DNA from: Cenococcum geophilum 1.58
Taxonomy: Eukaryota > Ascomycota > Dothideomycetes > Gloniales > Gloniaceae
Reading direction: 5' to 3'
Length of the DNA: 64,000 nucleotides
NCBI GenBank assembly: GCA_001692895.1
Contig: KV748209.1
Span: 1,054,001-1,118,000 of the forward strand
Part shown: positions 1 to 64,000 of the stretch, piece by piece
How the letters are laid out: every line of letters begins with the position of its first letter
Numbering within the stretch: position 1 is the stretch's first letter
Notes under the pieces: generated by a model
The model's database searches: none
The model's input: only the letters and a program-made list of their open reading frames with translations
Told to the model about the DNA's origin: nothing
Position numbers and translations under genes: made by a program

Positions 1-2
1 GC

Positions 3-1658
3 TCCTCCACTTCCTCCCAGTCAAACTCTGCGTTTTCTTCTCACCGATTTAGCAGCTCTAGTTTTGGGTCATTCTCCAGCGCTAATACGATTGCCTCTTC
101 GATTCCATCTCAAAGCCTCCCTGCGACACCCCACAGTGTTTATTCCAACCGGCTGGAGTCTGTCACACCTTCCCCTACAAGTCATGCAACCACCCACAGA
201 CGTGCCTTCACAAACCCAACTAAGGCTTCGGACACCACTCAAACAAAGTGCGAAGCCGAAGGTATGAGAGCCTCTGTAATGTCGTCGAACGAAAACCTTT
301 ATACTTCCAAAGCAGTCATGTTTTGTATGTACTGTTGCGAGCAAGGGAAGAAGCTTAGAACCTTCGGGCTCAAGTCTGACTGGAAAAAACACCTCAGACA
401 ATTTCACGAAACTGGAGAGGAATTTCCATGTCCGGTTGGGGGCTGCTCTCAAGTCTTCGATAGGTCCAAAGATTTTACACAGCATTCTCGAGAATTCCAC
501 GCCAATCAGTCTTTGCCTCCGGAAAAGGTAAAGGTGCAGCTACTTCAAAGTGTAGCTTTTGGGTGCGGGTTTGAGGGTTGCGTTGCTGTTTACTACAACT
601 GGGATAGTTACTGTAAGCACGTTGCGGAGTGCATGACATTCGGCCGCCGTTGGAATTATTCTACCAAGATACGGAACCTCCTCCGGCAGTCCGCCATCCC
701 TGAAGCCTCGCAAGAATTGTTTCGAGATCTGTGCGCTCGATGCAATACGCGTCGGTCTCATCTTCGTTGGTATCCTAGTAACACACGGATACTGCGGCAG
801 AAACTTGAATGCAACGACTTCCGTCCCGGTTTTAAAGCTTTCATTACGACGGCATTCAGCCTTGGTCTGAGCACATTTCCAGAACCTTCCTTAGAGCCTC
901 ACGATATTCCTGCCTATATACCCGACTGCTTCGTAACGCCTCGCTCAGACTCAGTTGCCAACATCCACTCTCTAGATTCGCAACAGCTACGGAAAGTCCT
1001 CATGGGTGCTCCCGAGCACCCTGACAAGTTATCTCAGTTCCAACTTTCAGGCGATGCCCTCCTCACAGTTGCGCATCCAGATCTGTTCTCACAACATCCC
1101 CTACCTCCCCATGGAGTTCCACTTACTCAGGAGTTCACTTCCGACATTTCCCCTAACATTAGCCAGCCTAGGAATCGCATTAGCTACATGGATTTGGGCG
1201 ACGATTTTCCGGATTTTAGCTCATTTACGATGGATCAAACTGCGCCCACTTCCGCACTCAATACACATAGAGAGCACCAACTCTCACATTTGCCGACGTA
1301 TAGCGTCTCTGAAAGGCGACCTTCTATGCCCGATCAGCGATTCTCCTACGTGCCAAATTCCACGTTCCAAAAGCCGGACAACTTCATCGCAGCACCCACA
1401 TGCAGCGATCCCCAAGGTGAAACACCCCATTCACGCAAAAACTCTCAAGAAACCAAATCCAAAAGGACTAAAAGTGGCCTTTCTTTCAAAAAATCTGTAG
1501 GGCCTCAGTCCGGCGTTGTTGATCATCCCGATTTGCCTTTTGGGTTTCGACTACGGACTACCAACACAAGGTCAACACGATCAACCATACAAGATTTCCC
1601 TGACTCGTCAGATGCACGAAGTCCGCCTTATGGTTCGCATGATGGACGTGGGTCATAG
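3..1658 (+). CDS. C2H2 zinc-finger protein, N-terminus beyond the window
   Basis: The frame is open from base 3 and runs in frame into the methionine at 264, so the gene almost certainly begins left of the window; at least 551 codons are visible. The first ~85 residues are Ser/Thr/Pro/Asn-rich and look disordered. Counting from the Met at 264, about residues 20-110 hold three zinc-finger-like units: CMYC followed by a His pair (HLRQFH), CPVGGC followed by HSREFH, and a more divergent CGFEGC unit ending H-x3-C. The remaining ~340 residues are low-complexity and polar, with a basic stretch (KSKRTKS) near residue 395 that could be a nuclear signal. Fungal proteins of this layout are usually nuclear and DNA-binding, but I cannot name an orthologue or target. 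No intron is needed. Zinc-finger nature is clear; a transcription-factor role is inference. Confidence 0.8.
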   Translation, partial: SSTSSQSNSAFSSHRFSSSSFGSFSSANTIASSIPSQSLPATPHSVYSNRLESVTPSPTSHATTHRRAFTNPTKASDTTQTKCEAEGMRASVMSSNENLYTSKAVMFCMYCCEQGKKLRTFGLKSDWKKHLRQFHETGEEFPCPVGGCSQVFDRSKDFTQHSREFHANQSLPPEKVKVQLLQSVAFGCGFEGCVAVYYNWDSYCKHVAECMTFGRRWNYSTKIRNLLRQSAIPEASQELFRDLCARCNTRRSHLRWYPSNTRILRQKLECNDFRPGFKAFITTAFSLGLSTFPEPSLEPHDIPAYIPDCFVTPRSDSVANIHSLDSQQLRKVLMGAPEHPDKLSQFQLSGDALLTVAHPDLFSQHPLPPHGVPLTQEFTSDISPNISQPRNRISYMDLGDDFPDFSSFTMDQTAPTSALNTHREHQLSHLPTYSVSERRPSMPDQRFSYVPNSTFQKPDNFIAAPTCSDPQGETPHSRKNSQETKSKRTKSGLSFKKSVGPQSGVVDHPDLPFGFRLRTTNTRSTRSTIQDFPDSSDARSPPYGSHDGRGS

Positions 1659-2192
1659 GGTGCTCTAATGTGAAGACATTCTTTGATTGCTATGACTGAT
1701 GGATAATGCTCATGTCTTGAGATGCCACCTTTGGCAACCAGATCTTGTATTTCATTTCAAAACCTGTATTATTATGAGGCCACGATTGACCTAATCTCTG
1801 TTAATTGCTATGTACTTTTTTTATACGCGCCACTTCCACGAGTACTTTCAGATTCCCTTTTTAATACTCCGGTCTGCGTATTCATCCTTAAGTCGGGCCC
1901 ATTATTTTCGTGTTCGACGATTTTCATATGCCCGCTCAACACTCTGCAAGTTTTATCTTTCTGCTTCTAAATATTCTTTGGATCTGGCTTTTGGGCATGG
2001 ATTGCTTTGTCGACAATTGAAGTAAATACTACACATACGTGCAACCTCGCATTCTTTTCCCTCATTATCAGCCTGGTTGATGCAGATGGCATCCACCCAG
2101 AGCGTCCGTTTGACATCCTCCGCAAAATGTGACGTAGCACCGCTTCAAGGTTCCGTGTGACTTTTAAAAGAACATTCGTTCAACATAATCTG
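1659..2192. other. Intergenic, no gene seen
   Basis: 3' flank of the zinc-finger gene. Short open frames overlap each other on the plus strand but have no recognisable domain or coding character. Nothing else stands out. Confidence 0.5.
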
Positions 2193-2393
2193 TTAGGTTG
2201 GAGTTGAATTACCCAAGACATAGGATAGTGCTTCGTAATTGAGGGACTCAAATTTCGCGCCACGGCCATCGTCAGGTAGACTCGATACAAATTCCATAGT
2301 ACAGACTGAAGGGTCGGATATTTTGCCAGGGAGAATGTTTAGGACTCGTAGCACCCGAGGATCGTCAGCCGGAAGAGGGTCGTATTGGAACAT
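2193..2393 (-). pseudogene. HET-domain (heterokaryon incompatibility) gene fragment
   Basis: An ATG at 2393 opens 66 codons whose content matches the start of fungal HET proteins: a short N-terminal lead (FQYDPLPADDPRVLRVL), a middle stretch with LPDDGRGAKFE, and the family hallmark YEALSYVLG, normally YEALSYVWG. The frame stops about six codons after this motif, whereas HET domains run roughly 150 residues and the proteins 500-800. The hallmark Trp is Leu here. No continuation of the domain is evident downstream on the minus strand. HET proteins mediate non-self recognition and cell death on hyphal fusion; this piece is far too short to do so. It is best read as a truncated relic beside a transposon insertion. 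A small expressed decoy cannot be excluded. Confidence 0.65.
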
Positions 2394-2682
2394 TCTAGTC
2401 TGGAGGTCGATGCCTGGCCATTTGCCTTTCGCCTGTCGATTCAGAACGGTCCTGTTGATATATCATGGCATTCCCACCGCCTGTTGTTCCGCGCCATGGC
2501 TCGATTCGTATTGATGATCTTGGTCTTTATCTGAATGGTTTGGCCTGATTGACTTTCACAGCTGGATATTACACCCATTGTGTAGATTTCTGGATATAAA
2601 ATTCTTTGTTCCTCTTTTGCACCAAGGTGACGGAGAGTGAATGGATGCGTGAAAATTCAAAATGTGGAGAAGGATGCGGGAG

Positions 2683-3436
2683 CAGTGATGGAACTGGATT
2701 GGCGTGGATTGGCGGCAGCCTTCAAATCCACGCCAGCTGATGTAATCCTTGGCGGCGCTCCAGGAGCGCTGCTGGATATCCAGCTGTCAGTATAGAGGTC
2801 TTGGCACGATTTTAGTGTTGGTTAAGAAAGGTGGTGGGTGGCGAATATTATAAGATTGACTATATTACTCCTCTAGCTCGTCCTCCTCGTCCTCCTCTTT
2901 AGGATTGTCGCTGTCCTCGAGCGGTATTACCTCGCTTAACGCGCCGCTGTCGTTGTCAACCTCGATAGCGGCGAGAGTCTCTTCCAGCGGCTTTTCACAT
3001 GCGGCGACAGCTGCTTGCTCCGCATTCTCTTCTGCCCTAATAGCCTCTTACTCCGCGATGCCTTAGCATAGCGAATAATACCAAGGGAGAGGTGGTAATA
3101 GAGTTGGTGGAGGGAGGAACGGCCTAATTAAGGGCGACATTGTAAGCAAAGCTGCGGTAGTAGCGGGCAGCAATAATCGGGCGTCCTTAATTTAGTGGCT
3201 GACACTATTGCAAGGGACGCGCAGTTATCACTTAATACTCCCCCAATTGGCTATTCACCGCGCACCGACCGCATAGCGCCTAACCTCCCTCCCGATAAGG
3301 TATAAGCTGTGGCGCGCCAGGAGCTCCATGAGCTTCAATCCACGCCACGCCGGCGTCAAGATCGGAGGATCCAGATCCAGATCCAGCTGGAGCTCCACCG
3401 CCAATCCAAATAGACGCCAATCCAATTCCATCACTG
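2683..3436. mobile_element. Non-autonomous hAT-type DNA transposon (MITE-like)
   Basis: The two ends are inverted repeats of about 23 bp with one mismatch, starting CAGTGATGGAA on each strand and continuing TGGATTGGCG. The element is flanked by a perfect 8-bp direct repeat, TGCGGGAG, at 2675-2682 and 3437-3444. An 8-bp duplication with CAGTG-type termini is the signature of the hAT superfamily. Further copies of GGATTGGCG and AATCCACGCC lie just inside the termini, as in hAT subterminal repeats. At 754 bp there is no room for a transposase. On the minus strand at about 2870-3050 there is a short acidic, Ala/Glu-rich frame ending in EEDEEDELEE and a stop, which may be the tail of an ancestral transposase. 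Intact termini and target duplication argue for a fairly recent insertion. Confidence 0.85.
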
Positions 3437-3444
3437 TGCGGGAG

Positions 3445-4287
3445 GATTGAAATCCAGTCACTTAAACTTGCGACGGCGGCCATAGGTGCTTGGCGGCCCC
3501 CAATGCCCAGCAGATACCTCTGGATTCCGGTCAGTAGGAGCTAGTTGAAATAGGAAGGAGGCAGTGACATAAGGCAGCTGTGGCTCCCTCGCCATGTTGG
3601 TTAGATAATCTTCCTGCAGTACTAGGACAAAAGTGTAAGGGATCTTTTGGCCCTTACTCGGGTGAACGCCCGGGAGCTCTCAGGGGCTGCCCAGGCTAGC
3701 CCTTGGCACCGCCTGCAGCCCTTCCCTCCTCATCGGTTCGTCTCTGTACTAGGGTATTGCCATGCCTACTCTTTACTATATCGTCCTCTTCCATCGACTC
3801 TCCTGTGACTCATGCTCAGCTTACCTGCTCCCTACCGTGCACCTGGGCAATATGCCTTACAAAAAGTCTCCAGCCGGGAGCCTCTCACACCAAAACTCAC
3901 CTAAAACACTTCAAGATTTTATACCACCATGATATTTTATTAAGCTAAAATTAAAGCTATTATTAGATTTTGGCTTTAACTAAAAACTTTCCATTAGCAG
4001 TATTTTATAACAATAACGTAGGAAATTATTATAAAGCTATAAAGTTTAATGTTAGGTGACGGGACTTTGCATCGGGGACGTAGCGTGTCCGGCAAGTGTG
4101 CTAGATACTCGCTTCAAACTTTAACCCAGTCCAAAAATATCACTGCATCATAGTTTAGCTACGTGAGATATGAATTAAAGCTGAATGATAGACAAGTACA
4201 TAAGAACAAAGAATATGTAGCTTTGAGCGAGCTTACATGCACCTCTTCTATACTACTCTCTAGTAATGTCGCACCGTCACAATTTAC
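3445..4287. other. Intergenic with a small AT-rich repeat-like patch
   Basis: No gene supported. About 3910-4060 is strongly AT-rich and resembles the decayed repeat DNA of the right half. It is followed by a GC-rich stretch ending in gtgctagatactcgctt, which closely matches a string in the repeat pair near 17.95-18.3 kb. This may be a scrap of the same repeat family. Confidence 0.4.
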
Positions 4288-5340
4288 TCAAGGCACATCT
4301 CCATTTTCCCCTTCCAAAACCCAAAACCCCCTCTCTCTTGCCCTAATGCCAATCCTAAATATTTCCGGCGCTGGCACCAGCACGGTCGAGAGTTTGCGCC
4401 TATTAACCCGCGGCCTTCTATCCCGCAGAAATCTCACACAAGGCTGCCCGTCCTGCACGCACGTCTTACACGCCGTATAAGCCCCTTCTATCCTTGCAAG
4501 AATGTAAGGGAAAGCGGCGTTGTTGAGAAGGTGGTAGATACACTTATTGATAACCTTCGGCTGTGAGTGCATGTAGTATAGATCTAGTTGTGAGTTGACC
4601 GAAGCTCTTATGTCTTCCAGAGCCTTGGTGGTGGTGGAAGAGTTGAAGATGCCTTTGTCATAATCGGTGAAGCGTACAAGGCAGGTCCAAGGAAAGTCCT
4701 TTGGCCCTGATGAAGGTGCGGAAGCTGGAGCAGATACCATAGTGTAGTAAGGTGAGGGATTCCAGGCTAAATTCGGTGAATTTGCTGTAATTTTACGTCC
4801 CACATGTCAGATCTTTAGTCGAGGCTCATTTTTGCAGGGGCGCTGGTATAGGTATCTTACCATTATTGTTTTCTGATTGAAGTGGACTGGGTGAGAAAGA
4901 GCTGATGAACTTGTAATGTCGTCCGCCGCCAATGTGTGCTAGTTAGCATACGAGTTCGAAGGCAGCATCTGCGAATGATCTGGCTGGAAAAAGGGCAGCC
5001 TGTAGGCATCGGAACCTGAGCTGTTCATCAATCCTAGGCGTGGAAGTCCTTGGCTCGGATGTGAAACTTGCCGACGGGATTGCGGGCCTATATTGCTCTG
5101 CCATCCTGTTTGACCGCCAGACACGCTTAGCCGCTGTTCAATATTGGGCGGTTCTGTGATGGGGCTGTGTAGTCTGGCTATCTCGTGGCGCATTTCCATA
5201 ATTTCGTTTTGAAGGTATATTATGCGGCGTTCTGCTTCTTGATGGAGGTTTCTTTCTTGATACGTTACTGCGGTGAATAGCCTTACCAAGTCGCGTTGGA
5301 CCCAGGCCACGTAATTGGCCAAGTCAGTTTCTAGATTCAT
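4288..5340 (-). CDS. Unknown protein with coiled coil and Cys-rich motif, 3 exons
   Basis: My model joins 5340-4952, 4901-4861 and 4784-4288 (308 aa). Intron 1 uses GTATGC...CAG; intron 2 uses GTAAGA...TTACAG with a CTGAC-like branch site, and both junctions keep one open frame. The start is the ATG at 5340; a GTG four codons upstream is unlikely. Residues ~1-55 are predicted helical and coiled-coil-like (charged, Leu-rich, MRHEIARL), then a Ser/Gln/Pro-rich linker. The C-terminal ~165 residues are compact and include CKTCVQDGQPC, a CxxCx6C pattern that could bind metal or just be structural, followed by a basic run (RDRRPRVNRRK). I do not recognise the family, although this pattern is seen in lineage-specific leotiomycete and sordariomycete hypotheticals. 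Function unknown. The splice model is fairly sure; the product name is not. Confidence 0.65.
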
Positions 5341-5352
5341 CTTGTGCCCCAC

Positions 5353-6116
5353 GGCAATAGTTGCCTTTGTAGCTGGGTCTTGTGAAGGTCATACAGACAA
5401 CTCTTCTTTGATTCTGGTACCCCGAGATGTTTTGCGCTTTATGAATGAGTTGAAATAAGTGGAAAATATATGAAAGAGACGTATTCGTGAACTATGTGTG
5501 AAGATGTAGAGATCTTTGCATCCATGATTAGGTAGGTGAGGTTTGGCTGCCATTTTGTTTTGCTGACATGGAACGGAAGGAGACACTGGGAGAATTAAGC
5601 CTACTATCAAAAGAAAGAATGAGCGGCACAGGCCCTACTTATCAGTACAATTTAGGGGAGGTGCTAGACACGATTTCGCCAGGATATTAATTCATTGTGG
5701 ATGTGGTTGGTATAAAGTAAAGAAGACACAACTGCGAGTACGATTGTAGTGGTCTTGTGAACTCATTCTTGTAACGGGTGGTCTAGCAGATCACAAAACA
5801 TCAATGATAAAAGGGGTGCTTGGCGTCTGCGCATGATTCGCTCATCGAAATACCAAAAGGATACTGACACAACCTTACACTGTAATTGCGTCAACAATAC
5901 ACTTAACATTCAGATAACAGTCTCATTGAACGGGAAATGATAAGATATTGATAACCAAAGCACGCGGCAATATCTGTCTCACTATGCTTAGGTCCACATC
6001 GAGAAGACGGGTTCTCAAAATTGGTAGTTTCAAACCGGCTTACTCACTTTGAAACGCCTAATCCAACGCTATTAAGAGCCTCTAATATAGGATATTAAGA
6101 ATCCTGAAGACAACTT
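5353..6116. other. Intergenic between two minus-strand genes
   Basis: This should hold the promoter of the unknown gene ending at 4288 and the 3' region of the Ies2-like gene. A 73-codon minus frame at 5389-5610 has no coding character. No conserved element recognised. Confidence 0.45.
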
Positions 6117-7549
6117 CTAAGCTACTTCTTCAACCATCCGCCCGCTGAAGCGCCTTGGTGCACTTCCGGAAGCGGGGATAGTATGAGTGAACACATCGCC
6201 GATAGGAGATGAGAGCCACTCTTCAGGTACAGCAATTCGGCTCCCATTGGCGTTTTGAATATGACGAACAAAAACTGGTGATGCTTTCTCAACTTCCGGT
6301 TCGTCTTCTTGGCCGGATTCTCCAACGTCGGCTGCAGCACGGCCACGACGCTTGGGAGGTTGCTTTTTGAGGAGCCGGTTGATGGTGTCCATCTGGTAAG
6401 ATGTTAGTGAGATGGTCTTGAAATACGATCGCAGATATGAACTGAATCCTGTAGCTAAACGGCTTTCTTGTACAAGGCTCGATTTGTATAGCTTGACTTA
6501 CCTTCTCTTCCTCATTCCGTTTCTCACTGAGATTCTTGCGCCGGCGGGCCATTTCTGCTCGGCGCATAGCGTGCTCCTCTGCCGTAAGATGCTTCTTCTT
6601 CTGTGCCTCTGTGGCAACGATACAATTAGTTCCGAAGTTCGTCACAAAGCCGGCTGTGCGCCAGGAGGAAATGCCGTAGAAGTGGGATCATCATGAACTT
6701 TGACTTACCGTTTGAGAGAGCGATCAATCCACCGTCATACTCTTCAAAAGCAGCGCGTTGACGTCTTGTTAGTTTGCTGAGGTCGGGTGTGTTGCTTCGA
6801 CTGATAGACTGGGGAGTTTCGTCGTCACTATCTAAATCTTCATCTCGGTCGGCATCGTCATCCACAATCTCTTCGTCCTCTCCTTCGGCGTCTTCATCGC
6901 CGCCTTCCTCATCTTCTTCGTCTTCTTCGTCTTGTGACTCTAGCTCAGAGAGCTCTTCATCGTCATCGTCATCGTTGACCATTGCCATCTCTTTGCCTTC
7001 AACACCGGGGATATCTGGAGCAGGAGTAACGTTGATGCTTGGTTTGATGAGTCGTGCAACACCCCTAGACTTGGCAACTGGTGGTGGGGGAGGGGGAGCA
7101 TCTTCCATCTCCACATCGTCCTCACCCTCGGCGTCCACATCCTCATCATCTTCTTCGGCCTCTTCCTCGTCTTCTTCCTCATCTTCATCCATTTCCTCAG
7201 GCTCTTCAGCCTCCTCGTCTTCCTCCTCATCTTCCTCTTCGCTTGACTCTTCCACTATGACCTTTTTGTTCCGTGATCCTCGAGGCCCGCTCAGTATCTC
7301 CCCTCCCTGAAATCTATCTCGCGAGTTGACGGAGACATTCCGGACAGAGCCACTTGTAGCTTCCCGGAGCTTGCTAGGTGGTGCCTTGACGGTCAGGTGT
7401 ATGGACTGTCGGGTTTCTTCGGGAGAGGTTCTCTCAATGGTAGCAGAAGAAGCCGAAGTAGCTACACCGCGACGAGGGCGACCGGAGGAAGCGGCGTGAC
7501 TGGATTCAGCAGTTAGAGAGGCTCGCGATCGCAGACGGCGCGTCGACAT
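6117..7549 (-). CDS. ies2: INO80 complex subunit Ies2-like (PAPA-1 domain)
   Basis: Three exons, 7549-6709, 6608-6502 and 6392-6117, give 407 aa. Introns carry GTAAGT donors and CACAG and ACCAG acceptors, and frame is kept across both. Start is the ATG at 7549, since an in-frame stop lies upstream. Residues ~95-150 and ~185-235 are runs of Asp/Glu, typical of histone-binding chromatin factors. From ~260 comes LTRRQRAAFEE, then after the first splice EAQKKKHLTAEEHAMRRAE and RRRKNLSEKRNEEE. This basic helical block is the conserved PAPA-1-like region of INO80B/Ies2 and bridges all three exons. The C-terminus is variable with another basic patch (KRRGR). In yeast, Ies2 activates the INO80 remodeller ATPase in the nucleus. 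Identity rests on the conserved block; the acidic middle is not diagnostic. Confidence 0.82.
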
Positions 7550-7604
7550 TGTGGTGGACGAGAACAACAGGGTATAGTGTTAGATGGAAGAACAGCAGTA
7601 TAAT

Positions 7605-7918
7605 CTAAGCAGGAGAGAGAAGTGGGATCGTGGTTCCGTATAAGCCAAGGCAAGGGTTGACAGATATAGCCGGGGCAGGTGTGTTGTTCTTTGGGAAGTA
7701 GATTGGCATGCATCTGGACATTGTGAGAGTTGAGGCGAGCTTTGTACTCCCCACGTCGCACCTGGCGGATAGCCATGAGGGAGCAGTCAGTCAGCCACAT
7801 ACCTGAGGGAGTTGCCTTTGTTGTGTGCAGGTGTCCAATCGTCTGTACCTTCAGACTCGTCGTAATCGGTACTCAGCCGGCGTAAGCGCTTGACGGGCCT
7901 CTCAGCGCGCCCCGCCAT
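7605..7918 (-). CDS. Possible small two-exon gene, function unknown
   Basis: An ATG at 7918 opens a good-looking start, MAGRAERPVKRLRRL, with a basic nuclear-signal-like run, then an acidic DYDESEGTDDW stretch. At 7803/7802 there is a consensus donor (AG|GTATGT) before the frame closes. Joining to the acceptor CCGCCAG ending at 7762 gives exons 7918-7803 and 7761-7605 and a 90-aa product. The first exon is convincing as coding sequence; the second exon and its end are a guess, and other acceptors (for example near 7739) would change the tail. It lies about 56 bp upstream of the Ies2-like ATG on the same strand and ~300 bp from the divergent peroxin gene. It could instead be an alternative 5' exon of the Ies2-like transcript, although an in-frame stop at about 7573 argues against simple read-in. 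Confidence 0.35.
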
Positions 7919-8216
7919 AAAGGATTAAGCCTTTGGGTAAAGAAAATTTGGATTGGGGGTTATTCCTTTTGCGCCCGGTGATGATTCGCCGCAAATACAC
8001 GACTCTCCAACGGCGATCTCAGCGGCCACAGAGAGAGACCTGCCGCTGACAAGGGCCGTGACGCAGGGAGTCCCTTAGTCAGCCACACGACTGCTCCACT
8101 ATGTACCTCGGCATCTACAGTATCAAGCATCATGGCCAGCATACCTATACAGCTCCCTCCGCTCCTCTTCTTCTTCTAACCCTCTCTCTTGTTCGCTGCA
8201 CTCGATATTTGCAGTC

Positions 8217-9553
8217 ATGTCACAGAAGGCAGATAAACTGACGATACCCTCCTGGCAACGTGCCCAATCGACCACTCCGGCCTCCCCTCCAACCTCCAAC
8301 ACAGAAGAACCTGCCCAGCAACGGCAAGCCGAATCGACTCCTGAACCCAGCGCAGAAGAATTTGCGGAGCGCCGGCCAACAGCAGAAGGAGTATCGCTCT
8401 TAGAACAGGCTTCCAAATTCCTCAAAGACCCCAGCATACGGGACGCGCCACGGGATCGCAAAGCTGAATTCCTGGAAACGAAGGGACTGAGTAAGGATGA
8501 GGTTGAGAAATTATTAGGGGCAGAGCTAGAGCAAGACACTCCCTCTAAGCTACTAAAAGAAGGAGAGGAGGCATGGTCAAAAGTAAGCAGCATCTGGGAG
8601 TTCACCACACCGCTATGCATTACTACCGAATCGCTATTCTGCACTTTTGAACAAGACTTTTCTGGAGACCTTCCACCCGTTTTGAAAATTGATAAAAGAT
8701 TGCATATTGAATTGAGAGGCCGTCTACTGACTCTATACAGACTTCTCCCTCCACCAACTCCAAACCGCAGCCCTGCGACTTTCCACCGATTGTCACCTAT
8801 CCCGAATTCCTCACACAAACCTCCAAACCACCACCTCTCATCACTGCCCGTCATATTTTAAACACTGCCTACATAGCCGGTGGACTCGCTTCCACAATAT
8901 ATGGCTTCTCAAAATACATTATCGCTCCAATGGCCGGTACCCTCGCTGAAAGCCGTCATGACTTCGCCTCCCATACACAAACCCAGATCAACCACCTGAA
9001 CAGTCGATTAAGTAGCATAGTCTCCACAGACCTCCCCACAGCACTCAAACAGACCATGATATCGAAACCTGCCGATCCTGCAGACGACGTCTCAGAGGCC
9101 GATTCCGATCCCACAGAGCTTTACAACCGCGACTACGGCACGCAAACCTCACCTCACCTGTCCCACCGACCCTCCACTACCTCTAGTACCACCGACTCCT
9201 CAGACCCAGAAGCATCTAGCACTGTGGCTGGCCACGAGTCACAGCTGAAGATCCTAACATCGCATCTCCGCGAGCTTGAAGCCGCCAGTTCTAATGACTC
9301 GGTATCTACAGACTCCCTTCGGACGCAGCTCCAGGACCTCACTACTTATTTGAACGAGATGAGTTATCAGAACCAGTACTACGGCCCCATGGGAATGTAT
9401 GGCGTGCCTAATTATGGTGTGCCGAAGACGAAGGATGGAAAGGATGACCAGATTGAGGCGCTGAAAGCAGAGATTCGCGGCGTAAAGGGTGTATTGCTAT
9501 CTGCGAGGAATTTCCCTGCAGGCAGTAGAACCGTTGGAAGAGTGGGTGCATAA
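8217..9553 (+). CDS. Peroxin 14/17 (PEX33-like) of the peroxisomal docking complex
   Basis: Two exons, 8217-8582 and 8741-9553, with a 158-bp intron (GTAAGC...TATACAG), encode 392 aa. After a polar N-terminus, residues ~56-101 form a Pex14 N-terminal domain: SLLEQASKFLKDPSIRDAP then FLETKGLSKDEVEKLLG, the helical unit that binds WxxxF motifs of PEX5 and also PEX19. Residues ~155-190 after the splice (ITARHILNTAYIAGGLAS and onward) form a hydrophobic membrane-associated segment, followed by helices with coiled-coil character, a Ser/Thr-rich linker and a second coiled coil near the end. This order, Pex14N then Pex17-like membrane region, is that of the filamentous-fungal Pex14/17 protein (PEX33 in Neurospora), which works with PEX14 and PEX13 in matrix-protein import. 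It could be mistaken for PEX14 itself, but the membrane region and tail fit PEX14/17 better. Confidence 0.8.
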
Positions 9554-10109
9554 TGAGGGAATTTGAACGTATATTTTCGAGAGAAGGACCCGAAGACACG
9601 CTTGGGTAGGATATAATCAAATACTCTCATCTCCGGTCTTCTTCGTACTGGGTTGAGTAGTATCTTGCGTTTAGCATGGGTATACGCACACTTGGCGTCT
9701 TCGAATTTGGCATATACGATGGAAAGGTTCAATCCTTGTAAAGGAGACCAGCTTCTTGTACTATTATGTCCAGGACTCACTCATAGAGAGTCCAATCTGA
9801 AATCTGTCTATGAACACCGACTTGGAATAAAAATCATTATAACATTAGATTTTAAGGGCATATTCGCTAAAGTTTTAATCCATCCTTGTCCCAAGCCTGA
9901 TAAAGGGATGTTGCTAGAAATTTGCAGAGCATCGTCGCGACGCATAGAATACAAACTTAATTCCTGCGAGTCTCATTCGGGTTCGAGAATATCCAGTAAA
10001 ATGGTCTTTCGAGTCACAGATTGAAGCAATTTCTTGTCACGGTACTGTTGAAGGGGATGGCTGGCCAGAGTGTTTTGCGAGTATAGGGATCATTCAAATT
10101 CCTGGCCAC
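9554..10109. other. Convergent intergenic region
   Basis: Lies between the 3' ends of the peroxin gene (+) and the DUF726 pseudogene (-). A 123-codon plus-strand frame at 9653-10024 has no domain and no start context that I trust. Nothing else seen. Confidence 0.45.
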
Positions 10110-12118
10110 TCAAGCTTCCGGTTTCGTCTTCTTCACCTCTGGAGGGTTAGACTTCCCTTCCTCTTTATCGCCTGCCTTCGAAGCAAGCTCCACTGCTAAT
10201 CCTTAGCTTCTCCACAGCCCAACTCATAATAATCTCTTCGTTCTTCTTCTCGACTTCTCCATATCTTCCGCCTCCTCATCCGCATCCTTACTCTTCTCCT
10301 TTTCTTTCTCTTCCGGTTTTTTTCCCTAGTCCTCTAACTACAGCCTTCAACTCTACTTCTCTTCTTGCCACTTCTCCCATGTCAATATCTTCGAAGCCGA
10401 TCTTTTTCAAGATGCTGCCAGCCAGGTATCTGTATCGCGTATGGCCGCTGACCAGGACGCTGACATCAACATTCTCGACTCCTTTCACTCCTTGGACTTT
10501 TTGCAGGCTAGCGACGCCATACTGAATGCTGCTCGTGCAGTACAGAAATGCGGGGATATAGTCGTTGGTCGAATATATGTTGACGACCCTGCCCGATACC
10601 ACCCTCCTTACCTTTCTCCACTCGCTTACTGTTAACGGTGTCGGTGCTCCGACAAGCACGACGCTTTCGACCAGCCCAAAGGCCCTTCTTTCTGCAAGTG
10701 TCATAAGACACGTATAGATGACTCGCGCTCCAAGCGAGTATCCGATCAGCGTAACCGGCCTTTCGCCCTGTGCATTGTTGATAAGAGCATCGGCCAGTAC
10801 CTCTCCCGCCTTCTCACTCTTTACGTTGGCAATGCTGAAGGGGCTATCAATGATTCTTGACACTTTCAGAAACCCCAATGGCCACAGTCCCGCACTTAGA
10901 CTCGCAAAGACCGTCCTCTTAATAATCTCGCTCTTGGCATAGCTTCACGTAGCACCCCGCATCATGATGCTGATCAAGTTCCCCAACTTCAGCAACGCCT
11001 CGAGCTCCCGTCTCAGCGCAAACCCCTTAATCGACGGCCCAACAACACGCCACGGCACCACTACCTCCTCCTTATCCGTCAGCCACCCGGAAATCCCAAT
11101 CGCGACTCTCAGCCTCCGAAACTCCTCGGTCTTCCTCGGGCGATGAAAATTGCGGATGGACACGAACCTAAAATCCTCCACCTCCCGCGCATACTGATCC
11201 ACCATCTGACCCGTCATTCAAGCACCATACGCGCCAAACAACCCCCCCACCAAAACCGTGCTGCTCACCACCGCCCCCAAATACCCCACCACCGCCATCG
11301 CACCTAGCCCCAACCCGCCCATTACACTCCCCACGCTCGCCGCCTGCCGCCGCATTTCCGCGTCCGCGCTCATCTGCTGCCGCGTCGCTCGCCGACCGCT
11401 AGGGCGTCAATGGAGAGCTGCAAGCTGCTTGTTGGGTGGAGCTGCAGGATCCGCGAGTGCGCGCCGTACTGCTCGAGGCTGAGGAGCAGAAGCAGCAGCA
11501 CCGTGCTGTGCAGCAGCAGCAACGCGCGCTTGGGTTCCGCAAGACGTGTCAGCGGCGTGCAGAGCGGCGGGTATAGCGTCTGCAGCGCGGCCCCGACGCT
11601 CTGGTCTTGTGCGCGCGGGGGGAGGACTCTGACGCCGCGAGGGCGAGGCCAAGGCCGGGGATGTGGGACGCGTGCGGGGCGGCTGCGGTGAGGCGGCTGA
11701 GGAGTTCAGGGCTTCGTCGACGCGCTGGAGCACGGTGTCGCGCCAGGCGTCGAAGTAGGCCAGGGCGGCAGACTGCAGGGCTTGCGTTTCTGGGTGTGCG
11801 AGCTCGGCTTCTGTGGCTTTGCGGCGAGCGGCCCGGGCGCGGCGCGCTTTGTCGGCGGCGGGGATGTCGATAGCGCTGAGGTTTTGGGGCGCGCGGAGGG
11901 CAGCGTCGCCGGTTAGGTGGGGCTCTCTGTCATCGTCGAGGCCGGGGGTGAAGGCTGCAGGAGGGTTTTGCGCATCGAGGCGGTTGCGGAGGCGATTAGG
12001 AGGGTGAAGTCGGAGCGTTGTTGTGGGGTTTCGAGGATGGAGGTGAGAGATTGGTCGTCTGAGGAGGGCGAAGGGGAGCGCCGGCGGTCCCGGAAGACCA
12101 GGGGAGGTGAGAGAGCAT
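10110..12118 (-). pseudogene. DUF726 (TMCO4-like) alpha/beta hydrolase, pseudogene
   Basis: The 3' half clearly codes for the DUF726 family: LFGAYGA, MTGQMVDQYAREVEDF, VAIGISGWL, the nucleophile elbow GYSLGAR, and SGHTRYRY with the likely catalytic His. The N-terminal half (SLTSILETPQQRSDFTLL; ALAYFDAWRDTVLQRV; AEPKRALLLLHS) is also present but in two alternating frames. Lesions: frame changes near 11.95, 11.65 and 11.38 kb; an internal loss just before MGGLGLGA, which removes part of the glycine-rich membrane segment; an in-frame TGA at 11218-11220 where Arg or Gly is usual; a TGA at 10943-10945 where Trp is expected (GAT*SYAKSEI); and frame changes in the last ~70 codons, whose charged tail ends near 10110. 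Family members are membrane-associated fungal proteins of 700-1,000 aa with unclear substrates. Several independent lesions make sequencing error unlikely. The start at 12118 is approximate. Confidence 0.78.
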
Positions 12119-12538
12119 GGCGAGTGTATAGAAAATGAGGCAAAGGTAGAAAATTGGATTGAGATTTGCGGGAGTGGCTTGGGAGTAGAGGAGAATTGAT
12201 AGGGTGTTGATATATGTTGATATGCGTTGACCTGGGGGCAAGAAATAGATCTGTGGTTTGAGCTGTGCTTGCCACGTCGTGAAAGCGGGAGAGCGGACCA
12301 CACGTAGCGACTCAAGATGCACGTAATAGACAGCGAAACGGTAGATATTGTATGGAACTTTGGGCATACATGACAGTTTTAGAAGCGTGGTCTTGTCGCA
12401 TCATGAAATAATGAGGAAAGGATAAAGAACGACCGCTTTATTAATCCACATTCAATTCCATGGCCTCAATCTGAACGACAGACCTGTGGTCAAAAGGAAA
12501 CAACCGCCTCACACTTAGTTTCTAATTACTTGTTCCGC

Positions 12539-14234
12539 TCAAGAGAAGTCCTCGCCCGTCTCCTCAATACCGTTCTTGATCCTGAGTAGGAGCGTCGTCT
12601 TCCACTTATCAAGTTTGCTCATCTGGTCGTACTGGAATAGCTGCAGCGGAGTTAGCACTCGTACGAGAACACACCAGTAGCCAGGAACTTACCTTATCGG
12701 CGAATGCTTCTTGGTCGCCCTTGAAGAATAATTATGTTAGCTCAGCCAAACAGTTGGGGATTTGGAGAAAATACATCTGAAACCGCTTGAGTAAGGTCGA
12801 CGAGGAGCTGGTGTTCTCTCTGCTGCGTGAAACTGGGGTCAAGATCGCGGTAGCGCTCTAGGGCTGTGTTCATCCCCACAATGTCTCCAGTGGCTAGCGA
12901 ACAGATACCTGCTTTAAGCAAGTACTCCTTCACGGACCATTTCCTATATAAAGGTAAGAAAGGCTCCGGAAGCAAGATCAAATAGATACAGACATGGTAC
13001 TCCTTCACGGACCATTTCCTATATAAAGGTAAGAAAGGCTCCGGAAGCAAGATCAAATAGATACAGACATGGTACTCCTTCACGGACCATTTCCTATATA
13101 AAGGTAAGAAAGGCTCCGGAAGCAAGATCAAATAGATACAGACATGAGGTTGTTTTGGATACTTGATTTCGCTAGAGTTGAGAAGATTAGACGAGTTTAT
13201 TTTCCATTCGAGGAGTGGCAACGTACCAACGCGCTCGTACAGCCCGATGGCTTTATAGTAGTCTTTTCCTTCCAGTGCAACCAAATCCGCTAGAGAGCTC
13301 ATTTAGCTTATTTATGACCACTATGCAAGGAGTGACAATGAACAAACCTGTCTTAAGCCATAGCTTGTTCGCCAGTGCTTCCTATATCTATATAAGTAAA
13401 GTGAGCTTAAATTCCTGAGTTTTGACACTTACAGCATTATCCTACCAAATATTCATTAGTACTTGCAATAGAACTATCTTGCACGGCTGGTGGGGCTACG
13501 CACCGACTCGTACCAGCTGGCAGCTTCTTCGAAAGCTGCCGCAGCCCTCCCTTGGTCACCAAGTTCGACCTCGAATAACTCTCCAAGATTCTCCTTATCT
13601 GGTTTGAAAGTGAATATAAAACGATAACAAATGTGTCATCCGACAGGTTCGGAAGAATGAGGCGGTACTTACGGGTAGCCGCGCGGCGGAAATTTCCCTT
13701 CGCGCAGTAGTGCTGTATAGCTTTTAAAACGTAAGAAACAGTAGGGTATGATTTCGGCAGGTATAAAACCTTTCTCTAGACACCGAGCTGCGTCTTCGGG
13801 ATCTGTCTTCCTGTAGGCCTTGAATGCATCATTCATGGTATTGGCTGCATCATCCTACACGCACTAGTCAGATAATAACTCAAGTGGTGCGGAAAGCTCC
13901 TAAATTTTACAGGCTCATTCAAATGCTGTAGTTGGATGGACGCAGCCTTCTCAAATGCTAAACCGGCTTCCTTTCCTAGACTTATCGTCAGTGCTACCAC
14001 CCCACGTGATACGACACGAGCACTTTACCTTGCTTGGCCATGCGAAATGCGTTGGCCGCCTGGATGTAAAGATCTGCCGCATTTTCATCTGCACCTATTT
14101 AGTTCACTATTTCAGGATTGTGGACGTATATTCTAACACTTCTCCTGCCGCCCGCCGAATAAGCTGAAACCGGAGCCTGCACCACTTAGCGCTTTCTCTG
14201 CCTTTTGAAGGGCGACCCTCGGATCCTGAGCCAT
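12539..14234 (-). CDS. sec17: Alpha-SNAP / Sec17 vesicular fusion protein
   Basis: Thirteen exons reconstruct 293 aa, the usual alpha-SNAP length: 14234-14138, 14088-14029, 13975-13911, 13854-13770, 13720-13673, 13598-13504, 13441-13433 (9 nt), 13381-13348, 13289-13227, 13171-13144, 12943-12775, 12719-12693, 12640-12539. The start MAQDPRVALQKAEKAL, the TPR-like helical repeats (YENAADLYIQAANAFRMAKQ, FEEAASWYES, ALANKLWLKTADLVALEG, NNLMKWSVKEYLLKAGIC) and the end (LDKWKTTLLLRIKNGIEE) follow Sec17 throughout. Alpha-SNAP sits on SNARE complexes and recruits the ATPase NSF/Sec18 to disassemble them after fusion, in the cytosol at membranes. Two exons are tiny (9 and 28 nt). The intron between exons 10 and 11 is triplicated with part of exon 11; only removal of the whole 200 nt (13143-12944) gives the normal protein. 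Identity is near certain. Confidence 0.93.
12921..13145 (-). repeat. 75-bp tandem repeat, three copies, spanning an intron-exon junction of sec17
   Basis: Units are 12921-12995, 12996-13070 and 13071-13145 and look identical apart from the outermost base. Read on the gene strand, each unit is one complete 50-nt intron (donor GTCTGT, acceptor TATATAG) plus 25 nt of exon beginning GAAATGGTCCGTG. Donors therefore occur at 13143, 13068 and 12993 and acceptors at 13094, 13019 and 12944. Near-perfect identity means a recent duplication or an assembly artefact. Confidence 0.9.
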
Positions 14235-14807
14235 GGTGAAGCCTGAATAGGGATATTTGGAATCTAAGATCTATGGGAGAACTTATTAGAAGAGAAAGTG
14301 TTTTGTTGAAAGGCACCTGCGAGGTCTCTTTGATGATGACCTAACCGTGGGGTTGGTTGCCCCTCGGGCAAACCTCGGCATCTGGTTCAAACCAAGACTT
14401 CCTCAAATGCTTGCAAGCAGCTGATTAGAGATGAACGCGCCTTAAAAATATAGCTATGTATATTGACGTTATTTTATGAGCGGTATATACGCTATTCTAT
14501 TGCTCTTATAAAATTACTCTCTTTGGAGTACGTGAAGTAGTTAATGCGACAACCAGCGTTGGAATGGGTTCCCCAAGCAAAGTAACCGATCTCGACATCT
14601 TACTAATGAGTCGAACTTCAACTACACTCCATTCTTCGTCCTCTCCACACAGCCAGACCCAACACTTCTTCTACTCCCTTAATACCTGAATATGGAAAAA
14701 CATACATCGGAAGGTCCATAGATTTCCAGAGGGCGTAAAATATTCGTCCTGTCATTGGGTACGAGTTCCTGGCCGGGTACAGACACATTCGCTTACACTC
14801 GTAGCAG
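14235..14807. other. Divergent promoter region of sec17 and gatC
   Basis: Both flanking genes point outward, so this interval should carry both promoters. An AT-rich patch lies at about 14440-14520. No conserved site recognised. A string at about 14390 resembling a tRNA T-loop has no matching arms. Confidence 0.5.
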
Positions 14808-15395
14808 ATGGCAGCTCGAGTGCTCCGAAGCAAGGCGCAAACCCTTACCCAGGCTCCATACCACAGATTGTCCCCTGGAACGAGCCTCCCTAGAATTCCT
14901 TCTCGATATAGCTCATCCAAACCGGTCGTAGACCTTGACCAACTACTCTCGAAGCCCACCTGGTCCGTCCATTCGCTTTTGGCATCCGACATCCAGGAAG
15001 CCGACGCACCTGCAATATCCCCAAAACAACTCCACCACCTGCTCCGACTGTCCGCTCTACCTTTACCAAGTAGTCCCGAGGAAGAATCAAACATGCTAAA
15101 GACACTCTCTTCACAACTTCATTTTGTCCGAGAAATCCAGCAAGTAGATACGCAGGGCGTCCCACCACTAAGAGCATTGCGCGATGAGACTGTAGCAGCG
15201 GAGAAGGAACAGAAGATTTCTATGGACACTCTCAAAGAGGCTCTGGCCCGGGAAGAAGTCATTGGAAAGCATCACAAGCGAATCCGAAGAAAGACCGATC
15301 CAGTAGACGCCAAGGACGCCGAGGATTGGGATGTTCTCGGTTGTGCGGAGCGTATATCCGGGAAGTATTTTGTCGTTGATAGTGGGAAGTCATGA
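14808..15395 (+). CDS. gatC: Mitochondrial glutamyl-tRNA(Gln) amidotransferase subunit C
   Basis: A single exon of 195 aa. Residues 1-35 are rich in Arg, Ser and Ala without acidic residues (MAARVLRSKAQTL...), a plausible mitochondrial presequence. Residues ~75-135 carry the GatC signature: a helix with LLRLSALPLP, then MLKTLSSQLHFVREIQQVD, and GVPPLRALRDE. The C-terminal part with RIRRKTDPVDAKD and WDVLG is the fungal extension. In the GatCAB complex, subunit C wraps GatA and stabilises it while the enzyme converts mischarged Glu-tRNA(Gln) to Gln-tRNA(Gln) in mitochondria. Length and layout match fungal homologues. The start is the first ATG of the frame and gives the presequence. Divergently transcribed from sec17. 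Confidence 0.85.
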   Translation: MAARVLRSKAQTLTQAPYHRLSPGTSLPRIPSRYSSSKPVVDLDQLLSKPTWSVHSLLASDIQEADAPAISPKQLHHLLRLSALPLPSSPEEESNMLKTLSSQLHFVREIQQVDTQGVPPLRALRDETVAAEKEQKISMDTLKEALAREEVIGKHHKRIRRKTDPVDAKDAEDWDVLGCAERISGKYFVVDSGKS

Positions 15396-15733
15396 TACCC
15401 CCATTTCACTGCTTTTCGCTGTATTCACGTTTTCCAAATCTACTCGAGTGGATCACCAATAATCTTCAACAATTCTCATTTTCATTTCAAGAACTAAAAG
15501 TCAAGCTCTACGCGCAAGACGAGCAAGGTCAATAAGAAGTTATTTCAGTGTCTTATAAATTTGTCACGCCAACCGCCATCCCTTATTGAAATACCGGTTC
15601 CTGCCTGTGGAAGAGCAAACGGAACGACTGCAGTCCAAGGAGACCATTTTCCATCTCCAAATGCCGTAAGTGAAACATAAAAAGGCCTCTGCACATAAAA
15701 CATTACACAAGTCAAGGAGATTCGAACATCCGA
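15396..15733. other. Convergent intergenic region
   Basis: Lies between the 3' ends of gatC and the following minus-strand gene. No gene or motif that I can support. Confidence 0.5.
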
Positions 15734-16279
15734 TCATGGCAGTCTTTGTTCAAGACTACATCCACACGATGAACAGAATTTCACAGCTCTGGAATTGATA
15801 CAACAGTCACAGAATCGTGCTTTTTCCAACTCCGGGAGATCTGGCGTCGGCAGCCTCTGGAATCTTGGAGTTGGTGGCGGTGAGGGTAGATCATGTTGTG
15901 AAAAGAGTTTCTTGCCTAACAAGGTTGACTGGTCCTTTGGGAAGGCGTCTGAGAAGTTCTGGATGATTGCAGGCTTCCTTCGAGGATTGCGAGATTTTCC
16001 GACTTGCCGAGTCACGTGCACCTCAGCAGCAACTGGCCGATCTTTGAAATCTGGAGCGGGAACGGCGTTACTAGGCATCCATCGGCTCTCTCTCGACTGG
16101 ATTGACGATGCAATACTAGTTGACGAAGCAGAGCGTCGAGCTGTAGAGAATGAACCAGAGGCCGTCGACAGTGGTGCATGGCGACGAGACTCTTGGACAC
16201 GAACGACATTACCATTCATGCATTCAGTCCGTCGATATTCCATGGCTGGAGTGGACTGGTGGTATTGCATTGCTGCCAT
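15734..16279 (-). CDS. Small protein with C-terminal paired-cysteine motif, unknown function
   Basis: The ATG at 16279 (MAAMQYHQS) gives 181 aa; the frame is open 38 codons further upstream but offers only non-ATG starts. Residues ~40-70 are Ser/Thr/Arg-rich and look disordered. A proline-rich block (DLPSPPPTPRFQRLPTPD) around 140-158 resembles an SH3-ligand or kinase-docking stretch. The last ~25 residues hold CDCC-x8-CSSCGC, two cysteine pairs spaced like a small zinc ribbon or treble-clef knuckle. The family is not recognised; many ascomycetes have short stress- or development-related proteins with such tails, but I do not assign a role. A TATA-like box and CT-rich tract (read on the minus strand) lie ~215 bp upstream, in keeping with an expressed gene. 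Confidence 0.65.
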   Translation of the reverse strand: MAAMQYHQSTPAMEYRRTECMNGNVVRVQESRRHAPLSTASGSFSTARRSASSTSIASSIQSRESRWMPSNAVPAPDFKDRPVAAEVHVTRQVGKSRNPRRKPAIIQNFSDAFPKDQSTLLGKKLFSQHDLPSPPPTPRFQRLPTPDLPELEKARFCDCCINSRAVKFCSSCGCSLEQRLP

Positions 16280-16491
16280 AGTGATTGGCAGTGACGATAA
16301 CGTGGTCAAGAGCTGGCAAGAGGGAATGGCAGAGAGGTAATCAACCACCAAGAAAGAGTCTAGGGTAGTCGTGTTGAGTAATGTGTTATTCAACTAAACG
16401 GTTTCTGATGGTGTTGGTGGACTATGTGATGAAAGTGAGTAGGTATGGGGAGGAGGGAAGAGTGATGGTGGGAGGAGGGGGACGGGTGGGT

Positions 16492-16497
16492 TTATAA
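16492..16497 (-). promoter_or_regulatory. TATA-like box with adjacent CT-rich tract
   Basis: On the minus strand the sequence reads CACCTTATAAACCC, and then a pyrimidine-rich run continues downstream to about 16430, toward the ATG at 16279. TATA plus a CT-rich block is a common promoter layout in filamentous fungi. Placement fits the 181-aa gene; function not shown. Confidence 0.4.
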
Positions 16498-16509
16498 GGT
16501 GGGGAGCGA

Positions 16510-17669
16510 GGTGAGGGCTTGGCACCCTCCTTCGGGCATGGGGTCCTGTAATCGACACACCCCACCCCCATAGAACCGCTGGCTACTCCTGTTTCATCTA
16601 CTTACGACCATTTACTCTCGGAATACTCGAATTTACCAGCCTTGGATACGTAGACGGACGACTACGCCTTACAGGGTGACTTTTAGAGCTCTGGAGGCCA
16701 GGGCGATGAGCGGCCTCTCCAGAGTGGTCTTAGGCATCTGCAACGCAGTAATTCTACTCTTTGGATTCACCCAATGTCCTCTACAGGTCATTGCCTGTAG
16801 ATGCATCCCCATTTTCTATACCCCCCGACCTTCTCGTCGCCGCCCTGTCTATCACCTTTTCATACGCTACCGCAAGTGCATTTCTATACTCTCATTACTG
16901 CAACCATTTCGCGTCCGCTTCCCATAACCTTTGATGAGCTTCCAGATACAATTAAATGCTTTGTTCATCACATCCGCCGCTCCGATCATTCAATAGGATA
17001 TGCTAGGAGCTTATGTTGAGAAGTGAGCTTAGCGAAAATTGCACAGCCCATCACGTGACTCAAATCCCTCGCTGCACCTTGAGCCCTTTTCGAGATAGCC
17101 ATTCAGTCTTACCTTGGCTCGCGGGGGATTTTTGCATATTATCTGAAACACTATTAGAAGTGCATTTTGGGCCTTCAAGGGCTCGATTTGAGTGCAAGAA
17201 TGTTACCCTCAAGGGCGCATGGTCCGTGCGCAGGACAATCAGGCAACGAAAGCTGCCGCCCTATTGCGCCCTTTGAGGAATTTTACGGAGAACGTGCTGT
17301 GGGTTCTGCACAAACGCGCATTGCACGCGGCCTGTCTTGCACCTTTTCTTTCGTACCATGCACTTTTCCTCTGTTGACCAGTTTCCTTGTACACGGTCGC
17401 GCCCTACGCAGTGCAGAAAGCCTGTTTAAGTGAGGCTTAGATGTGTTCACACCAAGGGATGAGCTTCCTAGATCACAGGATGCGTTCTAGTGCCCGGTAT
17501 GGATTTGTCGCTTGCGATTATCTCATAAATCAGGACGCTTCGTGGAGAATGAGGGAAGCACGTGCATCCTGCTCCCTATCCCTTAGCACGGTGGCGTCCA
17601 CAATGTGGGTGGTCCGTGCGGAATACCAGAGTCACCTATACAGATTCAATCAATATATTATCATCAACC
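16510..17669. other. Intergenic, no gene supported
   Basis: Several overlapping plus-strand frames under 100 codons occur (16.68-17.69 kb), but none has a recognisable domain, and they contradict one another. A CACGTG core (tcacgtga) is at about 17052. Possible non-coding transcript or decayed gene; nothing firm. Confidence 0.45.
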
Positions 17670-17852
17670 ATGCCAACCAATCGTACTTCTAATGACACAG
17701 GCTTCGTCCCACCGACTCAATACCCTGTTCCACCGACTTGGAAGGCCAAAGGACGTCCCTCGGAGCCCTGGCCGCTGACTGCTTTCGAGCCTCTGCAAAT
17801 TGAGGATATCACCGACCTCATATTTCTGAGCACGCACCTTCGATCCTATTGA
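17670..17852 (+). CDS. Short hypothetical protein (60 aa), doubtful
   Basis: The ATG at 17670, preceded by AACC, opens 60 codons rich in Pro, Thr and acidic residues (PTQYPVPPTWKAKGRP; EPLQIEDITDLIFL). Composition is protein-like, but there is no known domain and no neighbouring exon that I can join. It could be the 5' exon of a gene whose remainder was lost to the repeat patch that follows. Confidence 0.25.
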   Translation: MPTNRTSNDTGFVPPTQYPVPPTWKAKGRPSEPWPLTAFEPLQIEDITDLIFLSTHLRSY

Positions 17853-17929
17853 TTCTATTTCACCGTGCTAAGGGACAACCCCTTGAATTCTCTGTGAAGC
17901 GTCTGGAGCTTATATGTTAGGCGCCAAGC

Positions 17930-18440
17930 TCGCCGAGTGAGATTATGTGCAATGTTATACGCAGCGCATCTGGCAATTGAGCCAGATACTTGCTTACCTT
18001 TTGTGGGTTTGTTTGGCTCGGGTGGCGTAGAGCCTGTCGCCTCACATTATAGTCCTAGCTTTAGTATTTAAAATTATAATTACCTAAGAAACTAACCTAC
18101 TTTTATAATGCTATATCTCCCCTTTTAATATTATAGATATAGGCCAATAATATATATATCAAGTGACGAGCCCCCGACCGGGGTCCCCGACCCGCACCAG
18201 CCTTATATATTGTTCTATGCAGCGTATCTAGCGAGCGTGCTAGGTACTCGCTTACCTTTTTGGCGCGTTTGTTGGCCGAGTAGCGTAGGGCTTGTCACCT
18301 TGCAATATAGCTTAAAATATAGATACTTAAAGAATCTATTATATTAAGTATATATATTATAACCACTAGTTAAGACGTAGCTTATAGAAAAGGATAAAAT
18401 TAATTTTTAAAATATTTAGTTACCACTAAAGCTGCGAGAA
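17930..18440. repeat. AT-rich patch with two related repeat segments
   Basis: About 17953-18080 and 18211-18330 are diverged direct copies. Both read gcagcgYatct, then gatacttgcttacctttt or ggtactcgcttacctttt, then a gtttgttgg-type run and gtagRGcYtgtc, and then pass into AT-rich decayed sequence. Differences are mostly C/T and G/A, as after RIP. Between them is a GC-rich block (cccccgaccggggtccccgac). A matching scrap occurs near 4.1 kb. Element class unknown. Confidence 0.5.
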
Positions 18441-18861
18441 TTCGTTAGTTAATAAGGAGCAGTTCGTCCGTGCACACCAACGATCCGCGAAGGGTAGCTT
18501 GCGACAATCCCCACCTGATGGGCTTCTAAACACCGTTATACCTATGGTTAGCAGTATATCAACATGTGGTATGCGACTTCGCGATTTATTAACTAACTTT
18601 GAATATTTATGAGCTATAAGAGCCGCATTGCCCAGCCACTCTAAAGTGGCTGAGCAGTTCAGGTTCTTCCGACTGCATTCACTCCGACTGCATTCACTAA
18701 ATAATCACTTTTTGGAGTAAGCCATTCACAGAATTCCTTTACCACAATGGGTGAAGACCTTTCCTCAGAACTCCTACAACCCCCTTCTTCCACCAAGAAA
18801 CGTAATCATCCATCAATTAAATCACAATACCACTCAACATATCCATCGCATATCATCCAAC

Positions 18862-19671
18862 ATGACGGCTACCATGAACCCGCCACGGCCACCGTTAGAA
18901 TCGATTAATCAACGCAATTTTCCGCGCTACCTTGAGCCCGAACTCGAATGGCAGCATTTCAAGCACCGCGGCTTCCAACGCTACACCGAACTCAACACAG
19001 CCCTCCACGCAGATTCCCACGACGCAAGCCACTTCGGCTCCTACCACACTGACTACCGCACCGCCCAAACCAGCATCGTCCACGTGCATCCCGACCTCCC
19101 TGACCTCATCACCCCCTTCACGCACCTCAACATCAACCCCCAGACACCCCTCCTCAAAACCGAGCTCCTCACATCCCTCTCCAAAGGCATCGTGCATGAG
19201 ACCGCCGTCTCCGCCCCCGCCGGCGTCCTCATCGCCCTCACCAGCTTCGCCGCCCTCGACACCACCCCGCCGGGCCCGCGCAAACTGCCCTGGAGCGAGC
19301 TGGCCTGGCAGCTGTGGGCCGGGGCTGCGGGGAGCTACGCGCGGCTGCGGGGGCTGCGGTGCATCGTGCGGCATGCCATCTCGAACCCGGCGACGCGGCG
19401 CGTCATCGCGATGGCGCATCGTAGGCTCGGGCTGGATCCGGGGGTCGGGCAGCAGTTTGCGCTTGGTGGGGCGGGGCCCAGCGAGGAGGAGGAAGGCGTG
19501 AGAGAGGCGTTTTTGGCGCTGTTGGGGACGGATAATGGGAGTTCGACTGTTAGGTTGCTGGTGGATCATGCGGGGGCGCTGGGGAAGAAGCGGGTTGAGA
19601 GGGTTTTGACGTGGCCCGGGGAGAGGGGTCCGGTTATGGTGTTTGTGCTGAGCGAGTCGCTGTGTCCGTGA
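18862..19671 (+). CDS. Hypothetical protein, 269 aa
   Basis: The ATG at 18862 (MTATMNPPRPPLE) is the first ATG in a frame open to 19671; only a GTG lies earlier. No signal peptide or membrane segment is obvious. Residues ~15-100 are rich in His, Thr and Asp; ~115-150 contain an amphipathic Leu/Ala region (LLTSLSKGIVHETAV, GVLIALTSFAALD). The middle (WSELAWQLWAGAAG) has three Trp residues, and the C-terminal third is Gly/Ala/Glu-rich. I recognise no domain. Codon use is strongly GC3-biased, which supports real coding: a shadow frame would not keep that bias. Base composition flips from C-rich to G-rich around 19.29 kb within the same frame. Isolated between two repeat-tinged intergenic stretches. 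Confidence 0.6.
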   Translation: MTATMNPPRPPLESINQRNFPRYLEPELEWQHFKHRGFQRYTELNTALHADSHDASHFGSYHTDYRTAQTSIVHVHPDLPDLITPFTHLNINPQTPLLKTELLTSLSKGIVHETAVSAPAGVLIALTSFAALDTTPPGPRKLPWSELAWQLWAGAAGSYARLRGLRCIVRHAISNPATRRVIAMAHRRLGLDPGVGQQFALGGAGPSEEEEGVREAFLALLGTDNGSSTVRLLVDHAGALGKKRVERVLTWPGERGPVMVFVLSESLCP

Positions 19672-20957
19672 GCGAGGGAAGGGTAGAGGGTGAGGGATTA
19701 GGACGAGTGGTTTTTTCCATAGCCCGGGTGAGCCTCAATGGACTGGGGGCTAATGTAGAATTGGGCTTTGGGGAGGCAAATAGAAGAGCTTCAAGGACTG
19801 CGATACATGAGTTCGGAAAATGCTTGGTAGCTTTTGCCTTACTATAATAATTAAACAATTTATCTTCTCAATCACATACGGCCATAGGTAATGGCAAACA
19901 GAGGGTCCCGTCCGCTCCCCTGTACTTAAACCATTAACCGGCAGATTAGTAGTTAGGTGGGTGACCACTAGCGAATACCTGCTGCTGTATGTTTTTGACA
20001 TTTTTGCCATTTGACATAGGCGAAATTTTGCCCGTCGTGCTTGCAGATGTTTAGCACTATATACTACCTATTCCTATGTAGATGTACTAGCAGGATACAC
20101 TCTTTGAACTGGACGTAAGTAGATGCTCGTAATGCCTATCACATGGTCGGGTCCTGCCAAGGTCGCTTATATTCGCGACTGGATTTAGATTTTCCGATTG
20201 GTTGATTCTTATCGATAACCTAAGGACCAAAATTGCCGTGTCAAGGGAAGGCTTGCTCGACAGTTATGATCCCACGATCGTGGCCCGCGGACACCAAAAT
20301 ATTAACAAATGTATCCATCATAGAATATATATAGCTTCCTACCTTAATTATATACCACAATGGGTCGTAAGCCTTCAAGAAAACTAAAGATATAAAATCA
20401 CGCAATTAAAGAACATTAACTCTCTCGCGGTAAGTAGTAAATAAATAACTTCCTTAATTGAATACATTACCGAAATAGTATATAATTATATTTCTTATAA
20501 TGTAGATCTTATCCCTTCCTACACTAGTTAACGTCCACGCATATCGATAAGGGTTTGGCCAATCACAAGCTCTCGTTCAACTGAAAGCTTGGCTCTGATA
20601 CTGATGTTCATAGGCTTGGCGCCAAGCTGTGGACGCCAGCGTGGGAAGCTCACAACAATATCACGTGATGAGGCTTGGCGCTGAGTGAGGAGAAACCTCG
20701 TCTACCACCTATATAGAAGATAAGCAATAACAGAGCTTTAGCTACATGACCTGCCAATTTCAACATAGAGAGCCCGCTCTCAGCAGTTCCCTTGATCATG
20801 CGAGATTGACTAGACTTCTCATGGCGCTTGTGCATGCAACCCGATATCTCTTACACATCGGATAACAGAAACCCTGAACGATCGGTTAGAACGGTACATT
20901 ACTTAATTTCCTCTCCTTCCCCTCCTCAGACGGCCTCCCTTATCCCCAGGTCACACC
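19672..20957. other. Intergenic, partly AT-rich; upstream region of the P450
   Basis: No gene is supported. AT-rich runs at 20.28-20.52 kb resemble decayed repeat DNA. Near 20.60-20.69 kb, two GCTTGGCGC-containing strings flank a CACGTG site; the first sits in an inverted repeat (aggcttggcgccaagct). Confidence 0.45.
20661..20668. promoter_or_regulatory. Palindromic TCACGTGA (bHLH-type E-box)
   Basis: The eight-base palindrome lies about 290 bp upstream of the P450 ATG. CACGTG cores are bound by bHLH regulators in fungi. Whether this one controls the P450 is inference. Confidence 0.35.
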
Positions 20958-22795
20958 ATGACACTCAACGAATATCTGAGAAATCCATCCATGGCGCTAC
21001 CCAGCGTAGCATGCACGGTATGGGTCTTGTATATTGCTAGCCTTGCTATTTATCGACTGTACCTCAGCCCACTCGCCAAATTTCCTGGCCCAAAATTAGC
21101 CGCACTTACAAGATGGTACGAGGCATACTACGATATTGCGCTGAAGGGAAAATTCGGCTTTAATATTCAGGACATGCATAAGAAATACGGTAAGCTGAAA
21201 GTTTTATTCATTTTTTTGCCCCTCATATGTCGTGCGTGTCGGTCTGATCCGGTTTCAGGCCCTATCGTTCGAATCGCACCGGACGAGTTGCATATTCAAG
21301 ACAGCGACTTCTGGGACGAACTCTATGTAAAAAATCCACGAGCCGATAAGCCTTCCTGGTGGGCGTCGAGGTTCGGCAACGAGGGCGCGATCTTCTCGAC
21401 ATCGAACGCTACCGTCCATCGTCGCCGTAAGGGAGCGCTTAATCCAATGTACGCTCCTATATTAGCAACTAATTCTTATTGCGTCGCAGTATTGACTTAT
21501 TCTAGGTTTTCAAGACGATCAATATTGAACTTTCAGCCAGTGATTCGGGAAAAGGCCGAGCTATTATGCAAACAAATTGCAAAATACAAAGATACCGGGG
21601 CGCCTCTTGTTGTCAATGAAGCTTTCCCTGCCTTTTCTGGTGATATCATGACAGAATATGCGTTTGGCGTATGTTACAATCACGTCGAATCCCCTAATTT
21701 TTCCGAATCCCTCCATTCAGCATTCATGGCTGTTGCAGTGCTCGGCCACGCTGCAATCCAGTTTCCACTGTTACACTCTGTGAGTTTAACTCTATCCAGA
21801 TATTGAAGAGTCCCGGATGCTAAAGATCGTGCAGATTTTGAATCTTCTTCCAGACTCGCTTGCTGAAAAACTAAACCCTGCGGTACGGAGTCTGTTGCTG
21901 GTCCACCAAGTTAGACAGCCCTTCCCAAACTGCTCTCGATTTCGAACGGCTACTAACAGTATTTGATAAAGGATATCGCAAAGAGGATTAAATCTATCAT
22001 TAATAAGGAAGAACAACTCGATAAAACTTCTTTCCATCGCACCGTCTTTGATGAAGTGCTCGATAGCGACCTTCCACCTGAATACAAAACAGCCAAATTT
22101 CTCGCGGACGAAGCGCAGTCATTGATTGGAGCCGGGACCGAAACAGTTTCTTGGGCGCTCTGCACAGGGACCTTCCATATCATCAACACCCCACGGATAT
22201 ATAAGAAGCTGCGTGATGAGCTTTTCGAAGCAATTCCCGATGCTTCACGGCAGTTGGATTGCGTGCAGCTCGAGAAACTCCCATACCTTAGAGCATGCAT
22301 CCATGAGTCTGCCAGGCTCTCATATGGGGTTTGTACACGGAGTCCAAGAGTTCCTGATAAACCCCTTGTGTATAAGGATTGGGTTATCCCGGCTCGCACA
22401 ACAGTATCTATGACGGTTACTGGTATCCACCATGACGAGAACATCTTTCCTGATTCGCACTCCTTCGTTCCTGAAAGATGGCTTGGTAACCCCAAAGCAC
22501 CAAGCGGATTTCCTTTGGATCATTATTTTGTATCTTTTGGGAAAGGGCCAAGATCCTGTCTCGGGGTAAAGTACGTGTTTCTTTTGACAATTCCGAGCGA
22601 CAATTGTGCTGATATTTAATTAGCCTCGCTTACGTGGAGATGTTCTTGGCCTTTGCGATGATATTCCGACGGTTTGGATTGGAATTGTACGAGACCGATA
22701 TTTCTGATGTGGAGTTGAAACATGATCTCTTCATACCGTTTGCGAAACTAGACTCCAAAGGCGTAAGAGTGAGAGTTAAGGAGATTTACACGTAA
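20958..22795 (+). CDS. Cytochrome P450 monooxygenase, complete, 6 exons
   Basis: Exons 20958-21189, 21259-21448, 21506-21779, 21835-21909, 21972-22570 and 22624-22795 encode 513 aa. All introns have GT..AG ends and preserve frame. An N-terminal hydrophobic anchor (~residues 15-35) precedes the FPGPKLAALTRWYEAYYD hinge, so the protein should sit on the ER with heme in the cytosol. Diagnostic motifs are all present: AGTET in the I-helix (311-315), ESAR (ExxR, 369-372), PERW (424-427) and the heme loop FGKGPRSCLG with Cys453 (446-455). Sequence style around the hinge and the loop resembles fungal secondary-metabolism P450s such as the trichodiene-oxygenase-like group; the substrate cannot be read from sequence. 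It is the last intact gene before the repeat block, ~180 bp from an LTR. No partner biosynthetic gene is visible. Confidence 0.9.
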
Positions 22796-22978
22796 AGTAC
22801 CAACGAGGAGTAGGTTGGAACGAGAATTGATGTATGAGAATTAGCATGGGCCGAACAATAACATAACCCGGTAAAATAGGGACTATATTAATAAACTACA
22901 TACTACTTTAACTGAATTTAGCCTTCCTTATCCCTTAACCCGCCGAAATTCATCCACTCGGTATCGATAAGAACCAAC

Positions 22979-23929
22979 TGTTGAGCGGACGATCAGGAAT
23001 GAGAACTCTGTTTATTAAAGAGGGCTCTAGAAGCTCTCTTATATACATCAGGTAGGTCCAAATACAATAACGACGACGTCGTCATTTAGTAGGTCATAGT
23101 TAATAGAAACAGGTAATGAGACGTTCAATGAGACATACGAGCTCAAGATACGAGACAACTGAGACATAGTTCGTATAGACGATCTAGGTCGTCAGACAGT
23201 ATTACGATGGTAGTAAGGAACTCCAATTCAGGCCGACACACCCCCCCAGCTGCATAGAGCCTTCTGGGCTGCTGTAGAAATACTAAAAAGTTACGACAGC
23301 AATTTGGTGTAAGTCAAAGGAAATCCTCCATATATTTACCTTACCCAAATATCATCTAAATTAAATTAAATTAGATCCTTAATATTAATAAGGTTTAATT
23401 GCTAAACAAATGTCTTATGCTTTTAATAAGGTAGAGCCTTTATTATGCCGTCTACTATTATATCCGTAGTAGGCACCCATTTAATATTAATGCTTCCTTT
23501 ATAAACTTCCTAGCGGAGCTAGTGGTAATAGATATTAACGTGTTAAAGCTTAGTGTTAAGCTCCGCGTTACTTTTAGTAAGCAGTTAAATTATCTATATA
23601 TTATCGCAGTATATTACCTGCTTCTTATTAGTGTTAAATCCAACTTCTTTAAAGAATTACTGCCACCAAATTAACTCGGTAGCCGCATGTAATAGGGCTA
23701 AAAGCTCTGCTTTAGTGCTTAATTTTATTACTAATCTTTACTTAGTTAATTGCTAGTTAATTAGTCCTCCAAATAAGGTAAATAGATAGCCTTCTGTACT
23801 TTTCCTACTAACTAGATTATCTCTAAATAACGTGTTACTTACCCTTATAAAGATCCGGTTCATTATATTCTTCTTTAAGTACTTAATTATAAAAGTCTTA
23901 GTTTAATTAAGGTAGGCAATATAAGGGCG
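22979..23929 (-). mobile_element. Ty1/Copia retrotransposon fragment (3' end), fossil
   Basis: Minus-oriented. A probable 3' LTR lies at 22979-23238 (about 260 bp; ends TGTTGAGC and GGCCGACA on the plus strand) next to a polypurine tract (read as a run of Cs). To its right, minus-strand translation still shows the Copia RNase H region (AELLAL, a WVPT stretch, KALP). The 5' part is missing, cut off at the next element. Heavily decayed with many breaks; likely old and RIP-affected. Confidence 0.7.
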
Positions 23930-25649
23930 TGGAGAGACTTCGGGGAAGATTTAAAGGAATGATATAAATTCTATCTAAATCTAAGGGTATATAGCTCTTG
24001 CTAAGAATAAGACGTTGCGTAAAGAAGAGAAAGGAATAACAAGAGAATTATATAATTAAATAGTTAGGGGCTTAGTGGTTAATGCGTGCGTATATACGTA
24101 TGCGGTCTTTAATGGACTTTAATAAAATTTAATTAATCTGGTAGAATTCGGTTAAAGCGTTAGAATTTATCTATTAAGTATTTTACCGAGATATTCCTAC
24201 TATAACTGGGCTAGTCCTGTTATAGTACCCCCCCTTTTAGCCAAAGGTCTAAATAATTTAATTTTAGTTAAGACTTATAACTTATCGCGTGTCGTGTTTT
24301 CGCGTTAGGTAGTAGTGTAGGGTTTTATTAGTTCTAATCGTTAAATAGGCCAATTAGGATTTTCCATCCCTAGGATAGAAAATTACTATTAGCTTAGTTA
24401 AGGCGGTAAGCAGAGCTAATATCTTTATAGTGGGTCTTAGTAAGGCAGATCTAACTAATTAAATAACTTTAACTATTAGTTAAAGTTCTTTAACATCTTA
24501 TATATTACATAATTATATTATAAATATTATAACATATTTTAAGTTCTTTTTAATTTTAAGCTTCCTGCTATTATATTTTATGTATTTATATTAAGTAGCA
24601 GTTATTTACCTTTATATTATATCTATTTAGCTAAAGTAGGCCGTAAAGGATAGTCTTTATAGAATTCTTTTACTAAGAATAGCGCGTTAGCCTTAATCTG
24701 GTTATAGGTTTCCTAGGTTTATATTTTATATCCTTTCTACTTAATAAGAAGTTTAAATTATTTAGATTATATTTTCTATTATATATTATTAATTAAGTTA
24801 ATAAAGTAAAAACCGTTACCGTTATTAATAATTATAGGAGGTAATAGTGGTACTTTATAAGTTATAGGTTTACCTTTTAAAGGTTATAGTAAGTTTACGT
24901 AAAACGTTAAATGTATTTTTATCTTAGTTAGTAGTTTAAGCTTATAAGCGTATAGGCTTAATTTCTTCTTAATTTGGTATAGGCCTATAAACTTCTAGTC
25001 TAGTTTCTTTAAGGGTTATTAAGTCTTTAGGTTTTATATATTTAGGTAAACTATATTACCTTTTTTAAAGTCCTATACGGGAGCTATCCTTTATTTATAT
25101 GCTATTTCTATACCGTTTAAGCGTACGCTAATTTACTTTATAATAGTTCTGTTAACTACTTAATTTAATTAGCGAAGTTATACGCGTTAATTAGTTAAAT
25201 TCTCTTAATTATAGGTCCTATTATATTAATTTTAGGTTATAGTTTAAATCTAAGTTAAGGGTCTTGTCCGTAGGTTACGTAGAATAGCATTACGCCTATT
25301 AATTTATTTCTTATATTATTTATAGTAAACTTAATTAAAGGTAGCTACTTTTCCTAGTTGTTTTATAGGTAAGAGTAGTATATTTATAGGTATTATTTTA
25401 TAATTACGTTTATAATTTTAGTCTAACCGTTTATCTCTAAATAAAATGTAGTTAAGAGTTATATTTATATACTTAGTTATTTATATAGGGCTTACTAGAA
25501 GTCTAAAATAAACTAGCTTTTATAGTCGGATATTATTAAATTAGGAAGTCCGTGTAGCTTAAAGACGTACTTAATAAAACATTTAGCTACTAATATTATA
25601 TTAATTAAGTCTATAGGAATTATATATTGTATTTTTATAAGATAGTTAA

Positions 25650-25815
25650 TGTTAGTCACATAGGGTGACTCACCAATAACGACTACTCGAGTAGGTTATA
25701 GTAATGTTGGTTAATAAAGCTTATTAATTGGAATAAGGAAGGGCGAGGAGCTTAAGACTCCTTGCCACGCTAGTGCCGCGGCGTCACGTAACGACCGCTA
25801 GCCTCATTCCCGACA
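25650..25815 (-). repeat. LTR of the nested Copia element (left)
   Basis: 166 bp; pairs with 31478-31643. Differences between the two are few and mostly C/T and G/A. Confidence 0.85.
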
Positions 25816-28800
25816 CTAGTAACTCTTCTTTTATAGTTGCCATCTATATATAAATACTGCTTAACTAGCGTAACAAATATTAATCCTCCTTACTTACTAT
25901 TGCCATTATAATATAAGTCTCGCTATTCTAAAATTTGCCTCTTAGCACGTAGTGCTTTCTTACTTAAAGTTATAGGTAGACGTTATATTAGGGCCGCTAA
26001 GGCGCTAGTTATAAGCGAGCCAATAGCAATTTTCTATGCCGGGTATAGAAAATCCTAATTAGCTGGTTGGAATTAGGGTCCATAGATTATTATACTCCTA
26101 CTCCCTTTTAACTTAACCTTTAACTTATATATATAAAGTATTTATATTAACAAACGTTTCTAAAGCCTTATTTAGGTTTACCTTTATTATTATATCTACT
26201 AGATTATCTTAACCGTTAATCTATTAAACCTTAAAGAGTTTTTACTATTTATAGGATTAATAAAGTGCTATAATATTAATTATAAGGCGCTTCTTCTTTA
26301 TAGTACTAAGCTTAACTAAATACTTATAGAGGAAGTATAAGTTAGTATATACAATTATAGGGATAATGGGAAGTTTAAGTTAATCTATAATTATCTTTAG
26401 GGTAGTTCTAATTGCAATTGCTATATTAACTCCGCTAACTATTCTATATATCTCTAACGCTAAAACGCTTTAAGTAATGTACTTACTCTTAGTTAAGCTC
26501 TAATAGATAAAATTACTGTGGATTATAAAGTTATTCTCCCTAGTAGATTTATTCGCGATAATAATCTTATATCCTAGCTAGGAGCTAAAATCTTTATTAT
26601 TTATAAACGATCTATTAACAAATATAAAGAGCTTAGCGGTAGGAAGATTAATAGGCATATAGAGTAGTCCCTAATTAAGATGGTTTATTTACTAGGAGAA
26701 ACGCTTATTTAGGGCAAGGATATTATCCTTAGTTAGTTCCTAGTATTAGGCGGTAATAGAGAGATTAAATAAAGCCTTAGGTTAATAGATAAAAGCAACA
26801 TAAGCTCTATAAGCGCATTACTCCATATATCCTTATTTTAGAAAGTTAACGTTAATAACGTTAATCTTCTTACCTTAACCCTTCTAGCGTAAAGTAATAG
26901 AATCCTTATTTAGGGAGAGGATACATCTATTAAAAAGTAATAGTATTATTAAATTAAGCTTTTCCTTTAGCTTTGCTATAAGATTTGCCTTTACTAGCTT
27001 ATCTTCCTTAAGAGCTAAAAATTGGTCGTCTCTTAAGATAATTATATCGTTAGTTTATATACCAACAATTCTAAATAAAGTTCCCGTAGTTATAATAAGG
27101 AAGCATAGATTAAATATAGAAGTAGTTATTAAAAGCTTCTCTTTATAGTGCTTGCTATAGGTAGCCTACTAATAGGTTCCTACCTCTGCAATGCTATATA
27201 ATAGCTTAAGCATAACCATAATTATATCCTCAGGATATTAGTGACGAATTTACTCTAGAAGGTATACTAATATTAAGCGCTAAAGGTGCGTCTCTAATTG
27301 GGTATAGGCCTAAATAATATCTCGCAAATAGACCGCCATTTTATTCTTTATTAAGGAGGGAGCTAGCGCAATAATAACTTGCTAACTAGCTCGTTAAATT
27401 ATAGAAGATTGCGTAAGAATTATCTCCTTACTATTATTGTTATAACCCTAAATAATAAGCCTTAATTTCTTAAATAGGACGTTAGTAGCTTTACCTTTAA
27501 TCTTATTAACCATTCTTAACTTAAAGATGCGAACTTTATTGAACTTAACAGGGTTATACTTCTTAAATTTAAAGACTCTTCTTATAATAAGGCCATCGAT
27601 CTCCTACTTATTAGATATTTAAAAAGGAGCTTCTAAAGTTATAATACGACCTTTCTTTTAGAGCTGTTTTATAAGTTTAAAGTTAGCCTTCTCCTTGGCT
27701 GTTATAAAGGCCATTAATAGCTTAACTCTATTCTTAATAGCGGCAACAAATTACTCTTCGAAATTAATAAGATATTAGCAATTTTATAATCCCTTTAGGC
27801 AACCTCTACCGCGTTATAGTTGCGGCGTATCTACTACAATTATATTAGAATCGTGGTTGCCTTCTAAAGCACGTTAATTATAGCTTTTCTCTAAGGCATT
27901 TTTTATAGTATCCTGCGAAGGCTTAAAACTGCTATCCTTATAGTACGGCTTAATAACAATTAAATAAAATTAAGTGGGTCCGTAAGGCATCTAAATAGTA
28001 TAAGTCTAACTATTAATTATAATAAGTTAATATAGGCCTAACTATCCTCCTTCTTTACGCTATACGCGTACCTTAGACTAGAGTAGCAGATTAAGCATAG
28101 TTAAGGTATTTAAACTATTTCTTATTCCTAGTATATTATTAACCTAGCGTATAGCGTAGAGACGTTATACCTCCTTTATTGCCTTGTGAATAGCCTTAGC
28201 TTATTATATAATGGAGGGGGATAGTACAGAATTGTTAGTTATTTAAGGGTAGGTGCTAAAGACTAGTAATATAGGTATAAGTTTATCCGGGCTAGCGGAA
28301 TTATTAACGGCTTTAATAGCCATTTATAAGGTAAGTTTTTTACTAGCGTCCTCTAGTTCTAAAGAGATAATCTTATATACGCGGCGTAATGGCGCGTAAT
28401 ATTACTCTACTTTTTTAATACTATTATATACCTTAATAGGGACTTCCTTAACCTTAATTGCCATTACTTTTATTTATTATCGAAACTCTATAGATAAGAA
28501 GTTCTTTCCTATATTATAGACGATTTAATTAGGGGGTCCTAGATAGACATTAATCCAATATAATTAAAGGGTATTCTATGCGTTCCTAGCTAATATATCT
28601 TTTAAGAATTGTATAGCTTAGAAGGAGGTTAAAAAGTTAATAACTTGGAGTACTAGCTTACCGCTAAGATATATAACGTTAACGATGATATAGAAGTTAA
28701 AGTCGTAGTTATCTTTAAGGGTAAACTTAAATCGGCTAGGGGACTTCTAGTTTATTTAGTAGTAATAGTAGTACTTTATAAGATGCTTAATTGCCTTAAC

Positions 28801-31477
28801 CTTAACTTTATAACCTACTTGCTAAAGAACCCTAAGTAATTAGTAAATGGATAGGTGGCTAAAATAACGGTATAGTTAACGTAACTTTAACTCTATTAAA
28901 TAGCTTTAAGTAATACTCTTTTCTAGTTAATAAAGGAGCAACTAGGGGTGACCCTATTTGCGTATAATAGGCACCTCATCGTCTCTCTAAACGAGTATAT
29001 TCTTAAGGTTATTAAGCTTAACGCCTAATTTATCTATATCTTTAATATAAAATAGAAATAGGGTATTTGTGGGAATAATATAGAAAGTAATATGCCCTAA
29101 GGGGGTTTAGACCCTAATTATGCTAAGAGAGATTATAGTGCCCTTACTAAAACAAATCGTGTATTGGCCTACTATTAAATAGTTAATCTAGACAGAGCTA
29201 TTAAGCTACTAAAGGGCTTAAACTTAAGGTTCTCCTATTATAGATATACCTGCGGCTTTAGTATCTGGTATAATACTATAGAAGACATTCGCTAAGTATC
29301 TATCATTAAAGGAGAATGTAGAACTCTCCCTTAGCTTATTAAAGATATTTAACTTCGTGATAAAATAGAGCGTAGATTGGTTATTAAGAATAGTAATAGT
29401 TTATATACTATTTACCTTACTATACTTAGTAAAGTATTGGTTAGGAGAGTAGTCCTTAATTTCTATATCTATAAGGAGCTGTTTGGCCTTATTAACCTTA
29501 CCCTTAAAATCTTTTATGCATTTATATTAAACCAGAAAGCTTTAAAAAAGCTTTAAAAGTAGGCCGCAATAACCTTATAATTTTTAATATTTCTTATACT
29601 CTAGCGAAACTTATTATATGCCTCCTTTTATTTATTAAGAGAATGCCTAATTAACTAGTAATTCGGTTTCTTATAAACGTAGTACTTTTTCTAGTAATTA
29701 TTTTAAAATAAACCTCTATAAGGGCCTCTACCTTTACCTTATATTATTAATTATACCCTTTACCGTATTATCTACCCCGGCTACTATATGTTTAATTAGT
29801 CTAGTTATAATCATATTAGTTAGGCGGGTTAATTAAAGTAGGTTAGAGTTAGGCGTCAAATTACTATACTTCTTAAGAGCGTAAAGTAGTGCTAATAAAA
29901 GATCTTAATTAAGTATATACTCCTTTATAAGTATTTATAGGATTAAAGAGAATAAGGTTATATTCTTTAACACCTCAGTATACGCTAATAACTTAATTAT
30001 ATAGACTAAAGTCCTCTTAATATAATTCGGATAAACCACGCTAAATTATCTAAAGTTAATTAAAGAGCTTTTAAAGATAATTAAGCCAAAGGACACCTAG
30101 GTTTGTAGCAATAATTCTTAAAAAGGTAGTCTCTCTCCATTCTAATATATACTACTACTTATTCTCTTCTATTTTAAAGTAGCATCTTAACTTATATATT
30201 ATGCGGTTAAAATTATATCCTTTTCCTGCCAAATAATTATAATAGAAGGTATTAGCTTGGCCCTTAAGCATAACGGAATAGGCGTTATAGTATTAATTAG
30301 ACTCTATTCCTACCTTTTAGTAATAGTTATAGAAGATATATAGTTTTAAATTAAGAATATCGTATAATTCCCCGCTAAACTTCTTCTTTTAATCTAAATA
30401 GAGTTTTGTAAGCTCTATAAGTAATTTTAAACTACCTTTAATTTAAGATTAAGATAGAGGAGGTAGGAGTTACATTGCAGGCTACAGTGGGGACATAGGT
30501 CTAGTCGGTGGAGTCTAAAGGTCGTTAAATTGCGAAGCAATGGGATCCTATGCCTGCTCTCGTTAGGGTATAGTATCTAATATTAAGGCTACGGGTTAAA
30601 TTGGATACGGAGGAGTTAAAGGCAGAGGTAGGTTCATTTCTAGAGGTATATTGCCTAGATTCTATCGTAAATTAAGCTTCCTTATAGTGTGTAGTTGGTG
30701 CTTAATCTCTTATAGAGTCCATTCGTGTTCTTCTTTTACGTTAATAACCTACTCCTAAATATTATCTCTAATAGTACCCCTGTCTATAGGTATAAACACT
30801 CTATACTCCCGTAAGAAGTTACGGAAGTTTTATATAATATTCTTCTTTATAGAAGTTTATATTTCCTTTATCCATCTAATAAAGTCCTCCTTTATACAAT
30901 ACTATAGCATAGTATCGTTGTATTCGCTATCTTTATAGTATACCATCCAGTATAATAAGAATCCGTTTAGGTCCTATTACTTAGCGGTTACAGGGCTAAT
31001 ATCTCTATTCTATATCTTTGGGTTAATATCGTTCTTATACTTCTTTAGGTAAGTTAACGCTATAGTAGGTATAGAATTGACGGGGTGTCGTACGTTAAAG
31101 GTAAGTAGGATTTTCAGTTTCGTAGGATCTCGTAGGTTTGCTATCAAAAGGTAGGCAATTTAAGATGTTGTTTAACGCGTTTTGGACGTCATTTAACGCG
31201 TTTTAGACGTTAACTTAGGACCCTAGGTTTAGTAACACTTCTAACCTAAAGTATAACCAAATCTTTGTAAACGCGATTGTTCTGCGTAATAAACGCAACT
31301 TAGTATCTCCTAGTACTTAGTAACACTTCTATTACTAGTTTTCCGCAAGTCTAAGGTAGTATAGTGTTACTAGGATCCATTCCATATAAGCGCATATAGC
31401 ACCCCTATATAAGACTATCTCTTCTATTTAAAAACCTAGCTGCTCTATGGTTGACTGTATATTTAACTACTAATCAG

Positions 31478-31643
31478 TATTAGTTATATAGGGTGACTTA
31501 CTAATAACGACTACTCGAGTAGGTTACAGTGATGTTGGTTAATAAAGCTTATTAATTGGAATAAGGAAGGGCGAGGAGCTTAAGACTCCTCGCCACGCTA
31601 GTGCCGCGGCGTCACGTAACGACCGCTAGCCTTATTCCCGACA
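31478..31643 (-). repeat. LTR of the nested Copia element (right)
   Basis: 166 bp; pairs with 25650-25815. Target repeat GTTAA follows directly. Confidence 0.85.
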
Positions 31644-33825
31644 GTTAATAACTACTATAATATTTATAAACCTATTACTATTAGGCAGGTTAACTATAAA
31701 GTTAATTAAAATATCTTGCTATCTTTGCATTAGAATTGGTAACGGTTAAAGTACTCCTTACTTCTTTATATAAGAGGTCTTCTTATATATATACATTCTG
31801 CATGCTTAAACGTATTTTTATATATAGTTATACATTATAGGCCAGTAATATATTTATTAGATAATCTTATAGGTCTTTATATAGTTAGGATGCCCTATTA
31901 TAGGGGAATTATATATAAATTTAAGTATCTTAAATTATAAGGGTTTAGAATTTAGGATTACTATCTTCTATTAATAGTATAACTAATTATTACGGATTTT
32001 GTATTTAGTGAGTATAATATTCTTATATTACCGTTTCCCTATTTAAATCGTTTTTATTATATCTACTATTTAGGGGTCGTTTTTATATTCGTGCTCTATT
32101 AATTTATTAATTTCTATATCCTACTTATTAATTTCTAATTTATTCCTATTAAGCTCCGCGTTTAGAAATATAGGGCGTAGTTTCTTAAAGTGTTTAGGGG
32201 GTAGTAGAATTTATAATTAATTTATAATCCGTTTATTAGAGGCGTTTATAGGTAAGTTTTATAATTATTATATTAATAAGTTAGGCTTCTAATTAAGTTT
32301 GCTAGGTTAGTATGTAATCTTAAAGTTAAATTATAAAAGGTATTTAGCCTAATAAATTTAGCGCTGTGTTAATTACTTTATAGTTATAAAGTACTATAGG
32401 TTTTTATAGTCCGTTAATACGCGTATTAGGAATAACAATCCTTTAAGTTCTAAACGCTATTGTTTAAAACATTTAATAATTATAAGTAGTTCCTTATTAT
32501 ATGTTTTATAATTTAATTTAGTAGGGGTAAGTTTCTAGGAGAGAAAGGCTACTAGGCGCAGCTTGCCGTTCTTATTATATTGCGATAATAATCCTCCTAG
32601 TATATAATTAGATAAGTCTATTTTAACGATATATTTAAGGTCTAGATTAAAGTGGGTAAGAATTAAAGTAGTTATAAAATAATATTTTAGGTCATTAAAA
32701 GCTTGTTTATATTTAGTAGTCTATTTAAATCTTATATTTTTCCTTATTAAGTTTACTAATAGCTAAATAATTTTTAAGAAGTAATTAATAAATTAATAGT
32801 AGAAATTTGTAAATCCTAGAAATCCTTAGATGTTTTATATACTACTAGAACTTTTTTAGTTTATAATTACAGCAATTTTCTTAGGGTTTATTTTAATTCT
32901 ATTGCGGGATATAATTAGGCCTAAGTATATAACTTTAGATATATAAAACTTATATTTCTTAATATTGCATTATAAGCCTATATTTTATAGGCGTTTAAGG
33001 ACTATTTAGATGTGCTTCTAATGCTTAGAAAGTAAAGACAAATAAATTAAGATATTATTAATATACGCGGTAATAAATATATTAAGGAATTTGCGAAGCG
33101 TATTATTAACGTATTACTAAAACGTACTAGGACCGTTCTTTACACTAAACGGTATTACTAAGTATTTAAAAAGTCCCTATCGTATATAGAAAGCTATATA
33201 CTTTTTATCTCCTTTATAAATACGGATTTAATTAAAGGTAGCTACTACATTAAGCTTTATAAAGTATTATACTTTTACTAAGCGGTTAAGCGTTTCTTAT
33301 AGTAGAGGAATTAAATATTGGTTTTAAATTATAATTATATTTAGGGCTTAATAATTAATATAGAACCTTAAGCCTCCTTTAGGTTTCTTAATATATAGTA
33401 TAAGTAAGGCGAATAGTAATTAACTAGGGTGAATAAATTCTTTCTTTAGGTGCTCTTTAAGGTATTATTATATTATAAGCAGCTCTTTTTATAACATACC
33501 GTATAACGGGCCGAACTTTAGCGTTATACTAGGTTTAAATTCTATCTTAAAATCGTGCTTATCTTAGTACGGGGGTAGTTAGTTTATAAATTATTTCTTA
33601 AATATATTAATTAGATCGTAATATTCTTTAGGTATAAGAGGTTAGGGGTTAATATATTACTTTAGTTCTAACGCTTTCTTAATATCTTCTAGTATTATAG
33701 TAAAGATCTTATAGTTTTATTTTCTTACTAATAAATAAAAGGGTACTGTTAGTAATATAAGGTAATATTATATATCTACAAGTTATAGGTAGTATAATAA
33801 TTGTTATTCTATCTTCTTCTTACTT

Positions 33826-34050
33826 AAGGAAGGGTGAGGAGCTTAGGGCTCCTCGCCACACTAATGCCGCGGTAACACGTAACGGCAACTTGCCTTACAT
33901 AACGGCAACTTGCCTTACGTAACGGCAACTTGCCTTACGTAAAGGCAACTTACCTATATTCCTAACACTGGCAATTCTTCTTTTGCGGTTGCCATCTATA
34001 TATATATACCGCTTAACTAGCGTAATAAATATTAATCCTCCTTACTTACT
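33826..34050. repeat. Fragment related to the Copia LTR and its adjoining sequence
   Basis: Matches the LTR core (gaaggg-gaggagctta...cctcgccac...gccgcgg) and about 95 bp of sequence next to the left LTR of the Copia element (cttcttttgcggttgccatc). No second LTR or target duplication was found. Contains a 20-bp tandem array. Confidence 0.6.
33878..33957. repeat. 20-bp tandem repeat, 4 copies
   Basis: Units read cgtaacggcaacttgcctta with one to three changes. The related Copia LTRs hold only a single corresponding segment, so the array expanded in this copy alone. Confidence 0.8.
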
Positions 34051-35983
34051 ATTGCTATTCTTCTTCTAGTCTAGTAAGCTACTTAGCTTTTAGCGTGCCT
34101 ATTCTAGGCCTATTAGTAATTCTTATATAGGTGCTCTGTTCCAGTTTAGTTTCTATTTTCACTATATAAGGATTTTCTATCTAAATTCCTTTATAGTTTC
34201 TTTTAATTTGCGTCTTGTAAGTAGATCCTTAAAGTCCTCTTACTTTTTAATTTTAGTTTGCTTAATAGTCCTTATTTATATCTAGAAATCTTAGTTCTAT
34301 AGGATTTTTAATCCTAAGCTTACTTCTTTTTTAAGCTTAGCTTCAGCCTTAGTCTAACTAGACTTTTATAGTATTCTTATCTTATCTTAAAAGTCTTAAA
34401 TCTTACTTATCTTACTTTAAGAATCTTATACCTTTAGGAAACTTCGTCCTAAGCTTATTTATATATTATTAAACTAAGCCGTTGCTCTACTCTATCGGTT
34501 ATCGTCTATTATAGGTTCTTAAGCATATTTTATCTCCTTTTAACAATTTTAAGCGTCTTTTATTTCTTCTTAAAAATCTTAAGCCTATAGCCTTTTGCCT
34601 TTATTAAGTGGTAAGCTAGTACTAGCAGTCGTCTACTTACTTAATCCTTTTTTTATTTTAGATATTTCTTCTTCTATCTTATAAAGTAATAGATACTATA
34701 TCTAATAGTGTTATAATGTCTATTACTAATCCTTACTTTATAGCGGTCTCGGTTTTTACTTCTAATATAATATCTCTAAGGCTTATATACTTCCAGTAAG
34801 CTACTTTAATTACCTTATTGTCACTAAATATTTCGCCTATATTAAAGTTATTATCCTTAATATCCAATCTATAAGATAGTTTATTAGTTCCTTTAAATTT
34901 TAATAATTTTAGCTTCTGTAGCTAATAGCTTACGCTATACTTAACGTCTTTATAAATTTAGTATGCGTTATTATAGTAAAACGCGAAACTTTTAATTAAA
35001 TATTCCTTTGTTCCTTATAGCATATTATTATCCCCTATATATATATATATATATATATCGTCTACTAGTCTTATTCCTCTTACTATATAGTAACTTTACC
35101 TATTTTTATAGTCTCTAATAAAATAACCTTATTTTCTATAATTTATATAAGCTCCTTTTTTAAACTATTTTTCTTACTATAGAGTTCGCCTAAACGTCTT
35201 CTACTATTAAGATCCCTAGTTTAGCCTCTGCTTCTTAGACCTTTAATTACCTAATTCTTATTCTCTAGGTTTCTATAGTTTTTTATTTTATTTTCTATTT
35301 TCTTTAGTACCGCTTAGGTCTATTAGCTCTACGCTATATTATAGTTTTTAGTTTTAACTTTATTGTTATATGCCCTATGCCTTATATAACTATAGAACTC
35401 TATCCTAACCCTTCTTAGCCTACTCTCCTTAGTAGATCCTATTATTAATCTTAATTACTTAATTAATTAATTCCCTAAGAATATTTATATCTTTTATTAG
35501 AATAATTACGTTCTAGACTTTTACTTTAAGTCCTTATTTATACTATACTATAAGCGCCTTATTATTCTATTTAACTTATCTAGCTAATATCTAAAACTAT
35601 ATTATATACTTAATTGCTAAGGTCCGTTATATTAAGTTTTAAAGCTTTTATTTTACTATAGTAGTTGCTTCTAGGTCTCTAAATATTTACGTTAGTTATT
35701 CTATAAACCCATTTTAACTAGCAAATATATATTATACTTCTTGGTTAGTAGTTACTATACCGTTTTCCTATACCTCCATAAGGTAAGGTTTAAACTACTT
35801 AAGTGCCCTTCCTAATAGGAATAGTTCTACGTAGGCTATTTAATCTATAGGTATTACTAGCTTCGCTCCTTCTTATATAACCTTAAAATGCATCTATATA
35901 AAGAATCCCTTAAGTTTTAACTTCTTGCCTAAGAATTTCTTAATAGATAGTAGCTTAATCTTTACTACTCTAATCCTATTAAT

Positions 35984-36409
35984 TGTTACGGGCGCTTTAA
36001 GTACTATGTTACAACTACTTAGAGAGGAGTCGGAAGAAGCTAGTTGGTTAATTCAAGCACGGTCTAGGATGGAACCGGTAGAACTATGTGACGAGGAATA
36101 GTAACTGAGGTTATATGATATGTTACGTATTAAACGAGAGGAACGAGAGGAACTTACGTACCTTATGTATAAAACGTACATTATGTATAAGAAGGATTTT
36201 ATAGGAGTACGGTTGTGTATTTAAGGACCCTTAGTCCCTACCTAGATAGTTCCTTCCTTATAGTGATTCTTAGAATATAATTAGAGTTAATCTATTAGGC
36301 AACCACTCCACCAGTTATTATTACGTTGTTAACTACTATCTTTGCATTTCCTATATACCTAGCCCATTAATAGAACCCACCGTAGTACTTACTATAAGGT
36401 TCCGTTATA
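35984..36409 (+). repeat. 5' LTR of element E
   Basis: 426 bp, pairs with 46296-46721. Target repeat TTAAT lies immediately to the left. Confidence 0.85.
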
Positions 36410-39400
36410 CAATTACTACCTAGTTATAGTATTAAATATAAAAGTCGAATAACATGCCACTAAAAGCAGCCACTATAACGCTATTGACGGCGGCAACTAT
36501 GTTAAGGTTAGGGGGTGATACTAGTATAGTGGACACTAACTTGTAACAACCTGTGACGGTGGAATAATTATAAGAAATAGTTAACTAGTTAATAGAGAAC
36601 AATGCGGCACTTAAATAAAGGATTAATAAAATAGGCGTAGCAAAGGTTAAGTTACTATTAATTAAAAGATTTTTAGAAGAGAGATCAAAGCTTAAAGGAT
36701 TCCTTATGTAAATACACTTTAAGGTTGCGCAAGAGGGAGCAAAGCTGGCGATACCTATAGATCAAATAGCGTATATAGGGTTATTCTTAACAGGAAGAGC
36801 ACTTAAATGGTTTAAGCCTTACCTTATAGAAATATAGGCAAACGGAATAATAACTACGAACTAAGAGGTACGGTTTATATTTTTAAGCTAGAGCGGATTT
36901 GTAGAGTAATTTATATAAATGTTTAGAAACCTAGAGGCAGTGATTACGGCGAAAAGAAAACTCTAAGATATTACGTAGCGAACCTTAGTAATTAAGTATA
37001 TAACGTAGTTTTAAACATTAGCAACATAAGTTAAGTGGAATAATAAGGCGCTTATAGCATAGTATAAGTAAGGACTTAAGGCTAAAGTCTAGGACGTAAT
37101 TATTCTAATAGAAGATATAGATACCCTAAGGGAACTAATAGATTAAGCGATAAAAATTGATAATAGGATCTACTAAAGGGAATAGACCAAGAGAGGTTAG
37201 GATAGAGTTCTATAGTCGTATAAGACGTAGAGCACGCAATAACCAAAGCTAAGTTAGAAACTATAGTATGGCGCAGAGCTAATAGACCTAAGTGGTACTA
37301 AAGAAGCCTATAAGAGATAGAGTAAGAAACTATAGAAACCTAGAGGTTAAGGATTTAGTAATTATAGAACTAAGGAGCAGAGGCTAAACTAAGGATCTTA
37401 GCAGTAGAAGACGTTTAGGCGGACTCTATAGTAAAGTTAATAGTTTAGAGACAGAGCTTATATAAATTATAGGAAACAGGGTTATTTTATAAGGGATTGT
37501 AAAGATAGTTAAAGTTATTATATAATAAAGGGAACCTAATTAGCAGAAGATATATATGTATAGAGGGATGATAGTATACTATAAGGAATAAAAGAGTGTT
37601 TAATTAGAAGTTTCGCGTTTTGTTATAACAACGTATACTAAATTTATAAAGACGCTAAGTATGGCGTAAGCTATTAGCTATAGGAGCTAGCACCTATAAG
37701 ATATAGAGGAACCAATAAACCAGTTCGCAGATTGGATATTAAGGACGATAAATTTAATATAGGCGAAACATTTTATAACGATAAGGCAACGGAAGTAGCT
37801 TACTAGGAGTATATAGACCTTAGAGATGTTATACTAGAGGTAGAGAATAATTCCACTATAGAATAGGGAATATTAGTAGGGATTAAGACCCTACTAGACA
37901 CAATGTCTATCGCTTTACGAGACGTAAGAGAAGTAGGACAGTGAACTACTTCGGCACTTAATAAAGGTAAAAGGCTAAAGGCTTAAGATTCTTAAGACAA
38001 GATAAGAGACAACTAAGATTCTTAAAGTAAGATAAGGTATACCTAAGGACTTATAATGGACGAAAACCAATAGAGTAGGGCAGTAGCTTAGTTTAAAGAT
38101 ATATAAATAAGCTCGGGATAAGAGTTCCCAACGGCATAAGATTCTTAAGATGAGATGAGTAAGATTTAAGATTTTTAAGACGAGATAAGAACACTATGGA
38201 TGCCTAGTTGGACTAAGGCGGGAGCTAAGCTTAAGATAGAAGCGAGCTTAGGATTAAAGAATCTAAGGGACTAAGAATTTGGAGTATAAATTAGGACACC
38301 TATAAGCAAGAGGTAAGGAGCTTCTTTATAGATTAGAGAATCTATAATATAAATAGTAGTTAAACTAGGAGATAGATATATAGACCTAGAAGACTTATTA
38401 GGGGAATATAGTGTTTAGCCTAAAGATTAAAAGTTCGATACTAAGATTAAGAAGTATAATGACTTCAAGATCTACTTATAAGACGCGAAAAAAAGGAAAC
38501 TATGGAGGAATTTAGAGCAAGAATTACCTTATAGCAAGAATAGAAACTAGATAAGAGATCTAGTATATTAGGACGTATAAGGGATAGAGCGCTAGTATAA
38601 AGAATCACCAATAGACTTAGAACAGGCATACTAAGAGCTAAGTAGCTTACTGAACTGGAATAAGAAGAGGATCTAGGGATTCCTATTAGGTTTAAGGAAT
38701 AATATACTAAAGGCTATTACGATATAGCAATAAAGAGATATTTCCTTACGGATAAGCTATATATACTTAAGCAGCTATACTAAAAGTGGTATAGGCAGCG
38801 ATATAATGATAAGTGGGAAGATTTCTATATATAGTTAGACGAAAAAGTTATCCAAGACCACCCGATCACAGAGAAGGCTATAACTTATATTAAGGGGGCC
38901 TTAATTATAATATTAAAGGATCTAGAGGAGTAATTAGAGGACTAGAGAAGTAAAAGGCGAATCTTAGTACCTATAAATAAAGTCGTAACGCTTAGATTAA
39001 CACGAGAAAGGTTTAAACTTAAGGATAAGGATAAGCCGAGAGTTAACCCAAGATATTAAGCATATTATATACTATTATAGATAGTATATATGGATAATGT
39101 GTGTAATATATATAGAGCACTAAAGGATAAAAATCGGAAGTATCCAATAAGGATATATTAGATAATGGACGAGGCGAAATATTAAAACGCTAAGTATATA
39201 CATAGTTAGCACCTAGTAGAAGTTTAAGAATAAGGGGACTTAATACTTTAACCAGGAAGATTCCTTACGGAAGAATACCTAGATGGATGATAATAGTGGG
39301 AATGTTTAGAAAATACCTGTTTATAGCATATTAAAGATAAAAAGCGAATTAAGTATTAGCCTAAGTTAGACCAAGTATAAATAGGATCTAGCAGCTAATA

Positions 39401-40313
39401 GTTGGGAAAAGTAGAGGCCTACGGGACTAGAGGGAGCCAGTAGTAGAGCCTTAGACCCTTAAAGGAATTTAAGGACGATACTTAAATTTATAAGTTAAAT
39501 AGCAAGATTAATAGTTTAAGGCATTAATAGATAGTGGAGTAATAAGGAACTATATCTTGCTAACAGCAGTTAAAAGAATGGGATTACCACATAGATAGAA
39601 GGAACGTCCTTACCTATTAGTGATAATTTTAGGAGATCTGATAGCCTATAGAGGAGGTATTATTAATCTTAAAATAGGACCTATTTAGTTAACTATTAAG
39701 GGAAGATAAATTGAGATGTCTTTTAATATATTACTATTAGGGAATAATAAGGTAGTACTAGGAATGCCTTAGTTACAGGAATATAATTTAAAGATCGATT
39801 AGATTATAGGACAGGTTAATATTAGGGATACTTAACGCCGTAAGATGTAATAATAAGCCAAGCTGGTATAGTACTAAGTAAGAGCGACCTACGAAGAAAC
39901 GGAAAAAGGGCTAAGCTATATACTAAAGAGATACTATAAGTATAGTAAGAAGTTATAGTTACCTAAGAGTAAAAAGCTATTAGAGTATATAGCATAGGAC
40001 TATAAGATAGAATTAGAACTAGAAATAAGTCTAAGGTTCTTTTTAATTTATAAGCTTACTAAAAAAGAAGGTAAAGTATTAAAAGAGTTTATTTAAGAAA
40101 ACTTATAAAAGGGATATATTAGACCATCGCAGTTATTAGCGGGTTATCTAGTACTATTCGTACTAAAGAAAAATGGCAAACTAAAACTATATATTAACTA
40201 TAGATAGTTAAACAGCATTATAAGAAAGGATAGGTATTCTTTACCCTTAATTAGCGAAATTTAAGACAGGATAGGTAATGTAAAAATCTTTACGAAGATA
40301 GATCTAAGATAGG

Positions 40314-40733
40314 TGTAACGAAGCCTTATAGTAGAAGCTACGGTAGACTTGTCAATAGGCTAGGTATATAGATATCGCAATAGGTCGACAACGTAGTAAT
40401 AACTAGTGGAGTAGTTGCCTAACAGATTAACTCTAATTATATTCTAAGAATTACTATAAGGAAGGAACTATCTAGGTAGGGATTATAGGTCCTTAAATAC
40501 ACAACCATACTCCTAAGAAAGTCGTTACTCTATCTACTCTATCTACTCTATTTACTCTATTATAAATCTTATAGATTATATAGATTATATAGATTATATT
40601 ATATAACTCTACTTACTATTCCTTATTATATAGTTCTACGGGTTTTATCCTAAACCGTGTTTATATTAACTAACTAGCTTTCTCTAACTCTTCTCTAAGT
40701 AGTTATAATATTATACTTAAAGCGTCCATAATA
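40314..40733 (-). repeat. 3' LTR of element H
   Basis: 420 bp, begins TGTAACGAAGCC on the plus strand directly after target repeat ATAGG. Confidence 0.85.
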
Positions 40734-42677
40734 CCATCTCCCTCCTCTTTATCTTTATTTTTAAAGATACCTAATATCTCTAAGTTGTTTACTAAAGGTG
40801 CAATATCCGTCTAATTAATTTGGTTAATATTATTACTTATAATACCTAAAGTACCTTCTTCTTCTTTAACTCTTTATTATACGCGTACAGTCTCCTCTAT
40901 ACTGTTGCTTAGTGAAGTAATACCGTCTCTATATTCTTGTTGTGCGAAAGAGGGGTTAGTTTGCGTTACGTTGGCAAGTCCCTTATCCCGGCAACCTTCC
41001 TCTTATTTAGAGTGCACTAGAGCAAACATTTAATCGTCTTACAATGTTCGCTCGGTTTCTAACGCTGAGTGTACGCATCCTATGACTCTTAATTGTCTCT
41101 AGATGTTGCTCCTTCCGTCTTGTAAAGCAATAGATGCCGTATCCAACGGTGTTATAATGCCCATTACTAAACCTTGCTCTATGGCGGTCTTAGTCTCTAC
41201 TTCTATTACGTTATTAAGGTTTAGATATCCCTAGTTAGTTCCTTTACTATCCTTATCGCTATTAATTAATAAGTATTCCGACTCCATTATTATTATTACT
41301 AATCGTTATCCGTATATTACTGTAATATCTTAATCTAGCTTATAGAGTCGATCTTAATCTCTATCTAACTCTTTAGTTCCTTTAAGTCCTTTTAACTCCG
41401 GCTCTTATAGCTAATAGCTTATACCGTACTTAGCGTCTTTATAAATTTGGTATGCGTTATTATAACAAAACGCAAAACTTCTAATTAAATATTCTTTTGT
41501 TCCTCGCAGTATACTATTATTCCTCTATATATATATATTATATACTGCTAGTCTAGTTCCCTTTACTACGTAATAACTTTAACTACTTCTACAGTCTTTG
41601 GCGAAATAACCCTATTTTCCGTAATTTATGCAAGCTCCGTCTTTAAACCATTGTTTTTACTATAGAGTTTGCTTAAACGTCTTCTATTGCTAAGATCCTT
41701 AGTTTAGCCTATGCTCCTTAGTCCTATAATTACTTAATCCTTAACCTCTAGGTTTTTATAGTTTCTTACTCCATCTTTTATAGGCTTCTTTAGTACCACT
41801 TAGGTCTATTAGCTCTGCGCTATACTATAGTTTCTAATTTAGCTTTAGTTNTTNCGTGCTNTATNTCTTATATAACTATANNACTCTATCCTAGCCNCTC
41901 TTAGCCTATTCCCTTTNGAAGATCCTATTATTAATCTTAATCGCTTAATCTATTAATTCCCTTAGGGTATCCGCATCTTCTATCAGAATAATTACGTTCT
42001 GGACTTTAGCCTTAAGTCCCTATTTATACTATGCCATAAGCGCCTTATTATTCCACTTAAGTTATATAGCTAGTGTTTAGAATTATATTATGTACTTAAT
42101 TACTAAAGTTTGTTGCGTTAGGTCCTAAAGCTTTTTTTTTACTATAGTTGTTGCTTCCGGGTCCCCGAACATTTACGTAAGTCGCTCTATAAATCCGTTT
42201 TAGCTTAAAAACATAAACCGTACTTCCTAGTTTATTATTATTATTCCGTTTACTTATATCTCTATAAGATAAGGCTTAAACTATTTAAGTGCTCTTCCTA
42301 ATAAGAACAATCCTGCATATGCTACTTAATCTATAGTTATTACTAGCTTCGCTCCTTCTTACGCAACCTTAAAGTATATTTATATAAGGAATCCTTTAAG
42401 CTTTAATCTCTCTCCTAAGAATCTTTTAATCGATAGTAACTTAACCTTTACTGCCCCTATCCCATTAATCCTATTTTTAAGTGCCGCATTATCTTCTATT
42501 AACTAATTAACTATTATTTATAACTGTTCTACTGTCACAGGTTGTTATAAGTTAGTGTTTATTATACTAGTGTCATTACCTAATCCTAACGTAGTTACCG
42601 CCGTCAATAGTGTTATAGTGGCTGCTTTTAGTGGCATATTATTTAACTTATTAGAACTATAACTGTGGTAGTAATTA

Positions 42678-43097
42678 TATAATAAAGCCTTGTAGTAGAA
42701 GCTACGGTAAACTTGTTAATAGGCTAGGTATGTAGATATCGCAATAGGTTAACAACGTAGTAATAACTAGTGGAGTGGTTGCCTAATAAATTAACTCCAA
42801 TTATATTCTAAGAATTACTATAAGGAAGAAACTATCTAGGTAGGGACTGTGGGTCCTTAAATACACAACCGTACTTCTAAGAAAGTCGTTGCTCTATTTG
42901 CTCTGTCTGCTCTATTTACTCTGTTATAGATCTCGTAGATCACACAGATTACACAGATCACATCACGTAACTCTGCTTACCATTCCTCGTCATATAGTTC
43001 CACGGGTTCCATCCTGGACCGTGCTTGTATTAACTAACTAGCTTCCTCTAACTCTTCTCTAAGTAGTCGTAATATCGTACTTAAAGCGTCCGTAACA
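42678..43097 (-). repeat. 5' LTR of element H
   Basis: 420 bp, ends GTCCGTAACA on the plus strand and is followed by ATAGG. Confidence 0.85.
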
Positions 43098-46000
43098 ATA
43101 GGCGTACTATTAGATTAGAATTAAAGAAGATAATAAATGAAAGGCAGCCTTTAGGTTAAAGGAAGGACTATATAAACTATTAGTTATATAATTTGGGCTT
43201 ATAAACGCACTAGTAACGTTCCAGAAGCGTATTAACAATGTATTAGGAGAACACTTAGATAAATTTGTTATAGTATACCTTAATAATATTATTATCTACT
43301 TAATGACTAAGGAAGAATATGGAGAACACGTTAAATAGGTCTTAAAGAGACTATAGAAAGAACAGATACTAGTAGTAATTAAGAAATATAAGTTCTTTAC
43401 TAGGAAGACCGATTTCGTAGAATTTATTATTAAACTAGGCCAACTTAGTATAGATCTAAAAAAGATTAAGGCTATAGTGAATTGGTAGGAACTAGAGAAT
43501 GTTACGCAATTAAGATTATTCCTAGGGTTTTGCAATTACTATAGAAGGTTTATAGCGTAGTGGTTAAAGGATATTAAGCTATTTACGTAATTAATAAAGA
43601 AAGAAGAATTATAGGCATAGGGAAAAGAGTAATAAGAGCTATTTAAGGAAGTTAAGAGGTTATTTACCCAGGAGCCAGTTCTTAAGATCTATTAACTAGG
43701 ACTAAAGACGGTTATAGAGATAGATGCATTAGACTTTATACTAGGGGCATACTTTATATAAAAGTATTTAAACGGATAGTACCTAGTGGCATATTATAGT
43801 CGGAAGATAATACTATTAGAGTTAAACTATAACATTTACAATAAGGAGTTATTAGGTATAGTTGCAGCACTAAGGAAATAGAGAGCATTCTTGCAAGGTA
43901 TAGAGAAACTATTTATAGTTAAAACGGATTATAAGAACCTAATGGGGTTCCTAATAACTAAAGAACTTAACTAAAGATAGGTTAGATAGGCAGAGATGCT
44001 TATAGAATACTATTTTAAGATTTAGCATACTAAGGGTACAGATAACACGCAAGCCGATATATTAAGTTGAAAAGCTAAACTATAAAACAATAAGAAGCCA
44101 TTAGAGGCTTTACTATTAAAAGATATAGACGGATTAATTAGATACAATTACCTGAAAATTATAGTAACTTAGGAAAATAAACTAAAGGGAGTTTATAAGT
44201 TACTAAAAAGCTTTTAGGTATAAAGAATTCTAAAAGCATAGCTAGAAGATCTATAGTCGGATATATACGAAAACTAAGAAGTAAAGTATATCCTAAGAAG
44301 TATAGCAGAGCAGTTTATGGAGGACTTCTATAAGGGACTAACTTAAGGACATAACGGAGCTATAGGCTTAGTATTAAGACTCTAGGAGGAGTATATTATT
44401 AATAGAATCTAAAACCTAGTATAAAAGGTTATAAGAGAATGTTTAGATTATTAGAGAAACAAACTAACGAGGCATAAGCTATATAGAGGGCTATAACCTA
44501 TTAAAATACCAGAGAGACTATAGGAGGTTATATTATAGGACTTTATTATTAAGTTACTAAAGTTAAGAGATTCTATTACCGGATAAGACTATAACGCGAT
44601 TTTAGTAATAGTAGATAAGCTTATAAAGTAGGGATACTTTATAGTATATACGGAGGAGATATTAGTAGAAGATATCGCTAGAATCTATATTAAGGAAGTG
44701 TTTATAAGATATAAAGCATTAAGTAAGATTATATCGGATAGAGATCTAAGATTTATAGCAGTATTCTAAGAGGTATTCTTAGCAAAATAAGGAGTTTAAG
44801 CAGCAACTTTTACTGTATATTATCCGCAGACAGACGGTTAAACGGAAAGGTTAAATTAGATACTAGAGCAGTATCTAAGGCATTATATTAATCACGTATA
44901 GAATAATTAGGTATCGCTATTACTAGTTATATAGTTTGTATACAATGTAACACTACAAGAAGAAATAGGTATATTACTATTTAAGGCGAATTATAGATAT
45001 AAGCTAAGAACATTATTATCGCTATATTAAGTAAAGAAAACAAATAGCACAGCTAAGTAAAGGATAGAGACATTAATAAATCTTTATAAGAACCTTACGG
45101 AAATAGCTAAGGAAGTACAATAAAGGATAAAAAGGTACTATAATGCTAAAAGATTTAAGGGACTAGATCTTAAGGAGGGAGATAAAGTATGGCTACTACA
45201 TAAAAATTTTAAGAGTTAACGACTAAGTAAGAAGTTAAACCATGTTAGACTAGGACCTTTCAAAATCACGTAAAGGATTTCACTAGTTATATTTAAGTTA
45301 AACCTACCAGCTAAGATGAAAATCTACCCTATATAGTATATTATAATACTAGAGCTAGTATATAGGAATATTAAGCCACTAGTTTACAAAGCAGATATAT
45401 ATAGAGGGCGAGAAGAAGACAAATAGTAAGTTTTAAAGATCGTTAGTTATAAGGACGTTAACAATAAAATATAGTATAAGGTTAAGTGGATAGGCTATAA
45501 TAAGACTACCTAGGAACTACTAGAAAATTTAAAGAACGCTATAGGAAAGGTATAGGAGTATTAGAAGAAAATAGGTTAGGCAACATTAATAAAGAAAAAT
45601 CGCTAAAAAATAAGTCACCTAAGGGGGACCTAGGAAGAGCGACTGCCGAACTACTTAGAGTTGTTCCCTTTATAGGAAGAGAGTTAGTTCTCTTATTACC
45701 AAGTTCCTAAAGACCTTATTCTATAAGTTTCTACTCCTTAGAACGAACCTTCTTATAAACCTTCTTAAGGCGAAGTAATTAAGTAGACGCCGCGATGTAA
45801 GTATCTAGGGCCTTCTATTCCGCATTATAAGAACGTTCCAACTTAGTAAGGGCTTAAGATAGTTTACCATCTAGCTGCGCAGCAGTAGATTAAATATAAA
45901 ACCCTAAGACAAATTAATTAGGGAACTAGACAACTATTAAGAGTAATAGGTCGCGTATATTTAGTATTAGAGGTAAAGCAAACATTACAGAACGAATAAA

Positions 46001-46295
46001 TATTTGCTTTAGTATACTCTAAGTAAGAAAATGGTTATTGCGAAGAAGGGCTTACTAACGCAATATAAACTAACCCCTCTTTCGCATAACGAGAATACAG
46101 AGACGGTATAGTCTTACTAAGAGATAATATCGCAGCAATAGTGCGGGCACGACGTTAGGCGTGTAAAGAAGAGATTGCTTTAGGTATAATAAGTAATAAT
46201 ATTAACTAAATTAATTAGACGGATATTACACCTCTAGTAAATAATTTAGAGATGTTTTAAATCTTTAAAGACGAAGATAAAAAGGAGAGAGATGG

Positions 46296-46721
46296 TGTTA
46301 CGGACGCTTTAAGTACTATATTACGACTACTTAGAGAAGAGTTAAAAGAAGCTAGTTAGTTAATTTAAGTACGGTTTAGAATGGAACCGGTAAAACTATA
46401 TAATAAGGAATAGTAACTAAGGTTATATAACATACTACGTATTAAATAAGAGGAATAAGAGGAACTTACGTACCTTACGTATAAGACGTATATTATATAT
46501 AAGAAGGATTTTATAGGAGTACGGTTATGTATTTAAGGACCCTTAATCCCTACCTAGATAGTTCCTTTCTTGTAGTAATTCTTAGAATATAATTAAAGTT
46601 AATCTGTTAGGCAACCACTCCACCAGTTGTTATTACGTTGTTAACTACTGTCTTTGCATTTCCTATACACCTAGCCCATTGACAGAACCCACTGTAGTAC
46701 TTACTACAAGGTTCCGTTACA
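46296..46721 (+). repeat. 3' LTR of element E
   Basis: 426 bp, ends CCGTTACA and is followed by TTAAT. Confidence 0.85.
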
Positions 46722-47354
46722 TTAATCCTTTCCTTAAGTATCCTATTATTGTCTGTTAATTAATTAACTATAGCTTATAATTGTCTAACCGTAACTAGCT
46801 AAGAGTTAGTATCTACTATACTAGTGTTGTTACCTAATCCTAATATAGTTGCTGCCGTTAACGGTGTTATAACTAGTGCTTTTAATAGCATGTTATTTAA
46901 CTTCTTTTACTATAACCTTAGTAGGAAATATATAACAAAGCCTAATAGGAAATACTACGGTAGACTTATTAATGGGCTAGGTATATAGGTATAGAATAGT
47001 TAACAATATAAATATAACTAGTAGAGTAGTTACCTAATAGATTAACTCTAATTATATTCTAAGATTTACTACAAAGAAGAGAAATATCTAGGTAGGGACT
47101 GTAATTCTTTAAATATATAATACTGCGCCTAAGATATATACTAAGTATATTAGTACGTTAAATAATCTAAGTATATAACGTTCTAATAGATCTTACAGAT
47201 CCTATATTCTAAACTTGTAATATAACTGGCTATATAACTTAGCTACCCCTTATCTTATAGCTTGATCGGTTCTAGCGCCTCCCATACTATCTTAACTAAC
47301 CCATTTATATCTCTTTTTAGTAGTTATATTACTGCCGATATAAGGTCCGTAATA

Positions 47355-48610
47355 CTAATCGCGGACTAGATTTAACGGAGATACTAAGCGCTAGCATTGG
47401 TCTTTTATAACTTAAGACTTATAACTAAGAATATTTAACCTCTTGCGCGTATAACAATATGCGTTACGTCTATTTAAACGTCTATTATGGAGCTAGCATT
47501 TTACTGTAGGTTCGGTAGTGCCAGATTTAATCGCAATCGTAGGAATAGATTTCTCGCCGTGTTCTTAGTTATACGCGTTAAAAAACCGGTCCTTTTTAAT
47601 TGTATCGTATTCGCCGACATGTCTTTAGTTAGGAGGGGTCTTTTTACGCGCTGTACGCCGTGTTATAGGAGCCATAATAGTAATAGTAAAAATGAGCGTT
47701 TTCGCGTTTTCGCGTTCTCGCTTATTTTGACCCGTATCACGAGTAGCTGCACCCCCTGGTGAAGCTTTAGGTTTATTCTATATATTAACAGTAGTATAGG
47801 TACTTAACGTAATATAGTATTATAGAGTAAGTATAAGTGGCGATAATATATAGTAAGGTAGATATTATTAAGCTATATATATAAACTATATAAGGAAAGA
47901 AGGTAGGAAAATAAAAAGAAAGGGTATATATTATAGGCTTAGTTACTTAGTTAATATATATATAGAGTAAAATAGGATTTAGATAGTAGTCCTAGTAAAA
48001 CTTAGTAGGATTTAGTAGAACTTAGTAAAACTTAGTGGAATATAGCAGAATGCGGCAGATTGCCGTTAGATTGCCGCAGATTGCCATTAGATTGCCGTCT
48101 CGTAGTCAGTCTCTGGTTATTAAGTTGGTAGAAATAGGTAGATATGTATCCCATGCGCGGTCACGATAGGCGCAATAACTAACGAGCCTTGCCCACAACT
48201 TACTATCGCCAAATTTTTATGTTATATTTACTGAAAGCTCTATAAGAGGCTTCCGATATGCCTTCTTCTCTATTATAGAGCCTCCGCGCGTAGCAACGCA
48301 AGCCGTATATCTTGGTTGCTTAGAGAATATCCAAACAGGCTCTTGCCTACGCCCCCCCGCCGGCGCCTCACGTATACCCTTCCCCTCCATCGTAGCGATG
48401 CGACCGGGGGTTCGCACAAGACCCGCATCGCCAAAAGCACGTTTGCGACCCATTGTAGCGATATAATTAAGGTAGGAAGCGATTTAGTTTCTATGGTGGA
48501 GACATTTACTCACGTTTTGGTGTTCGCGCACGGGCCATATTTATTGCGCCTTGACCGCGCATGGGATAAGTACGGGGATATCCCATAACAGCCACTTAAT
48601 TTACTACTTA
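47355..48610. other. GC-balanced island within the AT-rich block, unassigned
   Basis: Composition returns toward normal, with many CpG sites, at about 47.37-47.76 and 48.10-48.60 kb; between them is AT-rich DNA. Two modest frames exist: 47487-47762 (+, 91 codons) and 48217-48453 (-, 78 codons, starting MGRKRAFGDAG with Arg/Gly-rich content). Neither shows a domain that I can name. The stretch 47.97-48.09 kb (repeated aacttagt and gattgccg strings) is the reverse complement of a motif set near 63.25-63.33 kb, so part is probably old LTR. Possibly the tail of a lost host gene or a young insertion. Confidence 0.45.
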
Positions 48611-49364
48611 TTCTAACTTACTTCCTTTATATTAGATCTTTAGTTTTATCTATATAAGGAATCCTTTAAGCTTATGCTTTTCTCCTATAAACCTTTTAAT
48701 TAATAGTATCTCAATCTTTTCCCTCTTTATATCTTATAGTTACTAAAGTAGTGCTTAGTTATTTATATTATTCTACTTTATAACACTTCTAAGTTGGTTT
48801 ATTATAACTACTACTAAGTTACTATCTTATATACTAGTATCTCCCCCTAATCCTAAAGTAGTTACTACCGTAGATAGCGTTATAGTTACTGCTTTAGGTG
48901 GCATATTATTTAACTTTCTTTACTATAACCTTAGTAGTAAATATATAGCAAAGACTTATAGGAAATACTATAGTGGACTTGTTAATAGACTAGGTATATA
49001 GGTTAAGGAATAGTTAAACAATAAATATAATTAGTAAAGTAGGTTACCTAATAGATTAACTCTAATTATATTCTAAGATTTACTATAAAAAAGAGAACTA
49101 TCTAGGTAAGGACTGTAGTCCTTTATATACGTAATACTGCGCCTAAGAAATATATTAAGTATGTTAGTATATTAGTATGTTAGTATATCCCACGTTCTTA
49201 TATTTCTATATTTCTACGTTCCAAACCTATAATATAACTAACTATATAACTTAGCTACCCTTTATCCTATAGCTTAATTAATTCTAGCGTCTCTTATACT
49301 ATTTTGACTAACCTATTTATATCTCTCTTTAGTAGTCGTACTACTGCTAATATAGGTCCGTAAT
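48611..49364 (-). mobile_element. Gypsy-family fragment F: 5' LTR plus gag start, fossil
   Basis: Minus-oriented. A 421-bp LTR at 48944-49364, most like the right LTR of C, with about 330 bp of the adjoining gag start to its left. The remainder of the element is missing. Old, many breaks. Confidence 0.7.
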
Positions 49365-49778
49365 ACCTATATGTAAAATATCCAGTATACTAAGCTTAGC
49401 GGCGTTAAGAAGACCTAAATTAAATAGGCTAGATGCTAAAATATAATCGTAATAATAGGAGCCTATCTTAGCTATCTACCTTGTATATTAACGACTACGA
49501 TGCAATTGCCTATTAAAGAAACCTTTAAATAAGCCTAATAGAGCTTCTATATGCCCTAAAGGATTATAAAAACCCTCCTATTAATATAACATACCCTAAT
49601 TTGGTATTAGTAAAGGTATACGTAGTATATAGCCCCTAAAGCTAGATTATAACAAATAAACAAGCCCCTAACCCTAACTAAATAGCGCGCCTTTTAGGAA
49701 CGCGTCCTATAGACTATATAAACTATAAAATAAACCTAGTTAGTACTATAGAAACGATCTCTTAATATAGATAAGGAG
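49365..49778. other. AT-rich decayed repeat, unassigned
   Basis: Left flank of element D. Together with 57666-58300 it formed one stretch before D inserted. No frame or domain recognisable. Confidence 0.4.
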
Positions 49779-49783
49779 CGTAC

Positions 49784-50208
49784 TGTAACGGAACCTTGTA
49801 GCAGGAATTACAATAGGCTCGTTATTAGGCTAGGTATATAGGTAATATAAGTATAAAAGTCAATAATGTAATAATAACTGGTGGAGTGGTTGCCTAATAG
49901 ATTAACTCTAATTATATTCTAAGAATTACTATAAGGAAGGAACTATCTAGGTAGGGATTAAGGGTCCTTAAATACACAACCGTACTCCTATAAAATCCTT
50001 CTTATATATAATATACGTCTTATATATAAGGTACGTAAGTTCCTCTTATTTCTCTTATTTAATACATAGCATGTTATATAACCTTAATTACTATTCCTTA
50101 TTATATAGTTCTATTGGCTCTATCCTGGACCGTACTTATATTAACTAACTAGCTTCTTTTAACTTCTCTTTAAGTAGTTATAATATTGTACTTAAAGCGT
50201 CCGTAATA
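49784..50208 (-). repeat. 3' LTR of element D
   Basis: 425 bp; pairs with 57238-57660. Confidence 0.85.
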
Positions 50209-53200
50209 CTATCTCCCTCCTCTTTATCTTTATCCTTAAAGATTCCTAATATCTTTAAGTTGTTTACTAGAGGTATAATATCTATCTAATTAATTTAGTT
50301 AATATTATTACTTATTATACCTAAAGCAATTTCTTCTTTATACGCCTAACGTCGTGCCTATACTATAGCTGCAATATTATCTCTATATTCTCGCTATTCG
50401 AAAGAGGGATTAGTTTATATTATGTTGGCGAACCCATCTTCGCGATAACCGTTCTCTTATTTAGAGTGCACTAAAGCAAATATTTATTTGTCCTATAACG
50501 TTCGCTTTACCTCTAATACTAAGTATACGCGATTTATTACTCTTAATAGTTATCTAGTCCCTTAATTAATTTATCTTAGGGTTTTATATTTAATTTACTA
50601 CTATATAGCTAAATAGTAAACTATTCTAAGCCCTTACTAAGTTAAAATATTCTTAGGATACAGAACAGAAGGCCCTAGATACTTATATTATAACATCTAC
50701 TTATTTACTCTATCTTAAAAAGGTTTATAAAAAGGTCTGTTTTAAGGAGTAGAAACTTATAAAATAGGGTTTATAGAAACTTAGTAATAAAAAAATGGAT
50801 TCTTTTTTAATAGAGAAGGAAATAGATCTAAGTAGTTTAGCAACTGCTCTTCTTAGGTCCCCCTTAGGTGGCTTATTCTTTAGCGATCCTTTTTTATTAA
50901 TATTACCTAACCTAATCTTTTCCGATACTCCTATACCTTTCCTATAGCATTTTTTAGATTCTCTAGTAGTTTCTAGGTAGTCTTAGTATAGCCTATTTAC
51001 TTAACCTTATACTATATTTTGTTATTAATGTCCTTATAACTAATAATCTTTATAACTTACTATTTATCCTTTTCCTATCCTCTATATGTGTCTACTTTAT
51101 AAACTAATAGCTTAATATTCCTATATACTAGCTCTAGTATTGCGATATACTATATAGGGTAGATCTTTATTTTAGCTAATAGGTTTAACTTAAACGTAAT
51201 TAATAAAATTCTTTATATAATTTTAAAAGGTCTTAGTCTAACGTAGTTTAATTTCTTACTTAGTTGTTAACTTTTAAAATTTTTGTATAGTAGCCACACT
51301 TTATCTCCTTCCTTAAGATCTGGTCCCTTAGATCTCTTAATATTATAGTACTTTTTTATTCTCTCTTATACTTTCTTTATTAATTCCATAAGGTCTATAT
51401 AAAGATTTATTAGTACCTTTATTCTTTCTTTAGCTATACTACTTATTTTCTTCGCTTACTATAGTAATAACGATATTCTTAGCTTATATCTGTAATTTGC
51501 CTTAAATAGTAATATGCCTATACCTTCTTATAGTGTTGCATTATATATAAACTATATAACTAGTAATAGTAATACCTAATTATTCTATGCATAATTGATA
51601 TAATACCTTAGATACTATTTTAGTGTTTAATTTAGTCTTTCTATCTAACCGTTTGTCTGCGGATAATATATAGTGAAAGTTACTACTCTAACTCCTTATT
51701 CCGCTAAAAATACCTCCTAGAATACTACTATAAATCTTAAATCTCTATCTAATATAATCTTGCTTAGTACTTTATATCTTATAAATACTTCTTTAATATA
51801 GATTTTAGCGATATCTTCCGCTGAGATTTCTTCTATATATGCTATAAAGTATCCCCACTTCGTAAGCTTATCTATTATTACTAAGATTGCATTATAATCT
51901 TGTCCGGTAATAGGGTCTCTTAACTTTAGTAACTTAATAATAAAGTCCTATAATATAACCTCCTATAGTCTCTCTAGTATTTTAATAGGTTATAGCTCTC
52001 TATATGGCTTATACCTTATTAGTTTATTTCTTTAGTAATTTAGATATTCCCTTATAACTTTTTGCGCTAAGCCCTAAATTCCGTTAATAATATACTCCTT
52101 CTAGAGTCTTAATACTAAGCCTATAGCTCTATTATGTCCTTAAGTTATTCGCTTATAGAAATCTTCCATAAATTACTCTACTATACTTTTTAGGATATAC
52201 TTTACTTCTTAATTTTCGTATATATCCGTCTATAGATCTTCTAGTTATACCTAAAAGCTCTCTAGTAACTTATAAACTCTCTCTAGTTCTTCTTAAGTTG
52301 CTATAATTTTCGGATAATTATATCTAATTAACCCGTCTATATCTTTTTATAGTAAAGCCCCTAATAGCTTCTTATTATTTTATAGTTTAGCCTTTTAACT
52401 TAGAGCGTCTACTTACGTATTATCAATTCCTTTAGTATACTAAATCTTAAAATAGTATTTTATAAGCATCTCTGCCTATCTAACCTATCTTTAGTTAAGT
52501 TCCTTTATTATTAAGAATCCTATTAGGTTCTTATAATCCATCTTAACTATAAATGGTTTCTCTATGCCTTATAAGAATACTCTCTATTCCTTTAGTGCTG
52601 TAACTATACCTAATAACTCCTTATTGTAAATGTTATAGTTTAACTTTAATAGTATTATCTTTCGACTGTAGTATATTACTGGGTGCTATTTATTTTAATA
52701 TCTTTATATAAAGTATACCCTTAGTATATAGTCTAATGCATCCGTTTTTATAACCGTTTCTAGTCCTAGTTAATAGATCTTAAGAACTAGTTCCTAGGTA
52801 AACAACTCTTTAACTTTCTTAAATATTTCTTATTATTTCTTTCCCTATACCCACGGTTCTTCTTTCTTTATTAATCGCGTAAATGGCTTAATATCCTTTA
52901 ACTATTACGCTATAAACCTTCTACAGTAATTATAAAACCCTAGAAATAATCTTAACTATATAACATTCTCTAGTTCTTACTAATTTACTATAGCCTTAAT
53001 TTTCTTTAGATCTATGCTAAGTTAGCCTAGTTTAATAATAAATCTAATAAAATCGGTCTTCCTAGTAAAGAACTTGTATTTCTTAATTACTACTAGCATC
53101 TGTTCTTCTTATAGTCTCTTTAAGACCTATTTAATATGTTCTCTATATTCTTCCTCCGTTATTAAGTAGATAATAATATTGTTAAGGTATACTATAATAA

Positions 53201-56200
53201 ACTTATCTAAGTGTTTTCCTAATATATTGTTAATATATTTCTAAAACGTTGCTAGTGTATTTATAAGCCCGAATTATATAACTAATAGTTTATATAGTCT
53301 TTCCTTTAACCTAAAGGCTGTCTTTTATTTATTGCCTTCCTTAATTCTAATCTAATGGTACGCCTATCTTAGATCTATCTTCGTAAAGATTTACGCGTTA
53401 CCTATCCTATTTTAAATTTCGTTAATTAAGGGTAAAGGATACCTATTTTTTCTAGTAATGCTATTTAACTATCTATAGTTAATATATAACCTAAGTTTTT
53501 TATTTTTCTTTAGTACGAATAGTACTGGATAACCTACTAATAACTGCGATAGTCTAATATATCCTTTTTATAGATTTTCCTGGATAAACTCTTTTAATAC
53601 TCTACCTTCTTCTTTAGTAAGCTTATAGATTAGAAAAAATCTTAGACTTATTTCTGGTTCCAATTTTATCTTATAATCCCATACTATATAATCTAACAGC
53701 TTTTTACTTTCCGGTGACTATAGTTTCTTACTATACTTATAGTATCTTTTTGGTATATAGCTTAGTCCTTTTTCTATTTCTTTATAGGTTGCTTTTACTT
53801 AGTACTATACTATCTTAGTTTATTATTGCATCTTACGGCGTTAAATATCTTAGATATTGACCTAACCTATAATCTAATTAATCTTTAGATTGTATTCCTA
53901 TAACTAAGGCATCCCTAATACTACCTTATCCCGTCCTAACGGTAGGATATTAAAAGATATCTTAATTCGTCTTCCCTTAATGGTTATCTAAATAGGTCCT
54001 ATTTTAAGATTAATAATCCCTCCTCTATAGGCTATTAGATCTCCTAAAATTGTAACTAATAGGTAAGGTTATTCCTTCTATCTGTAAGGTAACCCTATCC
54101 TCTTAACTACTGCTAGTAAGATATAGTTTCGCGTTGCTTTACTATCTATTAGCGCTTTAAACTGCTAATCTTACTACTTTACTTGTAAATTTAGGTGTTG
54201 TCCTTAAATTCCTTTAAGGGTTTAAGGCTTTACCACTAGCTCCCTTTAATCCCATAGGCCTCTACTTTTCCTAACTATTAGCTATTTAATCCTATTATAC
54301 TTAGCTCCCTCTTTAGCCAATGCCTAGTTCGCTTTTTATCTTTAATATACTATAGATATATATTCTCTAGGCATTCCTACTACTATTATCTATTTAAGCA
54401 TTCTTCTATAAGGAATCTTCCTAGTTAAAGCGTTAAGTCCCCTAACTCTTAAACTTCTACTAGGTGCTAACTATATATATACTTAGCATTTTTGTATTTT
54501 ACCTTATCTAATAACCAATACATCCTTACTAGGTACTTTTGGTTCTTATTTTTTAGTACTCTATATATATTATACGCATTATCTATATATACGATCTATA
54601 CTAACGTATAATATACTAGGTGTTTTAGGTTAACTCTTAGTTTGTCTTTATTCTTAAGTTTAAACCTCTCTTATATTAATCTAAGCGTTGCGACTTTGTT
54701 TATAGGTACTCTAATTTACCTCTTACTTCTCTAGTCCTCTAATTACTTCTCTAGATCTTTTAATATTATAATTAAGGCTCCTTTAATATAACTTATAGCC
54801 TTTTCTATAATCGGGTGGTCTTAAATAACTTTTTCATCTAACTATATATAGAAATCTTCCCACTTATCGTTATATCGTTGCCTATACCACTTTTAGTATA
54901 GCCCTTTAAGTATATACGGCTTATCCATAAGGAAGTATCTTCTTATTACTATATCGTAATAGCCTTTTATATATCGTTCTTTAAATCTAGTAGAAATTCC
55001 TAGATCCTCTTCTTATTCCAGTTTAGTAAGCTACTTAGCTCTTAGTATACCTGCCCTAGGCCTATTAGTAATCCTTTATACTAGTACTCTATCCCTTATA
55101 CGTCCTAATATACTAGATCTCTTATCTAGTTTCTGTTCTTATTATACGATAATTCTTTACCTAAACTCTTCTATGGTTTCTTTTAGTTTGCGTCTTATAG
55201 ATAAATCCTTAAAGTCTTCTTACTTCTTAATCTTAGTATTAATTTTTCAATCTTTAGGCCGAACACTGTGTTCTTCTAGCAAGTCTTCTAGGTTTATATA
55301 TCTGTCTTCTAGTCTAGTTACTATTTATATTACAGATTCTTTAATCTATAAAGAAGTCCCTTACTTCTTACTTATAGATGTCCTTATTTATACTCTAAAT
55401 TCTTAGTCCCTTAGGTTCTTTAACCCTAAGCTTACTTCTTTCTTAAGCCTTACTCCTGCCTTAGTCTAACTAGGCTTAGGTGTTCTTATCTCATCTTAAA
55501 AGTCTTATACCTATAGGAAACTCTATCCCAAGCTTATTCGTATATCTTTAAACTAAGCTACTACTCTACTCTATTAGTTATCGTCTATTATAGGTCCTAG
55601 AGCTTACCTTATCTTATCTTAAAAATCTTAGTCGTTTTATATCTCGTCTTAAGAATCTTAAGCCTTTAGCCTTTTGCCTTTATTAAGTGCCGAAATAGTT
55701 TACTACCCTACTTCTCTTATGTCTTGCGAAGCGATAAACATCGTGTCTAGTGGGGTCTTAATCCCTACTAATGTTCCCTATTCTATAGTGGAATTATCCT
55801 CTACCTCTTATATAATATCTCTAAGGTCTATATACTCCTAGTAAGCCGCTTCCGTTACCTTATCGTTATAAAATATTTTGCCTACGTCGAAGTTATTATC
55901 CTTAATATCCAATCTGCGAACTAGTTCGTTAGTCCCTTTATATTCCGCTAAATATAGCTCCTATAGCCAATAGCTTACACTATACTTAGCGTCTTTATAA
56001 ATTTGGTATATATTATTATAACAAAACGCAAAGCTTTTAATTAAACATTCTTTTATTTCTCGTAGTATATTATCGTCCCTCTATACGTATATATTATCTA
56101 CTAGTCTCGTTTCCCTTACTATATAGTAACTCTAACCACTTCTATAGTCTCTAGCGTAGTAACCCTATTTTCCGCAATTTATATAAGCCCCTTCTTTAAA

Positions 56201-57237
56201 CCATTTTTCTTGTTATAGAGTCCGCCTAAATGTCTTCTGCTACTAAAATCCCTAATTCGGCCTCTACTCCTTAGACCTTTAATTACTTAATTCTTATCCT
56301 CTAGGTTTCCACGGTTTCTTACTCTATCTTTTATAGGCTTCTTTAGTACTACTTAGGTCTATTAGCTCTGCGNNATACTATNGTTTNTAACTTAGNTTTA
56401 GTTNTTANNTACTNTNCGCCTTATATAACTATAGAACTCTATCCTAGCCTCTCTTAGCCTGTTCCCTTTGGTAGATCTAATTATTAATCTTAATTACTTA
56501 ATTTATTAGTTCCCTTAGGGTATCCATATCTTCCATTAGGATAATTACGTCTTAGACTTTAGCCTTAAGTCCTTACTTATACTATGCCATAAGCACCTTA
56601 TTATTCCACTCTACTTACGTTGCTAACGTTTGGAACTACATTATATACTTAATTACTAAGGTTTATTGCGTAATATCTTGGAGTTTTCTTTCCGCTATAG
56701 TTACTGCCTCTAGGTCTCTAAATATCTATATAAGTCGTTCTATAAACCCTTCTTAGCTTATAAATATAAACCGTACTTCTTAATTAGTGGTTATTATACC
56801 ATTCGCTTATATCTCCGTAAGGTAAGGCTTAAACTACTTAAGTGCCCTTCCTAATAGAAATAGTCCCGTATATGCTATTCGATCTATAGATATTAGCAGC
56901 TTAGCTCCTTCTTGCGTAACCTTAAAGTGTATTTATATAAGGAATTCTTTAAGTTTTAATCTTTCTCCTAAGTACCTTTTAATTAATAGTAACTTAATCT
57001 TTGCTGCGCCTATCCCATTAATCCTTTATTCCAATATTATATTATTTTTTATTAGCTAGTTAACTATCTCTTATAGTTATCCGACTATTACAAGTTGCTG
57101 TAAGTTAGTATCTGCTATACTAGTGTCGTTACCTAACCTTAAAGTAGTTGCCACCGTCAATGGCGTTATAGCTAGTGCTTTTAGTGGCATGTTGTTTAAC
57201 TTTCTGTATTTAATACTATAACTAGGTAGTAATTATA

Positions 57238-57660
57238 TAACGGAACCTTATAGTAGGAACTATAATGGGCTTATTATTAGGCTAGGTATATAGGTAATGT
57301 AAGTATAAAAGTTAACAATGTAATAATAACTAGTAGAGTAGTTACCTAACAGATTAACTCCAATTATATTCTAAGAATCACTATAAGGAAGGAACTATCT
57401 AGGTAGGGACTAAGGGTCCTTAAATACACAACCGTACTCCTATAAAATCCTTCTTATACGTGATATACGTCTTATATATAAGGTATATAAGTTCCTTTTA
57501 TTCCTCTTATTTAATACGTAGCATGTTATATAACCTTAGTTACTATTCCTTATCACATAGTTCTATCGGCTCTATCCTAAACCGTGCTTATATTAACTAA
57601 CTAGCTTCTTCCGACTCCTCTTTAAGTAGTCGTAACATTGTACTTAAAGCGTCCGTAACA
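57238..57660 (-). repeat. 5' LTR of element D
   Basis: 423 bp; ends GTCCGTAACA on the plus strand. Confidence 0.85.
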
Positions 57661-57665
57661 CGCAC

Positions 57666-58300
57666 CACTATACTCTCCTTCCTTACTACCGTAATTACAA
57701 CCCTCTAGGTAGCCTTTACTATATTAACGGAACTTATTTAAACCTAAGGAACCTAGGAATAATATGCCTAAAATGTAAAGGTAATTTAAATAAATATTGG
57801 CGTCCTTTAAAGAACTATAATAATAGCTATAAAGAATAGACCGGCGTTTATAGGCCTAATGTTATATATATAAGTCGCTACCACTATATATATAATGCTC
57901 CAAGCTATAAATTAAGATACTTATAAACCTATAGAAGTATATAAGATTATAATCCGTATAGGCGACGCTTCCGACCGCGAGGAGACCTTAAAGTAAAACA
58001 GCTAGACCCTAGTGTATAAGCTTTAGGCCGTAGGACCCTATTATAGAAGTGGACACGAGCTGGAATACAATGTACTAAACGGGGTAGTAATTAAAGAAGG
58101 CTATATACGCGTAACTATGCGTGGTTAATATAAAGACATTTGGATATAGAATAGAAACAGAACAGGTTAAGTACGGGTATAAATAGGGGTTGTAGAGGAA
58201 CGTGCGTAGGTGTCTTGGGACGAACGTGAGCACGGGTTAAGAACGTCAAAACGCGTAGGGACGTAAGAACGTGTAAGTCCCGTAACAGACCCCTAGACAC
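57666..58300. other. Decayed repeat, right flank of element D
   Basis: Continuation of 49365-49778. From about 58.15 kb composition is less AT-rich, with repeated acg/gaacgt strings, and may be the 5' leader of the LINE that follows. A 61-codon minus frame here has no coding character. Confidence 0.4.
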
Positions 58301-59984
58301 CTATAAAATACAGTCTATAAAGAAACTATAAAGTGGCAATATTAGGGCGTATATTATGGATAAAAATATAAAAGATAAGCTACTATAAGAAATAGGGTAG
58401 ACGAAGGTCTTAGGGCGCTCTACTATACTAGCCATACCGCTAGAACTAGTAGAGGTCTATATAGTGCCTATAAACCTTACTATTTAAGGCCTAGAGGCTA
58501 AATAGATAATAGAGAATATAATAAAGTAGAACTATACTATAGCGGGGCTTACGGTAGAGAGGCTGGCGTAAAAAAGGCTAGAAAGAGTCCGGTTAGGAAA
58601 GAAGGTTAAATTATTACTTATTATGGGAGTATAGTTAAAAGAAGTAGCAAATATGCTTTTAAATTGGGGTCTTTTCTTAAAAGGAGAATATTACCTAGTT
58701 ATAAGATATAAGACGATATTTTTAGTAATATAGTACTTTAAATGTTAGGGCTTTAACTATATAGCTAAGAGCTATAGGAGAGAGGCTAGATATAGATGCT
58801 ATATTAGGCAATATAATACTAGTAACTGCATAGAAGATCTACCTAAAAAGTACATTAACTATAAGGTAGGCTATAAGGTATAGAGTAAAGCGTATAGTAT
58901 TAAGCGGATATAGTAGGAGAAAGCTGTAATAATTAGGGCCTTTACGCTAATATACAACGCTAGCGCCTATAAGGCGTCCGCGAGCGGATAGTAATTATAA
59001 GCATAGTATAAGACTACTACTAAAGAGGCCTCGTAATAAGCTAAGAAAAGGAAGCTAAAAGAGACAGCTACGTGGGAGAGCTCTATATAGACAGAGGAGG
59101 GCCCTTAAAAAGTCGGCTAGCTGCGGATTATTAACTACTCTAGGAAGGAAAGGGGCTAGAGAACCCTCCAATTAATACTCTAAATAGCGCTAAATAGTAG
59201 TATATACGACTTAATTTAAGTCCTGGTAATCTAAGAGCCCCTATTAAATATAGAGCTTAACGTAAAGGAGGAAGTAAAAGCCTAGATTTAGAGAGAGACG
59301 TTTATAGGTACTAAAACTGCATTATAAAGGAGTAAATAAATACTAAAAGGTGCTTAACTTAGCTAACTTAGAGGCTAGTATAGATCTCTTATACTAGGAT
59401 ACCGGAAACCGCTTATAATTATATAGTATAATACTAATAATAGTAGAAATAGGGTGCTGCTTTACTTTTTATAAAAGGTAGAGTAAGCGGACCCTTAGCT
59501 AGATATACTAGCTATCTAAAAGCCGTAGTAGAGAGATTAAGGAAATATAATATATACTATAAAGTCCTACTACTTAATATATACGGGAGTAGGTAATATA
59601 AGGGTCTATTTCTATATAAATAAGGCCATTAATATAAATAAGTAGGTGCTTATATACTACTTAGCGGATATATATATAATTAAGCTAGAGGGCTAAGAGC
59701 GGACTGTCCAGATTTATAATATCTATAACCCTTAATAGATAAATAGTAGCCTCCGTATACTACTAGAGCTACTAAGAACTAAAAAGAATATATATTATTA
59801 GGAGACTTTAATCTACACTACCCCTTTTAGGGGGGTATAAAAGTAATAAGCGTAGATAATATAGTGGATAACCTTATCCGCGCTATAGAGGCAGTAGGCC
59901 TAAAACTAGCCACTAAAGTAGGTATAGAGATGTGGGTAAAGAGCATATTAAGGAGTACGCTAAATCTAGTGTTTACCTCCCCCT

Positions 59985-60355
59985 AAATTACTAATAGGCT
60001 ACTATCCCTTAATACGGCAATTTGCGTCCAACGAGATAGTAACCCGTGCCCATACTTAAATATTTGGTAAGCAATAGGTGTGCCAATCGTCAATATAGAG
60101 AGGTTCGAATTTGGGCAATAGCTAGGGCTTAGGGCAGGGTTTTTTTGCGATCCGATTTGGAGGGACATTATATTGAGCCTTCTAAACAAGGTCTGCATCA
60201 ATTCTAGTACGATTAAAAGGCATGGCGGTAGTGGAATTGATAATCAAATTCTCCATAGATGCACGCGTAGTTTTAGAAACAGTGTTCGCGCACAGACTAC
60301 CTTCTCGTTGGACGCTGCCGTGTCAAGGAATAGAATTAAAGATAAAACTACTAGT
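59985..60355. other. GC-balanced insertion inside the LINE, unassigned
   Basis: About 370 bp of near-normal composition interrupts the LINE endonuclease region and shows none of the TpA excess on either side. Two overlapping frames (59983-60201 minus, 60173-60361 plus) have no domain. Borders are approximate and no target duplication was found. Confidence 0.5.
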
Positions 60356-60471
60356 ATATAGGGTTTAATTACTATCCTATTACTACAGAGGTGGATATAG
60401 AGGCGCTAGAGGGGCCTCTATTACCTAGAAAACCGCTATAAAAGAAGGCTAATTAGAAGGTAGTCCGGAGT

Positions 60472-60658
60472 TATCACAGTACGTGCCGACTGTCAAGGTA
60501 CGAGGTACGAGGTGACTGTATATCATTGACAAACGATGTCATGTGAGGTTCTATGTAGGAGGTAAGGCGGTATATATACACGTCGATCAGGGGTCAGGTC
60601 TGTGCTCATGTTATAACAACACTAAGTTAGAACAACGTGTTAGGTTAGTGCCGTAACA
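60472..60658 (-). repeat. LTR of the TRIM-like element (left)
   Basis: 187 bp; pairs with 61606-61792. Confidence 0.85.
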
Positions 60659-60944
60659 ATATATCCCCCTTTGGAAGGCGAGCTCCTATAAGCTAAGTAA
60701 CGGCAGTAAAAATACAGAAGTAAAAAAAATAGACCATATATATCCTTATCCTTCTAGTCCTTAAGGGTTCTCATCCTTCCAGTCCTTAAAGGTCCTCGTC
60801 CTTACAGTCCTTAGACCCTCCTACCTATATCCCTACTATATTGCTCTCCACTAGTGCTCGTCTTAAGCACTAAATAAAGCTAAAGGCAAAGGGGTAAAAT
60901 AAAGGAGATAAGAAAAAATTTTATCTACGGGGTATATAGCGGAT

Positions 60945-61440
60945 ATTAACACTTAAAAGGCTTAAAGTTGCGGAGATTAAGGTTAAGGCGTAGACTTAAA
61001 AGGCTCGGAGGTTACGGAGATTAAGGTTAAGGCGTAGACTCAAAAGGCTTAAAGGTTATAAAGATTAAGGTTAAAGTATAGGCTTAAAAGGCTCGGGGTA
61101 CGGAGATTAAGGTTAAAGCGTAGATTCTTATTGCGGTAAACTTAAAGTACTATCTATGCGGATTTAAAGACAGAGAGACGGAGAGATTAAAATCGGTAAC
61201 CTATAGTCTTACACTATAATTAAGATATAAGGAATATAGCCCGCAGGGTATCTCCCTATAGCCGGCTTTAGAAACTTGGGATATAAAGTAAAAGTATAGC
61301 TAGATATAGAGACTTAGAGACTAAGATAGAGAAACTATAGCCCGCAGGGTGTCTCCCTACTACCGGACTAGGAAACTTAAAGACTAAAAAGAGAAACTAT
61401 AGCCCGTAGGGTGTCTTCCTACTACTAGCTTAGAAACTTA
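60945..61440. repeat. Two internal tandem arrays of the TRIM-like element
   Basis: The first array repeats ggagattaaggttaaRgcgta about four times at roughly 50-bp spacing. The second repeats a segment around agcccgcagggtgtctcc three times. Non-coding. Confidence 0.7.
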
Positions 61441-61605
61441 AAGAGGAGATAGAGAGATCGGTTCTTGAATAGATATAGAGACTTTACTAGGTCAGCGTTG
61501 ACGTAAAATGGGGGTAAGAATCCCGCCCGGGGTAAGGTTATAGCTTTGGCTTTAGAATGGTGGAAATAAAGCCCTATCGGGGGCGTATAAGATGACACGG
61601 CATAC

Positions 61606-61792
61606 TATTATAGTACGTGCCGACTATCAAGGTACGAGGTACGAGGTGACTGTATATTATTGACAAACGATATTGTGTGAGGTTCTATATAGGAGGTGAG
61701 GCGGTATATATACACGTCGCTTAGGGGTTAGGTCTGTGCTCGTGTTATAATAATACTAAGTTATAACAACGTGTTAAGTTAGTGCCGTAATA
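61606..61792 (-). repeat. LTR of the TRIM-like element (right)
   Basis: 187 bp; followed directly by target repeat GGAGT. Confidence 0.85.
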
Positions 61793-62412
61793 GGAGTAAA
61801 CTAAAGGACTAGCTTTAGCCTCTATATAGTTTCCTATATAATATAAGAGATAAACTAGATATACTAGCGGAGGCTATATACTAGGCGATTAAAAACACTA
61901 TAGTAAAAACGGTACCTAGCGCGCGACCCTTACTATAAGCCTTTAAAGTATAGTTAAAGGAATATATAGAGGAGGTAAAGGAAACCTAGCAGGCCTTCTA
62001 GGCGTAGAAGGCCTCTTAGTTAGTACTAAACTAGATTAACTATAGAGCTATATATAATAAGAAGAAAAGGGTAATTTAGTAAAAGGCTAATAAGCTATAG
62101 AGGTAGACCGTTAAGAAGCTAATAAATAATCCTAAAGGGGTATAGAGGATAGTAAAATAGGCGTATATAGCGGACGGGAAGCCGAGGGCTCTACTATAAT
62201 TTCCCCTAATTAGCAAACTAAGAGAGGAGACCCTATACTATAATGGCGAAGAAAAAGCTACTATCCTTATAGGGTATTTCTTTCCGCTGCCTATAGAGAC
62301 GGACCTTAGTAATATACTAGATTTTATATACCCGGAGCCGTAAACTATAAAAAAAAACCGAGAAAGATATTATTGCGGCTCTAAAGGGGCTTGCCCCTAA
62401 TAAGGCCCACGC

Positions 62413-62932
62413 TAGTAGGGAGGGCGGCCGACCCGCACCGGCCATACCCTTGTCGAGGGTGTACTTTTCGAGATTAAGGAATACAATAGTCTAACTAAAG
62501 TAGTTTGTTATGTCTTCTTTGCTTAGCCTGTGGCCGCTAGGCCTGTGGCTACCCTAGTCTAACTCCTCTTGGGAGGCGTAGAATTCCCTGCGTGCAGAAC
62601 CGAAACTGGGCTGACCCTACTTCTGCCTGGGCCTTGAGGGAACGCCCGCCAACGTGCTCGTTGCTGACAGCGGTGACATTGAAGATGATAATTATGGCTA
62701 TCTATCCCATGCGCCCAAGGGCTAGGCGAAAAAGTCGTGGCCACGCCAAATGCCCCACCATACAATTCCTTTATCTCAGGTGCCTCAGCCGCTTCGTAGA
62801 TGATTGGCAGGCCCGCCCCTTTGCATAACTTCTTACTAACCCTCAACTCCACGTGACCCAGCAATCCTCTGCGAAGCGTTTGAGAGCTTATGGGCGCGTG
62901 TTTGGTGTAACTCGTATACCATTTCCAACGTA
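62413..62932. other. GC-rich island with a 101-codon minus frame, unassigned
   Basis: Composition changes abruptly to GC-rich where the LINE ends. The minus frame 62864-62559 contains LRVSKKLCKGAGLPIIYEA then APEIKELYGGAFGVATTFS, which reads like real protein, but I recognise no family. It could be a fragment of a host gene carried in or left between elements. No splice partners found. Confidence 0.4.
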
Positions 62933-64000
62933 TGTTAAATTCAAATAGCTATATTAGGGTTAATTCAGTAGCTATTGCTACAGTTCGCGATGCATTTACA
63001 TTATAATCTCTCCTACTAATATATTCTAATTAATTAAACTAGCTAACTAACGTATTAGGGGGCGAAGTACAGCCTTAAAGTTTAAAGACGTGTATTAGCG
63101 ACTCAGTTAATCAAGACATAAGCACGGCAAAAGGGTCGCGCAAGCCTGTACGATTGGATTGTCTATAAACGAGAATCTAAAGCTAGGGAAAGGAGAAGAA
63201 GAGTAGCGCCGTTCGGTGTTTTATAAGATCTTCGCGTCACGTGATCGCAATATACGGCAATCTGTGGCAATCTGTGGTAACTTGCCGGTGCGAAGTTCTA
63301 CCAAGTTCTGCCAAGTTCTGCCAGTGCCGTAACATTACCCCCCCCCTTTAAAAAAGCCTACCCTTAGGCTTTGTCACTAAAAGTCTTAGCAGAAGAATCT
63401 AACTAATTAGATAACTTTAACCGCCGGTTAAAGTTCCTAGATATCTTAACACCTTATATAACTAAGAAATTTCTAGGGTGTTTTTGTTCTTATATTCTTC
63501 TAGTAACTTATTATCTTTATTATACTAGCATTCTATCTACTTATTTAGGTACTTTAGCGGTCTGGGTTTACTAGGGTAACAGCTATAAAACTCCTAAAGC
63601 TTATAGGGACTACCTATAAAGTTTTATATAGGGTACTAAGTGGCGTCCGGGTTATATCCTTTCCAACTAATATAATACTTTAATATTCCCTTTATAAGTT
63701 TACAGGCTAGCACTTCTTTAATTTCCTATTTATTACCGCCATTAACTTAAATTAGTAGGGGAGGTTTATTCTTTTGTCCGGGTAGTAGGTTATTTATAGC
63801 TTTTTATAGCTTATCCGGTAAGAAAATAGGGTAAACTTTAATTAAGTCTAGGAGCTTAACCTTATACGAGTTGCCTACTTTATTAAGGATTTTATACAGT
63901 CCTGCTATTTTATAATCTAGCTTATAGCTAGGCCGTTCTGTCTTCTAGTTCTTTATTATAACTTAGACTATATCGCCTATAGTAAAGTTAGGCTCGCGCC
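62933..64000 (-). mobile_element. Ty3/Gypsy element G, 3' end, runs off the window, fossil
   Basis: Minus-oriented. A candidate 3' LTR is 62933-63334 (ends TGTTAAATTC and GCCGTAACA on the plus strand; left edge uncertain), followed by a long C-run, i.e. a polypurine tract. From about 63.4 kb the sequence parallels element A at 24.4-25.1 kb, the chromodomain and integrase end of pol. The rest lies beyond 64 kb. Less decayed than A but broken. Confidence 0.6.

Follow-up and report, generated by a model that had tools for sequence, protein, structure and literature searches.

An array of three identical intron-bearing units in the single sec17 gene of Cenococcum geophilum 1.58

How a gene can go on supplying its normal protein when one of its introns stands three times in a row is a question raised by the sec17 (alpha-SNAP) gene of Cenococcum geophilum 1.58, whose counterpart in yeast is essential. 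We analysed this gene in a window of 64,000 nucleotides (positions 1,054,001 to 1,118,000 of contig KV748209.1, GenBank assembly GCA_001692895.1), to which all coordinates below refer. Our best explanation, to which we assign a probability of roughly 0.45, is that a 75-bp stretch with a complete 50-nt intron and 25 nt of exon was triplicated recently in the single sec17 gene, and that functional Sec17 would come mainly from transcripts in which the first donor is joined to the last acceptor, with 200 nt taken out and 293 aa encoded. The triplication would then be a mutation with which splicing can cope, rather than a device shaped by evolution. Minority in-frame forms may be longer by 25 aa (first donor to second acceptor), by 50 aa (first donor to first acceptor) or by 18 aa (three introns, with a slipped third donor), and much of the remaining transcript would carry an early stop.

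The array and its gene

The splice model of sec17 (Table 1) was set by hand with known Sec17 homologues as a guide and later checked against solved chains. Removal of the outer 200-nt intron (13143-12944) and the 11 other introns, which are 49-74 nt long (median 55), gives a 293-aa protein that matches yeast Sec17 (1qqe_A) over residues 4-291 with E 8e-58 in phmmer. All seven distinct solved sequences matched at E <= 0.001 are alpha-SNAP or Sec17, one of them fused to SNAP-25, and the alignment contains no indel against solved chains at the junction NNLM/KWSVKEY, which means that the single-unit gene structure is very probably the ancestral one. When the spliced protein was searched against the assembly (177,193,698 bases in 162 contigs), nine of nine matches at E <= 1 fell within this gene, as did five of the seven matches to the PF14938 profile; the other two scored 17.1 and 16.2 bits against a cut-off of 25. 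Neither the profile nor the protein search thus revealed a second sec17 above the cut-off in the 177-Mb assembly and, as the gene is single-copy, some in-frame product is to be expected from it if it is needed.

Table 1. Features of the sec17 locus, in window coordinates
Feature	Position	Strand	Basis
sec17 / alpha-SNAP gene, ATG to stop, 12 introns with 13143-12944 counted as one	12539..14234	-	splice model, phmmer, PF14938, protein matches
Array of three identical 75-bp units	12922..13146	-	TRF; unit comparison
Unit 1, intron copy 13143-13094	13072..13146	-	splice model; unit comparison
Unit 2, intron copy 13068-13019	12997..13071	-	splice model; unit comparison
Unit 3, intron copy 12993-12944	12922..12996	-	splice model; unit comparison
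Outer intron D1-A3 (200 nt); without it the gene reads as the 293-aa Sec17	12944..13143	-	splice model; phmmer
Second, weaker donor of unit 1 (GTATCT)	13134..13139	-	loose gene finder; enumeration; scoring

The repeat was reported by TRF with period 75, 3.0 copies, 100% matches and a score of 450, the highest among the 31 TRF rows for the window, and direct comparison of the units found 0 differences at any of the 75 positions. A first-pass annotation of this DNA had described the same triplication of a 50-nt intron plus 25 nt of exon; its description stands, with its coordinates (12921-13145) one base too low. Each unit consists of three exon bases (CAT), a 50-nt intron that begins GTCTGT and ends TATATAG, with a branch-like CTTAC motif near its end by eye, and 22 bases of the next exon. 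TRF, the splice model and the unit comparison together place tandem units across an exon-intron boundary of a coding gene, and two exact tandem copies of 75 bases are not a possible product of chance. The three main donors (D1-D3, at 13143, 13068 and 12993) share an identical local context, and so do the three main acceptors (A1-A3, ending at 13094, 13019 and 12944). A second GT lies 4 nt downstream of the main donor in every unit (GTATCT, at 13139, 13064 and 12989); it was first noticed through a loose gene finder and then enumerated and scored. At the unit junction, where GAGTAC meets CATGTC, no new AG/GT is formed, and the splice sites inside each unit are those of the existing 50-nt intron. 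Read without splicing, the minus strand also holds a 186-aa open frame (12742-13302) that crosses the three intron copies and continues in the Sec17 frame.

The most serious alternative, though an unlikely one, is that the array is an assembly artefact or a minor allele, with a single unit in the true gene or a copy number that varies in the culture. The exactness of the repeat speaks for this, as do 18 Ns elsewhere in the window, single or paired and not gap runs, which lie scattered in two clusters in AT-rich DNA (41851-41917 and 56373-56416) and mean that the consensus is not firm everywhere. The array itself contains no N and sits on a 1.8-Mb contig of the 177-Mb assembly, whose contig size and number (162) suggest that long reads were used. 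The contigs are of megabase size, and a 225-bp repeat is well within the length of a long read; the array gave one match in the assembly, and the search found no single-unit copy elsewhere. Moreover, assemblers collapse such repeats more often than they expand them. The array is thus presumably real in the DNA; should it prove an assembly error or one culture's private mutation, it would have little importance.

Reading frame and splice-site choice

To compare the possible products, we enumerated the patterns that pair D1-D3 with A1-A3. Three of the 13 stay in frame, all of them using donor 1 without a second splice: D1-A1 encodes 343 aa (50 more than normal), D1-A2 318 aa (25 more) and D1-A3 the 293-aa protein with nothing added. 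This follows from the unit being a multiple of three and free of stops in the read-through frame, which leaves D1 in frame with any acceptor. Separate removal of the three 50-nt introns yields 211 aa and then a TGA. When the second donors were included (main and second donors, the three main acceptors, no intron shorter than 40 nt), 41 patterns arose, of which 7 were in frame and 34 were not, the additional in-frame ones being D1'A1+D2'A2 (+36 aa), D1'A1+D2'A3 (+11), D1'A2+D3'A3 (+11) and D1A1+D2A2+D3'A3 (+18), of which the last removes introns of ordinary size (50, 50 and 46 nt). These results bear out what the first-pass annotation had read from the frame, namely that outer removal restores Sec17, here with a match to yeast Sec17 free of indels at the junction, that three separate removals bring an early TGA, and that splicing of the first copy alone stays open, at 25 aa per extra unit. 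Its further claim that an essential gene depends on the outer-to-outer choice agrees with the frame arithmetic at the main sites and with the single sec17, but goes too far in that D1-A1 and D1-A2 are in frame as well and the second donors, absent from that annotation, bring the count to 7 of 41; such dependence is plausible and not forced.

In favour of D1-A3, it alone among the enumerated patterns gives the conserved protein. Against it, a 200-nt intron is out of line with the other 11 introns of the gene, and since the local sites in the three units are identical, each donor would be expected to pair preferentially with its nearest acceptor. Weighing both, we put the chance that D1-A3 is the main source of Sec17 at a little under one half. 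For reference we used a strict gene finder, which left sec17 itself uncalled and provided a small set of predictions, 40 introns in 29 genes. The lengths of 22 of these introns lie between 46 and 56 nt, while 3 are 125 nt or longer and 1 is 200 nt or longer. The main donor, GTCTGT, occurs in none of the 40, and C at +3 in only 2; its score of 2.77 falls at the 2.5th percentile. It therefore looks weak, and a weak donor leaves room for intron retention and skipping.

How far local pairing alone could carry the gene can be judged from a nearest-site model in which each intron is spliced independently with efficiency p. With the main sites, the in-frame share is p(1-p)^2, which peaks at 0.148 and drops to 0.009 at p = 0.9, and none of it is normal Sec17. 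Under the limits of this model, three possibilities are left: skipping, use of the slipped donor, or a low output of Sec17. Wild-type fission yeast shows very little exon skipping; mutations in factors that act at the branch site and the 3' site promote it, and slower transcription suppresses it (PMC4547733).

We also asked whether folding could favour outer splicing. A hairpin is predicted in every unit (for example 13060-13121, minus strand), in which the branch-site region pairs with the acceptor and the following exon. The fold of one unit, at -18.3 kcal/mol, was equalled in stability by 17 of 200 shuffles, and z scores for the regions folded (-1.57 for 241 nt, -1.44 for the 225 nt of the array, -1.56 and -1.00 for single-unit pieces) show nothing unusual.

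Somewhat less probable than an artefact is that the read-through forms are the main functional product, that is, D1-A1 with 50 extra aa and D1-A2 with 25. Both are in frame and open, D1-A1 is an ordinary 50-nt intron, and the chance that a unit would have a length divisible by three and contain no stop when read through is only about 0.09-0.21. The lower figure is 1/3 x 36/129, from the stop-free intron-frames of 43 introns (the 11 in sec17 plus 32 predicted introns no longer than 75 nt), and the higher is 1/3 x 0.63, from the proportion of shuffled introns without a stop when donor and acceptor bases are held fixed; as a sign of selection, the stop-free, frame-preserving unit is a weak hint. 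Opposed to this, copies 2 and 3 would have to be retained though identical to copy 1, a combination bounded by the model shares given above. The inserted residues, moreover, are partly hydrophobic (best 15-residue mean hydropathy 1.86) and would fall between NNLM and KWSVKEY, a region aligned gap-free to solved homologues.

An improbable route, and a less probable one again, is that three short introns are removed singly and that a slip to GTATCT in copy 3 restores the frame, giving a 311-aa Sec17 with 18 extra residues. D1A1, D2A2 and D3'A3 together keep the frame, their lengths are of the kind most common in the reference set, and this was the choice of the loose gene finder, which preferred it to D1-A3. 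That program recovered 9 of the 11 other sec17 introns exactly, along with false ones; it overcalled, AT-rich DNA included, from 504 to 1457 introns over four rounds, and we dropped it save for the hint of the slipped donor, which weakens that support. The slipped donor scores 1.51 against 2.77 for the main donor, and GTATCT is found in 0 of the 40 predicted introns. The route also needs the main donor in copies 1 and 2 and the second donor in an identical copy 3, which would have to come about by chance or by decay of the other products.

A more speculative extension, which we regard as quite improbable, is that the array acts as a minisatellite buffered by splicing. As the unit length is divisible by three, the intron has no stop in the read-through frame and D1 stays in frame with any acceptor, copy number could change without killing the gene, each extra copy adding an isoform 25 aa longer and lowering the share of normal protein. 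If true, copy number would act as a heritable and reversible control on a gene central to membrane fusion.

More doubtful is that the allele has lost its function or is strongly reduced, with an intact allele in other nuclei or sec17 non-essential in this fungus; the 34 out-of-frame patterns, whose transcripts would presumably decay, fit this, while the single sec17 of the assembly and the rest of the gene, intact and reading well, do not. A maintained, regulated splice switch in which copy number sets the length or dose of Sec17 is scarcely credible: the frame arithmetic would permit it, but zero divergence argues for youth, there is no sign of regulation, and the predicted hairpin over branch site and acceptor is unremarkable.

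Age, origin and known systems

We return to the preferred reading, a recent triplication spliced mainly from D1 to A3. With zero divergence among the copies, either the event would be recent or the copies have been kept alike, and we infer a young array. The array ends sharply, the flanking bases extending it on neither side, and unit comparison found no microhomology at the breakpoints, where the bases next to the array do not match the ends of the unit. Such ends are compatible with end joining after staggered breaks, a guess for which our literature search found nothing. The DNA beyond 24 kb (24001-60000; TpA/ApT 1.63, (CpA+TpG)/(ApC+GpT) 0.38, GC 0.309) is AT-rich and bears the marks of repeat-induced point mutation (RIP), whereas the gene-rich part (1-23000; 0.82, 1.20 and 0.491, respectively) does not. 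In Neurospora, RIP needs roughly 400 bp; the array, at 225 bp, is below this size and may have escaped it.

Other tandem duplications that span an exon-intron border have been described, and comparison with them suggests that the sec17 array is most likely of this known kind and not a new mechanism. In human duplicated genes, short tandem repeats across the exon-intron boundary (on average 30-bp units, about 4 copies and 160 bp) cause transcripts to be spliced in more than one way, and a form that retains the repeat is often among them (De Grassi and Ciccarelli 2009, PMC2812944); the sec17 unit differs in holding a complete intron and in lying in a single-copy housekeeping gene of a fungus. 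An RdRp gene of potato gained a new intron, built from part of an intron plus exon sequence, when a segment spanning the boundary between them was duplicated in tandem (Ma et al. 2016, PMC4974935). There, as in sec17, the copied segment includes splice signals that already existed; in sec17, unlike potato, the whole intron was copied and a new intron is not in evidence. Tandem duplication has been argued as a source of introns in Drosophila, where a size that is a multiple of three permits retention (Lehmann et al. 2010, PMC2891723). The sec17 array is likewise a tandem duplication in a coding gene, compatible with retention for the same reason, but the Drosophila introns arise from exonic proto-splice sites (AG/GY), whereas the sec17 sites belong to an existing intron. 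The description in the first-pass annotation of a snapshot of tandem-duplication routes to intron change is thus fair for a young duplication and unsupported as regards a new intron or a changed one.

Stwintrons, complex intervening sequences of ascomycetes, resemble the array in that their removal may take a single outer reaction or a series of inner ones (PMC8469720, PMC7138796). We nevertheless rejected a stwintron, as no donor, branch or acceptor element is interrupted and 25 exon nt separate copies that each have their own donor and acceptor. An introner-like element was likewise set aside: among the best candidates scored, the array matches its own genome once (a count of at least one) and not at many unrelated sites. 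As for the unusually stable, symmetrical structure of introner-like elements, folding gave z -1.56 for a single unit and z -1.44 for the whole array. Introns are also said to have been derived from tandem arrays, to judge by the title of a 2007 paper. In the literature searched, to which most subscription journals did not belong, we found no fungal case of a triplicated whole intron or of a tandem duplication across an exon-intron border.

It is seldom that the duplication of a complete intron is met so young, before its copies have diverged, and in sec17, a housekeeping gene, the outcome of every splice choice follows from the frame. The array offers a natural experiment in which the Sec17 protein would report whether, in a fungus, the spliceosome joins a donor to the closest acceptor or passes over identical sites. 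It also shows how frame (a multiple of three, no stop) may filter which intron duplications survive.

Rarity in the genome sample

Two TRF runs, a survey of about 0.1% of the genome made up mostly of kinase genes with four AT-rich loci, indicate how unusual such an array may be: apart from sec17, no exact array of period 20 or more was found in 32 loci (L007-L038, 119,835 bases) plus the window, nor one of 20 or more in 34 loci together with the opening 23 kb of the window, 176,262 bases in all. The second run did return two other exact, short arrays (15 and 17 bp, 2.1 copies).

Imperfect arrays were also observed, one at 60951-61124, towards the distal end of the window, with period 44/88, and another in AT-rich sequence upstream of it (L042:4051-4244) with period 71, 2.7 copies and 80% matches. 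Another sampled locus, L040, contains 43 Ns. Within the window, the plus strand carries open frames at 20907-22619 that we take, from a motif seen by eye, to be cytochrome P450-like.
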